Source: Sinorhizobium terangae (GTDB lineage Bacteria > Pseudomonadota > Alphaproteobacteria > Rhizobiales > Rhizobiaceae). From it: DNA of 64,000 nt. Positions 1 to 64,000 of this stretch are shown here, piece by piece; within the stretch, counting starts at the first letter, position 1, and each line of letters begins with the position of its first letter. The position numbers were made by a program, and so were the translations under genes. Below the pieces are notes generated by a model. That model searched no databases, had not been told where the DNA came from, and saw only the letters and a program-made list of their open reading frames with translations. The stretch lies in the NCBI RefSeq assembly GCF_009601505.1, contig NZ_WITC01000015.1, forward strand, positions 1 through 64,000, given 5' to 3'.

Positions 1-49
1 CGGCCTGTCACGCCGGAGGTCGCGGGTTCGAGCCCCGTCACTCGCGCCA
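1..49 (+). tRNA. tRNA-Asp (GTC), 3' part only
   Basis: These bases match exactly the 3' two thirds of the complete tRNA-Asp at 122-198: the anticodon stem with GTC, variable loop, T arm with GGTTCGAGCCC, the acceptor 3' strand CACTCGC, discriminator G and encoded CCA. The 5' part lies outside the window. The two copies would be tandem, separated by about 70 bases. Confidence 0.93.
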
Positions 50-121
50 CTCTTGAAAGGCAAAGCAGCGGCATTCTCAAAATGTGCCGATGATGTAATA
101 ATGGCCAGATGGCCATGATGC

Positions 122-198
122 GCGGGTGTAGCTCAGTCGGTTAGAGTGCCGGCCTGTCACGCCGGAGGTCGCGGGTTCGAGCCCCGTCACTCGCGCCA
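122..198 (+). tRNA. tRNA-Asp (anticodon GTC)
   Basis: A complete 77-base tRNA. The acceptor 5' strand GCGGGTG pairs with CACTCGC (one G-U pair); the D arm contains AGCTCAGTCGGTTAGAG, the anticodon stem GCCGG-CTGTCAC-GCCGG presents GTC, and the T arm is GCGGGTTCGAGCCCCGT. CCA is encoded. It reads codons GAC/GAT for aspartate. It sits about 300 bases upstream of nuoA in the same orientation; no integrase or attachment-site duplication is seen beyond the tandem copy. Confidence 0.97.
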
Positions 199-504
199 TT
201 TCTCCTGTCTTTCGATGCGATCTGGTGGCGCGGATTTCCGTGTTTTGCATTGCGGCATTGTGTCTCGGTGCGCAACCATCTGCGGCAAAGTTCGTCCGTT
301 CCCACAAATGCGCGCTTTGACGCTGCTGCGCCGAATGATGTCGCATTATCCTTGTGTCGCGAAGCGGTTTAAATGCCCCTTGAAGGCTTGCGCGCGGGCG
401 CGGCCTGCGCTAACCACTCTGGCGTTGCAACATATTTTTCGGCCTGCGAGATTTGTTGTTTTAGCGCTTCTCCGGCGCTCTCCCGCAGGCAGGGACGGAT
501 AACA
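199..504. other. Intergenic, tRNA-Asp to nuoA
   Basis: About 300 bases with no convincing gene. It must contain the promoter of the nuo operon, but I find no clear -35/-10 pair; a TTGACG at 317-322 is followed by a weak CATTAT at 344-349 with too long a spacer. A purine-rich AGGGACGG at 491-498 is the ribosome binding site of nuoA. Confidence 0.5.
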
Positions 505-870
505 ATGACTGAACTTCTCGGTTCCTATGTTCCGATCGCGATTTTCATTGGAATCGCGCTTGTGATCGGCCTCGCACTCCTGGTCGCCCCTTTTGCTGTC
601 GCCTTCAAGGCGCCCGATTCGGAAAAGCTGTCGGCCTACGAATGCGGCTTCAATGCGTTCGACGACGCCCGCATGAAGTTCGACATCCGTTTCTATCTCG
701 TGTCGATCCTCTTTATCATCTTCGATCTGGAAGTGGCGTTCCTCTTCCCCTGGGCTGTCTCGTTCAGGGAAATGGGCTGGTTCGGCTTCTGGTCGATGAT
801 GGTCTTCCTCCTGGTGCTGACGGTCGGCTTTATCTATGAATGGAAGAAGGGAGCGCTGGAATGGAACTAA
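505..870 (+). CDS. nuoA: NADH-quinone oxidoreductase subunit A
   Basis: Membrane-arm subunit of respiratory complex I (type I NADH dehydrogenase), next to the quinone chamber in the inner membrane. The 121-residue product has three hydrophobic segments (about 8-30, 66-88, 92-113) and the family blocks YECGF and [11 protein letters not shown], whose acidic residues are conserved. The ATG at 505 is chosen because AGGGACGG lies 6 bases upstream and the product then starts at the usual family N-terminus; the frame is open further upstream but without family similarity. First gene of the nuo operon; its stop overlaps the nuoB start. Confidence 0.96.
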
Positions 871-1439
871 CATCCGGCACCACGCTCGTTGCGCCGCAGC
901 CGAAGGGGATCATCGATCCCTCGACCGGCAAGCCGATCGGCAGCAATGACGCTTTCTTCGGCGAGATCAACAACGAGCTTGCCGACAAGGGTTTTCTCGT
1001 TACCTCGACCGACGAGCTGATCAACTGGGCCCGCACCGGTTCGCTGATGTGGATGACCTTCGGTCTTGCCTGCTGCGCTGTCGAAATGATGCAGATGTCG
1101 ATGCCGCGCTATGACGCCGAGCGTTTCGGCTTCGCACCGCGCGCCTCACCGCGCCAGTCCGACGTCATGATCGTCGCCGGCACGCTTACCAACAAGATGG
1201 CACCCGCGCTTCGCAAGGTCTACGACCAGATGCCGGAGCCCCGCTATGTCATCTCGATGGGCTCCTGCGCCAACGGCGGCGGCTACTATCACTATTCCTA
1301 TTCGGTCGTGCGCGGTTGCGACCGCGTCGTGCCCGTCGACATCTACGTGCCAGGCTGTCCTCCCACGGCAGAAGCGCTGCTCTATGGCGTGCTTCTGCTG
1401 CAGAAGAAGATCCGCCGGACCGGCACGATCGAGCGCTAA
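861..1439 (+). CDS. nuoB: NADH-quinone oxidoreductase subunit B
   Basis: Peripheral-arm subunit that carries Fe-S cluster N2, the last electron carrier before quinone. The 192-residue protein has the cluster cysteines C71-C72 in [11 protein letters not shown]136 in MGSCANGG and C166 in [11 protein letters not shown]. The ATG at 861 overlaps the last codons of nuoA by 10 bases and gives the normal N-terminus; an in-frame ATG at 840 would add seven residues inside nuoA and is less likely. Translation is probably coupled to nuoA. Confidence 0.96.
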
Positions 1440-1458
1440 GGGCAGGGGAGTCTTTAAG

Positions 1459-2064
1459 ATGAGTGAAGCCCTGAACGAGCTTGCCTCCTATCTGCGCGAG
1501 ATGCGGGGTGCGCTGATCGCCGATTCGTCGATCAAATACGGCGAATTGACCCTGACGGTGGAGGCCGAGCACCTCATTGCGCTCCTGAGTTTCCTGCGCG
1601 ACGACGTGCAGTGCGGTTTTGTCAGCCTGATCGATGTCTGCGGCGTAGACTACCCGCAGCGGCCGGATCGTTTCGACGTCGTCTATCATCTGCTGTCGCC
1701 GCGCCAGAACCTGCGTGTCCGTGTCAAGGTCGCAACTGCCGACGGCGACCCCGTGCCTTCTGCCACTTTGGTCTATCCGGGTGCGGACTGGTTCGAGCGG
1801 GAAGCTTACGACATGTACGGCATCCTCTTCACCGGGCATCCGGATCTGCGCCGCATCCTGACGGACTACGGTTTCGAAGGCCATCCGTTGCGCAAGGACT
1901 TCCCGCTGACCGGTTTCGTCGAGGTGCGTTACGACGACGAAGCCAAGCGGGTCGTCTACGAACCCGTCGAGCTGAAGCAGGAGTTCCGCAACTTCGATTT
2001 TCTTTCGCCCTGGGAGGGGACCGAATACGTCCTGCCCGGCGACGAGAAGGCGAAGGCACGGTGA
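1459..2064 (+). CDS. nuoC: NADH-quinone oxidoreductase subunit C
   Basis: The 30-kDa-type hydrophilic subunit of the complex I connecting module; it bears no cofactor and packs against NuoD. The product is 201 residues, the usual size for a separate (not nuoCD-fused) gene. The family signature [10 protein letters not shown] is followed by GHPDLRRIL and [10 protein letters not shown]. The start at 1459 follows a GGGGAG purine run and gives the family N-terminus; the same frame is open upstream through nuoB but that part is a shadow. Confidence 0.96.
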
Positions 2065-2120
2065 TTTAAGTCGGCCCGTGGCGGTCCGGCGAGGACGCCA
2101 ACCGGCCTGGAGCAATCGGT

Positions 2121-3311
2121 ATGACCGAACATAACGTTCGCAACTTCAACATCAACTTTGGCCCGCAGCATCCGGCGGCGCACGGCGTTCTGCGTCTCGT
2201 GCTTGAGCTCGACGGCGAAATCGTCGAGCGCGTCGATCCGCATATCGGCCTCCTGCATCGCGGCACGGAGAAGTTGATCGAGGCCAAGACCTACCTGCAG
2301 GCCATCCCCTACTTCGATCGGCTCGACTATGTTGCGCCGATGAACCAGGAGCATGCCTTCGCGCTTGCCGTCGAAAGACTGACACGCACTGAGGTGCCGA
2401 TCCGCGGTCAGCTTATCCGTGTTCTTTACTCGGAAATCGGCCGTATCCTTTCGCATCTTCTTAACGTGACAACGCAGGCGATGGACGTCGGTGCGCTGAC
2501 GCCGCCGCTCTGGGGTTTCGAAGAGCGCGAGAAGCTGATGGTCTTCTACGAGCGCGCCTGTGGCGCCCGCATGCACTCGGCCTATATTCGGCCGGGCGGC
2601 GTGCACCAGGACCTGCCGCATCAGCTCGTCGAGGACATCGGCAAATGGATCGATCCGTTCCTGAAGACCGTCGACGATATCGACGAGCTGCTTACCGGTA
2701 ACCGTATCTTCAAGCAGCGCAACGTCGATATCGGCGTCGTAAAGCTGGAGGATGCCTGGGCCTGGGGCTTCTCCGGCGTGATGGTGCGCGGCTCGGGCGC
2801 CGCCTGGGACCTGCGTCGCGCGCAGCCCTATGAGTGCTATTCCGATCTCGAATTCGATATCCCGATCGGCAAGAACGGCGACTGCTACGACCGCTACCTG
2901 ATCCGCATGATCGAAATGCGCGAATCTGCGAGGATCATGCGCCAGTGCGTGAACCGCCTGCTCGGCGACGCCAAGGCCGGGCCGGTCTCTTCGATGGACG
3001 GCAAGATCGTGCCGCCGAAGCGCGGCGAGATGAAGCGTTCGATGGAGGCCTTGATCCATCACTTCAAGCTCTATACCGAGGGCTACCACGTCCCGGCCGG
3101 CGAAGTTTATGCCGCGGTCGAGGCGCCCAAGGGCGAATTCGGCGTCTATCTGGTCTCCGATGGTTCCAACAAGCCATACCGGTGCAAGATCCGCGCCCCG
3201 GGCTATGCCCACCTGCAGGCCATGGACTTCATCTGTCGCGGACACCAGCTCGCCGACGTCTCGGCCGTGCTCGGATCCCTGGACATCGTGTTTGGCGAGG
3301 TAGACCGCTGA
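2121..3311 (+). CDS. nuoD: NADH-quinone oxidoreductase subunit D
   Basis: The 49-kDa-type subunit that forms the quinone-binding pocket with NuoB. The 396-residue protein starts [22 protein letters not shown], with the His of the quinone pocket loop in [10 protein letters not shown], and ends with DIVFGEVDR, the conserved C-terminus of this family and of its Ni-Fe hydrogenase relatives. The start is about 55 bases after nuoC. Its TGA at 3309-3311 shares a base with the ATG of the next small gene. Confidence 0.97.
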
Positions 3312-3565
3312 TGCGTCTGGCGCCGCTTGCCGTTCTCGGGCTTCTTGCGTTCACTTCTGCGGCTTTCGCCCAGGAGGACGTGAACAGCGCGTCGTCCGAG
3401 GCATTGCGCGGCGGCTCCATGTCCGCGCTCCTGTCGAAGGGCTATGAGATCAAGGCCGCGGTCGCCAACGGCACGCGCTACATCGTATTTTTGCAGAAAG
3501 ACCAGTCAGCCTATGCCTGCGAATTCGTCTCCGTGGCGAAATCGCGGTGCGGTTCGATTAACTGA
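3311..3565 (+). CDS. Small exported protein inside the nuo operon
   Basis: An 84-residue product not recognised as any complex I subunit. Residues 1-20 form a signal peptide ([20 protein letters not shown], then QEDV) that predicts export to the periplasm. The mature part of about 64 residues has two cysteines near the C-terminus (YACEF and SRCGS) that could form a disulfide. The ATG overlaps the nuoD stop as TGATG, so translation is likely coupled, and nuoE begins 16 bases after its stop. It is therefore co-transcribed with complex I; a role in assembly or envelope redox is only a guess. Confidence 0.75.
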
Positions 3566-3581
3566 TAAGGTGTCCACTAGA

Positions 3582-4721
3582 ATGTCCGTTCGTCGACTAG
3601 CCGAAGACACTGTCCAGCCAGCGAGCTTTGCGTTCAACAAAGAGAATGCTGCCTGGGCGAAGGCAACGATCAAGAAATATCCGAAAGGCCGCGAGCAGTC
3701 GGCGGTCATTCCCCTGCTGATGCGCGCTCAAGAGCAGGATGGCTGGGTCACGAAGGCAGCGATCGAGTCGGTAGCAGACATGCTTGGCATGCCCTATATC
3801 CGCGTTCTCGAGGTTGCGACGTTCTACACGCAGTTCCAGCTGAAACCGGTCGGCACGCGTGCGCACGTGCAGGTTTGCGGAACCACGCCGTGCATGCTGC
3901 GCGGCGCCGAGGACCTGATCAAGGTCTGCAAGAGCAAGATCGCCTCGGATCCCTTCACCCTGAACGAGAGCGGTACCCTGTCGTGGGAAGAAGTCGAATG
4001 TCAGGGCGCCTGCGTCAATGCGCCGATGGTGATGATCTTCAAGGATACGTTCGAAGACCTGACGCCTGAGCGCCTGGAACAGATTATCGACGACTTCGAA
4101 GCAGGCAAGGGTGCGGCAGTTACGCCCGGCCCGCAGATCGACCGCGTCTATTCCGCGCCCGTTGGCGGTCCGACGACATTGCTGGCGCTGGATCCGGCGA
4201 CGACAAATAGCCCCGCACAGGCAAATCCCGGCCGGGCGAAGAAGACCTCGAACGAGCCGGCGGTCAGCATCCCGCCGGCGAACGCAGCAAGGGCGAAGAC
4301 CGCAAGCGCGGTTACCAATCCCACATTGAAGACGCCGGCCACCGCGCGGAAAGAAGCGGCAACCATCGCCAAGATCGAAGGCGAGACCGTCGACAAGTCC
4401 AAGCCTGCCAAGCCTGCGGTCGTAGGCCGGCCGTCTCTCGAAGACAAAAACCGCCCGGCGAGTATCGAGAAGCCGGCGACGGTCGACGATCTCAAGCTGA
4501 TCTCGGGCGTCGGCCCCAAGATCGAGGGGATCCTGCATGAGATCGGCATCTACACGTTTGCGCAGGTTGCCTCCTGGAAGAAGGCCGAGCGCGAATGGGT
4601 CGACGGGTATCTGAATTTCAAGGGCCGTATCGAGCGCGACGATTGGGTCAAGCAGGCCAAGGCGCTCGCCAAGGGCGGTGAAGCCGAATACATCAAGGTT
4701 TTCGGCAAGAAGCCGCGGTAA
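3582..4721 (+). CDS. nuoE: NADH-quinone oxidoreductase subunit E with C-terminal HHH extension
   Basis: Complex I subunit with the N1a [2Fe-2S] cluster, partner of NuoF in the NADH-oxidising module. The thioredoxin-like core is residues 1-170, with cluster ligands C99, C104 (VCGTTPC), C140 and C144 (ECQGAC). A typical NuoE stops near 170; here 379 residues are encoded. Residues about 180-300 are a low-complexity Ala/Pro/Lys linker, and about 305-379 form a helix-hairpin-helix-like module ([19 protein letters not shown], then [19 protein letters not shown]). The same module occurs in the protein at 6044-6688. The start gives the family N-terminus; the frame is open upstream only as a shadow of the previous gene. 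Confidence 0.95.
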
Positions 4722-4732
4722 AGAGGTGAACC

Positions 4733-6037
4733 ATGCTAAAAGATGAAGACCGCATCTTTACCAATCTCTACGGCCTCAAGGACAAATCCCTGAGGGGCGC
4801 CATGGCGCGCGGCCACTGGGACGGCACCAAAGAGATCCTGGAAAAGGGCCGCGACTGGATCATCAACGAGATGAAGGCTTCCGGCCTTCGCGGCCGCGGT
4901 GGCGCCGGCTTCCCGACCGGGCTGAAGTGGTCCTTCATGCCGAAAGAAAGCGACGGACGGCCGCATTATCTCGTGGTCAACGCGGACGAGTCGGAGCCCG
5001 GCACCTGCAAGGACCGCGACATCATGCGCCACGATCCGCACACGCTGATCGAAGGCTGTCTGGTCGCGAGCTTCGCCATGGGCGCCCATACCGCCTACAT
5101 CTACGTGCGCGGCGAATATATCCGCGAGCGCGAGGCGCTGCAGGCGGCGATCGACGAATGTTATGACGCTGGTCTGCTCGGCAAGAACAACAAGCACGGC
5201 TGGGACATGGACATCTACGTCCATCACGGCGCCGGTGCCTATATCTGCGGCGAAGAAACCGCATTGCTCGAAAGCCTTGAGGGCAAGAAGGGCCAGCCGC
5301 GCCTGAAGCCGCCGTTCCCGGCAAACATGGGTCTCTACGGCTGCCCGACGACCGTCAACAACGTTGAATCGATCGCGGTCGCGCCGACCATTTTGCGCCG
5401 CGGCGCGAGCTGGTTCTCCTCGATCGGCCGCCCGAACAATGTCGGCACGAAGCTGTTCATGATCTCCGGCCACGTCAATAAGCCGTGCACCGTCGAAGAG
5501 GCGATGGGCATCACGTTCCGCGAGCTGATCGAAAAGCATGCGGGCGGCATCCGCGGCGGCTGGGACAATCTCTTGGCCGTCATTCCGGGTGGTGCGTCGT
5601 GCCCGGTCGTGAAAGCCGAAGACATCATCGACTGCCCGATGGATTTCGACGGTCTGCGCGAAGTCAAGTCGTCCTTCGGCACCGCTGCGGCGATCGTCAT
5701 GGACAGGTCCACCGACATCATCAAGGCGATCGCCCGCATCTCGGCATTCTTCAAGCACGAGAGCTGCGGCCAGTGCACGCCTTGCCGCGAGGGCACGGGC
5801 TGGATGTGGCGCGTGATGGAACGCATGGTGCAAGGCCGTGCGCAGAAGCGCGAGATCGACATGCTTTTCGATGTGACGAAGCAGATCGAGGGCCACACCA
5901 TCTGTGCGCTTGGCGATGCGGCCGCCTGGCCGGTTCAGGGCCTTATCCGCAACTTCCGCCCGGAGATCGAAAAGCGCATCGACGAATACACACGCAACGC
6001 GACGTCACACGGCGCGGTGCTCGAAGCAGCGGAGTAA
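4733..6037 (+). CDS. nuoF: NADH-quinone oxidoreductase subunit F
   Basis: The 51-kDa subunit that binds NADH and FMN and holds [4Fe-4S] cluster N3; electron entry point of complex I on the cytoplasmic side. The 434-residue protein shows the FMN-site glycine loop [13 protein letters not shown], the block [15 protein letters not shown], and the cluster motif [14 protein letters not shown] with the fourth cysteine in HTICALGDA. It begins 11 bases after nuoE with an AGAGGTGA ribosome binding site. Confidence 0.98.
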
Positions 6038-6043
6038 CGACCG

Positions 6044-6688
6044 ATGGCCGGGGCACGTAAGGACGGACAAAGCATGGAAAAGGCCGGCGTAGTCATTCCA
6101 TTCGCGCGGTCCCTCGACGTCGACCCGGCCGATCCGTTCGGCATGGCCGAATGGATGAAAAACATGCCGAACCTGCCGCTGCACCCGCTGATGGCGCATC
6201 CGACGGCCGCGGTCGCGGCCGCGACGGCGCTTGGCTTCGGCCTGTCGAGCCATATCGCCGGCATCATGTTCGGCGCCATGCAGGGCGCTGTGAGTGCAAT
6301 GCAGCAAGGCATCTTGGCGCCGGTGCTGCCACAGGCAGCCGCGCCGAAGCCTACGGCAGCGCCGGCCAAGCGGGTGGTAGCGCAAGCTCCGGAAGCATTG
6401 CCGGCTCCCGTTGTTGCGCGGCCCTCCAGGGTGTCCAGGCCGAAGGCAAAAGCGAAGGCGCCGGCCAAGTCTGCAAAGCCGTCGGTTGCAGCCGATGACC
6501 TCAAGCGGATTTCCGGCATCGGTCCGAAGCTTGAGCAGGTCTTGAACGCCAGGGGCATCCGCCGCTTTGCCGACATCGCCGCCTTAAGCGACGCGGACGT
6601 GGCGCGACTGGATAAGGAACTCGGCTTCGACGGCCGCATCCTGCGCGACGATTGGGTAGGGCAGGCGAAGGCGCTCAAGGGCGTGTGA
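6044..6688 (+). CDS. Stand-alone HHH-domain protein of the nuo operon
   Basis: A 214-residue protein not part of canonical complex I. Residues about 12-35 are polar; about 50-90 are Ala/Gly-rich and hydrophobic (HPTAAVAAATALGFG and onwards), suggesting membrane contact or an amphipathic helix. About 100-150 is an Ala/Pro/Lys linker, and about 152-214 is a helix-hairpin-helix-like module starting ADDLKRISGIGPKLEQVLN and ending RDDWVGQAKALKGV. That module matches the NuoE C-terminus almost residue for residue in its core. The gene starts 6 bases after nuoF and overlaps the next frame by one base; an alternative ATG lies at 6074. Confidence 0.85.
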   Translation: MAGARKDGQSMEKAGVVIPFARSLDVDPADPFGMAEWMKNMPNLPLHPLMAHPTAAVAAATALGFGLSSHIAGIMFGAMQGAVSAMQQGILAPVLPQAAAPKPTAAPAKRVVAQAPEALPAPVVARPSRVSRPKAKAKAPAKSAKPSVAADDLKRISGIGPKLEQVLNARGIRRFADIAALSDADVARLDKELGFDGRILRDDWVGQAKALKGV

Positions 6689-6795
6689 TGAAAGATTATG
6701 AGGCGATGACCCCTCCGCGGCCATCGCCACCAAGCGGCGTGGCCGTAACGGAATTGTCTGCCGCCGAGAGGCAGGCGGACGGAAGACAGGATTGA
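6688..6795 (+). CDS. 35-residue micro-ORF before nuoG
   Basis: A short frame starting on an ATG that overlaps the preceding stop (GTGTGATGA) and ending 8 bases before the nuoG ATG at 6804. The product starts MKDYEAMTPPRPSPPSG and is proline-rich, then acidic/basic. The tight couplings at both ends suggest it is translated, if only to bridge ribosomes to nuoG. No domain is recognised; coding status is uncertain. Confidence 0.45.
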   Translation: MKDYEAMTPPRPSPPSGVAVTELSAAERQADGRQD

Positions 6796-6803
6796 GTGCG
6801 AAG

Positions 6804-8885
6804 ATGGCAAAGCTGAAAGTCGACGGAAAAGAGATCGAGGTCCCGGATCATTTCACCCTGCTCCAGGCGTGTGAAGAGGCCGGCGCCGAGGTTCCGCGCT
6901 TCTGTTTCCATGAGCGGCTTTCGGTCGCCGGCAACTGCCGCATGTGTCTGGTCGAAGTGAAGGGCGGACCGCCGAAGCCGGCAGCCTCGTGCGCCATGGG
7001 CGTGCGCGATCTGCGTCCCGGCCCGAATGGCGAGGTGCCGGAAGTGTTCACGACCACGCCGATGGTCAAGAAGGCGCGCGAAGGCGTCATGGAGTTCCTG
7101 CTGATCAACCACCCGCTCGACTGCCCGATCTGCGACCAGGGCGGTGAATGCGACCTGCAGGATCAGGCCATGGCGTTCGGCATCGACAGCTCGCGCTACC
7201 AGGAAAACAAGCGCGCGGTCGAGGACAAATATATCGGCCCGCTGGTGAAGACGGTGATGAACCGCTGCATCCATTGCACGCGCTGCGTCCGCTTCACGAC
7301 GGAAGTCGCCGGCATTGCCGAGCTCGGCCTCATCGGCCGCGGCGAGGACGCCGAGATCACCACTTATCTCGAACAGGCGATGACCTCAGAACTGCAGGGC
7401 AACGTCGTCGACCTTTGCCCGGTCGGCGCTCTGACCTCCAAGCCCTTCGCCTTCACGGCCCGTCCCTGGGAACTGAACAAGACGGAGTCGATCGACGTCA
7501 TGGACGCCGTCGGTTCCGCGATCCGCGTCGACACGCGCGGCCGCGAAGTGATGCGCATCATGCCCCGCGTCAACGAGGACATCAACGAGGAGTGGATCTC
7601 CGACAAGACCCGCTTTATCTGGGATGGGCTGAAGACACAGCGCCTCGACCGTCCCTACGTCAAGAAGGATGGCCGTCTACAGCCCGCAAGCTGGAGCGAT
7701 GCGTTCCAGGCGATCAAGGCTGCCGTGGCAAACACCTCGGGCGACAAGATCGGTGCGATCGCCGGCGATCTCGCTTCCGTCGAAGAGATGTACGCTCTGA
7801 AGGAGCTTGTTGCGTCGCTCGGCTCTGAGAACATCGACTGCCGGCAGGACGGTGCCGCACTCGACCCATCGCTCGGCCGCGCCAGCTACATCTTCAACCC
7901 GACGATCCAGGGTATCGAAAACGCCGATGCGCTGCTCATTATCGGCTCCAACCCGCGCTTTGAAGCGTCCGTGCTCAATGCGCGCATCCGCAAGCGCTAC
8001 CGCATGGGCAATTTTCCGATCGGCGTGATCGGCGAACAGAGTGAACTGCGCTACGACTATGAATATCTCGGCGCGGGCAGCGAAACGCTTGCCGAACTCC
8101 TTTCCGGCAAGGCCAAGTTCGTCGCCACCTTGAAGAAGGCCGAGCGGCCGCTGATCGTCGTCGGCCAGGGTGCGCTGGCAGGGGAGGGCGGTGCGGCCGT
8201 CCTCGCAAATGCGGCAAAGCTCGCAGTCGCGGTCGGCGCGGTCGGTGCGGATTGGAACGGCTTCGCCGTGCTTCACACCGCAGCCTCGCGCGTCGGCGCT
8301 CTCGATCTTGGCTTCGTCCCCGGCAAGGGCGGCAAGTCGGCCGCGGAAATGGTCGCCGGCACCGACGTGCTCTTCCTGCTCGGTGCGGATGAGATCGACC
8401 TTTCGGCGCGAAAGGCCGGCTTCACCGTCTATATTGGTTCGCACGGGGACAACGGCGCACATGCGGCCGATGTCATTCTCCCGGGCGCGACCTATACCGA
8501 AAAGTCCGGGACCTGGGTCAATACAGAAGGCCGGGTACAGGTTGGTAGCCGCGCGGGCTTCGCCCCGGGCGACGCGCGTGAGGACTGGGCCATTATCCGC
8601 GCGCTTTCCGATGTGCTCGGCCGGAAGCTGCCCTTTGATTCGCTTGGCGAATTGCGTGCGAAACTCTACGCGGCACATCCGCATTTCGCCGAGATCGACG
8701 CTATCGCAGCCGGCGACAGCGATGAAATTGCCGCACTCGCACAAAAAGCAGGTGCGATGGCAAAATCCGCGTTTGCGTCTCCGGTCAAAGACTTCTATTT
8801 GACGAACCCGATAGCGCGCGCATCCGCCGTCATGGCCGAATGCTCGGCTTTGGCACGCAACAATTTCAAAGCTGCGGCGGAATGA
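6804..8885 (+). CDS. nuoG: NADH-quinone oxidoreductase subunit G
   Basis: The largest peripheral subunit of complex I, 693 residues, carrying clusters N1b, N4 and N5. N1b ligands are C34, C45, C48 and C63. N5-type ligation is H103, C107, C110 and C116 (HPLDCPICDQGGEC). N4 ligands are C155, C158, C161 (CIHCTRC) and C205. The rest is a molybdopterin-oxidoreductase-like domain without the extra N7 cysteine motif. The ATG at 6804 is preferred; an in-frame TTG at 6792 would add four residues and overlap the upstream micro-ORF. Confidence 0.96.
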   Translation: MAKLKVDGKEIEVPDHFTLLQACEEAGAEVPRFCFHERLSVAGNCRMCLVEVKGGPPKPAASCAMGVRDLRPGPNGEVPEVFTTTPMVKKAREGVMEFLLINHPLDCPICDQGGECDLQDQAMAFGIDSSRYQENKRAVEDKYIGPLVKTVMNRCIHCTRCVRFTTEVAGIAELGLIGRGEDAEITTYLEQAMTSELQGNVVDLCPVGALTSKPFAFTARPWELNKTESIDVMDAVGSAIRVDTRGREVMRIMPRVNEDINEEWISDKTRFIWDGLKTQRLDRPYVKKDGRLQPASWSDAFQAIKAAVANTSGDKIGAIAGDLASVEEMYALKELVASLGSENIDCRQDGAALDPSLGRASYIFNPTIQGIENADALLIIGSNPRFEASVLNARIRKRYRMGNFPIGVIGEQSELRYDYEYLGAGSETLAELLSGKAKFVATLKKAERPLIVVGQGALAGEGGAAVLANAAKLAVAVGAVGADWNGFAVLHTAASRVGALDLGFVPGKGGKSAAEMVAGTDVLFLLGADEIDLSARKAGFTVYIGSHGDNGAHAADVILPGATYTEKSGTWVNTEGRVQVGSRAGFAPGDAREDWAIIRALSDVLGRKLPFDSLGELRAKLYAAHPHFAEIDAIAAGDSDEIAALAQKAGAMAKSAFASPVKDFYLTNPIARASAVMAECSALARNNFKAAAE

Positions 8886-8905
8886 GCGCGAGGGAATAGA
8901 GTATC

Positions 8906-9949
8906 ATGGACGCTTTCGTTTCGACCTATCTCTGGCCTGCGATCATCATGATCGCCCAGTCGTTGCTGCTGCTGGTCGCGCTGCTGGTCTTCATCGCCTA
9001 CATTCTGCTGGCCGACCGCAAGATCTGGGCCGCTGTGCAGCTCCGCCGCGGCCCGAACGTCGTCGGTCCCTGGGGATTGTTCCAGTCCTTCGCCGACCTC
9101 CTGAAATTCGTTTTCAAGGAGCCGGTCATTCCGGCTGGTGCCAACAAGACGATCTTCCTCCTTGCGCCGCTGGTTTCGGTGACGCTTGCGCTTGCTGCCT
9201 GGGCGGTCATTCCGCTCAACGCAAACTGGGTGATCGCGAACATCAACGTCGGCATCCTCTTCGTCTTCGCCATATCTTCTCTTGAAGTTTATGGCATCAT
9301 CATGGGCGGCTGGGCGTCTAACTCGAAGTATCCCTTCCTCGGCGCCTTGCGTTCCGCCGCGCAGATGGTGTCCTACGAAGTCTCGATCGGCTTCGTCATC
9401 GTCACGGTTCTGCTTTGCGTCGGCTCGCTCAACCTGACGGACATCGTCACCGCACAGACCGACGGCCTTGGAACGATGATCGGCCTACCGGCGTCGTTCC
9501 TCGACTGGCATTGGCTGTCGCTGTTCCCGATGTTCGTCGTGTTCTTCATCTCGGCACTTGCCGAGACGAACCGTCCGCCCTTCGATCTGCCCGAAGCCGA
9601 ATCCGAACTCGTTGCCGGCTTCATGGTCGAATACGGCTCTACTCCGTATATGATGTTCATGCTCGGCGAATACGCGGCGATCTGCCTTATGTGCGCGCTG
9701 ACGACGATCCTGTTCCTCGGCGGCTGGCTTCCCCCGCTCGACGTGTGGTTCCTGAACTGGGTCCCGGGCATCGTCTGGTTCGTGCTGAAGGCCTCGTTCG
9801 TGTTCTTCATGTTCGCGATGGTCAAGGCTTTCGTGCCGCGCTACCGCTACGACCAGTTGATGCGCCTCGGCTGGAAGGTCTTCCTTCCGCTGTCGCTCGC
9901 CATGGTCGTCATCGTCGCATTCGTTTTGAAGCTGATGGGGTGGGCTTGA
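8906..9949 (+). CDS. nuoH: NADH-quinone oxidoreductase subunit H
   Basis: Membrane subunit at the junction with the peripheral arm; forms the quinone entry tunnel and first half-channel. The 347 residues form about eight transmembrane helices. Family blocks are [22 protein letters not shown] near the N-terminus and [23 protein letters not shown] in the middle, the latter with the conserved acidic loop. It begins 20 bases after nuoG, with AGGGAATAGAG as ribosome binding site. Confidence 0.97.
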
Positions 9950-10014
9950 TGTCCGTCCGCGCTTCGCTGCATACCGCCGGCGTCTCCGAGGCCGGCAAGT
10001 TTGGAGGTAAATGA
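9949..10014 (+). CDS. 21-residue frame bridging nuoH and nuoI
   Basis: A tiny frame with TGATG overlap to nuoH and ATGATGG overlap to nuoI; its last codons contain the GGAGGT ribosome binding site of nuoI. The product would be [20 protein letters not shown] plus one lysine. It may only carry ribosomes across the 65-base gap. Little supports a functional peptide. Confidence 0.2.
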
Positions 10015-10505
10015 TGGCCGGTCTCTCGCAAGCCGTCAACTCGCTGTTCCTCAAGGAATTCGTCGGCGCGTTCTTCTTGTCCATGCGCTATTTCTTCAGG
10101 CCGAAGGCGACCGTGAACTATCCCTTCGAAAAGGGGCCGGTCAGCCCGCGTTTCCGCGGTGAGCATGCGCTCCGCCGTTATCCGAACGGGGAAGAGCGCT
10201 GCATCGCCTGCAAGCTGTGCGAGGCGATCTGTCCTGCCCAGGCAATCACCATCGAGGCCGGCCCGCGCCGCAACGACGGCACGCGCCGCACGGTGCGCTA
10301 CGACATCGACATGGTGAAGTGCATCTATTGCGGGTTCTGCCAGGAAGCCTGTCCGGTCGACGCCATCGTCGAGGGGCCGAACTTCGAATTCGCCACCGAA
10401 ACGCGTGAAGAGCTTTACTACGACAAGGAAAAGCTGCTCGCCAATGGCGACCGTTGGGAACGGGAAATCGCGCGCAACATCGCGATGGACTCGCCCTACC
10501 GCTGA
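10014..10505 (+). CDS. nuoI: NADH-quinone oxidoreductase subunit I
   Basis: Peripheral subunit with two [4Fe-4S] clusters, N6a and N6b, passing electrons to NuoB. The two ferredoxin motifs are [13 protein letters not shown] and [14 protein letters not shown]. The product is 163 residues, or 164 if translation starts at the ATG at 10011. GGAGG at 10003-10007 is better spaced for 10014. The N-terminal amphipathic helix ([19 protein letters not shown]) is the usual membrane-contact helix of this subunit. Confidence 0.96.
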
Positions 10506-10649
10506 GGCTATCTGCGTGACGCTGTATCGCGCCGCTTAAGAGCGACGCATGTGAAACAGGTATTGGGCGCCGGCCGGACCGTGTCCGGCTTTGCCCATGG
10601 AGTGGAGGCAGGCGCCTTCACGCCGAGCAAGACGAAAAAGGCACCGATC
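10506..10649. other. nuoI-nuoJ gap with a short hairpin
   Basis: The only sizeable gap inside the nuo operon (144 bases). It holds a perfect 7-bp inverted repeat, gccggac-cgt-gtccggc, at 10573-10589, followed by a short T stretch (tttg). This could be a weak attenuator or a processing site separating the peripheral and membrane halves of the operon. No gene is evident in it. Confidence 0.4.
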
Positions 10650-11264
10650 ATGGGTCTGCAGGTTCTTTTTTTCTATCTCTTTGCCTTCATTGCGGTGGCA
10701 TCGGCATTCATGGTCATTGCATCGAAGAACCCGGTTTATTCGGTTCTGTTCCTGATCCTGACCTTCTTCAACTCGGCGGGGCTCTTCCTGCTGACGGGGG
10801 CCGAGTTCCTGGCAATGATCCTGCTCGTCGTCTATGTCGGCGCGGTGGCGGTTCTGTTCCTGTTCGTCGTGATGATGCTCGACATCGATTTCGCGGAGCT
10901 GCGCGCGGGTGTGCTTGAATATGCGCCGATCGGCGCTCTGATCGGGTTGATCCTTGCGGCCGAACTCATCATCGTCGTCGGCGGCACGACCTTCTCGCCG
11001 GAAATCGCCAAGGGTATCGCGATGCCGATTCCGCCGGTAAGCGAGCGGACCAATACGGCCGCACTCGGCGACGTTCTCTACACACATTACATCTACTTCT
11101 TCCAAATCGCGGGGCTCGTGCTGCTCGTCGCCATGATCGGCGCCATCGTGCTGACGCTGCGCCACCGCCAGAACATCAAGCGCCAGAGCATTCCGCGGCA
11201 GGTTGCCCGCGCACCCGAGACCGCTGTCGAGGTGATCACGGTCAAGCCGGGGCAGGGCATCTAA
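10650..11264 (+). CDS. nuoJ: NADH-quinone oxidoreductase subunit J
   Basis: Membrane subunit of complex I, 204 residues, about five transmembrane helices. The third helix contains the family block [19 protein letters not shown], which includes the pi-bulge helix implicated in coupling. The ATG at 10650 gives the normal N-terminus ([11 protein letters not shown]); the frame is open for another 33 codons upstream but that stretch shows no family similarity and contains the hairpin described for the gap. Confidence 0.95.
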
Positions 11265-11292
11265 TCCGGACGCGAGGTCGAGGAACTACAAC

Positions 11293-11601
11293 ATGGAAAT
11301 CGGAATTTCCCACTATCTGACCGTCAGCGCCATCCTGTTCACGCTCGGCGTCTTCGGCATCTTTCTCAACCGGAAGAACGTCATCATCATCCTGATGTCG
11401 GTGGAACTGATCCTGCTCGCTGTCAATATCAACATGGTGGCCTTCTCGGCCTTCCTGAACGACATCACCGGCCAGGTCTTCGCGCTGTTCATTCTGACGG
11501 TGGCGGCCGCCGAAGCGGCTATCGGACTTGCAATTCTCGTCGTCTTCTATCGCAACCGCGGCTCGATCGACGTCGAAGACATCAACACGATGAAGGGCTG
11601 A
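11293..11601 (+). CDS. nuoK: NADH-quinone oxidoreductase subunit K
   Basis: Small membrane subunit, 102 residues with three transmembrane helices, homologous to MrpC of Na+/H+ antiporters. Two buried glutamates of the proton path are visible: VELILLAVN in helix 2 and [11 protein letters not shown] in helix 3. Ribosome binding site GAGGTCGAGGA. nuoL follows after 7 bases. Confidence 0.97.
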
Positions 11602-11608
11602 TTGGGCT

Positions 11609-13603
11609 ATGGACACCATTATCAAGGCTATCGTCTTTCTGCCTCTGATCGGCTTTCTCGTTGCTGGTCTTCTGGGCACGCAGATCGGTGCCAAGGCATC
11701 CGAATATGTGACAAGCGGGCTGATGGTTATCGCGGTCGCGCTGTCCTGGCTCGTTTTCTTCAACGTCGCGCTCGGCGAAGAGGAAATGCTCAAGGTTTCG
11801 GTACTGCGCTGGATCCAGTCCGGCAGCTTCGATGTCGAATGGGCCTTCCGTGTCGACACCCTGACGGCCGTCATGTTCGTGGTCGTCAACACGGTTTCGA
11901 CGCTGGTGCACATCTATTCGATCGGATACATGCATCATGATCCGAACCGGCCGCGTTTCTTCGCCTATCTGTCGCTCTTCACCTTCGCGATGCTGATGCT
12001 GATCACGTCGGACAATCTCCTGCAGATGTTCTTCGGCTGGGAAGGCGTGGGCCTTGCGTCCTATCTGCTGATCGGCTTCTGGTACAAGAAGCCTTCGGCC
12101 AACGCTGCGGCGATCAAGGCCTTCATAGTCAACCGCGTCGGTGACTTCGGCTTCTCGCTCGGCATCTTCCTGGTCTTCGTGCTTTTCGGTTCGATCAATC
12201 TCGAAACCGTTTTCGCCACCGCCCAGAGCTACCTGCCTGCAGAAGGCGCCGAAGCCGGGGAAGCCGTCATCACGCTCTTCGGTATGCATCTCGACAAAGC
12301 GAACGCCGTGACGGCTGCCTGCCTGCTGCTCTTCATGGGCGCGATGGGCAAGTCGGCGCAGTTCCTTCTGCACACATGGCTGCCGGATGCCATGGAAGGC
12401 CCGACCCCGGTGTCGGCCCTCATCCATGCCGCAACCATGGTCACCGCCGGCGTCTTCCTCGTCGCGCGCATGTCGCCGCTGTTCGAACTCTCGCCCGATG
12501 CATTGACGGTCGTCACGCTGATCGGCGCCATCACCGCCTTCTTTGCCGCGACCGTCGGCCTCGTTCAGAACGACATCAAGCGCGTCATCGCCTATTCGAC
12601 CTGCTCGCAGCTCGGCTACATGTTCGTGGCGCTCGGCGTCGGCGCCTATGGCGCCGCGATCTTCCACCTCTTCACGCATGCCTTCTTCAAGGCGCTCTTG
12701 TTCCTTGGTGCCGGTTCGGTGATCCACGCCGTCGATGGCGAGCAGGACATGCGCTACATGGGCGGCTTGCGCACACACATTCCGGTCACCTACTGGATGA
12801 TGTTCATCGGCACGATTGCGCTGACGGGCGTCGGCATTCCCGGAACCGTCATCGGCACGGCCGGCTTCTTCTCGAAGGATGCGATCATCGAGTCGACCTT
12901 CGCCTCGCATAGTGCCGTCTCTACCTTCGCCTTCATCCTTCTGGTAATCGCCGCTCTGTTCACGAGCTTCTATTCGTGGCGCCTGACGTTCATGACCTTC
13001 CACGGCAGACCGCGGGCTTCCTCGGATGTCATGCATCACGTCCATGAATCGCCGCAGGTGATGTTGGTGCCGCTTTATATCCTGGCCGCCGGCGCGCTTG
13101 TCGCGGGCTTCCTGTTCCACGATTATTTCTTCGGCCATCACTATGCCGAGTTCTGGCAGGGCTCTCTCTTCACGCTGCCGGAAAATGAAATTCTCGAGGA
13201 ATACCACCACGTTCCGCTGTGGGTGCGGTGGAGCCCGTTCGTGGCCATGGCGCTCGGCCTCTACACCGCCTGGTACATGTACATCCGCTCGCCGGAGACG
13301 CCGAAGTACCTCGCCAACCAGCACCGCGGTCTTTACCAGTTCCTGCTGAACAAGTGGTACTTCGACGAGCTCTACGATTTCCTGTTCGTTCGTACCGCCA
13401 AGCGCCTCGGCACCTTCCTCTGGAAGGAGGGTGACGGCCGGGTGATCGACGGCTTTGGACCGAACGGTGTTGCGGCGCGTGTCCTCGATGTAACCGATCG
13501 CGTCGTGCGGATGCAGACCGGTTACCTTTATCACTACGCGTTCGCCATGCTGATCGGCATCGCTGCGCTCGTTACATGGATGATGCTCGGGAGTTCTTTC
13601 TGA
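11609..13603 (+). CDS. nuoL: NADH-quinone oxidoreductase subunit L
   Basis: The most distal antiporter-like proton pump of complex I, 664 residues. It has about 14 core helices plus the long C-terminal lateral helix and final anchor. Typical blocks are [19 protein letters not shown], with the lysine-partner glutamate, [24 protein letters not shown], and the lysine-bearing [19 protein letters not shown]. Its TGA shares a base with the nuoM ATG (TGATG). Confidence 0.98.
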
Positions 13604-15114
13604 TGACCGATTGGCCCGTACTTTCCGCGGTCACCTTCATGCCGCTCGTCGGCGTTCTGCTTCTCTTGCTGACAAGGGAAGACAGCGTCTACGGCCGCCG
13701 GAACATCCTGAACGTGTCGCTGCTGACGACGATCTTCACCTTCGCCGTCTCGCTCTACATCTGGTATCAGTTCGACCCCTCGAACCCGGGCTTCCAGATG
13801 GTCGAGAAGCGCGAGTGGCTCGGCACCGGCATCTCCTATCACCTCGGCATCGATGGCATTTCCGTGCTGTTCGTGCCGCTGACCGCCCTCTTGATGCCGT
13901 TCTGCGTGCTGGCGAGCTGGCTCACGATCGAGAAGCGCCTGAAGGAATACATGATCGCGTTTCTGATGCTGGAAACGCTGATGCTCGGCGTCTTCGTCTC
14001 GCTCGACATCGTGCTCTTCTACGTGTTTTTCGAAGCAGGCCTCATTCCGATGTTCATCATCATCGGCGTCTGGGGCGGCAGGGATCGCGTCTATGCGAGC
14101 TACAAGTTCTTCCTCTACACGCTGTTGGGCTCGGTGCTGATGCTGCTCGCCATCATGGCGATGTATTGGCAGGCCGGCACGACCGATATCACAGAACTGC
14201 TGGCCTACAAGTTCCCGCGCGAGATGCAGACCTGGCTATGGCTTGCCTTCTTCGCCTCCTTCGCGGTGAAGATGCCGATGTGGCCGGTGCACACCTGGCT
14301 TCCCGACGCGCACGTCCAGGCGCCGACTGCGGGGTCGGTCATTCTGGCTGGCATCCTCTTGAAGCTCGGCGGCTACGGCTTCCTGCGCTTCTCGCTGCCG
14401 ATGTTCCCGCTCGCGTCGGACTATTTCGCGCCGTTCGTGTTCACGCTGTCGATCGTCGCGATCATCTACACCTCGCTGGTGGCGATGATGCAGACCGATA
14501 TCAAGAAGCTGATCGCCTATTCCTCGGTGGCGCACATGGGCTATGTCACCATGGGCACGTTTGCCGCCAATACGCAGGGCGTGCAGGGCGCAATCTTCCA
14601 GATGCTGTCGCACGGCATCGTCTCGGGAGCGCTCTTCCTTTGCGTCGGCGTCGTCTATGACCGCCTGCACACCCGCGAGATCGCGGCCTACGGCGGCCTC
14701 GTCAATAACATGCCGAAATACGCGGTCGCCTTCATGGTCTTCACCATGGCGAACGTCGGCCTTCCCGGGACCTCGGGCTTCGTCGGCGAAGTGCTGACGC
14801 TGGTGGGTGCCTTCCGCGCCAATACCTGGGTCGCCTTGTTCGCCACCAGCGGCGTCATTCTCTCGGCCGCCTATGCGCTCTGGCTCTATCGCCGGGTGAT
14901 TTTCGGTGCGCTCGAGAAGGAAAGCCTGAAGGCGCTCCTCGATCTATCGGCACGTGAGAAGCTTATCCTCTATCCGCTGGTGATTCTGACGATCTTCTTC
15001 GGTGTCTATCCGGCACCGGTCTTCGATGCGACCGCGGCCTCCGTGGATCTGCTCGTAAACAACTACTCCGCAGCCCTGCAGGCAGCGCAAGACGTTGCGC
15101 TTTCGGTGCAATGA
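13603..15114 (+). CDS. nuoM: NADH-quinone oxidoreductase subunit M
   Basis: Second antiporter-like proton pump of the membrane arm; 503 residues, about 14 helices. Typical blocks are [21 protein letters not shown], with the conserved glutamate of helix 5, [21 protein letters not shown], and [19 protein letters not shown] with the channel lysine. The start at 13603 overlaps the nuoL stop by one base; an in-frame ATG at 13576 lies inside nuoL and is unlikely. Confidence 0.97.
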
Positions 15115-15133
15115 CCACAGGACGTGACTGGAC

Positions 15134-16579
15134 ATGACTGCTGAAACCCTCTTCGCAAGCCTGCAACTCTCGGTTCCCGAGCTGATCCTCGCGGCCGGCG
15201 CGATGGTGCTATTGATGATTGGCGTCTTTTCGAACGAAAGGTCGTCCACGCCAACCGTAACCGGACTTGCCGTCGCACTGCTGATCATCGCCGGGCTGTG
15301 GCTCGTCCTGAAGACAGGCGAGGGTGAGGCCTATGGCGGCGCCTTCCTTTCCGATCCCTTCGCCAAGTTCATGAAGGTCCTGGCGCTGATCGGCTCGATT
15401 ACGGCGATGGTGATGACCGTCGGTCATGCCCGTTCGACCCAGATCGACCGCTTCGAGTTTCCGGTGCTGCTGGTGCTGGCGACCCTCGGCATGCTGCTGA
15501 TGATCTCCGCGAACGACCTGATCTCGCTCTACCTGTCGCTGGAGCTGCAGTCGCTGGCGCTCTATGTCGTGGCGGCGATCAATCGTGACAGCGTCCGTTC
15601 GACGGAAGCCGGGTTGAAATACTTCGTTCTCGGCGCCCTGTCGTCGGGCATGCTGCTTTACGGCATGTCGCTCGTCTACGGCTTCACCGGCCATACCGGT
15701 TTCGACGAGATCGCCGCGGCCCTTACGGCGGAAGGCCGTTCGCTGGGCCTCGTTTTTGGTCTGGCCTTCATCCTCGCGGGCCTAGCCTTCAAGATTTCCG
15801 CGGTTCCGTTCCACATGTGGACGCCGGACGTCTATGAAGGCGCACCGACCCCGGTCACCGCCTTCTTCGCAGCCGCACCGAAGGTCGCGGCGATGTCGAT
15901 CCTCGTTCGCATCGTCATCAATGCCTTCGAACCGGTGGTCGCGGACTGGCAGCAGATCGTCGTTTTCATCTCGATCGCTTCCATGCTGCTCGGCGCTTTC
16001 GCGGCAATCGGCCAGAGGAACATCAAGCGGCTGATGGCGTATTCGTCGATCGGTCACATGGGTTATGCGCTGGTCGGTCTTGCGGCTGGCTCGATGGCGG
16101 GCGTGCGCGGCGTGATCCTCTACATGCTGATCTACATGATCATGACGCTCGGCACCTTCGCCTGCATTCTCGCCATGCGCCGCAAGGAAGGCGAGCACGT
16201 CGAGAATATCGATGACCTTGCCGGCCTCTCGCAGACCAATCCGTTTATGGCGACGGCTTTGACGATCCTGATGTTCTCGCTGGCAGGCATCCCGCCGCTC
16301 GCAGGCTTCTTCGCGAAGTATTTCGTGTTCGTCGCCGCCATCGAGGCGCATCTCTACGCGCTCGCGATCATCGGCGTGCTCGCGTCTGTCGTCGGTGCCT
16401 ATTATTACCTGCGCGTCATCAAGGTCATGTGGTTCGATGAGGCCAAGGGTGAGTTCGCGCGCACCGCCGGCGAACTGCGCCTTGTCTTCGGCCTCTCCGG
16501 TCTGTTCGTTCTCGGATACGTGCTGATCGGCGGACCGCTCGGAAGCGCCGCGGAAGTTGCGGCGCGGACCTTCTTTTGA
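15134..16579 (+). CDS. nuoN: NADH-quinone oxidoreductase subunit N
   Basis: Third antiporter-like subunit of complex I; last gene of the nuo operon. 481 residues, about 14 helices. The half-channel blocks [38 protein letters not shown] and [22 protein letters not shown] are present, with conserved glutamate and lysines. Its TGA overlaps the TTG start of birA by three bases. Confidence 0.97.
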
Positions 16580-17343
16580 CCGGCGGGAAGGGCGGCGGCC
16601 GGATTTCGCCTGACGACTTCCGGCATGTTGCGCTTGCCGAGACCATCTCGACCAACAGCGAGTGTCTGGCGAAGGCGCGCGAAGGTGATCCCGGCAATCT
16701 CTGGATCACCGCCGGCCGGCAGACGGGCGGCCGCGGCCGTCGCGGCCGCGCATGGGTTTCCGAGCCCGGCAACCTCTACGCATCGCTGCTTCTCATCGAT
16801 CCGGCGCCGATTGCGCGATTGCATTCGCTGCCGCTTGCCGTCGCGGTGGCCGCGCATCGGGCGATCCGGACAGTAATGCCGCCGGCCGCGGCGCCGGTGG
16901 AAATCAAATGGCCGAACGACATCCTCGTCGATGGCAAGAAGGTATGCGGCATTCTTCTTGAAGGAGAGGAACTTGCCGACGGCCGCCGGGCACTGGTCAT
17001 CGGCATCGGGGTAAATGTCGGCATCGCACCTGAAGGAGCGCTCTACCCCGCGACGTCACTTCGTCGCGAGGGGGCGTCGGCGTCGCCGGATGAGCTGTTC
17101 GCACATCTTTTTCTCGCTGTGGCCGAGATGCTCTCGCTCTGGGACCGCGGCGCAGGCATCGCCAAGATCATCGAGCTCTGGCGTGCGGCGGCGCGGGGGA
17201 TCGGCGAGACGATCACCGTCAACCTGCCGGATCGGTCGCTTTCGGGCCGCTTTGCCGGTATTGATCAGGACGGCCGGTTGTTGCTCGACACGGGATCCGG
17301 CACCCAGCAGGCGATTGCCGCCGGTGATGTATTTTTTGGATGA
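16576..17343 (+). CDS. birA: Biotin--[acetyl-CoA-carboxylase] ligase
   Basis: Activates biotin with ATP and transfers it to the lysine of biotin carboxyl carrier proteins. The 255-residue product has the biotinyl-AMP loop as [15 protein letters not shown] and the block [19 protein letters not shown]. It lacks the N-terminal helix-turn-helix of E. coli BirA, so it is the enzyme-only form and not a repressor. The start is a TTG inside the nuoN stop codon (TTGA); no in-frame ATG precedes the conserved region, so coupling to nuoN is likely. Confidence 0.93.
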
Positions 17344-17368
17344 TTGAAGAATAGGGGCGCGCAACGAT

Positions 17369-19036
17369 ATGGCGCAGGAAGAAGAACTGGTGTTCTTGCC
17401 GCTTGGCGGCGTCGGCGAAATAGGCATGAACCTCGGCCTTTATGGCTATGGCCGGCCCGGCAACCGCCAGTGGATCATGGTCGATTGCGGTGTGACTTTC
17501 CCCGGCCCGGAACTGCCCGGCGTCGAACTGGTCTTGCCGGACATCGCCTTCCTCGCCGAGGAGCGCCGCAATCTGAAGGCGATCATCATCACGCACGCGC
17601 ATGAGGACCACTATGGTGCGTTGAACGACCTTTGGCCGGGCCTCAACGTTCCGGTCTATGCTTCGCCCTTCACCGCCGGCATGCTCGAGGCGAAGCGCGA
17701 TTTCGAAAAAAGCCGCGGCGAAATTCCGGTCACGATCTTCAAGCAGGGGGACCGGATCAATGTCGGCCCCTTCAGCATCGAGGCAATCGGCGTCAACCAT
17801 TCGATCCCTGAGCCGATGTCGCTCGTCATCCGCACGCCGCTCGGCACTATCGTGCACACGGGCGACTGGAAGATCGATCTTGAGCCGTCGCTCGGCCCGA
17901 TCACGGACGAAGCGCGTTTCCGCCAGATCGGCGAGGAAGGCGTGTTGGCGCTCGTCTGCGACTCCACCAACGCGCTTCGCGACGGCGTTTCGCCATCCGA
18001 ACAACAGGTTTCTGAAAGTCTCGCCAAGATCATCGCGAATGCTGAAGGTCGTGTCGGCATCACCACATTCTCCTCGAATGTCGGCCGGATCCGCTCTGTC
18101 GCCGAAGCGGCGGAGGCAGCGGGCAGGGAGGTTCTGCTGCTCGGCAGTTCGATGAAGCGCGTTGTGGACGTCGCCAGGGACCTCGGCCTGATGGAAGGTC
18201 TGAAGCCGTTCCTGGCTGAGGACGAGTTCGGCTATATTCCGCGCGACAAGGTCGTCGTGATCCTGACCGGCAGCCAAGGGGAGCCGCGGGCGGCGCTCGC
18301 CAAGATCGCCCGGGATGAGATGCGCAATGTAGCGTTTTCGGCGGGTGACACGATCGTCTTCTCGTCGCGTACCATTCCAGGAAACGAGAAGGCGATCAAC
18401 GACATCAAGAATGGTCTGATCGAGCAGGGCATTCACATCATTACCGACAGCGAGGCGCTCGTGCATGTTTCCGGCCACCCACGGCGCAACGAGCTGCAGC
18501 AGATGTACCAGTGGGTCAAGCCGCAGATCGTCGTGCCCGTCCACGGCGAGGCAGCCCACCTGACCGCACATGCCGAACTGGCGCTGCACTCCGGTATCGC
18601 TAGTGTGCCGCGGCTGCGCAATGGTGAAATCCTGCGCCTGGCACCCGGCCCAGCGGAGGTGATCGACCAGGCGCCGCACGGTCGCATCTACAAGGACGGA
18701 ACGTTGATCGGCGACTTCGACGAGATGGGCATCGGCGAGCGGCGTAAGCTTTCCTTCGCCGGCCACGTCTCCGTCAATGTCGTGCTCGACAATCGCTATG
18801 ATTTCCTCGGTGATCCGGATGTCGTACCGATCGGACTTCCGGAATTCGACGACGAGGGCGAGGATATGGGCGATACGCTCTACGACGCTGTGCTCGGCGC
18901 GGTGGAAAGTATCCCTCGGGCAAAGCGGAAGGATCTCGCCATGTTGCAGGAAGCGGTTCGCCGCGCTGTGCGCAGTACCGCCAATCAGGTATGGGGCAAG
19001 AAGCCGGTTGTCACGGTTTTTGTTACCAAAGTCTGA
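17369..19036 (+). CDS. rnj: Ribonuclease J
   Basis: Metallo-beta-lactamase/beta-CASP ribonuclease with 5'-3' exonuclease and endonuclease activity in RNA decay and rRNA maturation. The 555-residue protein has the zinc motif H76-A-H78-E-D80-H81, further metal-site blocks NHSIPEPM and HTGDWKID, and the beta-CASP block VHVSGHPRRNELQQM. Rhizobia have a single RNase J beside RNase E. The gene follows birA by 25 bases in an order also seen in other Rhizobiaceae, as far as I recall. Confidence 0.93.
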   Translation: MAQEEELVFLPLGGVGEIGMNLGLYGYGRPGNRQWIMVDCGVTFPGPELPGVELVLPDIAFLAEERRNLKAIIITHAHEDHYGALNDLWPGLNVPVYASPFTAGMLEAKRDFEKSRGEIPVTIFKQGDRINVGPFSIEAIGVNHSIPEPMSLVIRTPLGTIVHTGDWKIDLEPSLGPITDEARFRQIGEEGVLALVCDSTNALRDGVSPSEQQVSESLAKIIANAEGRVGITTFSSNVGRIRSVAEAAEAAGREVLLLGSSMKRVVDVARDLGLMEGLKPFLAEDEFGYIPRDKVVVILTGSQGEPRAALAKIARDEMRNVAFSAGDTIVFSSRTIPGNEKAINDIKNGLIEQGIHIITDSEALVHVSGHPRRNELQQMYQWVKPQIVVPVHGEAAHLTAHAELALHSGIASVPRLRNGEILRLAPGPAEVIDQAPHGRIYKDGTLIGDFDEMGIGERRKLSFAGHVSVNVVLDNRYDFLGDPDVVPIGLPEFDDEGEDMGDTLYDAVLGAVESIPRAKRKDLAMLQEAVRRAVRSTANQVWGKKPVVTVFVTKV

Positions 19037-19096
19037 TTTCCCCACCTGAAGGCGCGACGTAATCCACTGCGGAGCCTCGAAGGAAGGGAGCATTCG

Positions 19097-19501
19097 ATGT
19101 TGGGAAGGGTAAATCATGTGGCGATCGCCGTGCCGGATTTGGCAACGGCGGCTGAAAGTTACCGTACGATGCTCGGCGCAAACGTCACCGAGCCGCAGGC
19201 GCTTCCCGAGCACGGTGTCACGGTCGTGTTCGTAACGCTCCCGAATACGAAGGTGGAACTGCTGGAGCCGTTGGGCGCGGCATCCCCGATTGCCGCTTTT
19301 CTTGCGAAGAACCCTGCGGGCGGCATGCACCACATCTGCTATGAGGTGGCGGACATCATTGCGGCTCGCGACCGGTTGAAGGAGGCGGGAGCGCGGGTGC
19401 TCGGCGATGGCACGCCAAAAATCGGCGCCCATGGCAAACCGGTTCTGTTCCTGCACCCTAAGGACTTTCAAGGCACCTTGATCGAACTGGAAGAGGTGTG
19501 A
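19097..19501 (+). CDS. mce: Methylmalonyl-CoA epimerase
   Basis: Interconverts (2R)- and (2S)-methylmalonyl-CoA in propionyl-CoA and polyhydroxyalkanoate metabolism. The 134-residue vicinal-oxygen-chelate protein has the first metal-ligand block NHVAIAVPDL, the central AGGMHHICYEV with the next histidine, and ends LIELEEV with the last glutamate ligand. The length is typical. Ribosome binding site GAAGGAAGGGAG just upstream. Partner mutase genes are not in this window. Confidence 0.9.
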   Translation: MLGRVNHVAIAVPDLATAAESYRTMLGANVTEPQALPEHGVTVVFVTLPNTKVELLEPLGAASPIAAFLAKNPAGGMHHICYEVADIIAARDRLKEAGARVLGDGTPKIGAHGKPVLFLHPKDFQGTLIELEEV

Positions 19502-19567
19502 CAGTCGGGCGCGGCCCACTTGTTTGCCGGCCGGGCTGAGTGGCGCTATAAGGCGGACGCGATGGCC

Positions 19568-19630
19568 TTGCAGCAATTCAAAGTGCGACAGCGTCCTCTG
19601 CGCGTCTGATCAGACGCGCGGCGCTGCAGG
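19568..19630 (+). repeat. Rhizobial mosaic palindromic repeat, copy 1
   Basis: It shares the module tgcagcaattcaaagtg..acagcg with copies at 47613-47674, 55433-55479 and, reversed, 30019-30043. The centre is a perfect 18-base palindrome cgcgtctga-tcagacgcg at 19601-19618, flanked by gacagcg/cggcgctg arms. This fits the short intergenic mosaic elements (RIME-like) dispersed in rhizobial chromosomes. It lies between mce and the next small gene. Confidence 0.8.
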
Positions 19631-19660
19631 GCCATCCAGCGATAAGAATTGAGACCTGCA

Positions 19661-19930
19661 ATGTCCGTTTTTTCGACCCTTGCTATCTATTTCATCATCT
19701 GGTGGCTCACGCTCTTTGCCGTTCTGCCGCTGGGAGTGCGCACGCAAGCGGAGGAAAACGATGTCGTGCCCGGCAGTGTCGAAAGCGCTCCCGCGCGGTT
19801 CCGCGCCCTGCGCGTCGTGCTGCTGACCACCGCCATCGCTGCTGCCATTCACCTCGGCTGGTATTTCGTTTCGGTCAAACTGGGATACGGGATCGATTCC
19901 ATCCCGCGTTTCGCGCCGAAATTTTATTGA
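19661..19930 (+). CDS. DUF1467-type small membrane protein
   Basis: An 89-residue protein with two predicted transmembrane helices (about 6-25 and 52-74), an aromatic first helix (IYFIIWWLTLFAVLPLGVRT) and a short polar loop with QAEENDVVPGS. This pattern matches the DUF1467 family of alphaproteobacteria, whose function is unknown. It commonly sits between mce and proS. The start at 19661 is the only ATG before the first helix. Confidence 0.8.
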   Translation: MSVFSTLAIYFIIWWLTLFAVLPLGVRTQAEENDVVPGSVESAPARFRALRVVLLTTAIAAAIHLGWYFVSVKLGYGIDSIPRFAPKFY

Positions 19931-20153
19931 ATGGCTGCCGAGGCCTACTGCGAATTGCCGATGGGCAAAAATCGTGCCAGCGGGCAAAAGCCCGCCGCCA
20001 AATTCGCAGTTGAATATTTGTTTTCTCGCAGTTCCGAGGGAGAACGGGTGGCGCCGACGCCGGGACCCAAGCGGCAACGAAAATTCTCGGGTTGACTGCC
20101 AGAGAATTGACATATTTCAACAGTGCTTCGGTGAAAGGGAGGCTGCGAAAAGC

Positions 20154-20186
20154 AAAAAAAAACAAGGCGTAAAGCCTTGTTTTCTA
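20154..20186. terminator. Strong hairpin terminator, mainly minus strand
   Basis: An 8-bp stem (20161-20168 with 20174-20181) extends by A-T pairs and has a run of nine A on the left, i.e. a T-tract for minus-strand transcripts, and TTTT on the right. It would end the minus-strand sRNA efficiently and could also stop plus-strand read-through from mce and the DUF1467 gene. Confidence 0.8.
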
Positions 20187-20303
20187 AGTTTCGCGTGATC
20201 TTTAATCCGTTTCCGGCGGCAGCGAACGAGCGCGCCTAAGATCTTATCCTCCCAAGACTTGACCGCGAATTCCGGCAAGAATTTGGTCTTCTTGCCTGTT
20301 TTG
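20154..20303 (-). ncRNA. Candidate trans-acting sRNA (alpha-r9/Smr9C-like)
   Basis: On the minus strand a stem-loop at about 20290-20254 (aagac..gtctt outer arms, gacc..ggtc and aattc..gaatt inner arms) is followed by a Rho-independent terminator: aacaaggc/gccttgtt stem at 20161-20181, then nine T residues on the minus strand. From memory, the S. meliloti sRNA Smr9C of the alpha-r9 family is encoded between the same gene pair (a small hypothetical gene and proS) and is about 150 bases long; I could not check this. The 5' end is estimated. Confidence 0.55.
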
Positions 20304-20383
20304 TGAGCCGAAATTAGCTCAAACATTGGGCGCTGTCATCTGCTTTTTTTGCATTTTTGCTACAGTCCGGTAATTTTTTTCCG

Positions 20384-20413
20384 TTGACAGGAGCCGTCCT
20401 TGTTCTGTTACTA
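20384..20413 (+). promoter_or_regulatory. Possible proS promoter
   Basis: A perfect TTGACA at 20384-20389 is followed after 18 bases by TTACTA. The -10 is weak and no start-site data exist, so this is only a candidate. Confidence 0.25.
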
Positions 20414-20694
20414 CCGTGCTCTTTTGACGCAGGCCAGCCCCGCGCATTTCCCACCAAACGCCATCTATTATGTGGTTTTCTTCCCGCTGCGGCAGGGTTT
20501 TCATCCGCGCGCGAAGCGGTTATGAACGCTGAGCTCGAAATGCTTTCCACCGGCCGTGTCGGAGGAGAAATTCAAGAGTACGATCGCAATGGGCTAAGCC
20601 GCTTCTCCTTGCTCGGGCGAAGGTGGCCGAAGCACAACGTCATTTCGCCCGAATCCGCCGATAGTGCGAAGTCCACCAAGTTCTGGAACCTGTC

Positions 20695-22023
20695 ATGCGC
20701 CTGTCCCGCTTTTTCATGCCCATCTTGAAGGAAAATCCGAAGGAAGCGGAAATCGTTTCCCACCGCCTGATGCTGCGGACGGGCATGATCCGCCAGCAAT
20801 CTGCCGGCATCTATACCTGGCTGCCGCTTGGCAAGCGCGTGCTCGACAAGGTCAACGCGATCATTCGCGAAGAACAGAACCGCTCCGGCGCAATCGAGCT
20901 CCTGATGCCGACCCTGCAGTCGGCGGAGCTGTGGCAGGAGAGCGGACGCTACGATGCCTATGGCAAGGAAATGCTGCGCATCAAGGACCGGCAGGACCGG
21001 CCGATGCTCTATGGCCCGACGAATGAGGAGATGATCACGGACGTATTCCGCTCCTACGTGAAGTCCTATCGTGACCTGCCGCTCAACCTCTATCACATCC
21101 AGTTGAAGTTCCGCGACGAGATCCGTCCGCGCTTCGGCACGATGCGCTCGCGCGAGTTCCTGATGAAGGACGCCTATTCCTTCGATCTTGATCGCGAAGG
21201 GGCGGAGCACGCCTATAACCGGATGTTTGCGGCTTATCTGCGCACCTTCGCCCGCATGGGCTTGCGTGCCATCCCGATGCGCGCCGACACAGGGCCGATC
21301 GGCGGCAATCTCAGCCACGAGTTCATCATCCTTGCCGACACGGGCGAGTCGGAAGTCTTCTGCCACAAGGACTTCCTCGGATTCGACATCCCGGGCGAGG
21401 ATACCAATTTCGACGATGTCGCCGGCCTGAAGGCGATCTTCGAGAAGTGGACCTCACGTTATGCCGCAACCTCGGAAATGCATGATGAGGCGGACTTCAA
21501 CGCCATTCCCGAGAGCGAACGCCTGTCGGCGCGCGGCATCGAGGTCGGCCACATCTTCTACTTCGGCACAAAATATTCCGAAGCGATGGGCGCGAGGGTG
21601 CTCGGACCGGACGGCAAGGAGCACACCGTGCACATGGGCTCCTACGGTATCGGCCCGACCCGTCTTGTGCCCGCGATCATCGAGGCATCGCACGACGAAA
21701 ACGGTATCATCTGGCCGAAGTCGATCGCCCCGTTCGATGTCGTCGTCATCAACATGAAAGCGGGTGATGCCGCTTGCGATGCGGCGAGCGCCACGCTCTA
21801 CTCGGGATTAGGGAAGGCCGGATTCGACGTGCTTCTGGACGATACCGATGACCGCGCCGGCGCGAAGTTTGCGACCGCCGACCTTATTGGTGTCCCTGTC
21901 CAGATCATCGTTGGACCGCGGTCGGTTGCGAACGGCGAAGTCGAGATCAAGGATCGCAAGACCGGCGCGCGCGAGACGATGACGATCGAAGCCGCGATCA
22001 ACAAGCTGGTTGCGACGAGATAA
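20695..22023 (+). CDS. proS: Prolyl-tRNA synthetase
   Basis: Charges tRNA-Pro with proline. The 442-residue product is the short alphaproteobacterial form without the INS editing domain between motifs 2 and 3, so it has no built-in Ala-tRNA-Pro editing. Class II motifs are visible: [20 protein letters not shown], the motif 2 loop [23 protein letters not shown], and the C-terminal anticodon-binding domain. It is followed after 18 bases by lolE and lolD, an order likely to be an operon. Confidence 0.96.
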
Positions 22024-22041
22024 AGGACGAAGGAAGCGAAG

Positions 22042-23352
22042 ATGACCGCGGCGACTGAAGACCAGGTGCAGGCTGCCGCTAAGTCGGGCGTGCCTTCCAG
22101 CCGTCCCTTTTCCGCGTTCGAGCGCATGGTGGCCTGGCGCTATCTGCGCTCGCGTCGGAAAGAGGCCTTCATCTCGGTCATAGCCGGCTTCTCATTCATC
22201 GGCATCATGCTGGGTGTTGCGACGTTGATCATCGTCATGGCGGTGATGAACGGATTCCGGACCGAGCTCATTTCCCGCATCCTCGGCATGAACGGCCATA
22301 TCATCGTGCAGCCGCTCGATGGTCCGCTGACCAACTACGCGGAACTCGCCAATAAGTTTTCGGCGGTGCCGGGCGTGACCATGGCGATCCCGATGGTCGA
22401 GGGACAGGTGCTCGCCCAGGGCTACGGTGATGCGTCGACAGGGGCCCTCGTTCGCGGGGTCCGTCCTGACGACCTCTCGAAGCTGAAATCCATTTCCGAG
22501 CACATCCAGTCCGGCGATCTGGTCGGCTTTGCGTCTGGCAGCGGTGTTGCAATCGGTTCGCGCATGGCCGAACAGCTGGGCATCCGTGTCGGCGGCACGA
22601 TTACGCTGACCTCGCCGAACGGCGATGTGACGCCCATGGGCATGAATCCGCGCGTCAAGGCCTATACCGTCTCGGCGATCTTCGAAATCGGCATGTCGGA
22701 ATATGACGCAACGATCATCTTCATGCCGCTCGAGGAGGCGCAGCTTTACTTCAACGCCGAGGGCCTCGTCCAATCGATCGAAATTTTCGCCGAACATCCG
22801 GACGCGGTCGATTCCCTGCGCAAGCCCATTGAAGATGCGGCCGGCCGGCAGATCTTCATCACCGACTGGCGCGACCGCAACAAAACCTTCTTCTCTGCGC
22901 TTGAGGTCGAGCGCAACGTGATGTTCATGATCCTGACGCTGATCGTGCTGGTTGCGGCCTTGAACATCATTTCTGGCCTCATCATGCTGGTGAAGGACAA
23001 GGGCAGCGACATTGCAATCCTCAGAACCATGGGCGCAACGTCCGGATCGGTGATGCGCATCTTCTTCATGACCGGCGCCGCCATCGGGGTCGCCGGCACG
23101 ATCGCCGGCGTGCTCCTTGGCGTCGTCGTCTGCCTTAATATCGAATCGATCCGCCAGTTCTTCTCGTGGGTCTCGGGAACGACGCTCTTCAATCCCGAGC
23201 TCTATTTCCTGAGCCAGCTTCCCGCCGATATGAATGCGGACGAGACGATTGCCGTCGTCATCATGGCGATTGCCCTTTCCTTCCTTGCCACGATCTTCCC
23301 GGCCTGGCGTGCCTCGCGCCTCGATCCGGTGCAGGCCCTGCGGTACGAATAA
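22042..23352 (+). CDS. lolE: Lipoprotein-releasing ABC transporter permease (LolC/E)
   Basis: Inner-membrane permease that extracts outer-membrane lipoproteins and hands them to LolA, working with LolD. The 436-residue protein has an N-terminal helix after a basic start (RSRRKEAFISVIAGFSFIGI), a large periplasmic MacB-PCD-type domain, and three C-terminal helices of the FtsX domain. It ends FPAWRASRLDPVQALRYE, the standard coupling-end motif. Only one permease gene is present, so it probably acts as a homodimer, as in species with a single LolF-like gene. Confidence 0.92.
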   Translation: MTAATEDQVQAAAKSGVPSSRPFSAFERMVAWRYLRSRRKEAFISVIAGFSFIGIMLGVATLIIVMAVMNGFRTELISRILGMNGHIIVQPLDGPLTNYAELANKFSAVPGVTMAIPMVEGQVLAQGYGDASTGALVRGVRPDDLSKLKSISEHIQSGDLVGFASGSGVAIGSRMAEQLGIRVGGTITLTSPNGDVTPMGMNPRVKAYTVSAIFEIGMSEYDATIIFMPLEEAQLYFNAEGLVQSIEIFAEHPDAVDSLRKPIEDAAGRQIFITDWRDRNKTFFSALEVERNVMFMILTLIVLVAALNIISGLIMLVKDKGSDIAILRTMGATSGSVMRIFFMTGAAIGVAGTIAGVLLGVVVCLNIESIRQFFSWVSGTTLFNPELYFLSQLPADMNADETIAVVIMAIALSFLATIFPAWRASRLDPVQALRYE

Positions 23353-23370
23353 CAAGGACAAGAACGCAAA

Positions 23371-24057
23371 ATGAATGCGCGTGTGGCACTGCAGCTCTCC
23401 GGCATCGAGCGGCACTATGGCGAGGGCGACACCTACCTCCCGATTCTCAAGGGCGTCGATTTCACGCTGCGAAGCGGTGAGACCGTCGCGCTCGTGGCGC
23501 CTTCGGGAACCGGCAAGTCGACGCTCTTGCATGTCGCGGGCCTGCTCGAACATCCGGACGCGGGCGAAGTCGTCGTGAATGGACTGGCTTGCAACGGGCT
23601 CAGCGATGATCGGCGCACGGCTATCCGGCGAAAGGAAATCGGCTTCGTCTATCAGTTCCATCACCTTCTGCCGGAATTTTCCGCGCTGGAAAACATCATG
23701 ATGCCGCAACTGATCGCCGGCCTTCCGAAGGCAGAAGCGGCGGAGAGAGCCGCCGCTTTGCTCGACTATATGCGCATCGGCCACCGTGGCAGCCATAGGC
23801 CGGCTGAGCTTTCGGGCGGCGAGCAGCAGCGCGTCGCCATCGCCCGTGCTGTGGCCAATGCGCCGCTCGTTCTGCTGGCCGATGAGCCGACCGGCAATCT
23901 CGATCCCGAGACCGCCGGCTATGTGTTCGAGGCGATGGAGGCACTGGCACGCCAGTCGGGCCTTGCCGCACTGATTGCGACGCACAATCATGAACTCGCC
24001 TCCCTGATGGATCGCCGTGTGACGATCGAGGACGGGAAGGTCGTCGAACTGAAGTAG
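23371..24057 (+). CDS. lolD: Lipoprotein-releasing system ATP-binding protein
   Basis: ATPase of the Lol exporter, 228 residues. Walker A is APSGTGKST at 43-51, with alanine in the first position where glycine is usual. The signature [14 protein letters not shown], Walker [14 protein letters not shown] and the switch histidine in ATHNHE are all intact. It lies 18 bases after the permease gene and surely pairs with it. Confidence 0.94.
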
Positions 24058-24064
24058 TGCGCGG

Positions 24065-24124
24065 GTAGAGCAGGAGGAAAGTGTGCGGCTTCCCGCGCGC
24101 GTCCCGCTCCGACTCATTGGAGTG
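24065..24124 (+). repeat. Rhizobial palindromic repeat, second family, copy 1
   Basis: It resembles the element at 33153-33222: agagc..gaggaaa-gtg..gcgg-ttcccgc..gcgtcccgctc..cattgga. The left arm is decayed here. It fills the gap between the convergent lolD and DUF5680 genes and may act as a bidirectional hairpin. Confidence 0.65.
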
Positions 24125-24172
24125 ACCAGGTTTATGATCGGGTCGCTTCGGCCCAGGATCATCGCGAGCTGG

Positions 24173-24640
24173 TCAAGGAACGATGAGCCCGCCGCGATAA
24201 TCGAGCTCATAGGCCTCTTCGCCATCGACAAAGATGACCTCGCGTCCGGAAAAATGATCGGTCGCCCCGCGGCTGCTGTCGACGTAACAACCGTAGGCGT
24301 GCTGATATCGCGTGCCGCCGAGGAAATGGCGCCTGTCGCGGTACATGGTCTGCAGTGCAGTTTTGATGACGGCGCCGGCTCGTTCCGCGTCGATTAGGTC
24401 CGGACGGATGATTCGACCGAAATAATTCATCGCCCAGCGCGGGTTGCCTCCGTGCCAGACGGTTTCCTGGCCGGCAAAATCCGTTCCGCCGAAATAGCTG
24501 TCGAGATAGCTCCACGCACCGCGCTGGTGACCGATATCGCGTGAGCCGGGTCTGCAGGCAGGGAGCGCCGCGCCGCCGCCGACATAGGTTCTCGATTTCG
24601 CCTCGACGATGAAGTCGGTGAGTTCCTCGATGCTGAACAT
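24173..24640 (-). CDS. DUF5680-type protein, probably SOS-controlled
   Basis: A 155-residue soluble protein starting MFSIEELTDFIVEAKSRTY. It has the block GGGAALPACRPGSRDI, then SYLDSYFGGTDFAGQETVW and the aromatic-rich WHGGNPRWAMNYFGRI. This matches my memory of the DUF5680 family, which has no known function. The start at 24640 has GGGAGGAC just upstream. A LexA-type site (GTTC-N7-GTTC read on this strand) lies at 24695-24709, 55 bases before the start, so induction by DNA damage is inferred. Confidence 0.8.
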   Translation of the reverse strand: MFSIEELTDFIVEAKSRTYVGGGAALPACRPGSRDIGHQRGAWSYLDSYFGGTDFAGQETVWHGGNPRWAMNYFGRIIRPDLIDAERAGAVIKTALQTMYRDRRHFLGGTRYQHAYGCYVDSSRGATDHFSGREVIFVDGEEAYELDYRGGLIVP

Positions 24641-24694
24641 GAGCGTCCTCCCATTTTCGCCAGCGAGGATGCCGTAACATCGCCAGCTTGTAAA

Positions 24695-24709
24695 GAACAA
24701 AAAGGGAAC
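24695..24709 (-). promoter_or_regulatory. LexA (SOS) box for the DUF5680 gene
   Basis: GAAC-aaaaagg-GAAC on the plus strand, i.e. GTTC-N7-GTTC on the minus strand, the exact alphaproteobacterial LexA consensus. It lies 55 bases before the start of the DUF5680 gene. Confidence 0.75.
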
Positions 24710-24839
24710 AAACGGTGCCGACCTCCGAACTGCCTGCGGTTTGGTTTGGATCTTGGGAGTTGCAATCTGGTGCCCAGCCACACGCGTTAACCATGAACTT
24801 TGAATTACGGGATCTTTTATTCAGGCTTGCTTGACTTCG

Positions 24840-24854
24840 GAACAAAAAAAGAAC
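24840..24854 (+). promoter_or_regulatory. LexA (SOS) box for the 28-residue micropeptide
   Basis: GAAC-aaaaaaa-GAAC, again the reverse complement of GTTC-N7-GTTC. It overlaps a TTGACT (24831-24836) that may be the -35 region and ends 33 bases before the micropeptide ATG, a position suited to repression. Confidence 0.75.
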
Positions 24855-24887
24855 AAAAGAAAAACAATAGCGGAAAGGAGCCATATT

Positions 24888-24974
24888 ATGACTGATTTCG
24901 TTCGTGATCTCGCCGCCTTCGCCTCCATGAGCCTGTTCATCGCCAGCATTTCAGTGATTGCGCTCGGATTCTGA
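24888..24974 (+). CDS. 28-residue SOS-controlled membrane micropeptide (SidA-like?)
   Basis: A 28-codon frame with AAAGGAG 8 bases before the ATG. The first eight residues (MTDFVRDL) are polar and charged; residues 9-28 form one continuous hydrophobic segment ending in GF at the stop, so it is a predicted single-span inner-membrane peptide. A consensus LexA box lies directly upstream. Size, topology and control resemble SidA of Caulobacter, a 29-residue SOS-induced division inhibitor that acts on FtsW/FtsN, but I cannot show sequence homology. It precedes dnaE by 159 bases and could share its transcript. Confidence 0.6.
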   Translation: MTDFVRDLAAFASMSLFIASISVIALGF

Positions 24975-25133
24975 TCCTTCTGCGCTGGTGCGGCTTCGCA
25001 TGGCGTGGCCGCGTCGGACCTGCGCTGCCTCGGATGCAATGTTGAAAAAAGACGGTGGCTCCGGCCGTTGTGCTGGACATCAAGCACCGGAAACGGGATA
25101 TCCTCTGCTCCGAACGGGAATCGGAGTGCAACG

Positions 25134-28628
<3,495 letters not shown>

Positions 28629-28674
28629 GGAAAATAAGTGTAACGGCCTTCTGTACGGATCTGCTCCGGGTCTG

Positions 28675-29907
28675 TCAGCGCGCGGAAGTGCGCGTGATGG
28701 TGATAAAATCCGTTCCCTCGCCGGTCTCCTGTCCGCTCTCCGCGTCGGAGATTGACAAGGACGATCCGTTGACGAGGAGGCCTGCGATCCGCGCCCGCAC
28801 GTCAGCGGCGACGGTGATCCGCTCCAGCGTTGCTTGAAGGGCATCGGATGCCGAAGGATCGGCATCGAGGGAAATGCCGAGGCGTTTTTTCATCGACACA
28901 GGCAAGTGATTTTCCAGGGAAACACCAAACCACTTGCCGGCGCCGCTTGCCGCATCGTGATCCTGGAACTGCAGGAAATGCGTTCCCAGCGCAGCTTCGG
29001 GTTGCTCGATATCAACGTCGGCCGAGAAGAGCGGCTGGAACCGTTGACGCACGAGCAGTATGCCGTTTGACGGCTTTTCGCGGCCGGCCTTGCGGAACAC
29101 TTTGTCGATCAGTTCCGGGGTTATGTTGCCGTCAGGTGGAAGGCCTTCGGCAGACTGGAAGGCACGCACGGCATCATACGTGGCGGGACCGGTCCAGCCA
29201 TCCGGAATGCCGGCATCGAAGCCGAGGCTGCTTAGCAGCACCTGCAGCTCGTGGATGGTGTCGCGGGTGCTGCGCCGCGTGATCAAGATGCGGATCGGTG
29301 CCTGCGGTTGGCTGGAAGCGGCCGGCACTGAGGCCGTCTTGATCATGGCCACTTCGAGGGGATCGTTCTCCTTTTGGCTGAGTGCGGGACGCAGCGGAAC
29401 ATCCGAAAGTGGAGCCGGCTTTTCTTCAAGCGCTTGGTTCGGCTGGAAAAGCGTGGCGCTCGAAACCTCGGTCGGAATCACCTGTCGATCAGAAATCAGC
29501 ACGTGCATTCCGTGCCTGGTCATCTTGAACAGTTTTGCCGCAAATTTGCTGGGCAACCGCACGCAACCGTGCGAGGCCGGATATTTTGGTACGTGGTCCG
29601 AGCCGTGGAGGGCAATTCCGGACCAGGTCAGCCGCTGCATGAACGGCATCGGCGCGTTCGAATAGATGTTGGACTTGTGGTGGCGGCGCTTTTCGAGGAT
29701 CGAGAAGATGCCCGTCGGCGTCGAATGGCCGCCTTTCCCGGTCGACACCTTCGAGGTGGCTATGACGGCATTGCCGTCATAGACGGCGATCGATTGCTGC
29801 TTCGTCGAGACGATCACCTGCAGCGGTTGATCGCTGGCGGCAAACGCGGACGACGCAGAGACCAGCAGGAGGGCGAATCCGCCTCCGAGAGTGAAACGCA
29901 AAACCAT
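28675..29907 (-). CDS. L,D-transpeptidase with peptidoglycan-binding domain
   Basis: Exported cell-wall enzyme that forms 3-3 crosslinks or attaches proteins to peptidoglycan. The 410 residues begin with a signal peptide (MVLRFTLGGGFALLLVSASS, then AFA-AS). The YkuD domain follows, with the catalytic block ALHGSDHVPKYPASHGCVRL containing His and the nucleophile Cys. After a linker comes a PG_binding_1 domain (LQVLLSSLGFDAG..DGWTGPATYDAVRAFQ). The ATG at 29907 is preferred over a TTG at 29952 because it gives a clean signal peptide. Confidence 0.9.
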   Translation of the reverse strand: MVLRFTLGGGFALLLVSASSAFAASDQPLQVIVSTKQQSIAVYDGNAVIATSKVSTGKGGHSTPTGIFSILEKRRHHKSNIYSNAPMPFMQRLTWSGIALHGSDHVPKYPASHGCVRLPSKFAAKLFKMTRHGMHVLISDRQVIPTEVSSATLFQPNQALEEKPAPLSDVPLRPALSQKENDPLEVAMIKTASVPAASSQPQAPIRILITRRSTRDTIHELQVLLSSLGFDAGIPDGWTGPATYDAVRAFQSAEGLPPDGNITPELIDKVFRKAGREKPSNGILLVRQRFQPLFSADVDIEQPEAALGTHFLQFQDHDAASGAGKWFGVSLENHLPVSMKKRLGISLDADPSASDALQATLERITVAADVRARIAGLLVNGSSLSISDAESGQETGEGTDFITITRTSAR

Positions 29908-30018
29908 ACTCTCATTCCAACGCAAGAACCGTCGAATGAGCGTATCCGCCAATATTTAAGGAATTCGATCCGTGCGAGCAGGCCTACGGCGCCGCGCCTC
30001 TTTCGGGCGCATAAGGGT

Positions 30019-30043
30019 CGCTATAGCATCTTGAAGTGCTGTA
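30019..30043 (-). repeat. Mosaic repeat fragment (reverse orientation)
   Basis: The plus strand reads cgctatagcatcttgaagtg then ctgta; its complement matches the tgcagcaattcaaagtgctacagcg module of the repeats at 19568, 47613 and 55433 with four or five changes. It lies between the dinB stop and the L,D-transpeptidase start. The palindromic half is not well kept. Confidence 0.5.
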
Positions 30044-30061
30044 CCTCTTTACGCGACCGGG

Positions 30062-31354
30062 CTACTGATCGCGACGCCGGGGGCCGAAGGTATAGCCCGT
30101 CTCGACGGTCGTCTTGCCGAATTTGTCGCGCAGCTTGTTGATGGCATCCTCGGCAGCCGCGCGCCGCGTCGCTGCCGGATCCACGAGGTCCGGCGGATCG
30201 GCAAGACCGGGATCGGACAGGTCGCTGACGCCGATGCCGATCAGCCTGTATCGCGTACCGTCGACCTCCTTTTCCAGAAGTTGGAGGCCGGTGCGGAAGA
30301 TACGATCCGCCAGACGTGTCGGGCTGTCGAGCCGCCTGTTGCGTGTGCGAAGTTTGAAGTCGGCGGTCTTGAGCTTGAGGACGACGGTTTGTCCGGCGAG
30401 CTCCGCCTTGCGTAGGCGCAGCGCCACCTGTTCGCTGAGCCGCCTGAGGTGCGGGACCAGTTCCTCCGGGCGCGACAGATCGTCGTTGAACGTGGTTTCC
30501 GACGACACGCTCTTGGCCTCTCCGTCCGTTTCCACGATCCGCTCGTCCTGGCCGCGCGAGAGGCGGTAGAGCCTTTGGCCCATCGTGCCGTAGCGGCGCA
30601 TCAGGTCAGCTTCCTCCATCATCTGCAATTGGCCGATGGTGCGGATGCCGTCCCTTTCGAGCGTCGCGGCAAAGGCCTTGCCGACACCCCAGATCAGTGT
30701 GACCGGACGCTCCTTGAGGAAGTCCACCGCCTCGGCCTGACCGATGACAGAGAAGCCACGTGGCTTCTGCAGGTCGGACGCAACCTTGGCGAGGAACTTG
30801 CAGTAGGACAGGCCGACGGAGACGGTGATGCCGATTTCCTGCTCCACGCGCTTCGCGAACCGGGCAAGTGTCCGGGCCGAGGGATCGTGATGGAGACGTT
30901 CGGTGCCACTGAGATCGAGGAAGGCTTCGTCGATCGACAGCGGCTGTACAAGCGGTGTCAGCTCCAGCATCAGCGACCGTACTTCGCGTCCGACGCGCGA
31001 ATATTTCTCCATGTCCGGCTTGATCACAACCGCCTGCGGACAGGCTTCCAGCGCCTTGAACATCGGCATGGCGGAGCGAACACCGTGAATGCGGGCGATG
31101 TAGCAGGCGGTCGAAACGACGCCGCGTTTGCCGCCGCCAATGATCACCGGCTTGTCAGCAAGCTCCGGATCGTCGCGCTTCTCGATCGACGCGTAGAAGG
31201 CATCGCAGTCGATATGCGCGAGCGTCAGCTTGTAGAGTTCGGAGTGGCGAAGAAGCCGCGGGCTGCCGCAAGACAGACACCGTCGTGGTTCGGTGGCCTG
31301 CTCCCTGAGGCAGTCTCGGCAGAAGCCAGGAATCGATGCGGCGCTGTCGGGCAT
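30062..31354 (-). CDS. dinB: DNA polymerase IV (Y family) with N-terminal zinc finger
   Basis: Error-prone translesion polymerase, 430 residues. The catalytic carboxylates are in [13 protein letters not shown] (D49, D51) and SIDEAFLD; a helix-hairpin-helix region has [18 protein letters not shown], followed by the little-finger domain. Before the catalytic core lies a four-cysteine element, C12-x2-C15 and C26-x2-C29, a zinc-finger-like addition seen in some alphaproteobacterial DinB proteins. A LexA box ends 6 bases before the start codon, so SOS induction is likely. Confidence 0.93.
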
Positions 31355-31359
31355 ATCCG

Positions 31360-31374
31360 GAACAAATGTTGAAC
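31360..31374 (-). promoter_or_regulatory. LexA (SOS) box at dinB
   Basis: GAAC-aaatgtt-GAAC, reverse complement of GTTC-N7-GTTC. It starts only 6 bases upstream of the dinB start codon, so LexA would sit over the transcription start or 5' leader. The GNAT gene that starts at 31430 on the other strand may share the region. Confidence 0.8.
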
Positions 31375-31429
31375 GCGGCGACTTTACGCTCTACGCTACT
31401 GAGTCTCAAGGCGGAGATCGGAGGCCGTT

Positions 31430-32017
31430 TTGGATATCGTCCTTGAATTCGAGCCGGTCACGGCGGAGCGTTGGCACGACTTCGAACAGCTCTTCGGCCG
31501 GCAAGGCGCCTTTTGCGGCTGCTGGTGCGTTGCCCTGCGGCTGCCAAACGCCATCCGCACGCGTATGTCGTCGGATGAGCGCAAGGGCTTCATCAAAGAT
31601 CGGATCGCAGCCGGACCGCCACCCGGCATACTCGGATATTGTGAGGGCGCGCCGGTGGCCTGGGTGCAGGTCGGCCCGCGTCATGACGTCCCCCAATTCA
31701 ATTCGCCGCGCACGGTCTCGCGACCGCTTCATGATTTCGAGGCCGAGGACCGAACGGTTTGGGCGCTGAGTTGCCTGTTCCTTCTGCCGCGCCTGCGTGG
31801 CAACGGATTGAGCCATCGCCTGCTTGCTGCGGCGATCGACCATGCACGGGCCGGGCGTGCCCGTTTTCTCGACGCATGCCCGATCGACCACGCCAAGCAG
31901 TCGAAATCGCCAACGCTGTGCATCGGCTCCACGGCAATCTTCGACCTTGCCGGTTTCGAGACGGTTGCGCGGCGCAAGGACGGCAGACCGCTGATGCGAC
32001 TGGATTTGAGCCGATGA
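31430..32017 (+). CDS. GNAT-family N-acetyltransferase
   Basis: A 195-residue acetyltransferase-like protein of unknown substrate. The N-terminal part has the Cys-rich block GRQGAFCGCWCVALRLP. The acetyl-CoA loop region reads LSCLFLLPRLRGNGLSHRLL (R/Q-x-x-G-x-G type), and the C-terminal part DLAGFETVARRKDGRP is the usual end of GNATs. Translation starts at a TTG (31430) with GATCGGAGG 5 bases before it; no ATG fits. It diverges from dinB across about 75 bases that hold the LexA box. Confidence 0.75.
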   Translation: MDIVLEFEPVTAERWHDFEQLFGRQGAFCGCWCVALRLPNAIRTRMSSDERKGFIKDRIAAGPPPGILGYCEGAPVAWVQVGPRHDVPQFNSPRTVSRPLHDFEAEDRTVWALSCLFLLPRLRGNGLSHRLLAAAIDHARAGRARFLDACPIDHAKQSKSPTLCIGSTAIFDLAGFETVARRKDGRPLMRLDLSR

Positions 32018-32106
32018 GCACAACTGCTGGGATTCGGCGGGTATTGGAATCGGACGTCGTCTCCGACGCAGTGACAACGCGCCGAAGGAGCCGCTTGAAA
32101 TGCGAC

Positions 32107-32769
32107 TCATCTCCGTGGCGCCCAACGTCCGAAGTGCGCGCGGATCAGTGGCGCGGCCTCCGTCCAATCCGCAGCCGCATGAATGCCGGCATCGGGTACC
32201 GGGGCAAGAGCGCGAAATTCGGTGTTGGCCATCAGGTTTATGAGAAGGCACGCAGGTGCGTGATCCCTTACCGAATGGAGATTGCGCAGGATGTCGTCGA
32301 TGAAGACCATGGGGAGTTCCCGGCCTCCGTGCAGTTGCTCGACAAGCGGGCCCTTGGGTTCCTCGGAGGCGAGCAGCGGATAGGGGAGGCCGAGGGCGTC
32401 GAGCAGCGCACGTCGCTTGGCCGCATGCCGTGGTGGCATCGCAGTGAGAAACACGATGTCCGCCTCGGCGGAGAGTTCCGCAAGTGCATTGACCACCAGC
32501 GCGGCCGGTGTCTGCCACTGCTCCTGCGCATCGTAGAAGGCGTCGAGCAAAGCCTTCACGGCGGCCTCGCTCGCTGCTTCGCCGTTTTGCAGATCGACGA
32601 TGTTGCCGCTCAGGCGGAAGGAGCGGGGCAACAGCCTATGCTGACGGCTTTCGAGGAAGAGCTTGAACGGCGTCAGGAATTCCAGGACAACTTCATCGAC
32701 GTCGCTGACGATCAGGGGTCTGTGCCCCAGACGAATGACGTCGTCGGGTCGGCCGGCGGCCATGCTCAA
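32107..32769 (-). CDS. HAD-superfamily hydrolase-like protein
   Basis: A 220-residue protein with the HAD motif I block PLIVSDVDEVVLEF (DxDE), motif II-like VFLTAMPPRHAAKRR, and motif IV-like MVFIDDILRNLHSV. These suggest a phosphatase; the substrate is unknown. The start overlaps the stop of the upstream DUF3572 gene by four bases (ATGA), so the two are co-translated. Confidence 0.78.
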   Translation of the reverse strand: MSMAAGRPDDVIRLGHRPLIVSDVDEVVLEFLTPFKLFLESRQHRLLPRSFRLSGNIVDLQNGEAASEAAVKALLDAFYDAQEQWQTPAALVVNALAELSAEADIVFLTAMPPRHAAKRRALLDALGLPYPLLASEEPKGPLVEQLHGGRELPMVFIDDILRNLHSVRDHAPACLLINLMANTEFRALAPVPDAGIHAAADWTEAAPLIRAHFGRWAPRR

Positions 32770-33038
32770 CTATCCTCGAAATCCGATGCACCGGAGAGAA
32801 GGTGGTGCGCGCGGACCACTTCTTCCGGTCGCGTTTGCGTCGCCTCGCAAAAGGCCATCAGCGTCGGCTCGTGGTCCATCAGGAAGGCGACCAAGCCGCC
32901 CATGAAACCCGGCTCGCCGATTGCCGCGCGCAGTGAACCGGGGTCGGTGCCGGTCAGGCCGAGGAAGCGGGACAGAAGTTCCGGTTCGTCGGCGAGCCAG
33001 GCGAGGATGGCGATTGCCGTTTCGTCAGCGCTCTTCAT
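32766..33038 (-). CDS. DUF3572-type protein
   Basis: A 90-residue acidic helical protein, MKSADETAIAILAWLADEPE and onwards, with LSRFLGLTGTDPGSLRAAI and the end block RPEEVVRAHHLLSG. It matches the alphaproteobacterial DUF3572 family, function unknown, usually found beside divK-pleD. It overlaps the HAD gene by four bases. Confidence 0.82.
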   Translation of the reverse strand: MKSADETAIAILAWLADEPELLSRFLGLTGTDPGSLRAAIGEPGFMGGLVAFLMDHEPTLMAFCEATQTRPEEVVRAHHLLSGASDFEDS

Positions 33039-33152
33039 GGTGTCGAACCTCTCGTCATCTTTCGCCCGGAATTACCCATTTTTCAACCAAATAGCGCTAG
33101 CCTCGCGGCTGAGGAAATGGGCCGAGTCGTTGATTGTGCAACTTATATGTCC

Positions 33153-33222
33153 AGAGCGGGATGAGGAAAAGTGCTTGCGGTTTTCCGCTCGCATCCCGCT
33201 CTCGCTTATTGGAATCGATCAC
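33153..33222 (+). repeat. Rhizobial palindromic repeat, second family, copy 2
   Basis: Arms agagcgggatg (33153-33163) and catcccgctct (33192-33202) are perfect inverted repeats; between them lies gaggaaaagtg..gcggttttccgc, itself partly palindromic. The element is followed by cgcttattgga as in the copy at 24065. It lies upstream of divK. Confidence 0.75.
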
Positions 33223-33272
33223 ATCGAGATCTCGTGGACTTGCAAGGCGGCTGCGGACAGTAAGGTATCGAC

Positions 33273-33644
33273 ATGCCCAAACAGGTGATGATTGTTGAGG
33301 ACAACGAGCTGAATATGAAGCTCTTCCGCGACCTGATTGAGGCTTCTGGCTATCAGACGATCCAGACGCGCAACGGCATGGAGGCGCTCGAGCTTGCGCG
33401 CAAACACCGGCCCGACCTGATCCTGATGGATATCCAGTTGCCCGAGGTTTCCGGCCTGGAGGTCACCAAGTGGCTCAAGGAAGACGATGAGCTGCATGTC
33501 ATTCCGGTCATTGCCGTAACCGCATTCGCCATGAAGGGCGATGAGGAGCGCATTCGCCAGGGCGGTTGCGAAGCCTATGTCTCCAAACCGATTTCGGTTC
33601 CGAAATTCATCGAAACAATCAAGACCTATCTGGGCGATGCCTGA
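33273..33644 (+). CDS. divK: Single-domain response regulator DivK
   Basis: Essential cell-cycle regulator that, when phosphorylated, controls the DivJ/PleC/DivL-CckA circuit and so CtrA activity and asymmetric division. 123 residues, one receiver domain: acidic pair E9-D10, phospho-acceptor D53 in [14 protein letters not shown]83 in [10 protein letters not shown], and K105 in VSKPIS. No output domain. It is followed by pleD after 17 bases, as in Caulobacter. Confidence 0.95.
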
Positions 33645-33661
33645 GCGGCGGGAAACTTGAG

Positions 33662-35029
33662 ATGACAGCACGTATCCTCGTCGTCGATGACGTACCAGCC
33701 AACGTGAAGCTCCTCGAGGCGCGGCTGCTGGCTGAATATTTCGACGTCTTGACGGCCGGGGACGGGCAATCTGCGTTGGCGATCTGCGAAAAGACGCCCG
33801 TGGACCTGGTGCTGCTCGATATCATGATGCCAGGCATGGATGGTTTCGAGGTCTGCGAGAGGCTGAAGGCGAACAGCCGGACCGCGCATATTCCAGTGGT
33901 GATGGTGACGGCGCTCGATCAACCGTCCGATCGGGTACGTGGATTGAAGGCCGGTGCCGACGACTTCCTCACCAAACCGGTCAACGACCTGCAACTGATG
34001 TCGCGCGTCAAGAGCCTGGTGCGGTTGAAGAACGTCAGCGACGAATTGCGCCTTCGCGCGCAAACGGCGCACACGATCGGTCTGCAGGACCTTGCCCGCC
34101 CGGATCGCCCGGATGAGCCGGGTAACATTCTGCTGGTCGACGCGCGCGCCTCATCCCAGGAGCGGCTCCTGCGCGCCCTGAAACCGATCGCCGACGTGTC
34201 GATCATATCGGATCCTCAGGCTGCCTTGTTCGAGGCGGCCGAAAGCAACTTCGACCTGGTCATCGTCAACGCGAACTTTGACGATTACGATCCGCTGCGT
34301 TTGTGCTCGCAACTGCGTTCGCTGGAGCGCACGCGCTTCATACCGATCCTGCTGGTCACGGAGCAGGGACGCGACGAGATGGTCGTTCGGGCGCTCGAAC
34401 TTGGCGTGACGGACTATGTCATGCGCCCCGTCGATCCCAATGAGCTGGTGGCTCGCACGCTGACGCAGATCCGCCGCAAGCACTGCAATGACCGGCTGCG
34501 GGCGAGCGTCCAGCAGACTATCGAACTGGCGATCACCGATGATCTCACGGGCCTGCACAATCGGCGTTACCTGGACAATCATCTGAAGCTGCTGATGGAC
34601 CGCGCCGCTGCCCGCGGACGACCGCTCTCCATCTGCATCACCGATATCGACCGCTTCAAGCACATCAATGATACCTACGGCCATGATGCGGGCGACGAAG
34701 TGTTGCGCGAGTTTGCCAACCGCGTACGCGCGACGGTCCGGGGTGCGGATCTCGCGTGCCGGTTTGGTGGCGAGGAATTCGTGATCGTCATGCCCGACAC
34801 TACCCCGGAAATGGCTGCAATCGTCGCCGAACGCCTTCGTCTGATGGTTGAGAGTCGAGCCTTCGCTATTCCCCAGGCTGATACGGTTCATCCCGTCACG
34901 GCCTCGCTAGGCATCTCCAGCCTAAGGGCGGACGGCGATACGCCGGAGGCGTTGTTGAAGCGCGCCGACATGGCGCTCTATCAAGCCAAAAACAACGGGC
35001 GCAACAGGGTTGTAGCGGCGGCCGCCTAA
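33662..35029 (+). CDS. pleD: Response regulator/diguanylate cyclase PleD
   Basis: Makes cyclic di-GMP from GTP when phosphorylated; drives polar development. The 455 residues contain receiver 1 (phospho-acceptor D53 in LLDIMMPGMDGF), a degenerate receiver 2 with Asn at the acceptor position (LVIVNANFDDYD), and a GGDEF domain with active FGGEEF. An RxxD inhibitory site (RGAD) lies five residues before the GGEEF motif, so product inhibition is expected. The ATG at 33662 gives the receiver N-terminus; the earlier in-frame opening overlaps divK and is a shadow. Confidence 0.95.
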   Translation: MTARILVVDDVPANVKLLEARLLAEYFDVLTAGDGQSALAICEKTPVDLVLLDIMMPGMDGFEVCERLKANSRTAHIPVVMVTALDQPSDRVRGLKAGADDFLTKPVNDLQLMSRVKSLVRLKNVSDELRLRAQTAHTIGLQDLARPDRPDEPGNILLVDARASSQERLLRALKPIADVSIISDPQAALFEAAESNFDLVIVNANFDDYDPLRLCSQLRSLERTRFIPILLVTEQGRDEMVVRALELGVTDYVMRPVDPNELVARTLTQIRRKHCNDRLRASVQQTIELAITDDLTGLHNRRYLDNHLKLLMDRAAARGRPLSICITDIDRFKHINDTYGHDAGDEVLREFANRVRATVRGADLACRFGGEEFVIVMPDTTPEMAAIVAERLRLMVESRAFAIPQADTVHPVTASLGISSLRADGDTPEALLKRADMALYQAKNNGRNRVVAAAA

Positions 35030-35269
35030 CCTTGAGGGCGGCAAGTAATGCGGTCAATCGGCCGCGATTAGAATGCTCTTTTCAGGCTCTTGTTAAGTTT
35101 CTTTAAAGTTGTATTCTCCGCTGCGTCGCGGGTGCTGGGGCAAAGCATTTCCATAAGCGGCAGATTCGGCATTGTCCGAATATGAGACAGAATTAACCAA
35201 ACGCCGAGCAACCTGGCTCCGGCGATTAAGAATTCGTTGATTTTTTTTTATTTTCAGGCAATGCTGATA

Positions 35270-35446
35270 CGTATGGAAGCGTGACTTCCATCACCAATCG
35301 GTTACCCCATGATGCTCAGGTCCGCCGCATCTCCTGGGTCGTGGGGTCGGTCGGCTGGTTCTCGACGCTCGCGGATTCCTCGTGCCGCAGTCGGAAGCCA
35401 GCCGACCCCCTTTCAAAACGCCGCTTCGCAAGAGGCGGCGTTTTTC
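35270..35446 (+). ncRNA. Candidate small RNA between pleD and rpmG
   Basis: A perfect 10-bp stem ggtcggctgg/ccagccgacc (35349-35358 with 35398-35407) enclosing 39 bases is followed 7 bases later by a Rho-independent terminator at 35415-35445. The terminator is 390 bases past the pleD stop and on the plus strand, so an independent transcript is plausible. An AT-rich tract with TTGATT at 35237-35242 precedes it. The 5' end is a guess, and I cannot name a known family. Confidence 0.4.
35415..35445 (+). terminator. Rho-independent terminator
   Basis: Stem aaaacgccgc (35415-35424) pairs with gcggcgtttt (35435-35444), loop ttcgcaagag, ending in TTTTT. The A-rich left foot means it could also serve minus-strand transcription from rpmG. 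Confidence 0.85.
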
Positions 35447-35582
35447 GTTCCAGTTCAGCTAGATAGTTCCATTCGGCGACGCGAGCGGCGCGCAGTTGAG
35501 ATGCTCGTCGAAGGCGACCAGACAAAAGAAAAAGCGCCGGTCCTTGCGGCCCGGCGCCTTAAGACTGAATGGAACGCTGATC

Positions 35583-35750
35583 TTACTTGATCTTCGTTTC
35601 CTTGAACTCGACGTGCTTCTTTGCGATCGGGTCGTATTTGGTCTTCGTCATCTTTTCCGTCATCGTACGGCTGTTCTTGGTCGTGACGTAGAAGAAACCC
35701 GTGTCGGCTGTCGACAGCAGCTTGATCTTGATGGTGGTAGCTTTCGCCAT
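35583..35750 (-). CDS. rpmG: 50S ribosomal protein L33
   Basis: A 55-residue ribosomal protein of the large subunit E-site region. The product reads [20 protein letters not shown], then [14 protein letters not shown], and ends EFKETKIK, typical of L33. It contains no cysteine, so it is the zinc-free (C-minus) form. AGGACGAC lies before the ATG. It is the last gene of the long minus-strand run. Confidence 0.95.
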
Positions 35751-35843
35751 GGTCGTCCTGCCTTTATAAAAATGAAAGCCGTGGACAACCGGTTGCGGGC
35801 CACGGGCAAGGTTGGCGCGAAACTACAAATCGCGACCGAAAAG

Positions 35844-37028
35844 TCAAGGCCGTTTTGGCTTCAAAACGATCCGGACCACTGAAAGCGCAACATAAAGCCC
35901 GAAGAAAGCCGCGATCGCCCAGGCAAAACCGTCGTTGCCGGTAACGTCCATTGCGGCGCCGATCACCTGCGGGCCGGCAACAGTGCCGACGGCGTAGGAG
36001 AAAACAAAGGCGGCATTGGCCGCTGCAAGATCGGCGCCCTGGAGGCGGGAACCCAGATGGCTGAGGCCGACCGTGTAGAGGCCGGAAACGCAACCGCCCC
36101 AGAACAACAGCACGAGCGCCATCAGAGCCCAGCTTTCGACCAGCATCGGGAGACAGAGGGCGCCAATGAGGCCGATCAGCGTCATCGCTGAGAGAAGTGT
36201 GCGGCGATCTCTCACCTGGTCGGACAGCATGCCCAGCGGAATCTGAAAGATGAAGTTCCCGACTCCCATGACGGTCAGCAGCAGCGCAGCTTGCGATTCG
36301 GTAAAGCCGGCCCGCGTGCCGAAAATCGGGAACAGCGAGAGACCGCCCGATTCGACGGCGCCGAAAATGAACACTGCGGCGGTTGCCGTGGGAACGAGGA
36401 ACACATAGCGCATGAAATGGAGCTCGGGCTTCTCGTCGAGGACCGGGCTTTCATTGCGCGCCAGAAAGATCGGTATCGACGCAAGCAAGATCACGCCGGC
36501 GCCAACGGCGAAGGGCAATATACCTTCGCTGCCAAGGATCGAGAAGAGCAGGGGACCGCTGGCAAAACCGAGCGAAAGGACGGTGCCGTAGATACCGAGC
36601 ACGAAACCGCGCCTGTTGGGAGGTGCCGTTGCGTTGATCCAGAATTCGGAGAGGATGAAAAGCACGGTAATCGCGCCGTGAAAGACGACGCGCAACGGAA
36701 ACCACAGCCAGAAATTCGTGATGTAGTAAAACCCGAGCGCGCTCACAGCCGCAAAAAGTATCGCCAGGAGCATTGTCTGGGCGACGCCGTGCCGGTGCGC
36801 GAATTTCGTCGTGAACGGTGCTGCCGCCATGGAAGCGAAGCCGGCCATCGCCGAGTTGAACCCGATCAGTGTCGAGGGGATTCCGCGCTTCTCCATGATG
36901 ATGCTGAGCAGCGGCAACCCCAGGCCGATGGCAATGCCGACCGCCGTGATTGCAGCAACGGCCGCAATCAGCGAAAGCCAGTGAATTTCGTCAACCGGTG
37001 CAGGCGTACCGGACGGCGGCTTTGACAT
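35844..37028 (-). CDS. Major facilitator superfamily transporter
   Basis: A 394-residue membrane protein with 12 predicted helices in two six-helix halves. It shows the loop motif RRGFVLGIYGTVLSLGFASGP in the N-terminal half and GMLSDQVRDRRTLL, the MFS A-like motif, in the C-terminal half. The substrate cannot be told. The ATG at 37028 (MSKPPSGTPAPVDE) is chosen because the first helix follows about 20 residues later; the frame extends 25 codons further upstream. It follows the Nudix gene by 13 bases. Confidence 0.85.
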   Translation of the reverse strand: MSKPPSGTPAPVDEIHWLSLIAAVAAITAVGIAIGLGLPLLSIIMEKRGIPSTLIGFNSAMAGFASMAAAPFTTKFAHRHGVAQTMLLAILFAAVSALGFYYITNFWLWFPLRVVFHGAITVLFILSEFWINATAPPNRRGFVLGIYGTVLSLGFASGPLLFSILGSEGILPFAVGAGVILLASIPIFLARNESPVLDEKPELHFMRYVFLVPTATAAVFIFGAVESGGLSLFPIFGTRAGFTESQAALLLTVMGVGNFIFQIPLGMLSDQVRDRRTLLSAMTLIGLIGALCLPMLVESWALMALVLLFWGGCVSGLYTVGLSHLGSRLQGADLAAANAAFVFSYAVGTVAGPQVIGAAMDVTGNDGFAWAIAAFFGLYVALSVVRIVLKPKRP

Positions 37029-37041
37029 TCGATAAGAACCC

Positions 37042-37758
37042 TTAGAGGAGCGTGCGGACAAAGCGCCCACGGCGCATGAAGTAAAACGGCACTGACCTTT
37101 CACGAGGAAGGGAGGGATCCGATTCGAGGCTGCTCCTCAGGTCCGCAAGGATCGTGGCGGTGATCTCCGGTATCCGGAGAGGTGGAAGGTCGTTCACATC
37201 GATCCACTGCAAATCCTGAAGCTCCCGGCTTTCCAGAATCAGCGAGGCGTCGATATCGGCCTCATCCGCGAAAACCGCGAAGAAACGTGTGTCGAACCGC
37301 CTCGAGTGTCCCGGAGGAGTAATGGCCCGAGCCATATAGCGCAAGTCTGCAAGATCGGGAAGGAAGGGAAGTGCGGCACTCGGTTCGACGATTGGCTTGC
37401 CGACGCGGACGCCGGCCTCCTCGTAAAGCTCCCTCACGGCGGCCAGAGCGAGCGCCCGCGCCCGGGCTTCGGTCAGCGGTCGCCCTTCGACCGACTTCAG
37501 CGATTGCAGAACGGCCGGATCGAGATCGCCCGCAAAGGCCAGCCGATAGTCGGAGGGATCGCGCCGGCCGCCGGGGAAGACATAGACGTCGGGCATGAAG
37601 GCATGGGCGCTGTGGCGTTTTCCCATGAGCACACGAACGCGCGCCTCTGACCGGTCGAGGACCATGATCGAAGCTGCGTCCCGCGGCCTTACGGGCCGTC
37701 CTCTCGGGGGGCCGGATTGCGGCGAAGCTGCGCTGCCACTACGGCGCTCCAATGTCAT
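37042..37758 (-). CDS. Nudix hydrolase
   Basis: A 238-residue protein of the Nudix fold, hydrolysing a nucleoside-diphosphate-linked substrate of unknown identity. The Nudix box is split by a long insertion: FPGGRRDPSD near residue 60, then AAVRELYEEAGVRVG with the catalytic REXXEEXG. The start overlaps the stop of the DUF983 gene by four bases (ATGA). The same frame is open far upstream, but that part is a shadow of the DUF983 gene. Confidence 0.86.
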   Translation of the reverse strand: MTLERRSGSAASPQSGPPRGRPVRPRDAASIMVLDRSEARVRVLMGKRHSAHAFMPDVYVFPGGRRDPSDYRLAFAGDLDPAVLQSLKSVEGRPLTEARARALALAAVRELYEEAGVRVGKPIVEPSAALPFLPDLADLRYMARAITPPGHSRRFDTRFFAVFADEADIDASLILESRELQDLQWIDVNDLPPLRIPEITATILADLRSSLESDPSLPRERSVPFYFMRRGRFVRTLL

Positions 37759-38234
37759 GCCGAGGCGTCTCGCGGCGGAAGGATGTCTTCCGGGGTATCT
37801 TCCTTGCCGCCGAAACCATGCATCCTGAGACCCCACTGCAGTCCAATGACGGCACCCTTGACCGGCTGCAGCAGCGCAACGGAACTCGCAAGCGTGACTG
37901 GCGCCCAAATCGCCAGATGCTGCCAGGTCGAAAGCGGGAACACGAGGTCGGTCATCATGTAGCCGGCGAGCACGGCATGGCCGACGATCGTCACGACGAT
38001 ATAGGGCGGGAAGTCGTCGGCGCGATGGTGATCCATGCGCTCGCCGCACGCAGCACAGGCATCGACGGACTTGATGAAGGCCCGGAAAAGGCGCGCTTCG
38101 CCACAGGCAGGGCACCGGCCGAGGAAACCGCGCTTGATCGAGCGCGTGACGGCACGCTCTCCGTCCTCCGCTCCCCCAAGCTGGAGCTTTTCGATGGCCG
38201 CTGTCTTCATATCGATATCCTTCATGTCCGACAC
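37755..38234 (-). CDS. DUF983 zinc-ribbon membrane protein
   Basis: A 159-residue protein with two CxxC pairs, CPACGEARLFRAF and CAACGERMDHH, forming a probable zinc ribbon, followed by DDFPPYIVVTIVGHAVLAG and a second hydrophobic helix. This is the DUF983 family, function unknown, common in alphaproteobacteria. It begins 17 bases after rnr and overlaps the Nudix gene by four bases. Confidence 0.86.
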   Translation of the reverse strand: MSDMKDIDMKTAAIEKLQLGGAEDGERAVTRSIKRGFLGRCPACGEARLFRAFIKSVDACAACGERMDHHRADDFPPYIVVTIVGHAVLAGYMMTDLVFPLSTWQHLAIWAPVTLASSVALLQPVKGAVIGLQWGLRMHGFGGKEDTPEDILPPRDASA

Positions 38235-38251
38235 CGCATTCCTGTCGGTTG

Positions 38252-40621
38252 CTATCTCCTGCCTCGCGGTGGCCGCGTTCCAGGTCGCTTGCGCGCACCC
38301 GTCCGATCGCGGCGGCCGGCCTTGTGGAAGGAGCGTGTTGCGGTTGGCATCTTTCGCCCTTCGCTCAGCATCTCGAAGCGGAGCGCACCGGCGAGCGGCA
38401 CGGCCTCCTCCAGTTTGACGCGTACGGGATCTCCGAGACGGTAGCCAAGACCGGATTTTTCGCCCGACAGGGCCTGATGGGCCTCGTCATAGATGTAATA
38501 GTCGCGTCCGAGCGTAGATATAGGGACAAAGCCGTCGGCGCCATAGGCAGGCAGGGTGACAAAAAGTCCCGCCTTGGTGACGCCTGAGACGCGACCGTCG
38601 AACTCCTCGCCGATGCGCCCGTTCAGGTGATGCGCGATCAACCGGTCGATCGTATCGCGCTCGGCCGCCATCGCGCGCCGCTCGAAGGTGGAAATCTCGG
38701 CGGCGATATCGTCGAGCGCACCTTCCTCCTGCGGCGTCGTCCCGCCCGCGCCGAGGCCGAGCGCGGTGACCAGGGCGCGATGGACGACCAGATCGGCATA
38801 GCGTCGGATAGGGGAGGTGAAGTGGGCATACTTCATCAGGTTCAAGCCGAAATGCCCGATATTTTCAGGGCTGTAGATCGCCTGGCTTTGCGAGCGCAGC
38901 ACCATTTCGTTGACCATCGTCTCGTAAGGTTTGCCCTCTGCCTTGGAGAGAACTCCGTTGAAGTGGTTCGAACGCATGTTGCCGCCCTTGACGAGCGAGA
39001 TGTCGAGCGTCGCGAGGAATTCGCGAAGCGTCTCCTGTTTTGCAAGCGACGGCTGATCGTGAACGCGATAGATGAGCGCCTGCCGCTTCTGTTCCAGCGT
39101 CTCTGCCGCGGCGACATTCGCCTGGATCATCATTTCCTCGATCAGCTTATGCGCGTCGAGGCGTTCCGGCACGAAGACGCGGTCCACGGTGCCGTCGGGC
39201 TTCAGGATGATCTTGCGCTCCGGCATGTTGAGCTCGAGCGGCTGACGCCGATCGCGTCCGCGCGTGAGTATGCGGTACGCCTCCCAGAGCGGCTTGAGGA
39301 TCGTTTCCAGGATTGCGCCGGTCTTGTCGTCCGGCGCCCCGTCGATCGCGGCCTGGGCCTGGTTGTAGGAAAGCTTGGCGGCGCTGCGCATCATGATGCG
39401 GTGGAACGTGTGTCCGGCCTTGCGACCCTCTTTCGAAAAGCGCATCCGGACAGCAAGCGCAGGACGGTCGACACCTTCCTTCAAGGAGCAGAGATCGTTG
39501 GAAATGCGCTCGGGCAGCATCGGCACGACACGGTCGGGGAAATAGACGGAGTTTCCGCGCTTCAACGCTTCAAGGTCGAGAGCGGACTTCGGCTGCACAT
39601 ACCAGGAGACGTCAGCAATCGCGACGGTGACGATCACGCCGCCCGGATTGTCGGGCGAGGGGTCCGGCTCCGCGTAGACGGCGTCGTCATGGTCCTTGGC
39701 ATCGGCCGGATCGATGGTGATGAGCGGCAGCGAGCGCCAGTCCTCGCGGTGTTCCATCGTCGCCGGACGTGCTGCCTCGGCCTCGTTCAGCACCCGCTCG
39801 GAAAAGACGTAGGGAATTCCATGCGCATGAATGGCGATCATCGAGATCGCCTTCTCCGACGCAACGGAGCCGATGACGTTCTGCACCTGGGCGCGCGGCA
39901 GGCCATACCGCCCTAGGCGGGCAAGATGCACCTCCACAAGATCGCCGTCCTGAGCGTTACCGGTGAATTCCGGATCGACCAGGATTTCTTCGCCGCGCTT
40001 GTCGATCGGCATCAGCCGCCCGCCGCCGCCGGGAGTGGGGCGAAAGACGCCGAGCACGGCATCCTTGCGCTTGTCGAGGACCTTGATGATGCGCGCGGTA
40101 TAGGCGGGGCCGCCGCGGTCCTTCGAGGGAAATATCTTCGCCAGTACCCGGTCGCCGAGACCGCCGACGGGCGCCTTGCCTTTTGCCTTGCCGACAGCGG
40201 ATTGCTTGATAAGGACGGCGGGCGCGACGCCGTCGTCATCCAGCCATTCCGCCGGCCGGCCGATCAATTCGCCATCGATGTCGCGTATCGTGATATCGAG
40301 AACGGTGACGGGCGGCAGACCGCCCGGGCGCACGAGCGATTTGCGCTTCTTCTCGACCAGCCCATCCTCTTCCAGTGAGCGGAGCAGGGCCTTCAGTTCG
40401 ACGCGTGCCTCTCCCTTCAGGCCGAAAGCCTTGGCGATTTCCCGCTTCGAGGCCTGCTGCGGGTTCTCTGCGATGAAGCGCATCAGCACATCGCGCGGCG
40501 GAACCGCGCCATGAATGATCGTCTCCCTTTCGGCGGCAGGTGCCGCCTTGGCCGCGCGGCCCTTCTTCTTGTTTGCGCCCTTTGCGGGCCGTTCCGTCGG
40601 GTCGCGCGGGATTCTGGTCAA
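38252..40621 (-). CDS. rnr: Ribonuclease R
   Basis: 3'-5' exoribonuclease that degrades structured RNA. The 789-residue protein has a Lys/Ala-rich start, a winged-helix region (MRFIAENPQQASKREIAKAF), cold-shock domains, and the RNB catalytic block ITIDPADAKDHDDAVY with the metal-binding aspartates. A C-terminal S1 domain (GRVSGVTKAGLFVTLPAYGA) and a basic tail follow. It starts 2 bases after the topA stop, so the two are translationally linked. Confidence 0.95.
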   Translation of the reverse strand: MTRIPRDPTERPAKGANKKKGRAAKAAPAAERETIIHGAVPPRDVLMRFIAENPQQASKREIAKAFGLKGEARVELKALLRSLEEDGLVEKKRKSLVRPGGLPPVTVLDITIRDIDGELIGRPAEWLDDDGVAPAVLIKQSAVGKAKGKAPVGGLGDRVLAKIFPSKDRGGPAYTARIIKVLDKRKDAVLGVFRPTPGGGGRLMPIDKRGEEILVDPEFTGNAQDGDLVEVHLARLGRYGLPRAQVQNVIGSVASEKAISMIAIHAHGIPYVFSERVLNEAEAARPATMEHREDWRSLPLITIDPADAKDHDDAVYAEPDPSPDNPGGVIVTVAIADVSWYVQPKSALDLEALKRGNSVYFPDRVVPMLPERISNDLCSLKEGVDRPALAVRMRFSKEGRKAGHTFHRIMMRSAAKLSYNQAQAAIDGAPDDKTGAILETILKPLWEAYRILTRGRDRRQPLELNMPERKIILKPDGTVDRVFVPERLDAHKLIEEMMIQANVAAAETLEQKRQALIYRVHDQPSLAKQETLREFLATLDISLVKGGNMRSNHFNGVLSKAEGKPYETMVNEMVLRSQSQAIYSPENIGHFGLNLMKYAHFTSPIRRYADLVVHRALVTALGLGAGGTTPQEEGALDDIAAEISTFERRAMAAERDTIDRLIAHHLNGRIGEEFDGRVSGVTKAGLFVTLPAYGADGFVPISTLGRDYYIYDEAHQALSGEKSGLGYRLGDPVRVKLEEAVPLAGALRFEMLSEGRKMPTATRSFHKAGRRDRTGARKRPGTRPPRGRR

Positions 40622-40623
40622 CG

Positions 40624-43299
40624 TCAGTCCTTCTTGGCCTTCGCGGCCGTTTTCGGTTTCGCCTTGGCGGCGGTCTTCGGCTTGGCAGTCTTTACCGCGC
40701 CATTCGAGGCAGTCTTGGCGGTCTTTGTCGTCGTTGACTTGGCTTTGGTCGCCTTGCCCTTCGTCGTGCCGCCCTTGGCGGCTCGTTCGGCAATGAGCGC
40801 CAGCGCTTCTTCGACGGTCACGGTTTGCGGATCCTTGCCCTTCGGCAACGTGGCATTGACCTTGCCCCAGTTTACATAGGGACCGAACCGCCCGTCGCGC
40901 ACCGTGATCGGGCCGCCGTCCGGGTGTTCTCCGAGTTCCTTGAGCGCGGCCGCGGCAGTACGTCCGCGGGAGCCGTTGGCGCCCTTCGACTGCTTGTCCG
41001 CGAGCACCGAAACCGCGCGGTTGAGCCCGATCGCGAAGACATCCTCGATCGAATCCAGATTGGCGTAGGTGCCGTTGTGCAGCACGAAGGGTCCGTAGCG
41101 CCCGAGACCGGTGGAGATCATCTTGCCGGTTTCCGGATGCGCGCCGATGTCGCGCGGCAGCGACAGCAGTGCAATCGCCTTTTCATGGTCGATCGATGCC
41201 GGCGTCCAGCCTTTCGGCAAGCTGGAGCGCTTTGCGTCCTTGCCTTCGCCGCGCTGGACATAGGGACCAAACCGCCCGCTGCGCAGCGTGATTTCCTCGC
41301 CGGTATGCGGATCCTTGCCGAGGCTCATCGGCTCGCTCGATACCGACGCTTCCGCATCGCCATTGCTTTCGGAGGAAAGCTGGCGCGTGTAGTTGCACTC
41401 CGGGTAGTTGGAGCAGCCGACAAACGCACCGTATTTCCCGAGCTTCAGCGAGAGTTTTCCGGTCCCGCAGACCTGGCAAATGCGCGGATCGCTGCCGTCC
41501 TCACGTTTCGGGAAAACGAGCGGCGCCAGCTCCTCGTTGAGGGCATCGAGGACGTTGGTGACGCGCAGTTCCTTGGTATCTTCGATCTGGGAGAAGAAAT
41601 CCCTCCAGAACTCGCGCAGGACGTCCTTCCAGTTGAGGTCGCCGGCGGAAATCTGATCGAGCTTCTCCTCCAGAGACGCGGTGAAGTCATACTCCACATA
41701 GCGCGTGAAGAAGCTCTCCAGGAAGGCGGTTACAAGGCGGCCCTTGGCCTGGGGTACCAGCTTGCGCTTGTCGGTGGTCACATAGTCCCGGTCGAGGAGC
41801 GTCGTGACTGTTGCGGCATAGGTCGAAGGACGGCCGATGCCGAGTTCTTCCATCTTCTTGATCAGCGTCGCTTCCGAATAGCGCGGCGGCGGTTCGGTGA
41901 AGTGCTGGGTGGCGTTGATCTTCTGCTTGGCGAGGTTCTCCCGCGCGTTGATCTCCGGCAGCCGACCGTCCTCGTCGCCGTCGTCGGCCTGCTCACCGTC
42001 TTCTTTCATGTCGGTATAGGCCGCGATGAAGCCGTCGAAACGGATCACGGAGCCGGTGGCCCTGAGGCCCGCCTTCTTGCCGGCGTTGTCGGCGATGATC
42101 TCGGCGGTCGTCCGTTCGATTTCGGCCGAAGCCATCTGGCTCGCGATGCCGCGCTTCCAGATGAGATCGTAAAGCTTGAGCATATCGCCGTCGAGGAAGC
42201 GGCGCACCTGGTCGGGCACACGGTTGAAATCCGTCGGTCGGATGGCCTCGTGCGCTTCCTGGGCGTTTTTCGCCTTGGTGGAGTAGAAGCGCGGCTTTTC
42301 CGGCCGGTAGCGTTCACCGAACTGGCTGGTGATTGCCCGGCGCGCAGCGTCGATCGCCTCGGGCGCCATCTGCACGCCGTCTGTACGCATATAGGTGATG
42401 AGACCAACGGTCTCGCCGCCGATATCGACACCCTCGTAGAGCTTCTGGGCAACCTGCATAGTACGCGAGGCGGAGAACCCGAGCTTGGAAGAGGCAGCCT
42501 GTTGCAGCGTCGAGGTGGTGAAGGGCGGTGCCGGATTGCGCTTGACCGGCTTTGCCTCGACGCTTTCGACCACATAGCTCGCGCCATCGAGCAGGGTCTT
42601 CAGCCGATTGGCCTCTTCGCCATTGCCGATCGCTTTCGACTGCAGCCGCTTGCCGTCGGCCGAGACGAGGCGCGCTTCGAACTCGTCGCCGCGCGGCGTC
42701 TTCAGGAGCGCAGAGATATTCCAGTATTCCTCGGTGACAAAACGTTCGATTTCCGCTTCGCGATCGCAGACGAGGCGCAGCGCCACGGACTGCACACGGC
42801 CGGCCGAACGCGCGCCCGGCAACTTGCGCCAAAGGACCGGGGAAAGGTTGAACCCGACGAGATAGTCAAGCGCCCGTCTGGCGAGATAGGCGTCGACCAG
42901 CGAGATATCGATATCGCGCGGCTCGGCCATTGCATCGAGCACGGCCTTTTTCGTGATCGCGTTGAAGACAACGCGCCTGACCGGCTTGTCGCCGATGACC
43001 TTCTTCTTCTTGAGAAGGTCCAGCACATGCCAGGAGATTGCCTCGCCCTCGCGATCCGGGTCGGTTGCGAGAATCAGGCCGTCCGACGATTTCACGGCGT
43101 CGGCGATATCCTTCATACGTTTCGCTGAAGCGCCGTCAACCTCCCAGGACATCTCGAAGTCTTCGTCCGGGCGCACCGACCCATCCTTGGCCGGCAAGTC
43201 CCGCACGTGGCCGAACGAAGCAAGCACCTTGTAGCCGGGACCCAGGTACTTGTTGATCGTCTTGGCCTTGGAAGGCGATTCCACCACTACAACATTCAT
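40624..43299 (-). CDS. topA: DNA topoisomerase I
   Basis: Relaxes negative supercoils. The 891-residue type IA enzyme starts with the Toprim block MNVVVVESPSKAKTINKYLG. The active-site tyrosine is in GLITYMRTDGVQM. The C-terminal part has one four-cysteine zinc finger (CQVCG..GCSNYPECNYTR), then several zinc-less topoisomerase C-terminal repeats (RSGRFGPYVQRGEG and similar), and a Lys/Ala-rich basic tail. The ATG at 43299 is the canonical start; in-frame ATGs at 43305 and 43317 would add two or six residues. Confidence 0.96.
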   Translation of the reverse strand: MNVVVVESPSKAKTINKYLGPGYKVLASFGHVRDLPAKDGSVRPDEDFEMSWEVDGASAKRMKDIADAVKSSDGLILATDPDREGEAISWHVLDLLKKKKVIGDKPVRRVVFNAITKKAVLDAMAEPRDIDISLVDAYLARRALDYLVGFNLSPVLWRKLPGARSAGRVQSVALRLVCDREAEIERFVTEEYWNISALLKTPRGDEFEARLVSADGKRLQSKAIGNGEEANRLKTLLDGASYVVESVEAKPVKRNPAPPFTTSTLQQAASSKLGFSASRTMQVAQKLYEGVDIGGETVGLITYMRTDGVQMAPEAIDAARRAITSQFGERYRPEKPRFYSTKAKNAQEAHEAIRPTDFNRVPDQVRRFLDGDMLKLYDLIWKRGIASQMASAEIERTTAEIIADNAGKKAGLRATGSVIRFDGFIAAYTDMKEDGEQADDGDEDGRLPEINARENLAKQKINATQHFTEPPPRYSEATLIKKMEELGIGRPSTYAATVTTLLDRDYVTTDKRKLVPQAKGRLVTAFLESFFTRYVEYDFTASLEEKLDQISAGDLNWKDVLREFWRDFFSQIEDTKELRVTNVLDALNEELAPLVFPKREDGSDPRICQVCGTGKLSLKLGKYGAFVGCSNYPECNYTRQLSSESNGDAEASVSSEPMSLGKDPHTGEEITLRSGRFGPYVQRGEGKDAKRSSLPKGWTPASIDHEKAIALLSLPRDIGAHPETGKMISTGLGRYGPFVLHNGTYANLDSIEDVFAIGLNRAVSVLADKQSKGANGSRGRTAAAALKELGEHPDGGPITVRDGRFGPYVNWGKVNATLPKGKDPQTVTVEEALALIAERAAKGGTTKGKATKAKSTTTKTAKTASNGAVKTAKPKTAAKAKPKTAAKAKKD

Positions 43300-43527
43300 C
43301 GTCATTCTCTGAGACAATCTCTTTTGGCAGTGCGCAAATGCGGCGCGCCGGATATTGACGCCACGAAATGGACAGGGATTCGGGCGCGGTCAAGGGGTTT
43401 CATTGAAAATAGCAATATCGCCACAGACCGCAACCAAACGGCAAATTGCGAGTTTTCTCAACCGAGGGTCGTTCTTTCCGCGAGTCTGCGTGGGCTTCGA
43501 TGGCGCGGAGCAGCCCGTGGCGGCACG

Positions 43528-44679
43528 TCATTCCTTGGGGACGAGAGACACCAGGCTCGCCCCATGCCGGCAGAGCTGGCCCGCGAGATCCAGTTCAAGA
43601 AGCACGAGGTGAACCTGCGAGGGCGAGAGCGCGGTGTGGCGGATGATATCGTCGATTTCGACCGGCGTCGGCCCGAGCGCTTCGATGATGCGGTTGCGTT
43701 CGCTGTCGTCCGGTGCCGCAGGTGCTGCTCGCGTGTTCTCGATCGTCGGCTCCTTTACGTCCAGCCGCGTCAGGAGGTCGTCTCGCGTGAGGGGCGCCAG
43801 CGCCTCCAGGACGTCGGCGGAGGATGTCGTAATGGTCGCGCCCTGTTTCAAGAGATCATTCGTGCCATGGCAGCGCGGATCGAGCGGTGATCCGGGAACC
43901 GCGAAGACCAGCCTGCCGAAGTCGGCGGCATAACGGGCGGTGATCAGCGAACCGGACCGATTGGCCGCCTCGACGACGGCGACTCCCAGACTGACGCCGG
44001 CGATGAGCCGGTTTCGCCGCGGAAAATCGCGGGCGCGGGGTTCCCAGCCGAAGGGCATTTCGCTGATCGCCAGTCCTTCGCCGGAAGTGATCTCCTGCAG
44101 CAGCTCGATGTTCTCAGGCGGATAGGGCTGGTCGAGGCCGCCGGCAAGTGCCGCGATCGTGCCGGTCCGGAGGCTTGCGCGATGGGCGGCAGTATCGATT
44201 CCACGGGCGAGCCCCGAGGTGATGACATAGCCTGCCGCTCCAGCATCGCGCGCGATCATGGCGGCGAACTTCGCTCCGCTCACTGACGCATTGCGTGAAC
44301 CGACGATACCAAGGGAAGGGCGCGTCGCCGCCCGGACATTGCCCTTCACGGCAATGAGCGGCGGAGCGCCGTCGATCTCTCTCAATGCCGGGGGATAATC
44401 CGGCTCGCCGATCCCGACGAAGACGGCGCCGAACCGGTGCGCCGCCTCGAGCTCCCGTTCCGCATCCGCGATGGTCGCAATGCGAAATGTGCGATCCGAG
44501 CCGCCGCGCCGGGAAAGGTCGGGCAGCGCTTCAAGCGCCGCTTCTGCCGTGCCGAAGTGATTGATCAGGTCCCGGAAGGTAGCGGGACCGACATTGTCGC
44601 TGCGAATCAGCCGCAGCCAGGCGATTTTCTGCCGTTCCGTCAGCGCGATTCCTGTGCGTTGGGCGCTGACGTTCAACAT
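43528..44679 (-). CDS. dprA: DNA-processing protein DprA
   Basis: Binds incoming single-stranded DNA and loads RecA during transformation; widely present in species not known to be competent. The 383 residues show the extended Rossmann fold with [38 protein letters not shown] and [20 protein letters not shown], and a C-terminal winged-helix region ([18 protein letters not shown]). The start overlaps the plsY stop by one base. Confidence 0.95.
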
Positions 44680-45290
44680 TATCCCTTTTCCCCGATCCGG
44701 CTTTCCGTGCCGCTAAGCAGTCGCTGGATGTTGGCACGATGCTTGATCCAGGTGATGACGGTCATGATAGCGAACAGCAGTGCCACTTTTCCATACCCGG
44801 TCGCATAAAGCGCAACGGGCACGAGGGCTGTCGCTGTGAGGGCGCTCAGCGACGAGTAACGCGTGATCTTGGCCATGGCGAGCCAGATTGCACCGAAGAC
44901 GAGCACCATTACCGGTGCAAGGCCCAGCAACACGCCGATATAGGTTGCAACACCCTTGCCGCCCTTGAACGAGAGCCAGACCGGATAGAGATGTCCGAGG
45001 AAAGCGGCGAGGCCCGCGGCAAGGCCAGCCTCGATGCCCCACCGAGAGGCGATGGCGGCAGCGGCTGTGCCCTTGAGCGCATCGAGGAGGAGGGTCGCCG
45101 CGGCAAGCTTCTTGTTGCCGGTTCGAAGTACGTTCGTGGCGCCGATGTTGCCCGAGCCTATCTTGCGGACGTCACCGAGGCCTGCCATGCGCGTAAGAAT
45201 GAGGCCGAAGGGGATCGACCCCAGAAGATAGCCGAAGACGAGACATGCGAACGTCGCGGGCAGCCCGAGCTGCCAGGATAATAACTCCAC
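44679..45290 (-). CDS. plsY: Glycerol-3-phosphate acyltransferase PlsY
   Basis: Inner-membrane enzyme that acylates glycerol-3-phosphate with acyl-phosphate, the first step of phospholipid synthesis. 203 residues with five hydrophobic helices. The three cytoplasmic motifs are visible: [14 protein letters not shown], then [16 protein letters not shown], then [18 protein letters not shown]. It follows the dihydroorotase-like gene and overlaps dprA. Confidence 0.95.
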
Positions 45291-45319
45291 CGGTTCCTCC
45301 CCCGCCTATCAGCTCCGGT

Positions 45320-46612
45320 CTACGCTGAATGCACCAGCTTGCCCGCAACATAAGTTTGGACGACGCGTCCGGTAAAGCGGGCATTTTCAAAAGGCGTATT
45401 CTTCGAGCGTGAAACCAGCGCTTTCTCATAGAGGACCCAGGGTTCATCGAGGTCGAGAACGGTGACGTCGGCTTTCGCGCCCGGCTTCAGCGTGCCAGCT
45501 TCGAGGCCGAAGATCGCCGCCGGGCGCGTGGACATCGCATCGATCAGCCGCATCAGCGGCACCTGGCCGCTGTGGTAGAGGCGAAGCGCGGCCGCTGCCA
45601 GCGTTTCGAGACCGATCGCGCCATCGGCGGCGTCGGAGAAGGGCAGGCGCTTGGTGTCGACGTCCTGCGGATCATGCGACGATACGATGATGTCGATCGT
45701 GCCGTTTGCAAGTGCCTCGGTCATCGCAACGCGATCATCTTCGCCGCGCAGCGGAGGCGACAATTTAAAGAAGGTCCGATATTCGCCGATATCGTTTTCG
45801 TTCAGCGTCAGGTGATTGATCGAGATGCCGCAGGTGACGTTGGTGCCGCGCTCCCGCGCGACGCGCACGGCGTCTGCCGACTCGGGCACGGAAATCTCGG
45901 CGGCGTGGTAGGCGGCCTTGGTCAGGCCGGCGATGCGAAGGTCGCGTTCGAGCGGAATGATCTCCGCTTCGCGCGGCACGCCCGGAAGGCCGAGCCAGCT
46001 TGCGAGCAAGCCCTCGTTCATGACGCCGTTGGCGCCGAGATATTTGTCGCGGGCCTCAAGCGCGACGACAGCACCGAATTCGCGCGCGTAGGTCATGGCG
46101 CGGCGCAGCACCAGCGCGTCGTGAACCGGCTGCCGGCCGTTGGTGAAGCAGACGGCGCCCGCGTCGCGAAGGAGCCCGATTTCGGTCATCTCTTCCCCGA
46201 GCAGCCCCTTGGTGAGGGCTGCAGCCGGATGGATGTTGACAAGCGCCTTGTCGCGCGCGGTCTTCTGCACGAACTCGACGAGGGCGATTTCGTCGATAAC
46301 CGGATCTGTGTCCGGCATGGCGATGAACGAGGTAACGCCGCCTGTCGCCGCCGCACGGGAAGCCGACTCGATCGTCTCGCGATGCTCGCTTCCGGGTTCG
46401 CCAACGAAGACACGCGCATCGACGAGGCCGGGGACCGCCGTAAGGCCGGCGCAGTCCTTGACGAAGGCGCCGTCCGGCGCGCCCTGGTTCTGGGCGTCGC
46501 TGCCGGCTGCAAGAATGCGGCCGTCGCTGCCGACGATGATCGTGCCCGTTTCGTCGAGGGCCCGCGACGGATCGACGATGCGCAGGTTTTTCAGAACGAG
46601 TGGTCTGGTCAT
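45320..46612 (-). CDS. Dihydroorotase-like protein without metal ligands (PyrX/PyrC' type)
   Basis: A 430-residue amidohydrolase-fold protein of the type I dihydroorotase family that has lost its catalytic metal site. The DxHxH motif is D65-A-R67-V-F69 in [15 protein letters not shown]; the conserved HIxHVS becomes YHAAEIS with E239; TDHAPH becomes SSHDPQ (311-316); FSDDG becomes FTNG. Its start overlaps the pyrB stop by four bases. In Pseudomonas the inactive PyrC' is a structural partner of aspartate transcarbamoylase; the same role is inferred here. A true dihydroorotase must be encoded elsewhere. Confidence 0.88.
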
Positions 46613-47550
46613 AGGCGCGGCCCCTGGTTCTGCGAGAGGAGAAGCGTTTCCATCACGGCCATGCGCACGGCAACGCCCATCTCGACCTGCTGTTCGATGA
46701 CACTTTGCGGGCCGTCGGCGATTTCGGAAGCGATCTCGACGCCGCGGTTCATCGGCCCCGGGTGCATCACCAGCGCATCGTCCTTGGCCGCTTTCAGCTT
46801 TTCGGCGTCGAGGCCGTAATAGTGGAAATATTCGCGCACCGACGGCACGAAAGAGCCGGCCATGCGCTCGCGCTGCAGCCGCAGCATCATGACGACGTCC
46901 GCGCCTTTCAGTCCTTCCGCCATGGAGTGGTAGACCTCGACGCCCATTTGCGCGATGCCGGAGGGGAGCAGTGTCGCCGGGGCGACGACGCGTACGCGCG
47001 CTCCCATCTCGTTCAGCAGCAGAATGTTGGATCGGGCGACGCGCGAATGCAGGACGTCGCCGCAGATCGCGACGATGATCCGCGAGAGCTTGCCCTTGGC
47101 ACGGCGGATCGTCAGCGCGTCGAGGAGCGCCTGGGTCGGGTGCTCGTGCTGACCGTCGCCGGCATTCACGACCGAGCAGGAAACTTTCTGGGCAAGCAGC
47201 GCCGCAGCACCCGCCGAGGAGTGGCGCACGACCAGCACGTCCGGATGCATCGCATTCAGCGTCATCGCCGTATCGATCAGCGTCTCGCCCTTCTTCACCG
47301 AGGAATTGCCGACGGACATGTTCATCACATCGGCGCCAAGCCGCTTGCCCGCCAGTTCGAACGAGGACTGCGTCCGGGTCGAGGCTTCGAAGAAAAGATT
47401 GATCTGCGTCAGCCCGCGCAGCGAGGAGGTTTTCTTCTCCCGCTGCCGGGAGATCTTGACGGCTTCGTCGGCGCGATCGAGCAGGAGCGTGATGTCCTGT
47501 TCCGTGAGGCCCTTGATGCCGAGCAGGTGGCGATGCGGGAAAGTGATCAT
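46609..47550 (-). CDS. pyrB: Aspartate carbamoyltransferase catalytic chain
   Basis: Condenses carbamoyl phosphate with aspartate, the committed step of pyrimidine synthesis. The 313-residue protein has the carbamoyl-phosphate site [20 protein letters not shown], the block [14 protein letters not shown], and the aspartate-binding [10 protein letters not shown]. The ATG at 47550 ([12 protein letters not shown]) is preferred over one 15 bases upstream. It overlaps the inactive dihydroorotase gene by four bases; no pyrI is seen. Confidence 0.95.
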
Positions 47551-47573
47551 GAGCCGCCCTTGCACTCTCTACC

Positions 47574-47674
47574 GCATGTCTCCTTAAATCGACCTCGACT
47601 TAAAGAAAAAGACATGCAGCAATTCAATATGCTACAGCGACCTTTGCGCGTCGATGAGACGCGCGGCGCTGTAG
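47574..47674 (+). repeat. Rhizobial mosaic palindromic repeat, copy 2
   Basis: Module 1: gcatgtc (47574-47580) and gacatgc (47611-47617) flank an AT-rich spacer. Module 2: agcaattcaatatgctacagcg. Module 3: gcgcgtcgatgagacgcgcggcgctgtag, an imperfect palindrome. The order is the same as at 55407-55480 and, for modules 2-3, at 19568-19630. It fills the divergent gap between pyrB and the acyl-CoA dehydrogenase gene. Confidence 0.8.
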
Positions 47675-47801
47675 ATTGGCTCGCTCTATAAAGCGTGGTC
47701 AGGGGCCGGGCAAGCGGCGCACCACCCCTTCCGCAGAAAACTTGCGTCGGCTCCAGGGCGCGCCTGTTTCGCGCCTGCGAAACTTGCGCTAGAACCGGCC
47801 C

Positions 47802-49454
47802 ATGAATCAGATGAACCGGACTGAACAGAAACTCGCCGAGCTGAACCAGCCAAAACCCTGGTCCGGTGTCAACGCCTATCGCTCCGATCCTCTCGTCGTC
47901 GACATCACGTCGAGCATGCCGAAGACGTTGCGTGACGAATTCGACGTGCTTGGACGTTACGTCACCTCGCCGGAAGCGCAGGAACTGGCGCGTATGGCCA
48001 ATGAGGGCGTGCCGAAGCTGAAGACCCACGGCCCGCGCGGTGAGCGCCTTGATGTCGTCGAGTTCCATCCGGCCTGGCACGCGCTGATGCGCCGGTCGAT
48101 GACGACGGGTCTGCATTCGTCCGCCTGGGAGAACCTGGCGGATGAAAGAGGCCGCTCGCACAAGGCGAGGGCGATCCGCTTCTACCTGACGGCGCAGCTC
48201 GAATGCGGCCATCTCTGCCCGCTGACGATGACGAGCGCGTCGGTTGCCGCCATCACCGCGTCTCCGGCGGTCCAGAAGGAATGGGCGCCGAAGATCCTCT
48301 CGCGCAAATATGATTCCTCCAACCGCCCATGGATGCAGAAGAGCGCCGTCACCATCGGCATGGGCATGACGGAGAAGCAGGGCGGCACCGATGTCCGGGC
48401 CAACACCTCAACCGCGGAGCGCGTGGGGGAGGGCATCTACCGTCTGAACGGCCACAAGTGGTTCATGTCCGCGCCGATGAGCGATGCTTTCGTGATGCTC
48501 GCCCAGACGCGCGACGGGCTCGGCTGCTTCCTGGTGCCGCGACTGCTCGAGGACGGTTCGGCGAACGGACTGCGCTTCCAGCGTCTGAAGGACAAACTCG
48601 GCAATCGCTCCAATGCTTCGTCAGAGGTGGAGTTTTCCGACACGTTCGGCTTCATCCTGGGAACGCCTGACGCCGGTATCCGTACGATCCTCGACATGGT
48701 GACATTGACGCGGCTCGACTGCGCGCTGGCTTCCGCCGGCATGATGCGCGCATCGCTCGCCGAAGCCGTTCACCACACCCGTGGCCGCAAGGTTTTTGGC
48801 AAGGCGCTGATCAGTCAGCCGATGATGACGCGGGTTCTGGCCGACATGGCGCTCGACGTCGCGGCGGCGAGCGCGCTGTCGTTCCGTCTGGCCGATGCCT
48901 TCGACAAGGCGCACGGCAGTGCCGAGGACGCCGCCTATGCCCGCATCATGACGCCGGTCGCGAAATACTGGTGCTGCAAGATCGCTCCCGGCTTGATCTA
49001 CGAGTCGATGGAATGCCTCGGCGGCAACGGCTATGTCGAGGAGCGCGCGCTCGCCCGGCATTATCGCGAGGCGCCGGTCAACGCCATCTGGGAGGGATCC
49101 GGCAACGTCATGGCGCTCGACGTGCTGCGCGTGCTCGGGCGTCGCAAGGAGCTGTTCGAACAGCTCTTCGGTATCTTCAGCCGCGATCTCGGCCCCTCCG
49201 GTCGCAAGACGATCGACGTTCTGCGCGCGGCCATGTCGCTCTGCGAACGCGACGAAGGCGCGGCCCGCGTGCTGGTCGAGCAGCTTGCGCTCGCGGCAGC
49301 GGCCGCCGAACTCTACCGGCTCGGCGCGGGACGCATCGCCGACGCATTTCTGGAGTCGCGCCTGGCAGCCGGCTGGCGGTCGACTTACGGCATGCTCGAT
49401 TCGCGCTTCGATTCCGCCTACGTGCTCGATCTGCTCTATCCGGCGGCGACGTAA
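47802..49454 (+). CDS. aidB: AidB-like acyl-CoA dehydrogenase
   Basis: FAD-dependent acyl-CoA dehydrogenase-fold protein, 550 residues. The long N-terminal part (FHPAWHALMRRSMTTGLHSS), the FAD/substrate block GMGMTEKQGGTDVRANT, the C-terminal ECLGGNGYVEE..REAPVNAIWEGSGNVMALDVLR, and an extra C-terminal helical domain all match AidB of the E. coli alkylation response and not a beta-oxidation enzyme. AidB binds DNA and protects it from alkylation; the physiological substrate is unresolved. The start at 47802 could also be the ATG three codons later. No Ada site was seen upstream. Confidence 0.88.
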   Translation: MNQMNRTEQKLAELNQPKPWSGVNAYRSDPLVVDITSSMPKTLRDEFDVLGRYVTSPEAQELARMANEGVPKLKTHGPRGERLDVVEFHPAWHALMRRSMTTGLHSSAWENLADERGRSHKARAIRFYLTAQLECGHLCPLTMTSASVAAITASPAVQKEWAPKILSRKYDSSNRPWMQKSAVTIGMGMTEKQGGTDVRANTSTAERVGEGIYRLNGHKWFMSAPMSDAFVMLAQTRDGLGCFLVPRLLEDGSANGLRFQRLKDKLGNRSNASSEVEFSDTFGFILGTPDAGIRTILDMVTLTRLDCALASAGMMRASLAEAVHHTRGRKVFGKALISQPMMTRVLADMALDVAAASALSFRLADAFDKAHGSAEDAAYARIMTPVAKYWCCKIAPGLIYESMECLGGNGYVEERALARHYREAPVNAIWEGSGNVMALDVLRVLGRRKELFEQLFGIFSRDLGPSGRKTIDVLRAAMSLCERDEGAARVLVEQLALAAAAAELYRLGAGRIADAFLESRLAAGWRSTYGMLDSRFDSAYVLDLLYPAAT

Positions 49455-49539
49455 CCGCCCATTCAGTGGGTTCAAGCATCTCGGACGCCTGCGCGGAACG
49501 GGCGCGGCGGAGACATTCATAGGTGACCGATACGGCGTT

Positions 49540-50430
49540 GTGAGAAACGATACATTCCAGCTCGCTGGAAGCGAGAGTGGAACCGTCGGCGGCGTCAATA
49601 ATAATTGGGACACCTTCATTGGCGGTGGCGGAACCGATCGAATCTACGTCGCCCCCAAGTCCGGTTACTCCTGGACCGCCATCATGATCGCCGACAACGG
49701 ATTGGACAGCGTTGAAAGCATCGTGTTCAACATATCTGGCACGATTAAGCCCATCTACTTCGCCGGAGATGTCGACTTTTCCAGTGTCACGTCCATGACG
49801 GCCGGTGTGAAGATCTATGGCCGCGGCAATGACAACACGTTCACCGGCGGCAGCCTCGGCGAGTATGTCGAGGGCGATGGCGGCAACGACACGCTATATG
49901 GTAACGGCGGCAACGACACGTTGTATGGTGATACGACCACTGATAATCCTTGGGCGGTAAGCTACACCGCTGCAGGTAATGACTGGCTCTATGGTGGCGA
50001 TGGTAATGACCAAGTAAATGGCCAGGGTGGAAACGATCAGCTATTCGGTGACGCCGGGGATGACGATTTGTACGGTGGAGCAGGCACAGACCAGCTTCGT
50101 GGTGGTCAAGGTAGCGACGAGTTGTATGGCGACGCTGGCGATGATCTTCTCGACGGCAGCGACGGTGGCAACGTTTTATGGGGTGGAAGTGGTATCGACA
50201 CGTTCCAGTTCACATCTGCCGGTGATCAAAGCACGATTCAAGATTTCGAAATCGGCACGGAGAGATTGCGGTTCGATGTCGGCCTTGCTGATGATTTCAG
50301 CGACCTGACGATTGTTGACGATATAAATGGCAACGCGCACATCACCGTTGGTGATGTTGATATTACGCTGGTTGGGGTTGCGTCCTCGTCGATCAACAGT
50401 TCCTTCATCGACTTCGGCCTATACGCATAG
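49540..50430 (+). CDS. RTX-type calcium-binding repeat protein, 5' end doubtful
   Basis: About 296 residues from a GTG at 49540. The second half holds eight or nine glycine-rich nonapeptide repeats (GGNDTLYGNGGNDTLYG, GDAGDDDLYGGAGTDQLRGG and others) that bind calcium. They are followed by a serralysin-type end, GIDTFQFTSAGDQSTIQDFE, typical of type I secreted proteins. RTX-like sequence (AAETFIGDRYG) continues upstream of the GTG, and no good start or ribosome binding site exists after the aidB stop, although the frame stays open into aidB. It may be a 5'-truncated remnant. Base composition is more AT-rich than its neighbours. Confidence 0.6.
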   Translation: MRNDTFQLAGSESGTVGGVNNNWDTFIGGGGTDRIYVAPKSGYSWTAIMIADNGLDSVESIVFNISGTIKPIYFAGDVDFSSVTSMTAGVKIYGRGNDNTFTGGSLGEYVEGDGGNDTLYGNGGNDTLYGDTTTDNPWAVSYTAAGNDWLYGGDGNDQVNGQGGNDQLFGDAGDDDLYGGAGTDQLRGGQGSDELYGDAGDDLLDGSDGGNVLWGGSGIDTFQFTSAGDQSTIQDFEIGTERLRFDVGLADDFSDLTIVDDINGNAHITVGDVDITLVGVASSSINSSFIDFGLYA

Positions 50431-50437
50431 TAGGATC

Positions 50438-50469
50438 TGCCCCACCGTAAAAAAAAAGACGGTGGGGCA
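50438..50469. terminator. Bidirectional hairpin with poly-A loop
   Basis: An 11-bp perfect stem, tgccccaccgt (50438-50448) with acggtggggca (50459-50469), encloses a loop that is almost all A. It lies between the convergent stops of the RTX gene and the unknown gene. There is no T-tract after the stem on the plus strand, so it is a stable transcript end or an attenuating hairpin and not a textbook terminator. Confidence 0.65.
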
Positions 50470-50486
50470 TGACTAAACGACACGCC

Positions 50487-51305
50487 TTAGATCTGCGCCA
50501 CGTCTTTTTCGGTGTATGTACTCCGAACGCTTCCGTCTTCATTGTACGTCGCTAATGAGCCGTCCTCACCATAGCTGAGCATCTTTTGCCCGTTACTGTA
50601 GCGTAACTCAAAAGCTTCGATCTTCGCTTTGCCATCTCCATCATACGTGATCTTGAGGTCGCGGCCGAAAACTTCGGATAGGCGTGCTCTTGCTGCGGCA
50701 AGTCCGTCTTCGCCAATCTCCGACATTCTACGGTTCCCCTCATTGACCGTCTGAGCGTAATGAACCTCTTTCTGATACATCTTGTCGCTTGTGAAGTACT
50801 CTACTTCTCGATTGACTTTTGCCGCATCCTCGCCGTTAGCAATCCTGGTGGCACCCCACTCCGCATATTTAGCATTATATTCATCGCGAGGGAGCACGGT
50901 GCGATCCGGCTCGAGCCGGCGATTGTATTGCCCAAGACTCCACACCGCTTGCCTTACGAAGGCCTCGGCATTCTCCGCCGACGCTTTGATCGGCGTGAAT
51001 GCGATGAGTGGATCATCATAGTTGAAACTGTTGACGACCGCTGCGCTCATCGCGCTCGTTGCGGCCGTGGAAATTTCTGAAGAGACCGAACCGCCGACTG
51101 CACGCGGAGCATCGGCGACCTTTTCCGAAGCCCTTGCCTTCGCTGCCGCCGAGACGACTGCATCCGTTGCCGCGCCACTGGTTGTTGTCCGACCGGAAAC
51201 GATATCCAGAATGGCATCGGCCGCGTTGCCGGAAGCGTTCTGCGCGAAGGATGTGCTCTGGGCAAGAATTGTCAATGCAGCGGAATTCGCGGAAATTACC
51301 GTCAT
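50487..51305 (-). CDS. Unknown protein facing the RTX gene
   Basis: A 272-residue protein I do not recognise. The N-terminus MTVISANSAALTILAQSTSF has no signal peptide but a hydrophobic, Ser/Ala/Asn-rich helix, somewhat like flagellin-type N-termini. Residues about 25-95 are Ala/Ser/Thr-rich and low in complexity; the C-terminal half is charged and ends in short repeats with a YNEDGS/GEDGS pattern. Codon use and AT content resemble the neighbouring RTX gene more than the flanking core genes. Alternative starts lie at 51317 and 51341. Any link to secretion is only inferred from the neighbour. Confidence 0.7.
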   Translation of the reverse strand: MTVISANSAALTILAQSTSFAQNASGNAADAILDIVSGRTTTSGAATDAVVSAAAKARASEKVADAPRAVGGSVSSEISTAATSAMSAAVVNSFNYDDPLIAFTPIKASAENAEAFVRQAVWSLGQYNRRLEPDRTVLPRDEYNAKYAEWGATRIANGEDAAKVNREVEYFTSDKMYQKEVHYAQTVNEGNRRMSEIGEDGLAAARARLSEVFGRDLKITYDGDGKAKIEAFELRYSNGQKMLSYGEDGSLATYNEDGSVRSTYTEKDVAQI

Positions 51306-51695
51306 GGCGGTACCCATCTCTCGTCCCGGGAGGACCTTCATGGGGGGCCGGGATGCTCATGATGCAATCCGATATTCATTCCGGCTGCGTGCAGGTTCGT
51401 GGCACAACCATGCGGGGAAATTCCTTAAGGAAATGTAACCACGGCCTGCTCAGAATTGCTACCCGACACGGGAAATCCGGCAGACCCGCGTCGGGTGCTC
51501 TGCGGTTGTGGAAAGCCTGCGCTGATGTCCGCCGCCTCTGCACCCGGGGGCGACGCAGTGTTGCGTTGGTCTTCGCACCGCAAGCCACCGCTCGTCTGTG
51601 AATATTAACCTTAACAAATGGTTTACGTTGCGGGCGCGCCCCCAAGGGTGGAGATTGGCCGGGCAATTCGAGGAAATAGGGAACGGAGCGGTTCG
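51306..51695. other. Intergenic, divergent promoter region
   Basis: About 390 bases between divergent genes. It must hold the promoter of the unknown minus-strand gene and perhaps that of the two small membrane proteins. TTAACCTTAAC near 51606-51616 resembles CtrA half-sites but with wrong spacing. No further feature is recognised. Confidence 0.4.
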
Positions 51696-51851
51696 GTGAG
51701 AACTGGCTTGCTGATCATCATGATGATGTTTTTCGCGGGGCTGCCGCTCGACATCGGGAGGCTCGCGGTGGCTCTTTTGCTGTTCGTGCTGGCCGAGCGA
51801 GCGCTCTATCCGCTGTTTTGCCGGCAGATCGTGGAAAGGGGGAGCGCATGA
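51696..51851 (+). CDS. 51-residue membrane protein
   Basis: A small hydrophobic protein starting at a GTG with GGAGCGG 5 bases upstream; RTGLLIIMMMFFAGLPLDIG and then LAVALLLFVLAERALYPLF suggest two short helices. Its stop overlaps the ATG of the next gene as ATGA, which supports translation. Not recognised; the frame is open to an ATG at 51618, but the longer N-terminus looks non-coding. Confidence 0.55.
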   Translation: MRTGLLIIMMMFFAGLPLDIGRLAVALLLFVLAERALYPLFCRQIVERGSA

Positions 51852-52186
51852 AGTGGCTCCTGATATTTTGGGCCGCCCCGGTCACGCTGCTGACCGGCTG
51901 GTACGGTCTTTCCTATTACGACATGAGCTTCGGCGTCTTCATGTTGACGCGTCAGGCGCATGACCTGGTTTTCGCGATCTATGGCCACGTGCTCGGAATA
52001 CCGCCCGAAACCATCCCGCCGCTCGTCGCGCGGGCGATGGTCGTCGATAGCGCCATCGTATTTGCGCTCGTAGGGCTCAGGAAACGTCGCCAGATCGTCG
52101 CCTTGTACCGGCGACGTTTCGGCGCACAGGCCGCTCAATCGCGGGAGGCGTTCGCGAGCGATGCCAACCTGTCGAGCGCTCCCTGA
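51848..52186 (+). CDS. Small membrane protein (possibly DUF6105)
   Basis: A 112-residue protein with two transmembrane helices (about 3-22 and 70-90) around a periplasmic segment [20 protein letters not shown], and a basic cytoplasmic tail. It resembles, from memory, a rhizobial family of unknown function (DUF6105). It is coupled to the previous gene by a four-base overlap. Its last 52 bases overlap the end of ruvX on the other strand, an unusually long convergent overlap. Confidence 0.7.
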
Positions 52187-52617
52187 AGAATGAAGGAGGC
52201 GGCGGCGGAGTCGATGCGCTCGGCCCGCTTCTTTCTGGATACGTCCATCTCGATCAGGACCCGCTCCGCCGCCACCGTCGAGAGCCGTTCGTCCCAGAGC
52301 ACGAAGGGAATATCGGTTTTCTCTCCCATGTTCCTGACAAAGGCGCGCGTCGCCTGGCAGCGTGGTCCCTCGGTTCCGTCCATGTTGACGGGCAGGCCGA
52401 TGACGAAGGCCGCGATCTTTTCCTTTGCTGCCACGGATAGAAGCGCTTCCGCGTCGACGCCGAACTTGACACGCCGGATCACGTCGCGCGGCGTCGCGAA
52501 GCGCCGACCGAGATCGGAGACCGACAGCCCGATCGTCTTGGTGCCAAGATCGAGGCCCGCAATCGCCCGGTTGGGCGGCAAGGACGCTGCCAGTTCTTCG
52601 ATTGTAAGAATTGCCAT
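52135..52617 (-). CDS. ruvX: Putative pre-16S rRNA nuclease (RuvX/YqgF)
   Basis: RNase H-fold protein needed for 16S rRNA 5' end maturation and once proposed as a Holliday-junction resolvase. 160 residues, with the catalytic-type motifs [16 protein letters not shown] near the N-terminus, [30 protein letters not shown], and [15 protein letters not shown] with the last aspartate. The length and motif set are typical. Confidence 0.94.
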
Positions 52618-52769
52618 GGGATTTCCCGATTCGATCTTTCCACTTGTGTCCTTTGATCCATATGCTTGTCCGACAGATAAATCATCAGAGCGGTCCGCCT
52701 AACCCTTTAAAAACGATCACGCATGTTCGGTCGCTTCGCTCAAACTTACCGTGACCCAAGGAGAACGTC

Positions 52770-53474
52770 ATGAAGATCAAATGGCTCGGCCATTCCGCCT
52801 TCCACATCGAAACGGCGAAGGCCAAAATCCTGATCGATCCCTTCTTCACCGGGAACCCGGCATTTCGTGAAAGCGAGCGCAAGGCGGCGACCGCGGGGCT
52901 GACGCACATCCTGCTCACGCATGGCCATGGCGACCATGTCGGCGACACCGTCGCGATCGCCAAGGAAACCGGAGCCATGGTGGTGGGCAATTTCGACCTT
53001 TGCATGTGGCTCGGACGGCAGGGCGTCTCGAATATGGATCCGGGCAACACCGGCGGCACGATCCAGCTTGGCGCCTTCTCGGTAACTCTCGTCACCGCGC
53101 TTCATTCCTCGGCGCAGATCACCGAAGATGGCGTTTCCCATTCGCTCGGCAGCGCCGGCGGCCTGGTGCTTCACTTCGACGACGAGCCGACGCTCTATCA
53201 TATGGGTGACACGGATATCTTCTCGGATATGGCGCTGGTCCACGAGCTGCACGAGCCCGACATCGGCATCGTGCCGATCGGCGACCGCTTCACCATGGGC
53301 GGCGCCGTAGCCTCTCTTGCCTGCCAACGCTATTTCAAGTTCAACACCGCCATCCCCTGCCATTATGGTTCGTTCCCGATCATCGACCAGACGCCGCAGA
53401 CCTTCGTCGCCGGCATGGACGGTGCCTCGACGCTGGTTGCGACGCCTGAAGTCGGTGGCGTCGTCACTCTCTGA
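52770..53474 (+). CDS. Metal-dependent hydrolase, UPF0173 type
   Basis: A 234-residue metallo-beta-lactamase-fold protein. It has the zinc motif [12 protein letters not shown], further ligand blocks ALHSSAQ and [11 protein letters not shown], and the final [11 protein letters not shown] histidine. It matches the UPF0173 (YtkL/Ta0764-like) group; the substrate is unknown. AAGGAGAA precedes the ATG by 5 bases. It precedes gatC by about 100 bases. Confidence 0.88.
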
Positions 53475-53578
53475 TAAGCAAAGGCGGCTGGCGTGGGTGC
53501 GGTCGGCGACATTCGCCCGTTGCACGTTGCGCAACTCGTCTTTATAGCGGGGGAAAGTTTGAGATACCGGAGACGATC

Positions 53579-53866
53579 ATGTCCGTAGACCTTGCCACCG
53601 TAAAGCGCGTCGCGCGCCTTGCCCGCATCGCCGTCAGCGAAGAGGAAGCCGAACGGATGATGGGCGAGCTCAATGGCATTCTCGGCTTCGTCGAGCAGCT
53701 TTCCGAGGTGAATGTCGACGGCGTCGAGCCGATGACCTCGGTCACGCCGATGAACATGAAGAAGCGCACCGACACCGTCGCCGACGGCGACAAGGCTGAC
53801 GACATCGTTGCCAATGCACCGAATTCGGACCGCAACTTCTTCCTCGTCCCGAAGGTGGTCGAGTAA
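53579..53866 (+). CDS. gatC: Asp/Glu-tRNA amidotransferase subunit C
   Basis: Small subunit that tethers GatA and GatB in the GatCAB complex, which converts misacylated Asp-tRNA-Asn or Glu-tRNA-Gln to the amides. 95 residues; the family blocks [41 protein letters not shown] and [10 protein letters not shown] are all present. GGAGA lies 7 bases before the ATG. gatA follows after 49 bases; gatB is 5.4 kb downstream. Confidence 0.95.
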
Positions 53867-53915
53867 GAACCGCCTCACGCCCTGACGTTTCCGATTGCGA
53901 AAGCCCGATTGCACC

Positions 53916-55397
53916 ATGACCGAACTTACAAGCCTCACGATCGCCGAAGCCCGCGAGAAGCTTTCCGCCAAGGAAATCACTGCGGTCGAATTGACGGATG
54001 CCTACATCGCCGCGATCGAGGCGGCCAATGACACGATCAACGCCTATGTTACCGTGACCCCGGAAAAGGCGCGCGAAATGGCCAAGGCTTCCGACGCTCG
54101 TATTGCCGCCGACAAGGCCGGTGCGTTGGAAGGCATTCCGCTCGGCATCAAGGATCTTTTCGGCACCGAAGGCATCCATACACAGGCCTGCAGCCACATT
54201 CTCGACGGCTTCAAGCCGCGCTACGAATCGACCGTCACCCAGAACCTTTGGGATGACGGCGCGGTCATGCTCGGCAAGCTCAACATGGACGAGTTCGCAA
54301 TGGGCTCGTCCAACGAGACGTCCTACTACGGACCGGTCAAGAACCCGTGGCGCGCGAAGAATTCCAATCTGGACCTCGTGCCCGGCGGCTCCTCCGGCGG
54401 CTCGGCGGCGGCGGTCGCAGCCCACCTCTGCGCCGGTGCTACAGCGACCGACACGGGCGGTTCCATTCGCCAGCCGGCCGCCTTCACCGGCACCGTCGGC
54501 ATCAAGCCGACCTATGGCCGCTGCTCGCGCTGGGGTGTCGTTGCCTTTGCCTCCTCGCTCGACCAGGCCGGCCCGATCGCGCGCGACGTGCGCGATGCGG
54601 CGATCCTCCTGAAGTCGATGGCCAGCATCGATCCGAAGGATACGACATCCGTCGATCTCCCGGTGCCGGATTATGAGGCGTCGATCGGCAAGTCGATCAA
54701 GGGCATGAAGATCGGTATCCCGAAGGAATACCGCGTCGACGGCATGCCCGAGGAAATCGAGACGCTCTGGCAGCAGGGCATTGCCTGGCTGAAGGATGCC
54801 GGTGCCGAGATCGTCGACATCTCGCTGCCGCATACGAAATACGCGCTGCCGGCCTATTACATCGTCGCGCCCGCCGAGGCGTCGTCGAACCTGGCGCGCT
54901 ATGATGGTGTCCGCTACGGCCTGCGCGTCGACGGCAAGGACATCATCGACATGTACGAGAAGACGCGCGCCGCCGGCTTTGGCCAGGAGGTCAAGCGCCG
55001 CATCATGATCGGCACCTATGTGCTCTCCGCCGGCTATTACGACGCCTATTACCTGCGCGCGCAGAAAGTCCGGACGCTGATCAAGCGCGACTTCGAGCTC
55101 GTTTTCGATGCAGGCGTCGACGCGATCCTGACGCCGGCGACGCCGTCCTCGGCCTTCGGCATTGCGGACGAGGATCTCGCTGCCGATCCGGTGAAGATGT
55201 ATCTGAACGACATCTTCACCGTGACGGTCAACATGGCGGGGCTGCCGGGCATCGCGGTGCCGGGCGGGCTTGATCGCAAGGGCCTTCCGCTCGGTCTGCA
55301 GCTTATCGGCAAGCCGTTCGAGGAGGAGACGCTGTTCAAGACGGCGCATGTCATCGAACAGGCCGCTGGCCGCTTCACACCGTCCAAGTGGTGGTAA
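53916..55397 (+). CDS. gatA: Asp/Glu-tRNA amidotransferase subunit A
   Basis: Glutaminase/amidase subunit of GatCAB that releases ammonia from glutamine. The 493-residue protein has the Ser-cisSer-Lys triad: Lys in [10 protein letters not shown], cis-Ser in [15 protein letters not shown] and the nucleophile Ser in [13 protein letters not shown]. The ATG at 53916 ([16 protein letters not shown]) is the family start; an earlier in-frame start at 53895 is less likely. Confidence 0.96.
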
Positions 55398-55406
55398 CGC
55401 CGGCTG

Positions 55407-55480
55407 CTGCATGTTTCCTTGAGGAACAAGGACATGCAGTAATTCAAAGTCCTGTAGCGCGCCTGAGGCGCGCTACAGGA
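55407..55480 (+). repeat. Rhizobial mosaic palindromic repeat, copy 3
   Basis: Module 1: ctgcatgt (55407-55414) and acatgcag (55432-55439). Module 2: gcagtaattcaaagtcctgtagcg. Module 3: a perfect 13-bp stem, cctgtagcgcgcc-tga-ggcgcgctacagg, at 55451-55479. It lies between the convergent gatA and deaminase genes and can form a very stable hairpin in both transcripts. Confidence 0.8.
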
Positions 55481-55497
55481 CAGTCCGTGCATTTCTG

Positions 55498-55992
55498 CTA
55501 ACGGCGAGACCAGTATTCTTCGTGGAGTTTCGCCGCCTCTTCCGCAAGCATGGGGCCGACGACTTCCGTTGGACGCTGACCGGCGGCGAACACGACGTGG
55601 CAGGGGAGATCAAGCGTCGGATTTTCCTGGTTATCGCCTATCTGTCGTTTCATCTCTCTCTCGGACAGGCCAAACACAACGCGCCCTATGCCTGCCCAAT
55701 AGATCGCGCCTGAGCACATGGCGCATGGCTCCGCGGATGTGTACATCGTGCATCCGGCAAGGAAATCCAAAGCATAGGCTTTGCCGGCGCGCGTGGCGAG
55801 AAGCCGCTCCGCGTGGGCGGTGCGGTCGCCACCTTCCGAACTGTAGCCATTGCACTGTTCCAGTAAAACATTGCCATCATGGTCGGCGAGAATTGAACCA
55901 AATGGGTGATCCCCGCGTTCGCGCGAACGCCGCGCTACATCGAAGGCCTTCCGCAAAAGTGACTCGTCATAAGATCGCTTGGTGCCTGCCAT
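55498..55992 (-). CDS. Nucleoside/guanine deaminase-like protein
   Basis: A 164-residue cytidine-deaminase-fold enzyme. Zinc motif 1 is DRTAHAERLLATRAG (H-A-E), and motif 2 is TSAEPCAMCSGAIYWAGIGRVVFGLS (P-C-x-x-C). The N-terminal RSRERGDHPFGSILAD and the Trp-rich C-terminus resemble guanine deaminases more than the tRNA adenosine deaminase TadA, but the substrate is not proven. Confidence 0.85.
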   Translation of the reverse strand: MAGTKRSYDESLLRKAFDVARRSRERGDHPFGSILADHDGNVLLEQCNGYSSEGGDRTAHAERLLATRAGKAYALDFLAGCTMYTSAEPCAMCSGAIYWAGIGRVVFGLSEREMKRQIGDNQENPTLDLPCHVVFAAGQRPTEVVGPMLAEEAAKLHEEYWSRR

Positions 55993-56424
55993 TTTGTGAG
56001 CTCCCGAGAACTATCGCAGTTCATTCACCATCTATGCATCCCGGTAACGAAGCGGGCAATTTGTGTTCTCCGCCAAGTAGAAAGCTGCCAGCCAGCGCCG
56101 GTTATCTGAAATTCCCCGATGAACAGGTATCAAAAGTCAACTTTGTTCCTTTATGAATTCGTCAGCAAGACCGATTCTTCGCCACCACAAGAACTGCCGC
56201 GAAAGGCCCTGGCTGTGATGCAGACTGGATCACGGCACTCGGGACCATCAGCTTCAGCCTTCCTCTGTCGGCCGCGCAACCATGTGGAGCGGTTCTACAG
56301 TCCCTCTTTCACGGATGCTGCCTTTCCCAGATTGCATAGCTCCTGGCGCCTTTATTCACACCTCGTTCACTACTCCTGAAATATTAGGGCCCATGAAATT
56401 ACGTAGCGACGTGGAGGACGGTCG
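55993..56424. other. Intergenic, deaminase to diguanylate cyclase
   Basis: About 430 bases between divergent genes. It carries the promoters of both, but I recognise no motif. An 86-codon open frame at 56119-56379 has no ribosome binding site and no recognisable similarity. Confidence 0.4.
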
Positions 56425-57900
56425 TTGCCGGCATTTAAGAATAGTATTGAACGATTGACGTTTGTTAAGTTCACCTTTCATCCGTTTTCGATTTTCTGCC
56501 TTGGACTGGTCGTTTTCAGCGCCTCGCTGCTCGGTATTTTCAGCCGCCCGGTGGGAATGCTGGCCTCTATCTGGCCCGCGAACGCGGTTTTGCTCGGCTT
56601 GATGCTGCGCAATCCGTCGCTGGCCTCGCCGGCGGGCTGGCTCTCGGCGGCAACTGGCTATGTGATGGCTGATCTCGTCACTGGATCCGGTCTTTGGTTG
56701 GCGATCGGGTTGAACGCCGCAAACCTGATTGGTGTCGGCCTTGGTTATACCCTCTTCATGCAGCTTCGCGAGGAGGATCGACGCCTGCGCCGACCGCTCT
56801 CCGTCCTCTACATGTTCGCTGTGGCAACGGCCGCTGGTGTTTGCGCTTCCGTGGTTGGGGCCTCTGCAAGCGTGCATTTTTTCGGTGAGCCCGCCTGGAC
56901 TGCTTACCTTTCCTGGCTGACGACGGACCTTGTCAACTACACAATTGTGGTGCCGGTGTTCCAGACCATGCCGTCGCTTGTTCGCAGGTCGAGACGGAAG
57001 GCGTTTTCGAAGCGCGGCCGGGCCTTGTTGGCGAATCCCTTGCCTCTGATCCTGCTCGTGCTTTCCTGCGGTGCCGCTTTGATTGTCGGCGGTCCGGGCG
57101 CTATCGCCTTCCCGGTTCCCGCATTGATTTGGTGCGCGCTGAGCTATGGTCTCTTCGCGACCACGACACTGACGATGATCGTCAGTCTTTTAACGCAGAT
57201 GGCGGTCGCCTCCGACGCCTTGCGTCTCGGCGTGAGCGGGGTTGCAGAAGCGACGCTGACATCGACCCGGCTCGGGATAACTCTGCTGGCCCTCGGGCCC
57301 TTGACGGTGGCGAGTGTCGACTCAGCGCGCCGCAGTCTGATCGCCCGTCTTTCGCATGCGGTCGACTACGATTTTCTGACGCAGTGTCTGGCGCGCGGGG
57401 CCTTCATGGCGCGGGCGAACAGCGTGATCGCGCAACTGGAGAAAAGCAACGAACCTGCCTACGCAATGATGATTGACATCGATCATTTCAAGGGCATCAA
57501 CGACACCCATGGCCATGCCGTCGGGGACCGCGTCTTGCAGGTCGTGGCGCGGACCATCCGCGCCAACCTGCGGGCGGGCGATCTCTTTGGCCGGCTTGGC
57601 GGGGAGGAGTTCGCAATCGTGCTAGTGCGCCAGTCCCCCCAGGACGCAAGGGCGGTGGCCGAGCGCGTCTTGCATGCTGTGCGTTCCGTGACCGTCGATC
57701 TTGAGCATGGCGAGAGGCTCGACGTTACGGCCAGCATCGGTATCGCAACCTCGATGCCGCCGGAGATGGAACTGGCGCATCTGCTGTCTGAAGCCGACGC
57801 CGCTCTCTATGGCGCCAAGGCGGCGGGACGGGATCGCGTCGTCGGGCCGATTTCCGCCGCGGAAAAGAGGACTCCACGGGAGGAGATCGCCCGAATCTGA
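56425..57900 (+). CDS. MASE1-GGDEF diguanylate cyclase
   Basis: Membrane-bound enzyme that makes cyclic di-GMP. The 491-residue protein has an N-terminal MASE1-like sensory domain of about eight helices (ASIWPANAVLLGLMLRNPS is typical) and a C-terminal GGDEF domain from about residue 315. The catalytic motif is LGGEEF, with IDIDHFKGINDTHGH before it, and an RxxD inhibitory site (RAGD) lies five residues upstream of GGEEF. Translation starts at a TTG with GGAGG 8 bases before it. The signal is unknown. Confidence 0.9.
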   Translation: MPAFKNSIERLTFVKFTFHPFSIFCLGLVVFSASLLGIFSRPVGMLASIWPANAVLLGLMLRNPSLASPAGWLSAATGYVMADLVTGSGLWLAIGLNAANLIGVGLGYTLFMQLREEDRRLRRPLSVLYMFAVATAAGVCASVVGASASVHFFGEPAWTAYLSWLTTDLVNYTIVVPVFQTMPSLVRRSRRKAFSKRGRALLANPLPLILLVLSCGAALIVGGPGAIAFPVPALIWCALSYGLFATTTLTMIVSLLTQMAVASDALRLGVSGVAEATLTSTRLGITLLALGPLTVASVDSARRSLIARLSHAVDYDFLTQCLARGAFMARANSVIAQLEKSNEPAYAMMIDIDHFKGINDTHGHAVGDRVLQVVARTIRANLRAGDLFGRLGGEEFAIVLVRQSPQDARAVAERVLHAVRSVTVDLEHGERLDVTASIGIATSMPPEMELAHLLSEADAALYGAKAAGRDRVVGPISAAEKRTPREEIARI

Positions 57901-57969
57901 AGGCGCACGATGGCCTATATACGGAAGACCCGGAGGCTGCGACCTCCGGGTAGGCGCGGACCTCGATCG

Positions 57970-58224
57970 TCAGCGGTTGTTGAGTTCCGATCTGACGAGA
58001 TAGAGGCCTCGCTCCGTGATGCGATAGGGCTTGCCGCCGGAGGACTTGATCGCCCTCTTGCGTTTGAGCTTTCGGAAAAGCTCGAGGTCCACGCCGGGAT
58101 ACACCCAGCCGTCACGTGTGAAGCAGCGGATTTCGGCGACTGCCTTGCCTTCGCGGATGATTTCAATGCGGCCGCCCTGGGCCAGATGATGGAGAATGCG
58201 CTGTTCCGCGCGCGAAATGTCCAT
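57970..58224 (-). CDS. yjhX: YjhX-family (UPF0386) toxin homologue
   Basis: An 84-residue winged-helix-like protein: MDISRAEQRILHHLAQGGRI, then CFTRDGWVYPGVDLELFRKL, KSSGGKPYRITERGL and ending VRSELNNR. This matches E. coli YjhX, described as the toxin of the YjhXQ pair, along its whole length. The antitoxin YjhQ is a GNAT acetyltransferase; none is adjacent here. A perfect 16-base palindrome at 58245-58260 lies 20 bases before the start. No strong ribosome binding site is seen. Confidence 0.85.
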   Translation of the reverse strand: MDISRAEQRILHHLAQGGRIEIIREGKAVAEIRCFTRDGWVYPGVDLELFRKLKRKRAIKSSGGKPYRITERGLYLVRSELNNR

Positions 58225-58244
58225 GGTTTGAGAGTTCCGGAATG

Positions 58245-58260
58245 GCGTTCTCGAGAACGC
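58245..58260. promoter_or_regulatory. Perfect 16-base palindrome upstream of yjhX
   Basis: gcgttctcgagaacgc reads the same on both strands and lies 20 bases upstream of the yjhX start codon, where an operator would be expected. YjhX itself looks like a winged-helix protein and could bind it. This is inference from position and symmetry. Confidence 0.45.
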
Positions 58261-58389
58261 AGGAAAACGTTCCGCAAATCCTGAGATGAGCGGGGTTCAC
58301 GTTTCCGGCCCGTGCGCGCAAGTCGTGGTGACTGCGGGCAGGGCCCTTACCGGGACTCAGACTGAAAGAACATCAAGACTCCATTCGGA

Positions 58390-58431
58390 CGCCGGATTTC
58401 TAGAAGACGAAAGTGCTAACGTCAAGGTTGC
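58390..58431 (+). repeat. Direct repeat, left copy
   Basis: The stretch gccggatttctagaagacga then aagtgctaacgtcaaggttgc aligns with 60610-60652 on the same strand; about three quarters of positions agree, with ctagaaga and aacgtcaaggttgc identical. The two copies flank the DUF3857 gene. Confidence 0.6.
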
Positions 58432-58466
58432 AAAGAGGGAGGCGGAGTCATCGCCTGGACAGGCGA

Positions 58467-60512
58467 CTACGGTAAAAGAAGAACAGCGGTCCTGATGGCC
58501 CGAAGGAAGTCGATACTGAGCGTCGACACATCGTCGCTGCTTGCCGCAGCGGTGTCGGCATAGGTGAAGTCATAGTACCATTCCGACTTGCGGTCGCTGT
58601 CGGCAACGGCTTGGAGATAGGCGCTAATCGCTTCAGCGGGCACGCGTTCTTCCAGTGTTCGAAAGCTCCATTCCAGTTCGAGACCAGTCGGAAGGGGCGA
58701 CCCCCTCAGTTTGAGTGAGAAGTGCGGGTTCTCGACGTCCGGCCTTTCCGGCGGGGAGAATTGGGACTTGAGGTTGGTCACGGTGACCTTGTGGCTCTTG
58801 TAGACCGGAGATCCAAGCGCGATCGGTCCGGTACGTCCAACCGCGGTCGGTGCCGGCATGCCGCCGATGCCGATATCTGCCCGCAACGGAAAATTCTTGG
58901 CGAGGTCATTGGCGAGGAGAGCCTCGGAGGGAAGTTCGTAAGCCTCCTTTGTCGTCAGAACATTGAGGTCACGGTCATCTGCGGTTTCGAGCATCGCCGT
59001 GCTTTTGATGCCCGGATACTGCCGGCTGTAGTATTGAATGTAGTCGTCGGCGAGCTTGGCTTTCGATGCATGTGCAAGCCTGCGGCGCATCCGATCGGCA
59101 TCAGCGTTGCGGTAGATCGTGTTTACGGTGAGCACCAAGGGTTCGCCATCGCGCCTCGGGAACGCAAACCGTTCCGCGACCGACTGGGTCGGCTCCAACA
59201 GTTCCTTCACCGGAAGTTTCTCGATCGCGGCTCCAGAAGCAACCAGCGGCAATGCAAAGCCATAATCGGGCGGAACAATGTTCGCCGCGCGTCCGCCCTG
59301 CAGGTAGTCGGTCGCGTCGAGCCACCAGACCCGTTCGCCTATCTTCGCTTTGACGATCACATGGTCGAAAGCCTGAAGCCCAGGAACGGCATGTTCAAGC
59401 GCCCTGCCTTCATCGATGTCAGTGAGAGCCGCCTCGGCTTCGATACCCAGCCGCCGCAAGGCTGAAACGAGGAGCAGCGCTTTGTCCTTGCAATCGCCGA
59501 AGCCGCTGGCCAGTACCGCTTCAGGATGGCGTGGCACATATGAGCCCGCTCCCATCGACAGGCTGACATAGCGGATCTCGTCCTGGACTAGTCGCAATGC
59601 GGCGATGAGGCGATCCTCGCGTGCACCATGGCGGGCTTCGATTTCAGCGAGCTTGGCCTCGAAATCGGCTGGAAAGCTCTCCGTCGGTTGATAGAAAGGA
59701 AGGACGGCATCTACGACGGGCTGCCAGTCGAACTCTGAGGATATTTCAGCGAAGCCGAAATTAGGATAGTCGACCGGCAGATTGTCCTGGGGTTTCACTG
59801 GCGCAGGATTGGCCGTTTCCCATAGATAGGACGTTTCGCCCCCGGACTGTGTGACCCTTGGCTTCAGCCCTGTCCTGACCGCGCGTATGTTGAGCGGCTT
59901 TTCTGTCGGCCAGATGATCCGTTCCCTTGTGAGGGCGACGGGCTCGCCCCATTCAGCCTGGAAGCGAGTGTACAGCAGATCCTTCGCCACCGTCGGGGTG
60001 ACGTCATAGGTTGTGGAATAGTCCACGATATCGCCGACGCGCACATCGCTGAGATCGACATGCGCCGTGAGGCGGCCGTCAAAAATACCTCTTTCGGAAT
60101 CCGTCTCCCGGCGAAATATCTCGAACTTAGCGTCACCGAGCTTGTCGATGACAACTCCGTCTCTGATGATCATTAGCCGGTTGAAGGACAGCCTCTCGCG
60201 CGAAGGATCGAATTCTATGTCCAGCCTTGCTCCGCTTTCCAGACCGGCCCGGTCGGTCACTTTATAAACCAGGCGCCCGAATATCGCGTACCCGCCGTTT
60301 CTATGCCGAATCTGCGTATCCGTCAGGAGGAAAGCGATGCCATTCCTGATCTCGGCGCTGCGTGCCGGATCGAGTTCAGGAATGCCGACGATTTCCACCC
60401 AATTTTCGGCTGGCGTCTTGCGCACTTGTTCGTCCGCCCTGGCCGTAAAACCCGACCCCAGCAGCATCAAGACGAGAGCAAGAAGAAAAACGAACGAGCT
60501 GCGACGCTCCAT
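58467..60512 (-). CDS. Exported DUF3857/transglutaminase-like protein
   Basis: A 681-residue protein with a signal peptide (MERRSSFVFLLALVLMLLGS, then GFTARA). An N-terminal DUF3857 domain follows (IEFDPSRERLSFNRLMIIRDG and SDVRVGDIVDYSTTYD). A transglutaminase core has the Cys in ASGFGDCKDKALLLVSALRR, His in GLQAFDHVIVKAK and Asp in WWLDATDYL. A C-terminal beta-rich domain ends the protein. The triad looks intact; the substrate is unknown and it is probably periplasmic. The ATG at 60512 is chosen because it starts the signal peptide; 60554 is an alternative. The gene is flanked by imperfect direct repeats. Confidence 0.85.
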   Translation of the reverse strand: MERRSSFVFLLALVLMLLGSGFTARADEQVRKTPAENWVEIVGIPELDPARSAEIRNGIAFLLTDTQIRHRNGGYAIFGRLVYKVTDRAGLESGARLDIEFDPSRERLSFNRLMIIRDGVVIDKLGDAKFEIFRRETDSERGIFDGRLTAHVDLSDVRVGDIVDYSTTYDVTPTVAKDLLYTRFQAEWGEPVALTRERIIWPTEKPLNIRAVRTGLKPRVTQSGGETSYLWETANPAPVKPQDNLPVDYPNFGFAEISSEFDWQPVVDAVLPFYQPTESFPADFEAKLAEIEARHGAREDRLIAALRLVQDEIRYVSLSMGAGSYVPRHPEAVLASGFGDCKDKALLLVSALRRLGIEAEAALTDIDEGRALEHAVPGLQAFDHVIVKAKIGERVWWLDATDYLQGGRAANIVPPDYGFALPLVASGAAIEKLPVKELLEPTQSVAERFAFPRRDGEPLVLTVNTIYRNADADRMRRRLAHASKAKLADDYIQYYSRQYPGIKSTAMLETADDRDLNVLTTKEAYELPSEALLANDLAKNFPLRADIGIGGMPAPTAVGRTGPIALGSPVYKSHKVTVTNLKSQFSPPERPDVENPHFSLKLRGSPLPTGLELEWSFRTLEERVPAEAISAYLQAVADSDRKSEWYYDFTYADTAAASSDDVSTLSIDFLRAIRTAVLLLP

Positions 60513-60609
60513 CAACCGGACCCTTCTATTGAGCCGCTGCGCTCGTTCGGTCATGGAACGGCCACCAATCGATTGGTCCAGGCTGATATGTCAATTCAGA
60601 ATAGGTAGC

Positions 60610-60652
60610 GGCAGGATTTTCTAGAAGATAGCCGTACGAACGTCAAGGTTGC
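60610..60652 (+). repeat. Direct repeat, right copy
   Basis: Matches the left copy at 58390-58431: ggcaggattttctagaagat then agccgtacgaacgtcaaggttgc. It lies in the gap between the DUF3857 gene and gatB. Confidence 0.6.
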
Positions 60653-60780
60653 GTAGGTCGGGTGTGCTGTATCGATGCGAGCGTGCCGCCGGGGTGCGAG
60701 GCACCTCACAAGCCTTGCACCGGAGGTGCAATTGCTCTACCGAGAAAGCTCGAAATTCAGGCTTCAAAGAAGAGCATGAC

Positions 60781-62283
60781 ATGAGCATTGTCGACGTCCG
60801 CACTCCCGATCCGAAACGCTTCATCCCTGGCGCCACCGGCGACTGGGAAGTCATCATCGGCATGGAGGTCCATGCCCAGGTGCTCAGCAATTCGAAGCTG
60901 TTTTCGGGAGCGTCGACGGAGTTCGGCAATGCGCCCAATGCCAATGTCTCGCTCGTCGACGCCGCGATGCCGGGCATGCTGCCGGTCATCAACGAAGAGT
61001 GCGTCAAGCAGGCGGTTCGCACCGGTCTCGGCCTCAAGGCCAAGATCAACAATCGCTCGATCTTCGACCGGAAGAACTATTTCTATCCGGACCTGCCGCA
61101 GGGCTACCAGATCTCGCAGTACAAGGATCCGATCGTCGGCGAGGGCAAGATCATCATTTCCATCGGGCCCGACCGCCAGGGCCAGTTCGAGGATGTCGAG
61201 ATCGGCATCGAACGCCTGCATCTGGAGCAGGATGCCGGAAAATCGATGCACGACCAGCATCCGTCGATGTCCTATGTCGATCTCAACCGCTCGGGCGTCG
61301 CGCTGATGGAAATCGTCTCGAAGCCGGACATGCGCTCGTCGGACGAGGCGAAGGCGTATCTCACCAAGCTGCGTTCGATCGTACGATATCTCGGCACTTG
61401 CGACGGCAACATGGACGAAGGCTCGATGCGGGCCGACGTCAACGTTTCCGTTCGCCGCCCCGGCGAAGCGTTCGGAACGCGCTGCGAAATCAAGAACGTC
61501 AACTCGATCCGCTTCGTCGGTCAGGCGATCGAATACGAGGCGCGCCGCCAGATCGCCATTCTGGAAGACGGCGGCACGATCGATCAGGAAACTCGGCTCT
61601 TCGACGCGAACAAGGGCGAGACGCGCTCCATGCGCTCGAAGGAAGAGGCGCACGACTATCGCTATTTTCCCGACCCGGACCTGCTGCCGCTCGAATTTGA
61701 CGACGCCTTCGTCGAGGCCCTGAAAGCCGATCTTCCGGAGCTCCCGGACGACAAGAAGGAGCGCTTCATCCGCGATATGGGCCTTTCCGTCTACGATGCC
61801 TCGGTTCTCGTTTCGGAGAAGGCGATCGCCGACTATTTCGAGGCCGTAGCCGAAGGTCGCGATGGCAAGATGGCTGCGAACTGGGTCATCAATGACCTGT
61901 TGGGGGCCTTGAACAAAGCCGGCAAAACCATTGAAGAGACTCCGGTTTCTCCCGCTCAACTCGGCGGCATCATCGACCTCATCAAAGCCGAGACCATCTC
62001 CGGCAAGATCGCCAAGGACCTCTTCGAAATCATTTGGAACGAGGGCGGCGATCCGGCGGAAATCGTCGAGACGCGCGGCATGAAGCAGGTCACCGATACC
62101 GGCGCGATCGAGAAGGCGGTTGATGAAATCATTGCCGCCAATCCGGACCAGGTGGAAAAGGCCAAGGCAAAGCCTTCACTTGCGGGCTGGTTTGTCGGCC
62201 AGGTGATGAAGGCGACCGGCGGCAAGGCCAATCCGCAAGCCGTCCAAGCCCTCGTCAAGGCCAAGCTCGGCATCGAGGAGTAA
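60781..62283 (+). CDS. gatB: Asp/Glu-tRNA amidotransferase subunit B
   Basis: Subunit that binds the misacylated tRNA and phosphorylates the acyl group before amidation. 500 residues. Family blocks are [58 protein letters not shown], and the C-terminal YqeY-like tail with [19 protein letters not shown]. The ATG at 60781 is the family start; the upstream open frame is not conserved. It is separated from gatC-gatA by four unrelated genes. Confidence 0.96.
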
Positions 62284-62285
62284 CG

Positions 62286-62780
62286 ATGTTCTTCGTCCGC
62301 ACGGCCAGTGAGCGCGACCTGGAGAAGGTCCGTGCCTTGCTGGCCGAGACGTGGCACGCGACCTACGACGCGTTTTACGGCGCCGACAAGGTTAATGAGC
62401 TCACCGCCAGATGGCATTCGGTTGACGCCCTGCGAAAGCGCCTCCAACGGAAGAACGCGGAATTCGTCGTTGCCGACAACGGCAGCGAGCTTGCCGGCAT
62501 GGGCTATGCGGCGATGTCGGAGACGCTGGCGAAGACCGTCGTCCTTCACCAGCTCTACGTCCTTCCGCAATATCAAAGGCAGGGCATCGGCCGCGATATG
62601 TTCGCCGAACTCGAAACCTGTTTTCCCGACGCGGAGCGCATGCGGTTGGAAGTCGAGCCGCAGAACCTTCACGCATTGGCGTTCTATCGGGCGCATGGTT
62701 TTGCCGAAGTCGGGAAGACACCGAACTGCGGAGACGAGCAATCGGGCGTGCCGGCGCTGATCCTTGAGAAGAGGCTTTAG
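62286..62780 (+). CDS. GNAT-family N-acetyltransferase
   Basis: A 164-residue acetyltransferase. The acetyl-CoA loop is LYVLPQYQRQGIGRDMFAEL (Q-x-x-G-I-G), preceded by ELAGMGYAAMSE and followed by LEVEPQNLHALAFYRAHGF, the usual GNAT end. It starts 2 bases after the gatB stop, so it is probably co-translated with gatB. Substrate unknown. Confidence 0.86.
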   Translation: MFFVRTASERDLEKVRALLAETWHATYDAFYGADKVNELTARWHSVDALRKRLQRKNAEFVVADNGSELAGMGYAAMSETLAKTVVLHQLYVLPQYQRQGIGRDMFAELETCFPDAERMRLEVEPQNLHALAFYRAHGFAEVGKTPNCGDEQSGVPALILEKRL

Positions 62781-62794
62781 GTCATTGGGTTTAC

Positions 62795-62839
62795 GCATGT
62801 CGTTGTCCCAAAACCGCTGTACACTTTTGGGCGACATGC
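62795..62839 (+). repeat. Rhizobial palindromic repeat, third family
   Basis: Arms gcatgtcg..gtcccaaaa (62795-62813) and ttttgggcgacatgc (62825-62839) pair with a small bulge around ccgctgtacac. From memory, this motif with the core aaaaccgctg-acacttttg is dispersed in many copies in Rhizobiaceae intergenic regions. It lies between two GNAT genes. Confidence 0.7.
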
Positions 62840-62932
62840 ATTAGCTCGCAATCAATGCACGCCGATTGTCATCAAACTGTTGCCTCCTGCTGATTGTTGC
62901 GCGGCAGGATGACGATCACAGGAAAACCGGAA

Positions 62933-63397
62933 ATGACGATCGACCTTGAAATCCGAGAAGCCGAGCGCGGCGACTTGCCGGCGATCATTGCCCTTTTTGC
63001 GAACGACCGGCTGGGCGGGCACGGCGACACGGCCGAGCCGGAAGCCTTCGGTGACTATCTTGCCGCATTCGAAGAGATCAGTCGATCACCGCATCAGACG
63101 CTCTATGTGGCCCATCTCGGTGGCGAGGTCGTGGGCACGTTTCAGATTGCGCTTCTGACATCGCTTCCCGGCCGCGGCAGCTCGAGCTTGATGATCGAGG
63201 CTGTACAAACGCGCGAAGACATGCGTGGCCGCGGCATCGGCGAACATATGGTTCGTCACGCGATTGCGGAGGCGCGGGCGCGGGGAGCGGCGAAGGTCCA
63301 ACTGACTTCCAATGCCGTGCGCGTCGATGCGCATCGCTTCTACGAGCGCCTTGGATTCGAGCGCAGTCATCTCGGCTTCAAGATGCGGGTGAAATGA
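62933..63397 (+). CDS. GNAT-family N-acetyltransferase
   Basis: A 154-residue acetyltransferase starting MTIDLEIREAERGDLPAIIA. The acetyl-CoA site is IEAVQTREDMRGRGIGEHMV (R-x-x-G-x-G), and the end VRVDAHRFYERLGFERSHLG is typical. The start at 62933 has AGGAAAACCGGAA before it; in-frame starts at 62909 (ATG) and 62894 (TTG) exist. The protein shares only the fold with the GNAT at 62286. Confidence 0.85.
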   Translation: MTIDLEIREAERGDLPAIIALFANDRLGGHGDTAEPEAFGDYLAAFEEISRSPHQTLYVAHLGGEVVGTFQIALLTSLPGRGSSSLMIEAVQTREDMRGRGIGEHMVRHAIAEARARGAAKVQLTSNAVRVDAHRFYERLGFERSHLGFKMRVK

Positions 63398-63505
63398 CTG
63401 GCGGCAAAGCGGAATCACTGGACAAGGCAGGAGTGGCGGGGCATAAGCGGGTGCATGATATTGATGTCCGGCTACCTTCCCAACGGCCGGTGAAGGAAGA
63501 CACCC

Positions 63506-63901
63506 ATGAAGCTTCTGCTGCAGATTTTCACTTGGTGGAACGAACAGACGATCGGTACCCGTTTTCATACCTGGCGCTTTGGCAAGCGCGTGGGCGAGGA
63601 CGAGTTCGGCAACGTCTACTATCAGGGCGGCACGGATTCGGAAGGTCGTACGCGGCGCTGGGTGATCTATAACGGGCCTGCCGAGGCTTCCGCCATTCCG
63701 CCGGGCTGGCACGGCTGGATGCACCACCGCACAGACGTTTCCCCCGCCGACGAGAAATACGTCCCGAGGGAATGGCAGAAGCCGCACCGTGCAAACGCGA
63801 CTGGCACGGCGCAGGCCTATCGCCCGAAGGGATCGATCGTGGGCGCGGGCGAGCGCCCACGCGTGACCGGCGACTACGACGCCTGGACGCCGCGCTCCTG
63901 A
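63506..63901 (+). CDS. Complex I accessory subunit, NDUFA12/B17.2 homologue
   Basis: A 131-residue homologue of the mitochondrial NDUFA12 subunit, one of the few supernumerary complex I subunits present in alphaproteobacteria. Typical blocks are FTWWNEQTIGTRFHTWRFGK, then VGEDEFGNVYYQ, RRWVIYNGPAEASAIPPGWH and GWMHHRTDVSP. In mitochondria it binds the peripheral arm near the quinone module. GAAGGAAG lies 7 bases before the ATG. It is encoded about 47 kb from the nuo operon. Confidence 0.93.
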   Translation: MKLLLQIFTWWNEQTIGTRFHTWRFGKRVGEDEFGNVYYQGGTDSEGRTRRWVIYNGPAEASAIPPGWHGWMHHRTDVSPADEKYVPREWQKPHRANATGTAQAYRPKGSIVGAGERPRVTGDYDAWTPRS

Positions 63902-63975
63902 GTTGCGGTTTCATCCGCGCAAGATGTGAACGAATCCCCTCGATCACGGCGCAGCCACAATTCGGGTTTAGCGCC

Positions 63976-64000
63976 TGAACCTGGAGCAGTTCCGGGCAAG
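63976..64000 (+). repeat. Possible start of another dispersed repeat, cut by the window
   Basis: The bases cctggagcagttccgg at 63980-63995 resemble the left edge of a short repeat often seen in Rhizobiaceae intergenic DNA. The rest is outside the window, so this cannot be confirmed. Confidence 0.3.

Follow-up and report, generated by a model that had tools for sequence, protein, structure and literature searches.

A conserved 28-codon gene behind a LexA box upstream of dnaE1 in Sinorhizobium terangae, most probably a divergent relative of the Caulobacter division inhibitor SidA

Upstream of dnaE1 in Sinorhizobium terangae, a LexA box is followed by a reading frame of only 28 codons that ends in a hydrophobic span. 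The question raised by this locus is whether so short a frame is a gene and, if so, what its product does when the SOS response is switched on. The features that bear on this question, given in coordinates of the window (the whole 64-kb stretch of DNA that was analysed), are as follows:

23371..24057, plus strand: lolD-like ABC transporter ATPase (Pfam ABC_tran), the usual upstream neighbour
24173-24640, minus strand: DUF5680 gene, divergent, between the lolD-like gene and the 28-codon frame
24831..24836, plus strand: -35-like hexamer TTGACT, directly 5′ of the LexA box
24840..24854, minus strand: LexA (SOS) box GAACAAAAAAAGAAC, an exact match to GTTC-N7-GTTC on the minus strand
24874..24880, plus strand: Shine-Dalgarno sequence AAAGGAG, 7 nt 5′ of the ATG
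24888..24974, plus strand: 28-codon gene (ATG at 24888, stop codon ending at 24974), product MTDFVRDLAAFASMSLFIASISVIALGF
25134..28628, plus strand: dnaE1, replicative DNA polymerase III alpha subunit (Pfam DNA_pol3_alpha, finger and PHP), 1164 aa from its ATG start

The first-pass annotation of the window had described a consensus LexA site (GTTC-N7-GTTC in reverse) at 24840-24854, then AAAGGAG and a 28-codon frame with a charged head and a hydrophobic span, and each of these elements was recovered at its place, the site as an exact match. The feature as originally drawn began at 24831; an element is indeed present there, namely the TTGACT hexamer, but the gene itself starts at 24888. The LexA box consensus for Caulobacter is tabulated in PMC9578287, and exact alphaproteobacterial boxes number six in the 64-kb window vs. 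2.2 expected, a count that was reached in one of 100 shuffles. The box and the ribosome-binding site are separated by a gap of ~20 nt, and a similar purine-rich stretch occupies the Shine-Dalgarno position in those upstream sequences of relatives that were inspected. TTGAC occurs 55-67 nt upstream of the ATG in 80 of 80 loci (the best 80 of 246 confirmed matches). Since a simple consensus scan for promoters and terminators returned no sigma-70 promoter at 24600-25200, only the -35-like hexamer is counted as seen; the scan returned no terminator in this interval, and there was no Rfam match at 24600-25200 either. The product, MTDFVRDLAAFASMSLFIASISVIALGF, consists of a short charged head and a single hydrophobic span, and its best 19-residue hydropathy window scores 2.23 vs. 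2.08 for SidA. Frames of 20-50 codons have 1371 start positions in the window, 30 of them strongly hydrophobic and one of these 30 with a ribosome-binding-like site by our own pattern. The frame at 24888-24974 is the only strongly hydrophobic short frame of the window with a LexA box 25-70 nt upstream. It stands ~160 nt upstream of dnaE, and its gene occurs in one copy in the S. terangae genome.

The 28-codon frame is a real gene. Two overlapping sets of loci, 55 from the Rhizobiaceae search sets and 80 representing the best of 246 confirmed matches, were merged into 104 distinct loci, the window included, which encode 64 distinct peptides. Conservation of box and frame upstream of dnaE, with silent-site bias and free of frameshifts or stops in relatives, had been put forward in the first-pass annotation as the way to check the gene, and the comparison speaks for it on all of these counts. 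All 28 codons are kept in 104 of 104 distinct loci, a set found by similarity, in which a broken copy would be missed. An exact LexA box lies within 100 nt upstream in 102 of the 104 distinct loci; in 78 of 80 (best 80 of 246) its distance from the ATG is 36-58 nt, and 54 of the 55 from the Rhizobiaceae search sets have one within 200 nt upstream. Because box and frame are conserved across loci, their combination goes beyond chance. Over 30 Sinorhizobium loci the frame has a pN/pS ratio of 0.117, and over the 80 loci one of 0.296, whereas the two other forward frames in the same 30 Sinorhizobium loci gave 2.8 and 12.3. Similarly, ungapped pairwise identity is 0.872 inside the frame vs. 0.335 in the 84 nt that lie 3′ of it. 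The claim that the peptide is encoded beside dnaE also holds, with dnaE directly downstream of the frame in 80 of 80 loci (again the best 80 of 246), at a distance that varies among them. A second, overlapping box (GAAC-N7-GAAC-N7-GAAC) is found in 31 of the 80. Two loci, L111 and L049 (the latter being the same locus as L113), have an intact frame and have lost the exact LexA box.

The divergent DUF5680 gene has a LexA box of its own at 24695-24709. The gene or a piece of it is carried by 27 of the 80 loci; a box precedes it in all 26 loci with a full-length start, and in 25 of these 26 GTTC-N7-GTTC lies 67-76 nt before the gene start. It looks like an uncharacterised SOS gene. Four more exact GTTC-N7-GTTC sites occur in the window, at 10851-10865, 31360-31374, 45121-45135, and 58646-58660.

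The occurrence of the peptide was then followed outward from the genus. A peptide search gave matches in 37 of 60 near genomes, including all but one of the genus's other 31 genomes, and a single-peptide search gave matches in 116 of 297 Rhizobiaceae genomes at E ≤ 0.1, the other 181 having none. Among the best 80 of 246 confirmed matches, relatives were found in Sinorhizobium/Ensifer, Rhizobium, Pararhizobium, Shinella, Mycoplana, and Agrobacterium. One Rhizobiaceae genus (g97) had the frame in two of eight genomes by profile search, with a chance match in one and no match in five. Three profiles were used: A1, from 24 Rhizobiaceae peptides; A2, from Hyphomicrobiales; and A3, from 15 Caulobacteraceae frames. 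When the order was searched with A1, 122 of 347 genomes matched at E ≤ 0.5, most of them by chance as judged from context; at E ≤ 0.01 the number fell to 20 of 347, including an apparently false match in G561. Among 24 loci from other families of the order (L141-L164), dnaE lies downstream in 20, and an exact LexA box was present in 13 of the first fifteen. Those with both box and dnaE encode, as a rule, 28-32 residues with a common M-T-x-x-x-R/K-D-x-A-A and a central F. A class-wide search with the A2 profile matched 74 of 387 genomes at E ≤ 0.3; since these matches were mostly due to chance by inspection, the survey of the class went by the position of dnaE instead. From the 316 of 387 genomes with a dnaE match, 40 dnaE-upstream stretches were picked by hand, four inside the order and 36 outside it. 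In 14 of the 40, 11 of them outside the order, a short hydrophobic frame follows an exact box, and one more has a one-mismatch box with a frame; the combination was absent from 25 of these 40 hand-picked stretches. Resemblance to the peptide family is poor in two of the class stretches (L197 and L208). In L214 and L227-L229 (and L200), all outside the order, the same box and span stand before dnaE with a longer head (44-47 residues). A lolD-like ATPase match lies upstream in 76 of the 80 loci (best 80 of 246) and in many other alphaproteobacterial loci.

In two divergent Rhizobiaceae genomes, G564 and G581 (loci L267 and L268), which may belong to Rhizobium sensu stricto, the LexA box is retained together with a 28-codon frame for the peptide MTDLIQDVASLVCMSAFLVSMAMWIGAM. 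Their frames stand behind an FtsX-like permease gene, in G564 with a convergent lipB next, and no dnaE occurs in the ~760-870 nt read behind the frames of these two genomes. Within the stretch read, the peptide gene of G564 and G581 has separated from the polymerase gene.

A peptide of this kind is known from Caulobacter crescentus, where dnaE is CC1926 and lexA CC1902 (PMC1839093), lexA also appears as CCNA_01979 (PMC11535069), and sidA is CCNA_02004 (PMC11034885). These locus tags suggested that sidA lies beside dnaE in Caulobacter. Genomes of Caulobacteraceae were located with a PopZ sequence taken to be that of C. crescentus. The PopZ of one genome, G1113, is 100% identical to this sequence over 177 aa. 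Moreover, the FtsW of G1113 carries A31, F145, and A246, matching the numbering in the literature (PMC4211646). Upstream of its dnaE, one exact and two one-mismatch LexA boxes are followed by a 29-codon frame whose product matches the NCBIfam SidA model NF033228 from end to end (E 2e-20, 72.4 bits, cut-off 35). Because the model matches this frame, SidA is, as judged by sequence, the dnaE-upstream peptide of Caulobacter. In the Caulobacteraceae sample (30 loci from 43 genomes searched), 27 of 30 loci have a comparable frame and a box with at most one mismatch, and some of these 27 lack an exact box; the exceptions are L250, which could not be oriented by motif, and L255 and L264, which have no frame. 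All 15 aligned Caulobacteraceae frames match NF033228 at E ≤ 10, and W19-M20 is invariant among them.

The rhizobial peptide had originally been called a functional analogue of SidA. The likeness stands, but an orthologue is the most probable reading, given the shared position before dnaE, the LexA-box control, the length and a gap-free profile alignment. The A2 alignment was built before any Caulobacter sequence was seen, and hhalign of A2 against A3 gave 82% and an E-value of 1.1e-5 (88% and 3.5e-6 in a rerun); for A1 against A3 it gave 65% and 6.2e-5 (68% and about 5e-5 in a rerun). When columns were shuffled 200 times, within head and span separately, none of the 200 shuffles did as well, for A1 as for A2, the margin for A1 being small (score 20.2 vs. 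19.5 for the best shuffle). Both alignments run free of gaps from M1 over residues 1-20, in a register shared by rhizobial peptide and SidA at M1, R6, D/E7, A10, F/L11, S13, and F17. Additionally, an HMM of A2 placed the SidA frame first among the 15-42 short frames of each locus in 27 of 30 Caulobacteraceae loci, and an HMM of A1 did so in 25 of 30 by our count. The E-values of the A2 HMM are weak, 0.0004 at best in Caulobacteraceae and 2.1 for C. crescentus SidA itself. We regard homology between the 28-residue peptide and SidA as highly probable. Both are encoded immediately before dnaE, preceded by LexA or LexA-like boxes, and both have 28-29 residues, with a short charged head and one hydrophobic span. 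They are unlike in that the N-terminal head of the window peptide is net acidic and that of SidA basic; moreover, the window peptide has 6 of 28 residues in common with C. crescentus SidA, is without W19-M20, and lies outside NF033228, scoring below its cut-off of 35 bits and finding no NCBIfam match at E ≤ 10. The same shortfall is seen within Caulobacteraceae, where one divergent dnaE-upstream frame reaches 22.2 bits vs. the required 35. Since the window peptide has no NF033228 match, we place it among the homologues of SidA and not within the NCBIfam equivalog itself.

In Caulobacter, the target of SidA is FtsW (PMC4211646), the filamentation of a lexA deletion mutant is due to sidA (PMC12700426), and a low-confidence AlphaFold 3 model places SidA on helix 7 of FtsW (PMC13396833). 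The first-pass annotation had SidA acting through FtsW and FtsN; in PMC4211646, FtsW is the target of SidA and FtsN the partner of DidA. By homology with SidA, we think it likely that the rhizobial peptide serves as an SOS-induced inner-membrane inhibitor of division. DNA damage would load RecA, upon which LexA would cleave itself and leave the box at 24840-24854; the box is there to be seen and the induction is predicted from it. The resulting transcript would be short, with a strong ribosome-binding site, and might read on into dnaE; from it, the 28-residue peptide would be translated. The peptide is predicted to enter the inner membrane by its single hydrophobic span. There, if it behaves as Caulobacter SidA does, it would contact FtsW of the septal FtsW/FtsI/FtsN complex, and final constriction would be held back until repair is finished and LexA returns. 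The putative target is available, in that the whole S. terangae genome has one match to the SEDS (FtsW/RodA) family, which is of the FtsW type by alignment; the Caulobacter reference for this alignment was FtsW, the stronger Caulobacter SEDS match being RodA. Residues F145 and A246 of Caulobacter FtsW are conserved in the S. terangae protein and A31 is replaced by T. Changes at F145 and A246 suppress both SidA and DidA in Caulobacter, and A31 is a suppressor site specific to SidA (PMC4211646). Rhizobiales are reported to be without homologues of the canonical Rod complex, and the single FtsW/RodA-family match agrees with that report (PMC8546619).

The same facts could be read as a shift of target: a SidA-homologous SOS membrane peptide whose point of attack has moved in rhizobia, for example to the polar growth machinery, as might be proposed because rhizobia grow from one pole, without a Rod system. 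Such a shift would fit the single SEDS match in the genome together with the reported lack of a canonical Rod complex (PMC8546619), as well as the differences from Caulobacter at FtsW position 31 and in the C-terminal part of the peptide. It is nevertheless an unlikely one, in that the aligned part of the peptide (residues 1-20) is common to both groups and FtsW keeps F145 and A246. A single hydrophobic span under LexA control would also suit an SOS membrane peptide like TisB or DinQ that would depolarise the cell or slow it down, perhaps paired with an antisense RNA, in place of acting on the divisome. Peptides of the TisB/DinQ type are of the same size class as the 28-residue peptide. E. coli DinQ, for one, is an SOS-regulated toxic single-span peptide (PMC3567139). 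Yet none of 22 A2 members matched a Pfam toxin family at E ≤ 10, the only Pfam match among them at that threshold being MrpF_PhaF for one member (E 0.028), and on this result a type I toxin peptide was rejected as first choice. The gene also occurs once in the S. terangae genome and keeps a fixed chromosomal place, unlike type I toxins with their typically scattered, multi-copy habit, and both the ~20 nt between box and ribosome-binding site and the empty Rfam result at 24600-25200 speak against this explanation, which we consider improbable.

The inhibitor reading must also be weighed against a regulatory role of the frame as a uORF or leader peptide of dnaE1, where translation would control dnaE and the peptide itself would be inert. 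The distance of ~160 nt to dnaE in the window would allow this, and a Ribo-seq paper on S. meliloti puts a short frame, sORF25, in the dnaE1 5′-UTR and offers the uORF idea for that class of sORFs (PMC10117765). Selection on the amino acids argues otherwise, since pN/pS is 0.117 and pairwise identity, 0.872 within the frame, drops to 0.335 over the next 84 nt; furthermore, the distance between frame and dnaE varies, G564 and G581 (two genomes only) retain both box and frame but show no dnaE in the sequence read, and Caulobacter SidA acts as a protein. We thus hold a uORF role to be doubtful at best, and a pure uORF was rejected on amino-acid selection and the two dnaE-less loci. Finally, that the frame is a chance ORF, as its very small size might suggest, is practically out of the question and was rejected on the constant length of 28 codons across all 104 distinct loci, its pN/pS well below 1 and its position, which relatives share in other families of the order.

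If the peptide is an SOS-induced inhibitor of division, its distribution invites a broader proposal: SidA would be an SOS division brake that much of the Alphaproteobacteria inherited from a common ancestor and have retained between lolD and dnaE1 ever since, and derepression of LexA would yield both the inhibitor and read-through polymerase from one promoter. We favour this scenario, if only by a little. How rhizobia and their relatives stop division upon DNA damage has no named answer in the literature searched, and a conserved SidA homologue before dnaE provides a concrete candidate gene for damage-induced division arrest in rhizobia. Homology to SidA would also explain a Ribo-seq-detected sORF that had been put down as a possible uORF. 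What has been a paradigm of one species would become comparative, with the same brake in Caulobacter and in pole-growing cells with a single SEDS match. This would suggest a wider distribution of the brake than its name conveys, and that the SOS response and the expression of the replicative polymerase are physically linked.

SidA itself was already known, as was a translated sORF before S. meliloti dnaE1 (PMC10117765). What is new, most probably and as far as sequence comparison can tell, is a divergent SidA homologue in rhizobia and its joining to the dnaE-upstream sORF. The frame had been described as too short for standard annotation; it does lie outside the NCBIfam SidA model, but it is not wholly unknown, given that translated sORF25 is in print (PMC10117765). 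In the open-licence literature, a set that does not include the original 2011 SidA paper, we found no report of SidA outside Caulobacter or of a link between SidA and sORF25, and four peptide strings of the family had no occurrence there. Where the word turned up in two papers on rhizobia or Brucella, it stood for Sidak and for a Spanish acronym. The sORF25 of S. meliloti 2011 is like the gene described here in being a translated short frame in the dnaE1 5′-UTR, and it is very likely the S. meliloti copy of the 28-codon gene. Its authors offered a possible uORF role, whereas the rhizobial peptide is read here as a SidA-like inhibitor; SidA and LexA are mentioned nowhere in the main text of their paper (PMC10117765). 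The passages on its translation report minimal medium and name no damaging agent (PMC10117765), and translation without damage is unexpected for an inhibitor under tight repression.

Beyond the Alphaproteobacteria, the nearest counterparts in kind are YneA of Bacillus subtilis and SosA of Staphylococcus aureus. We know of no sequence relation between either of them and the rhizobial peptide. They are alike in being SOS-induced membrane inhibitors of division (PMC13396833; for SosA, PMC6851548). FtsW is the target of YneA, and in AlphaFold 3 models of low confidence YneA, SosA, ChiZ, and SidA are all placed on FtsW (PMC13396833). In contrast to YneA and SosA, the modelled SidA sits on the opposite side of FtsW helix 7 (PMC13396833). 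Within Caulobacter, DidA offers a further parallel as a damage-induced, single-span division inhibitor, and it differs from the rhizobial peptide in being longer (71 aa), independent of the SOS response and active through FtsN (PMC4211646).
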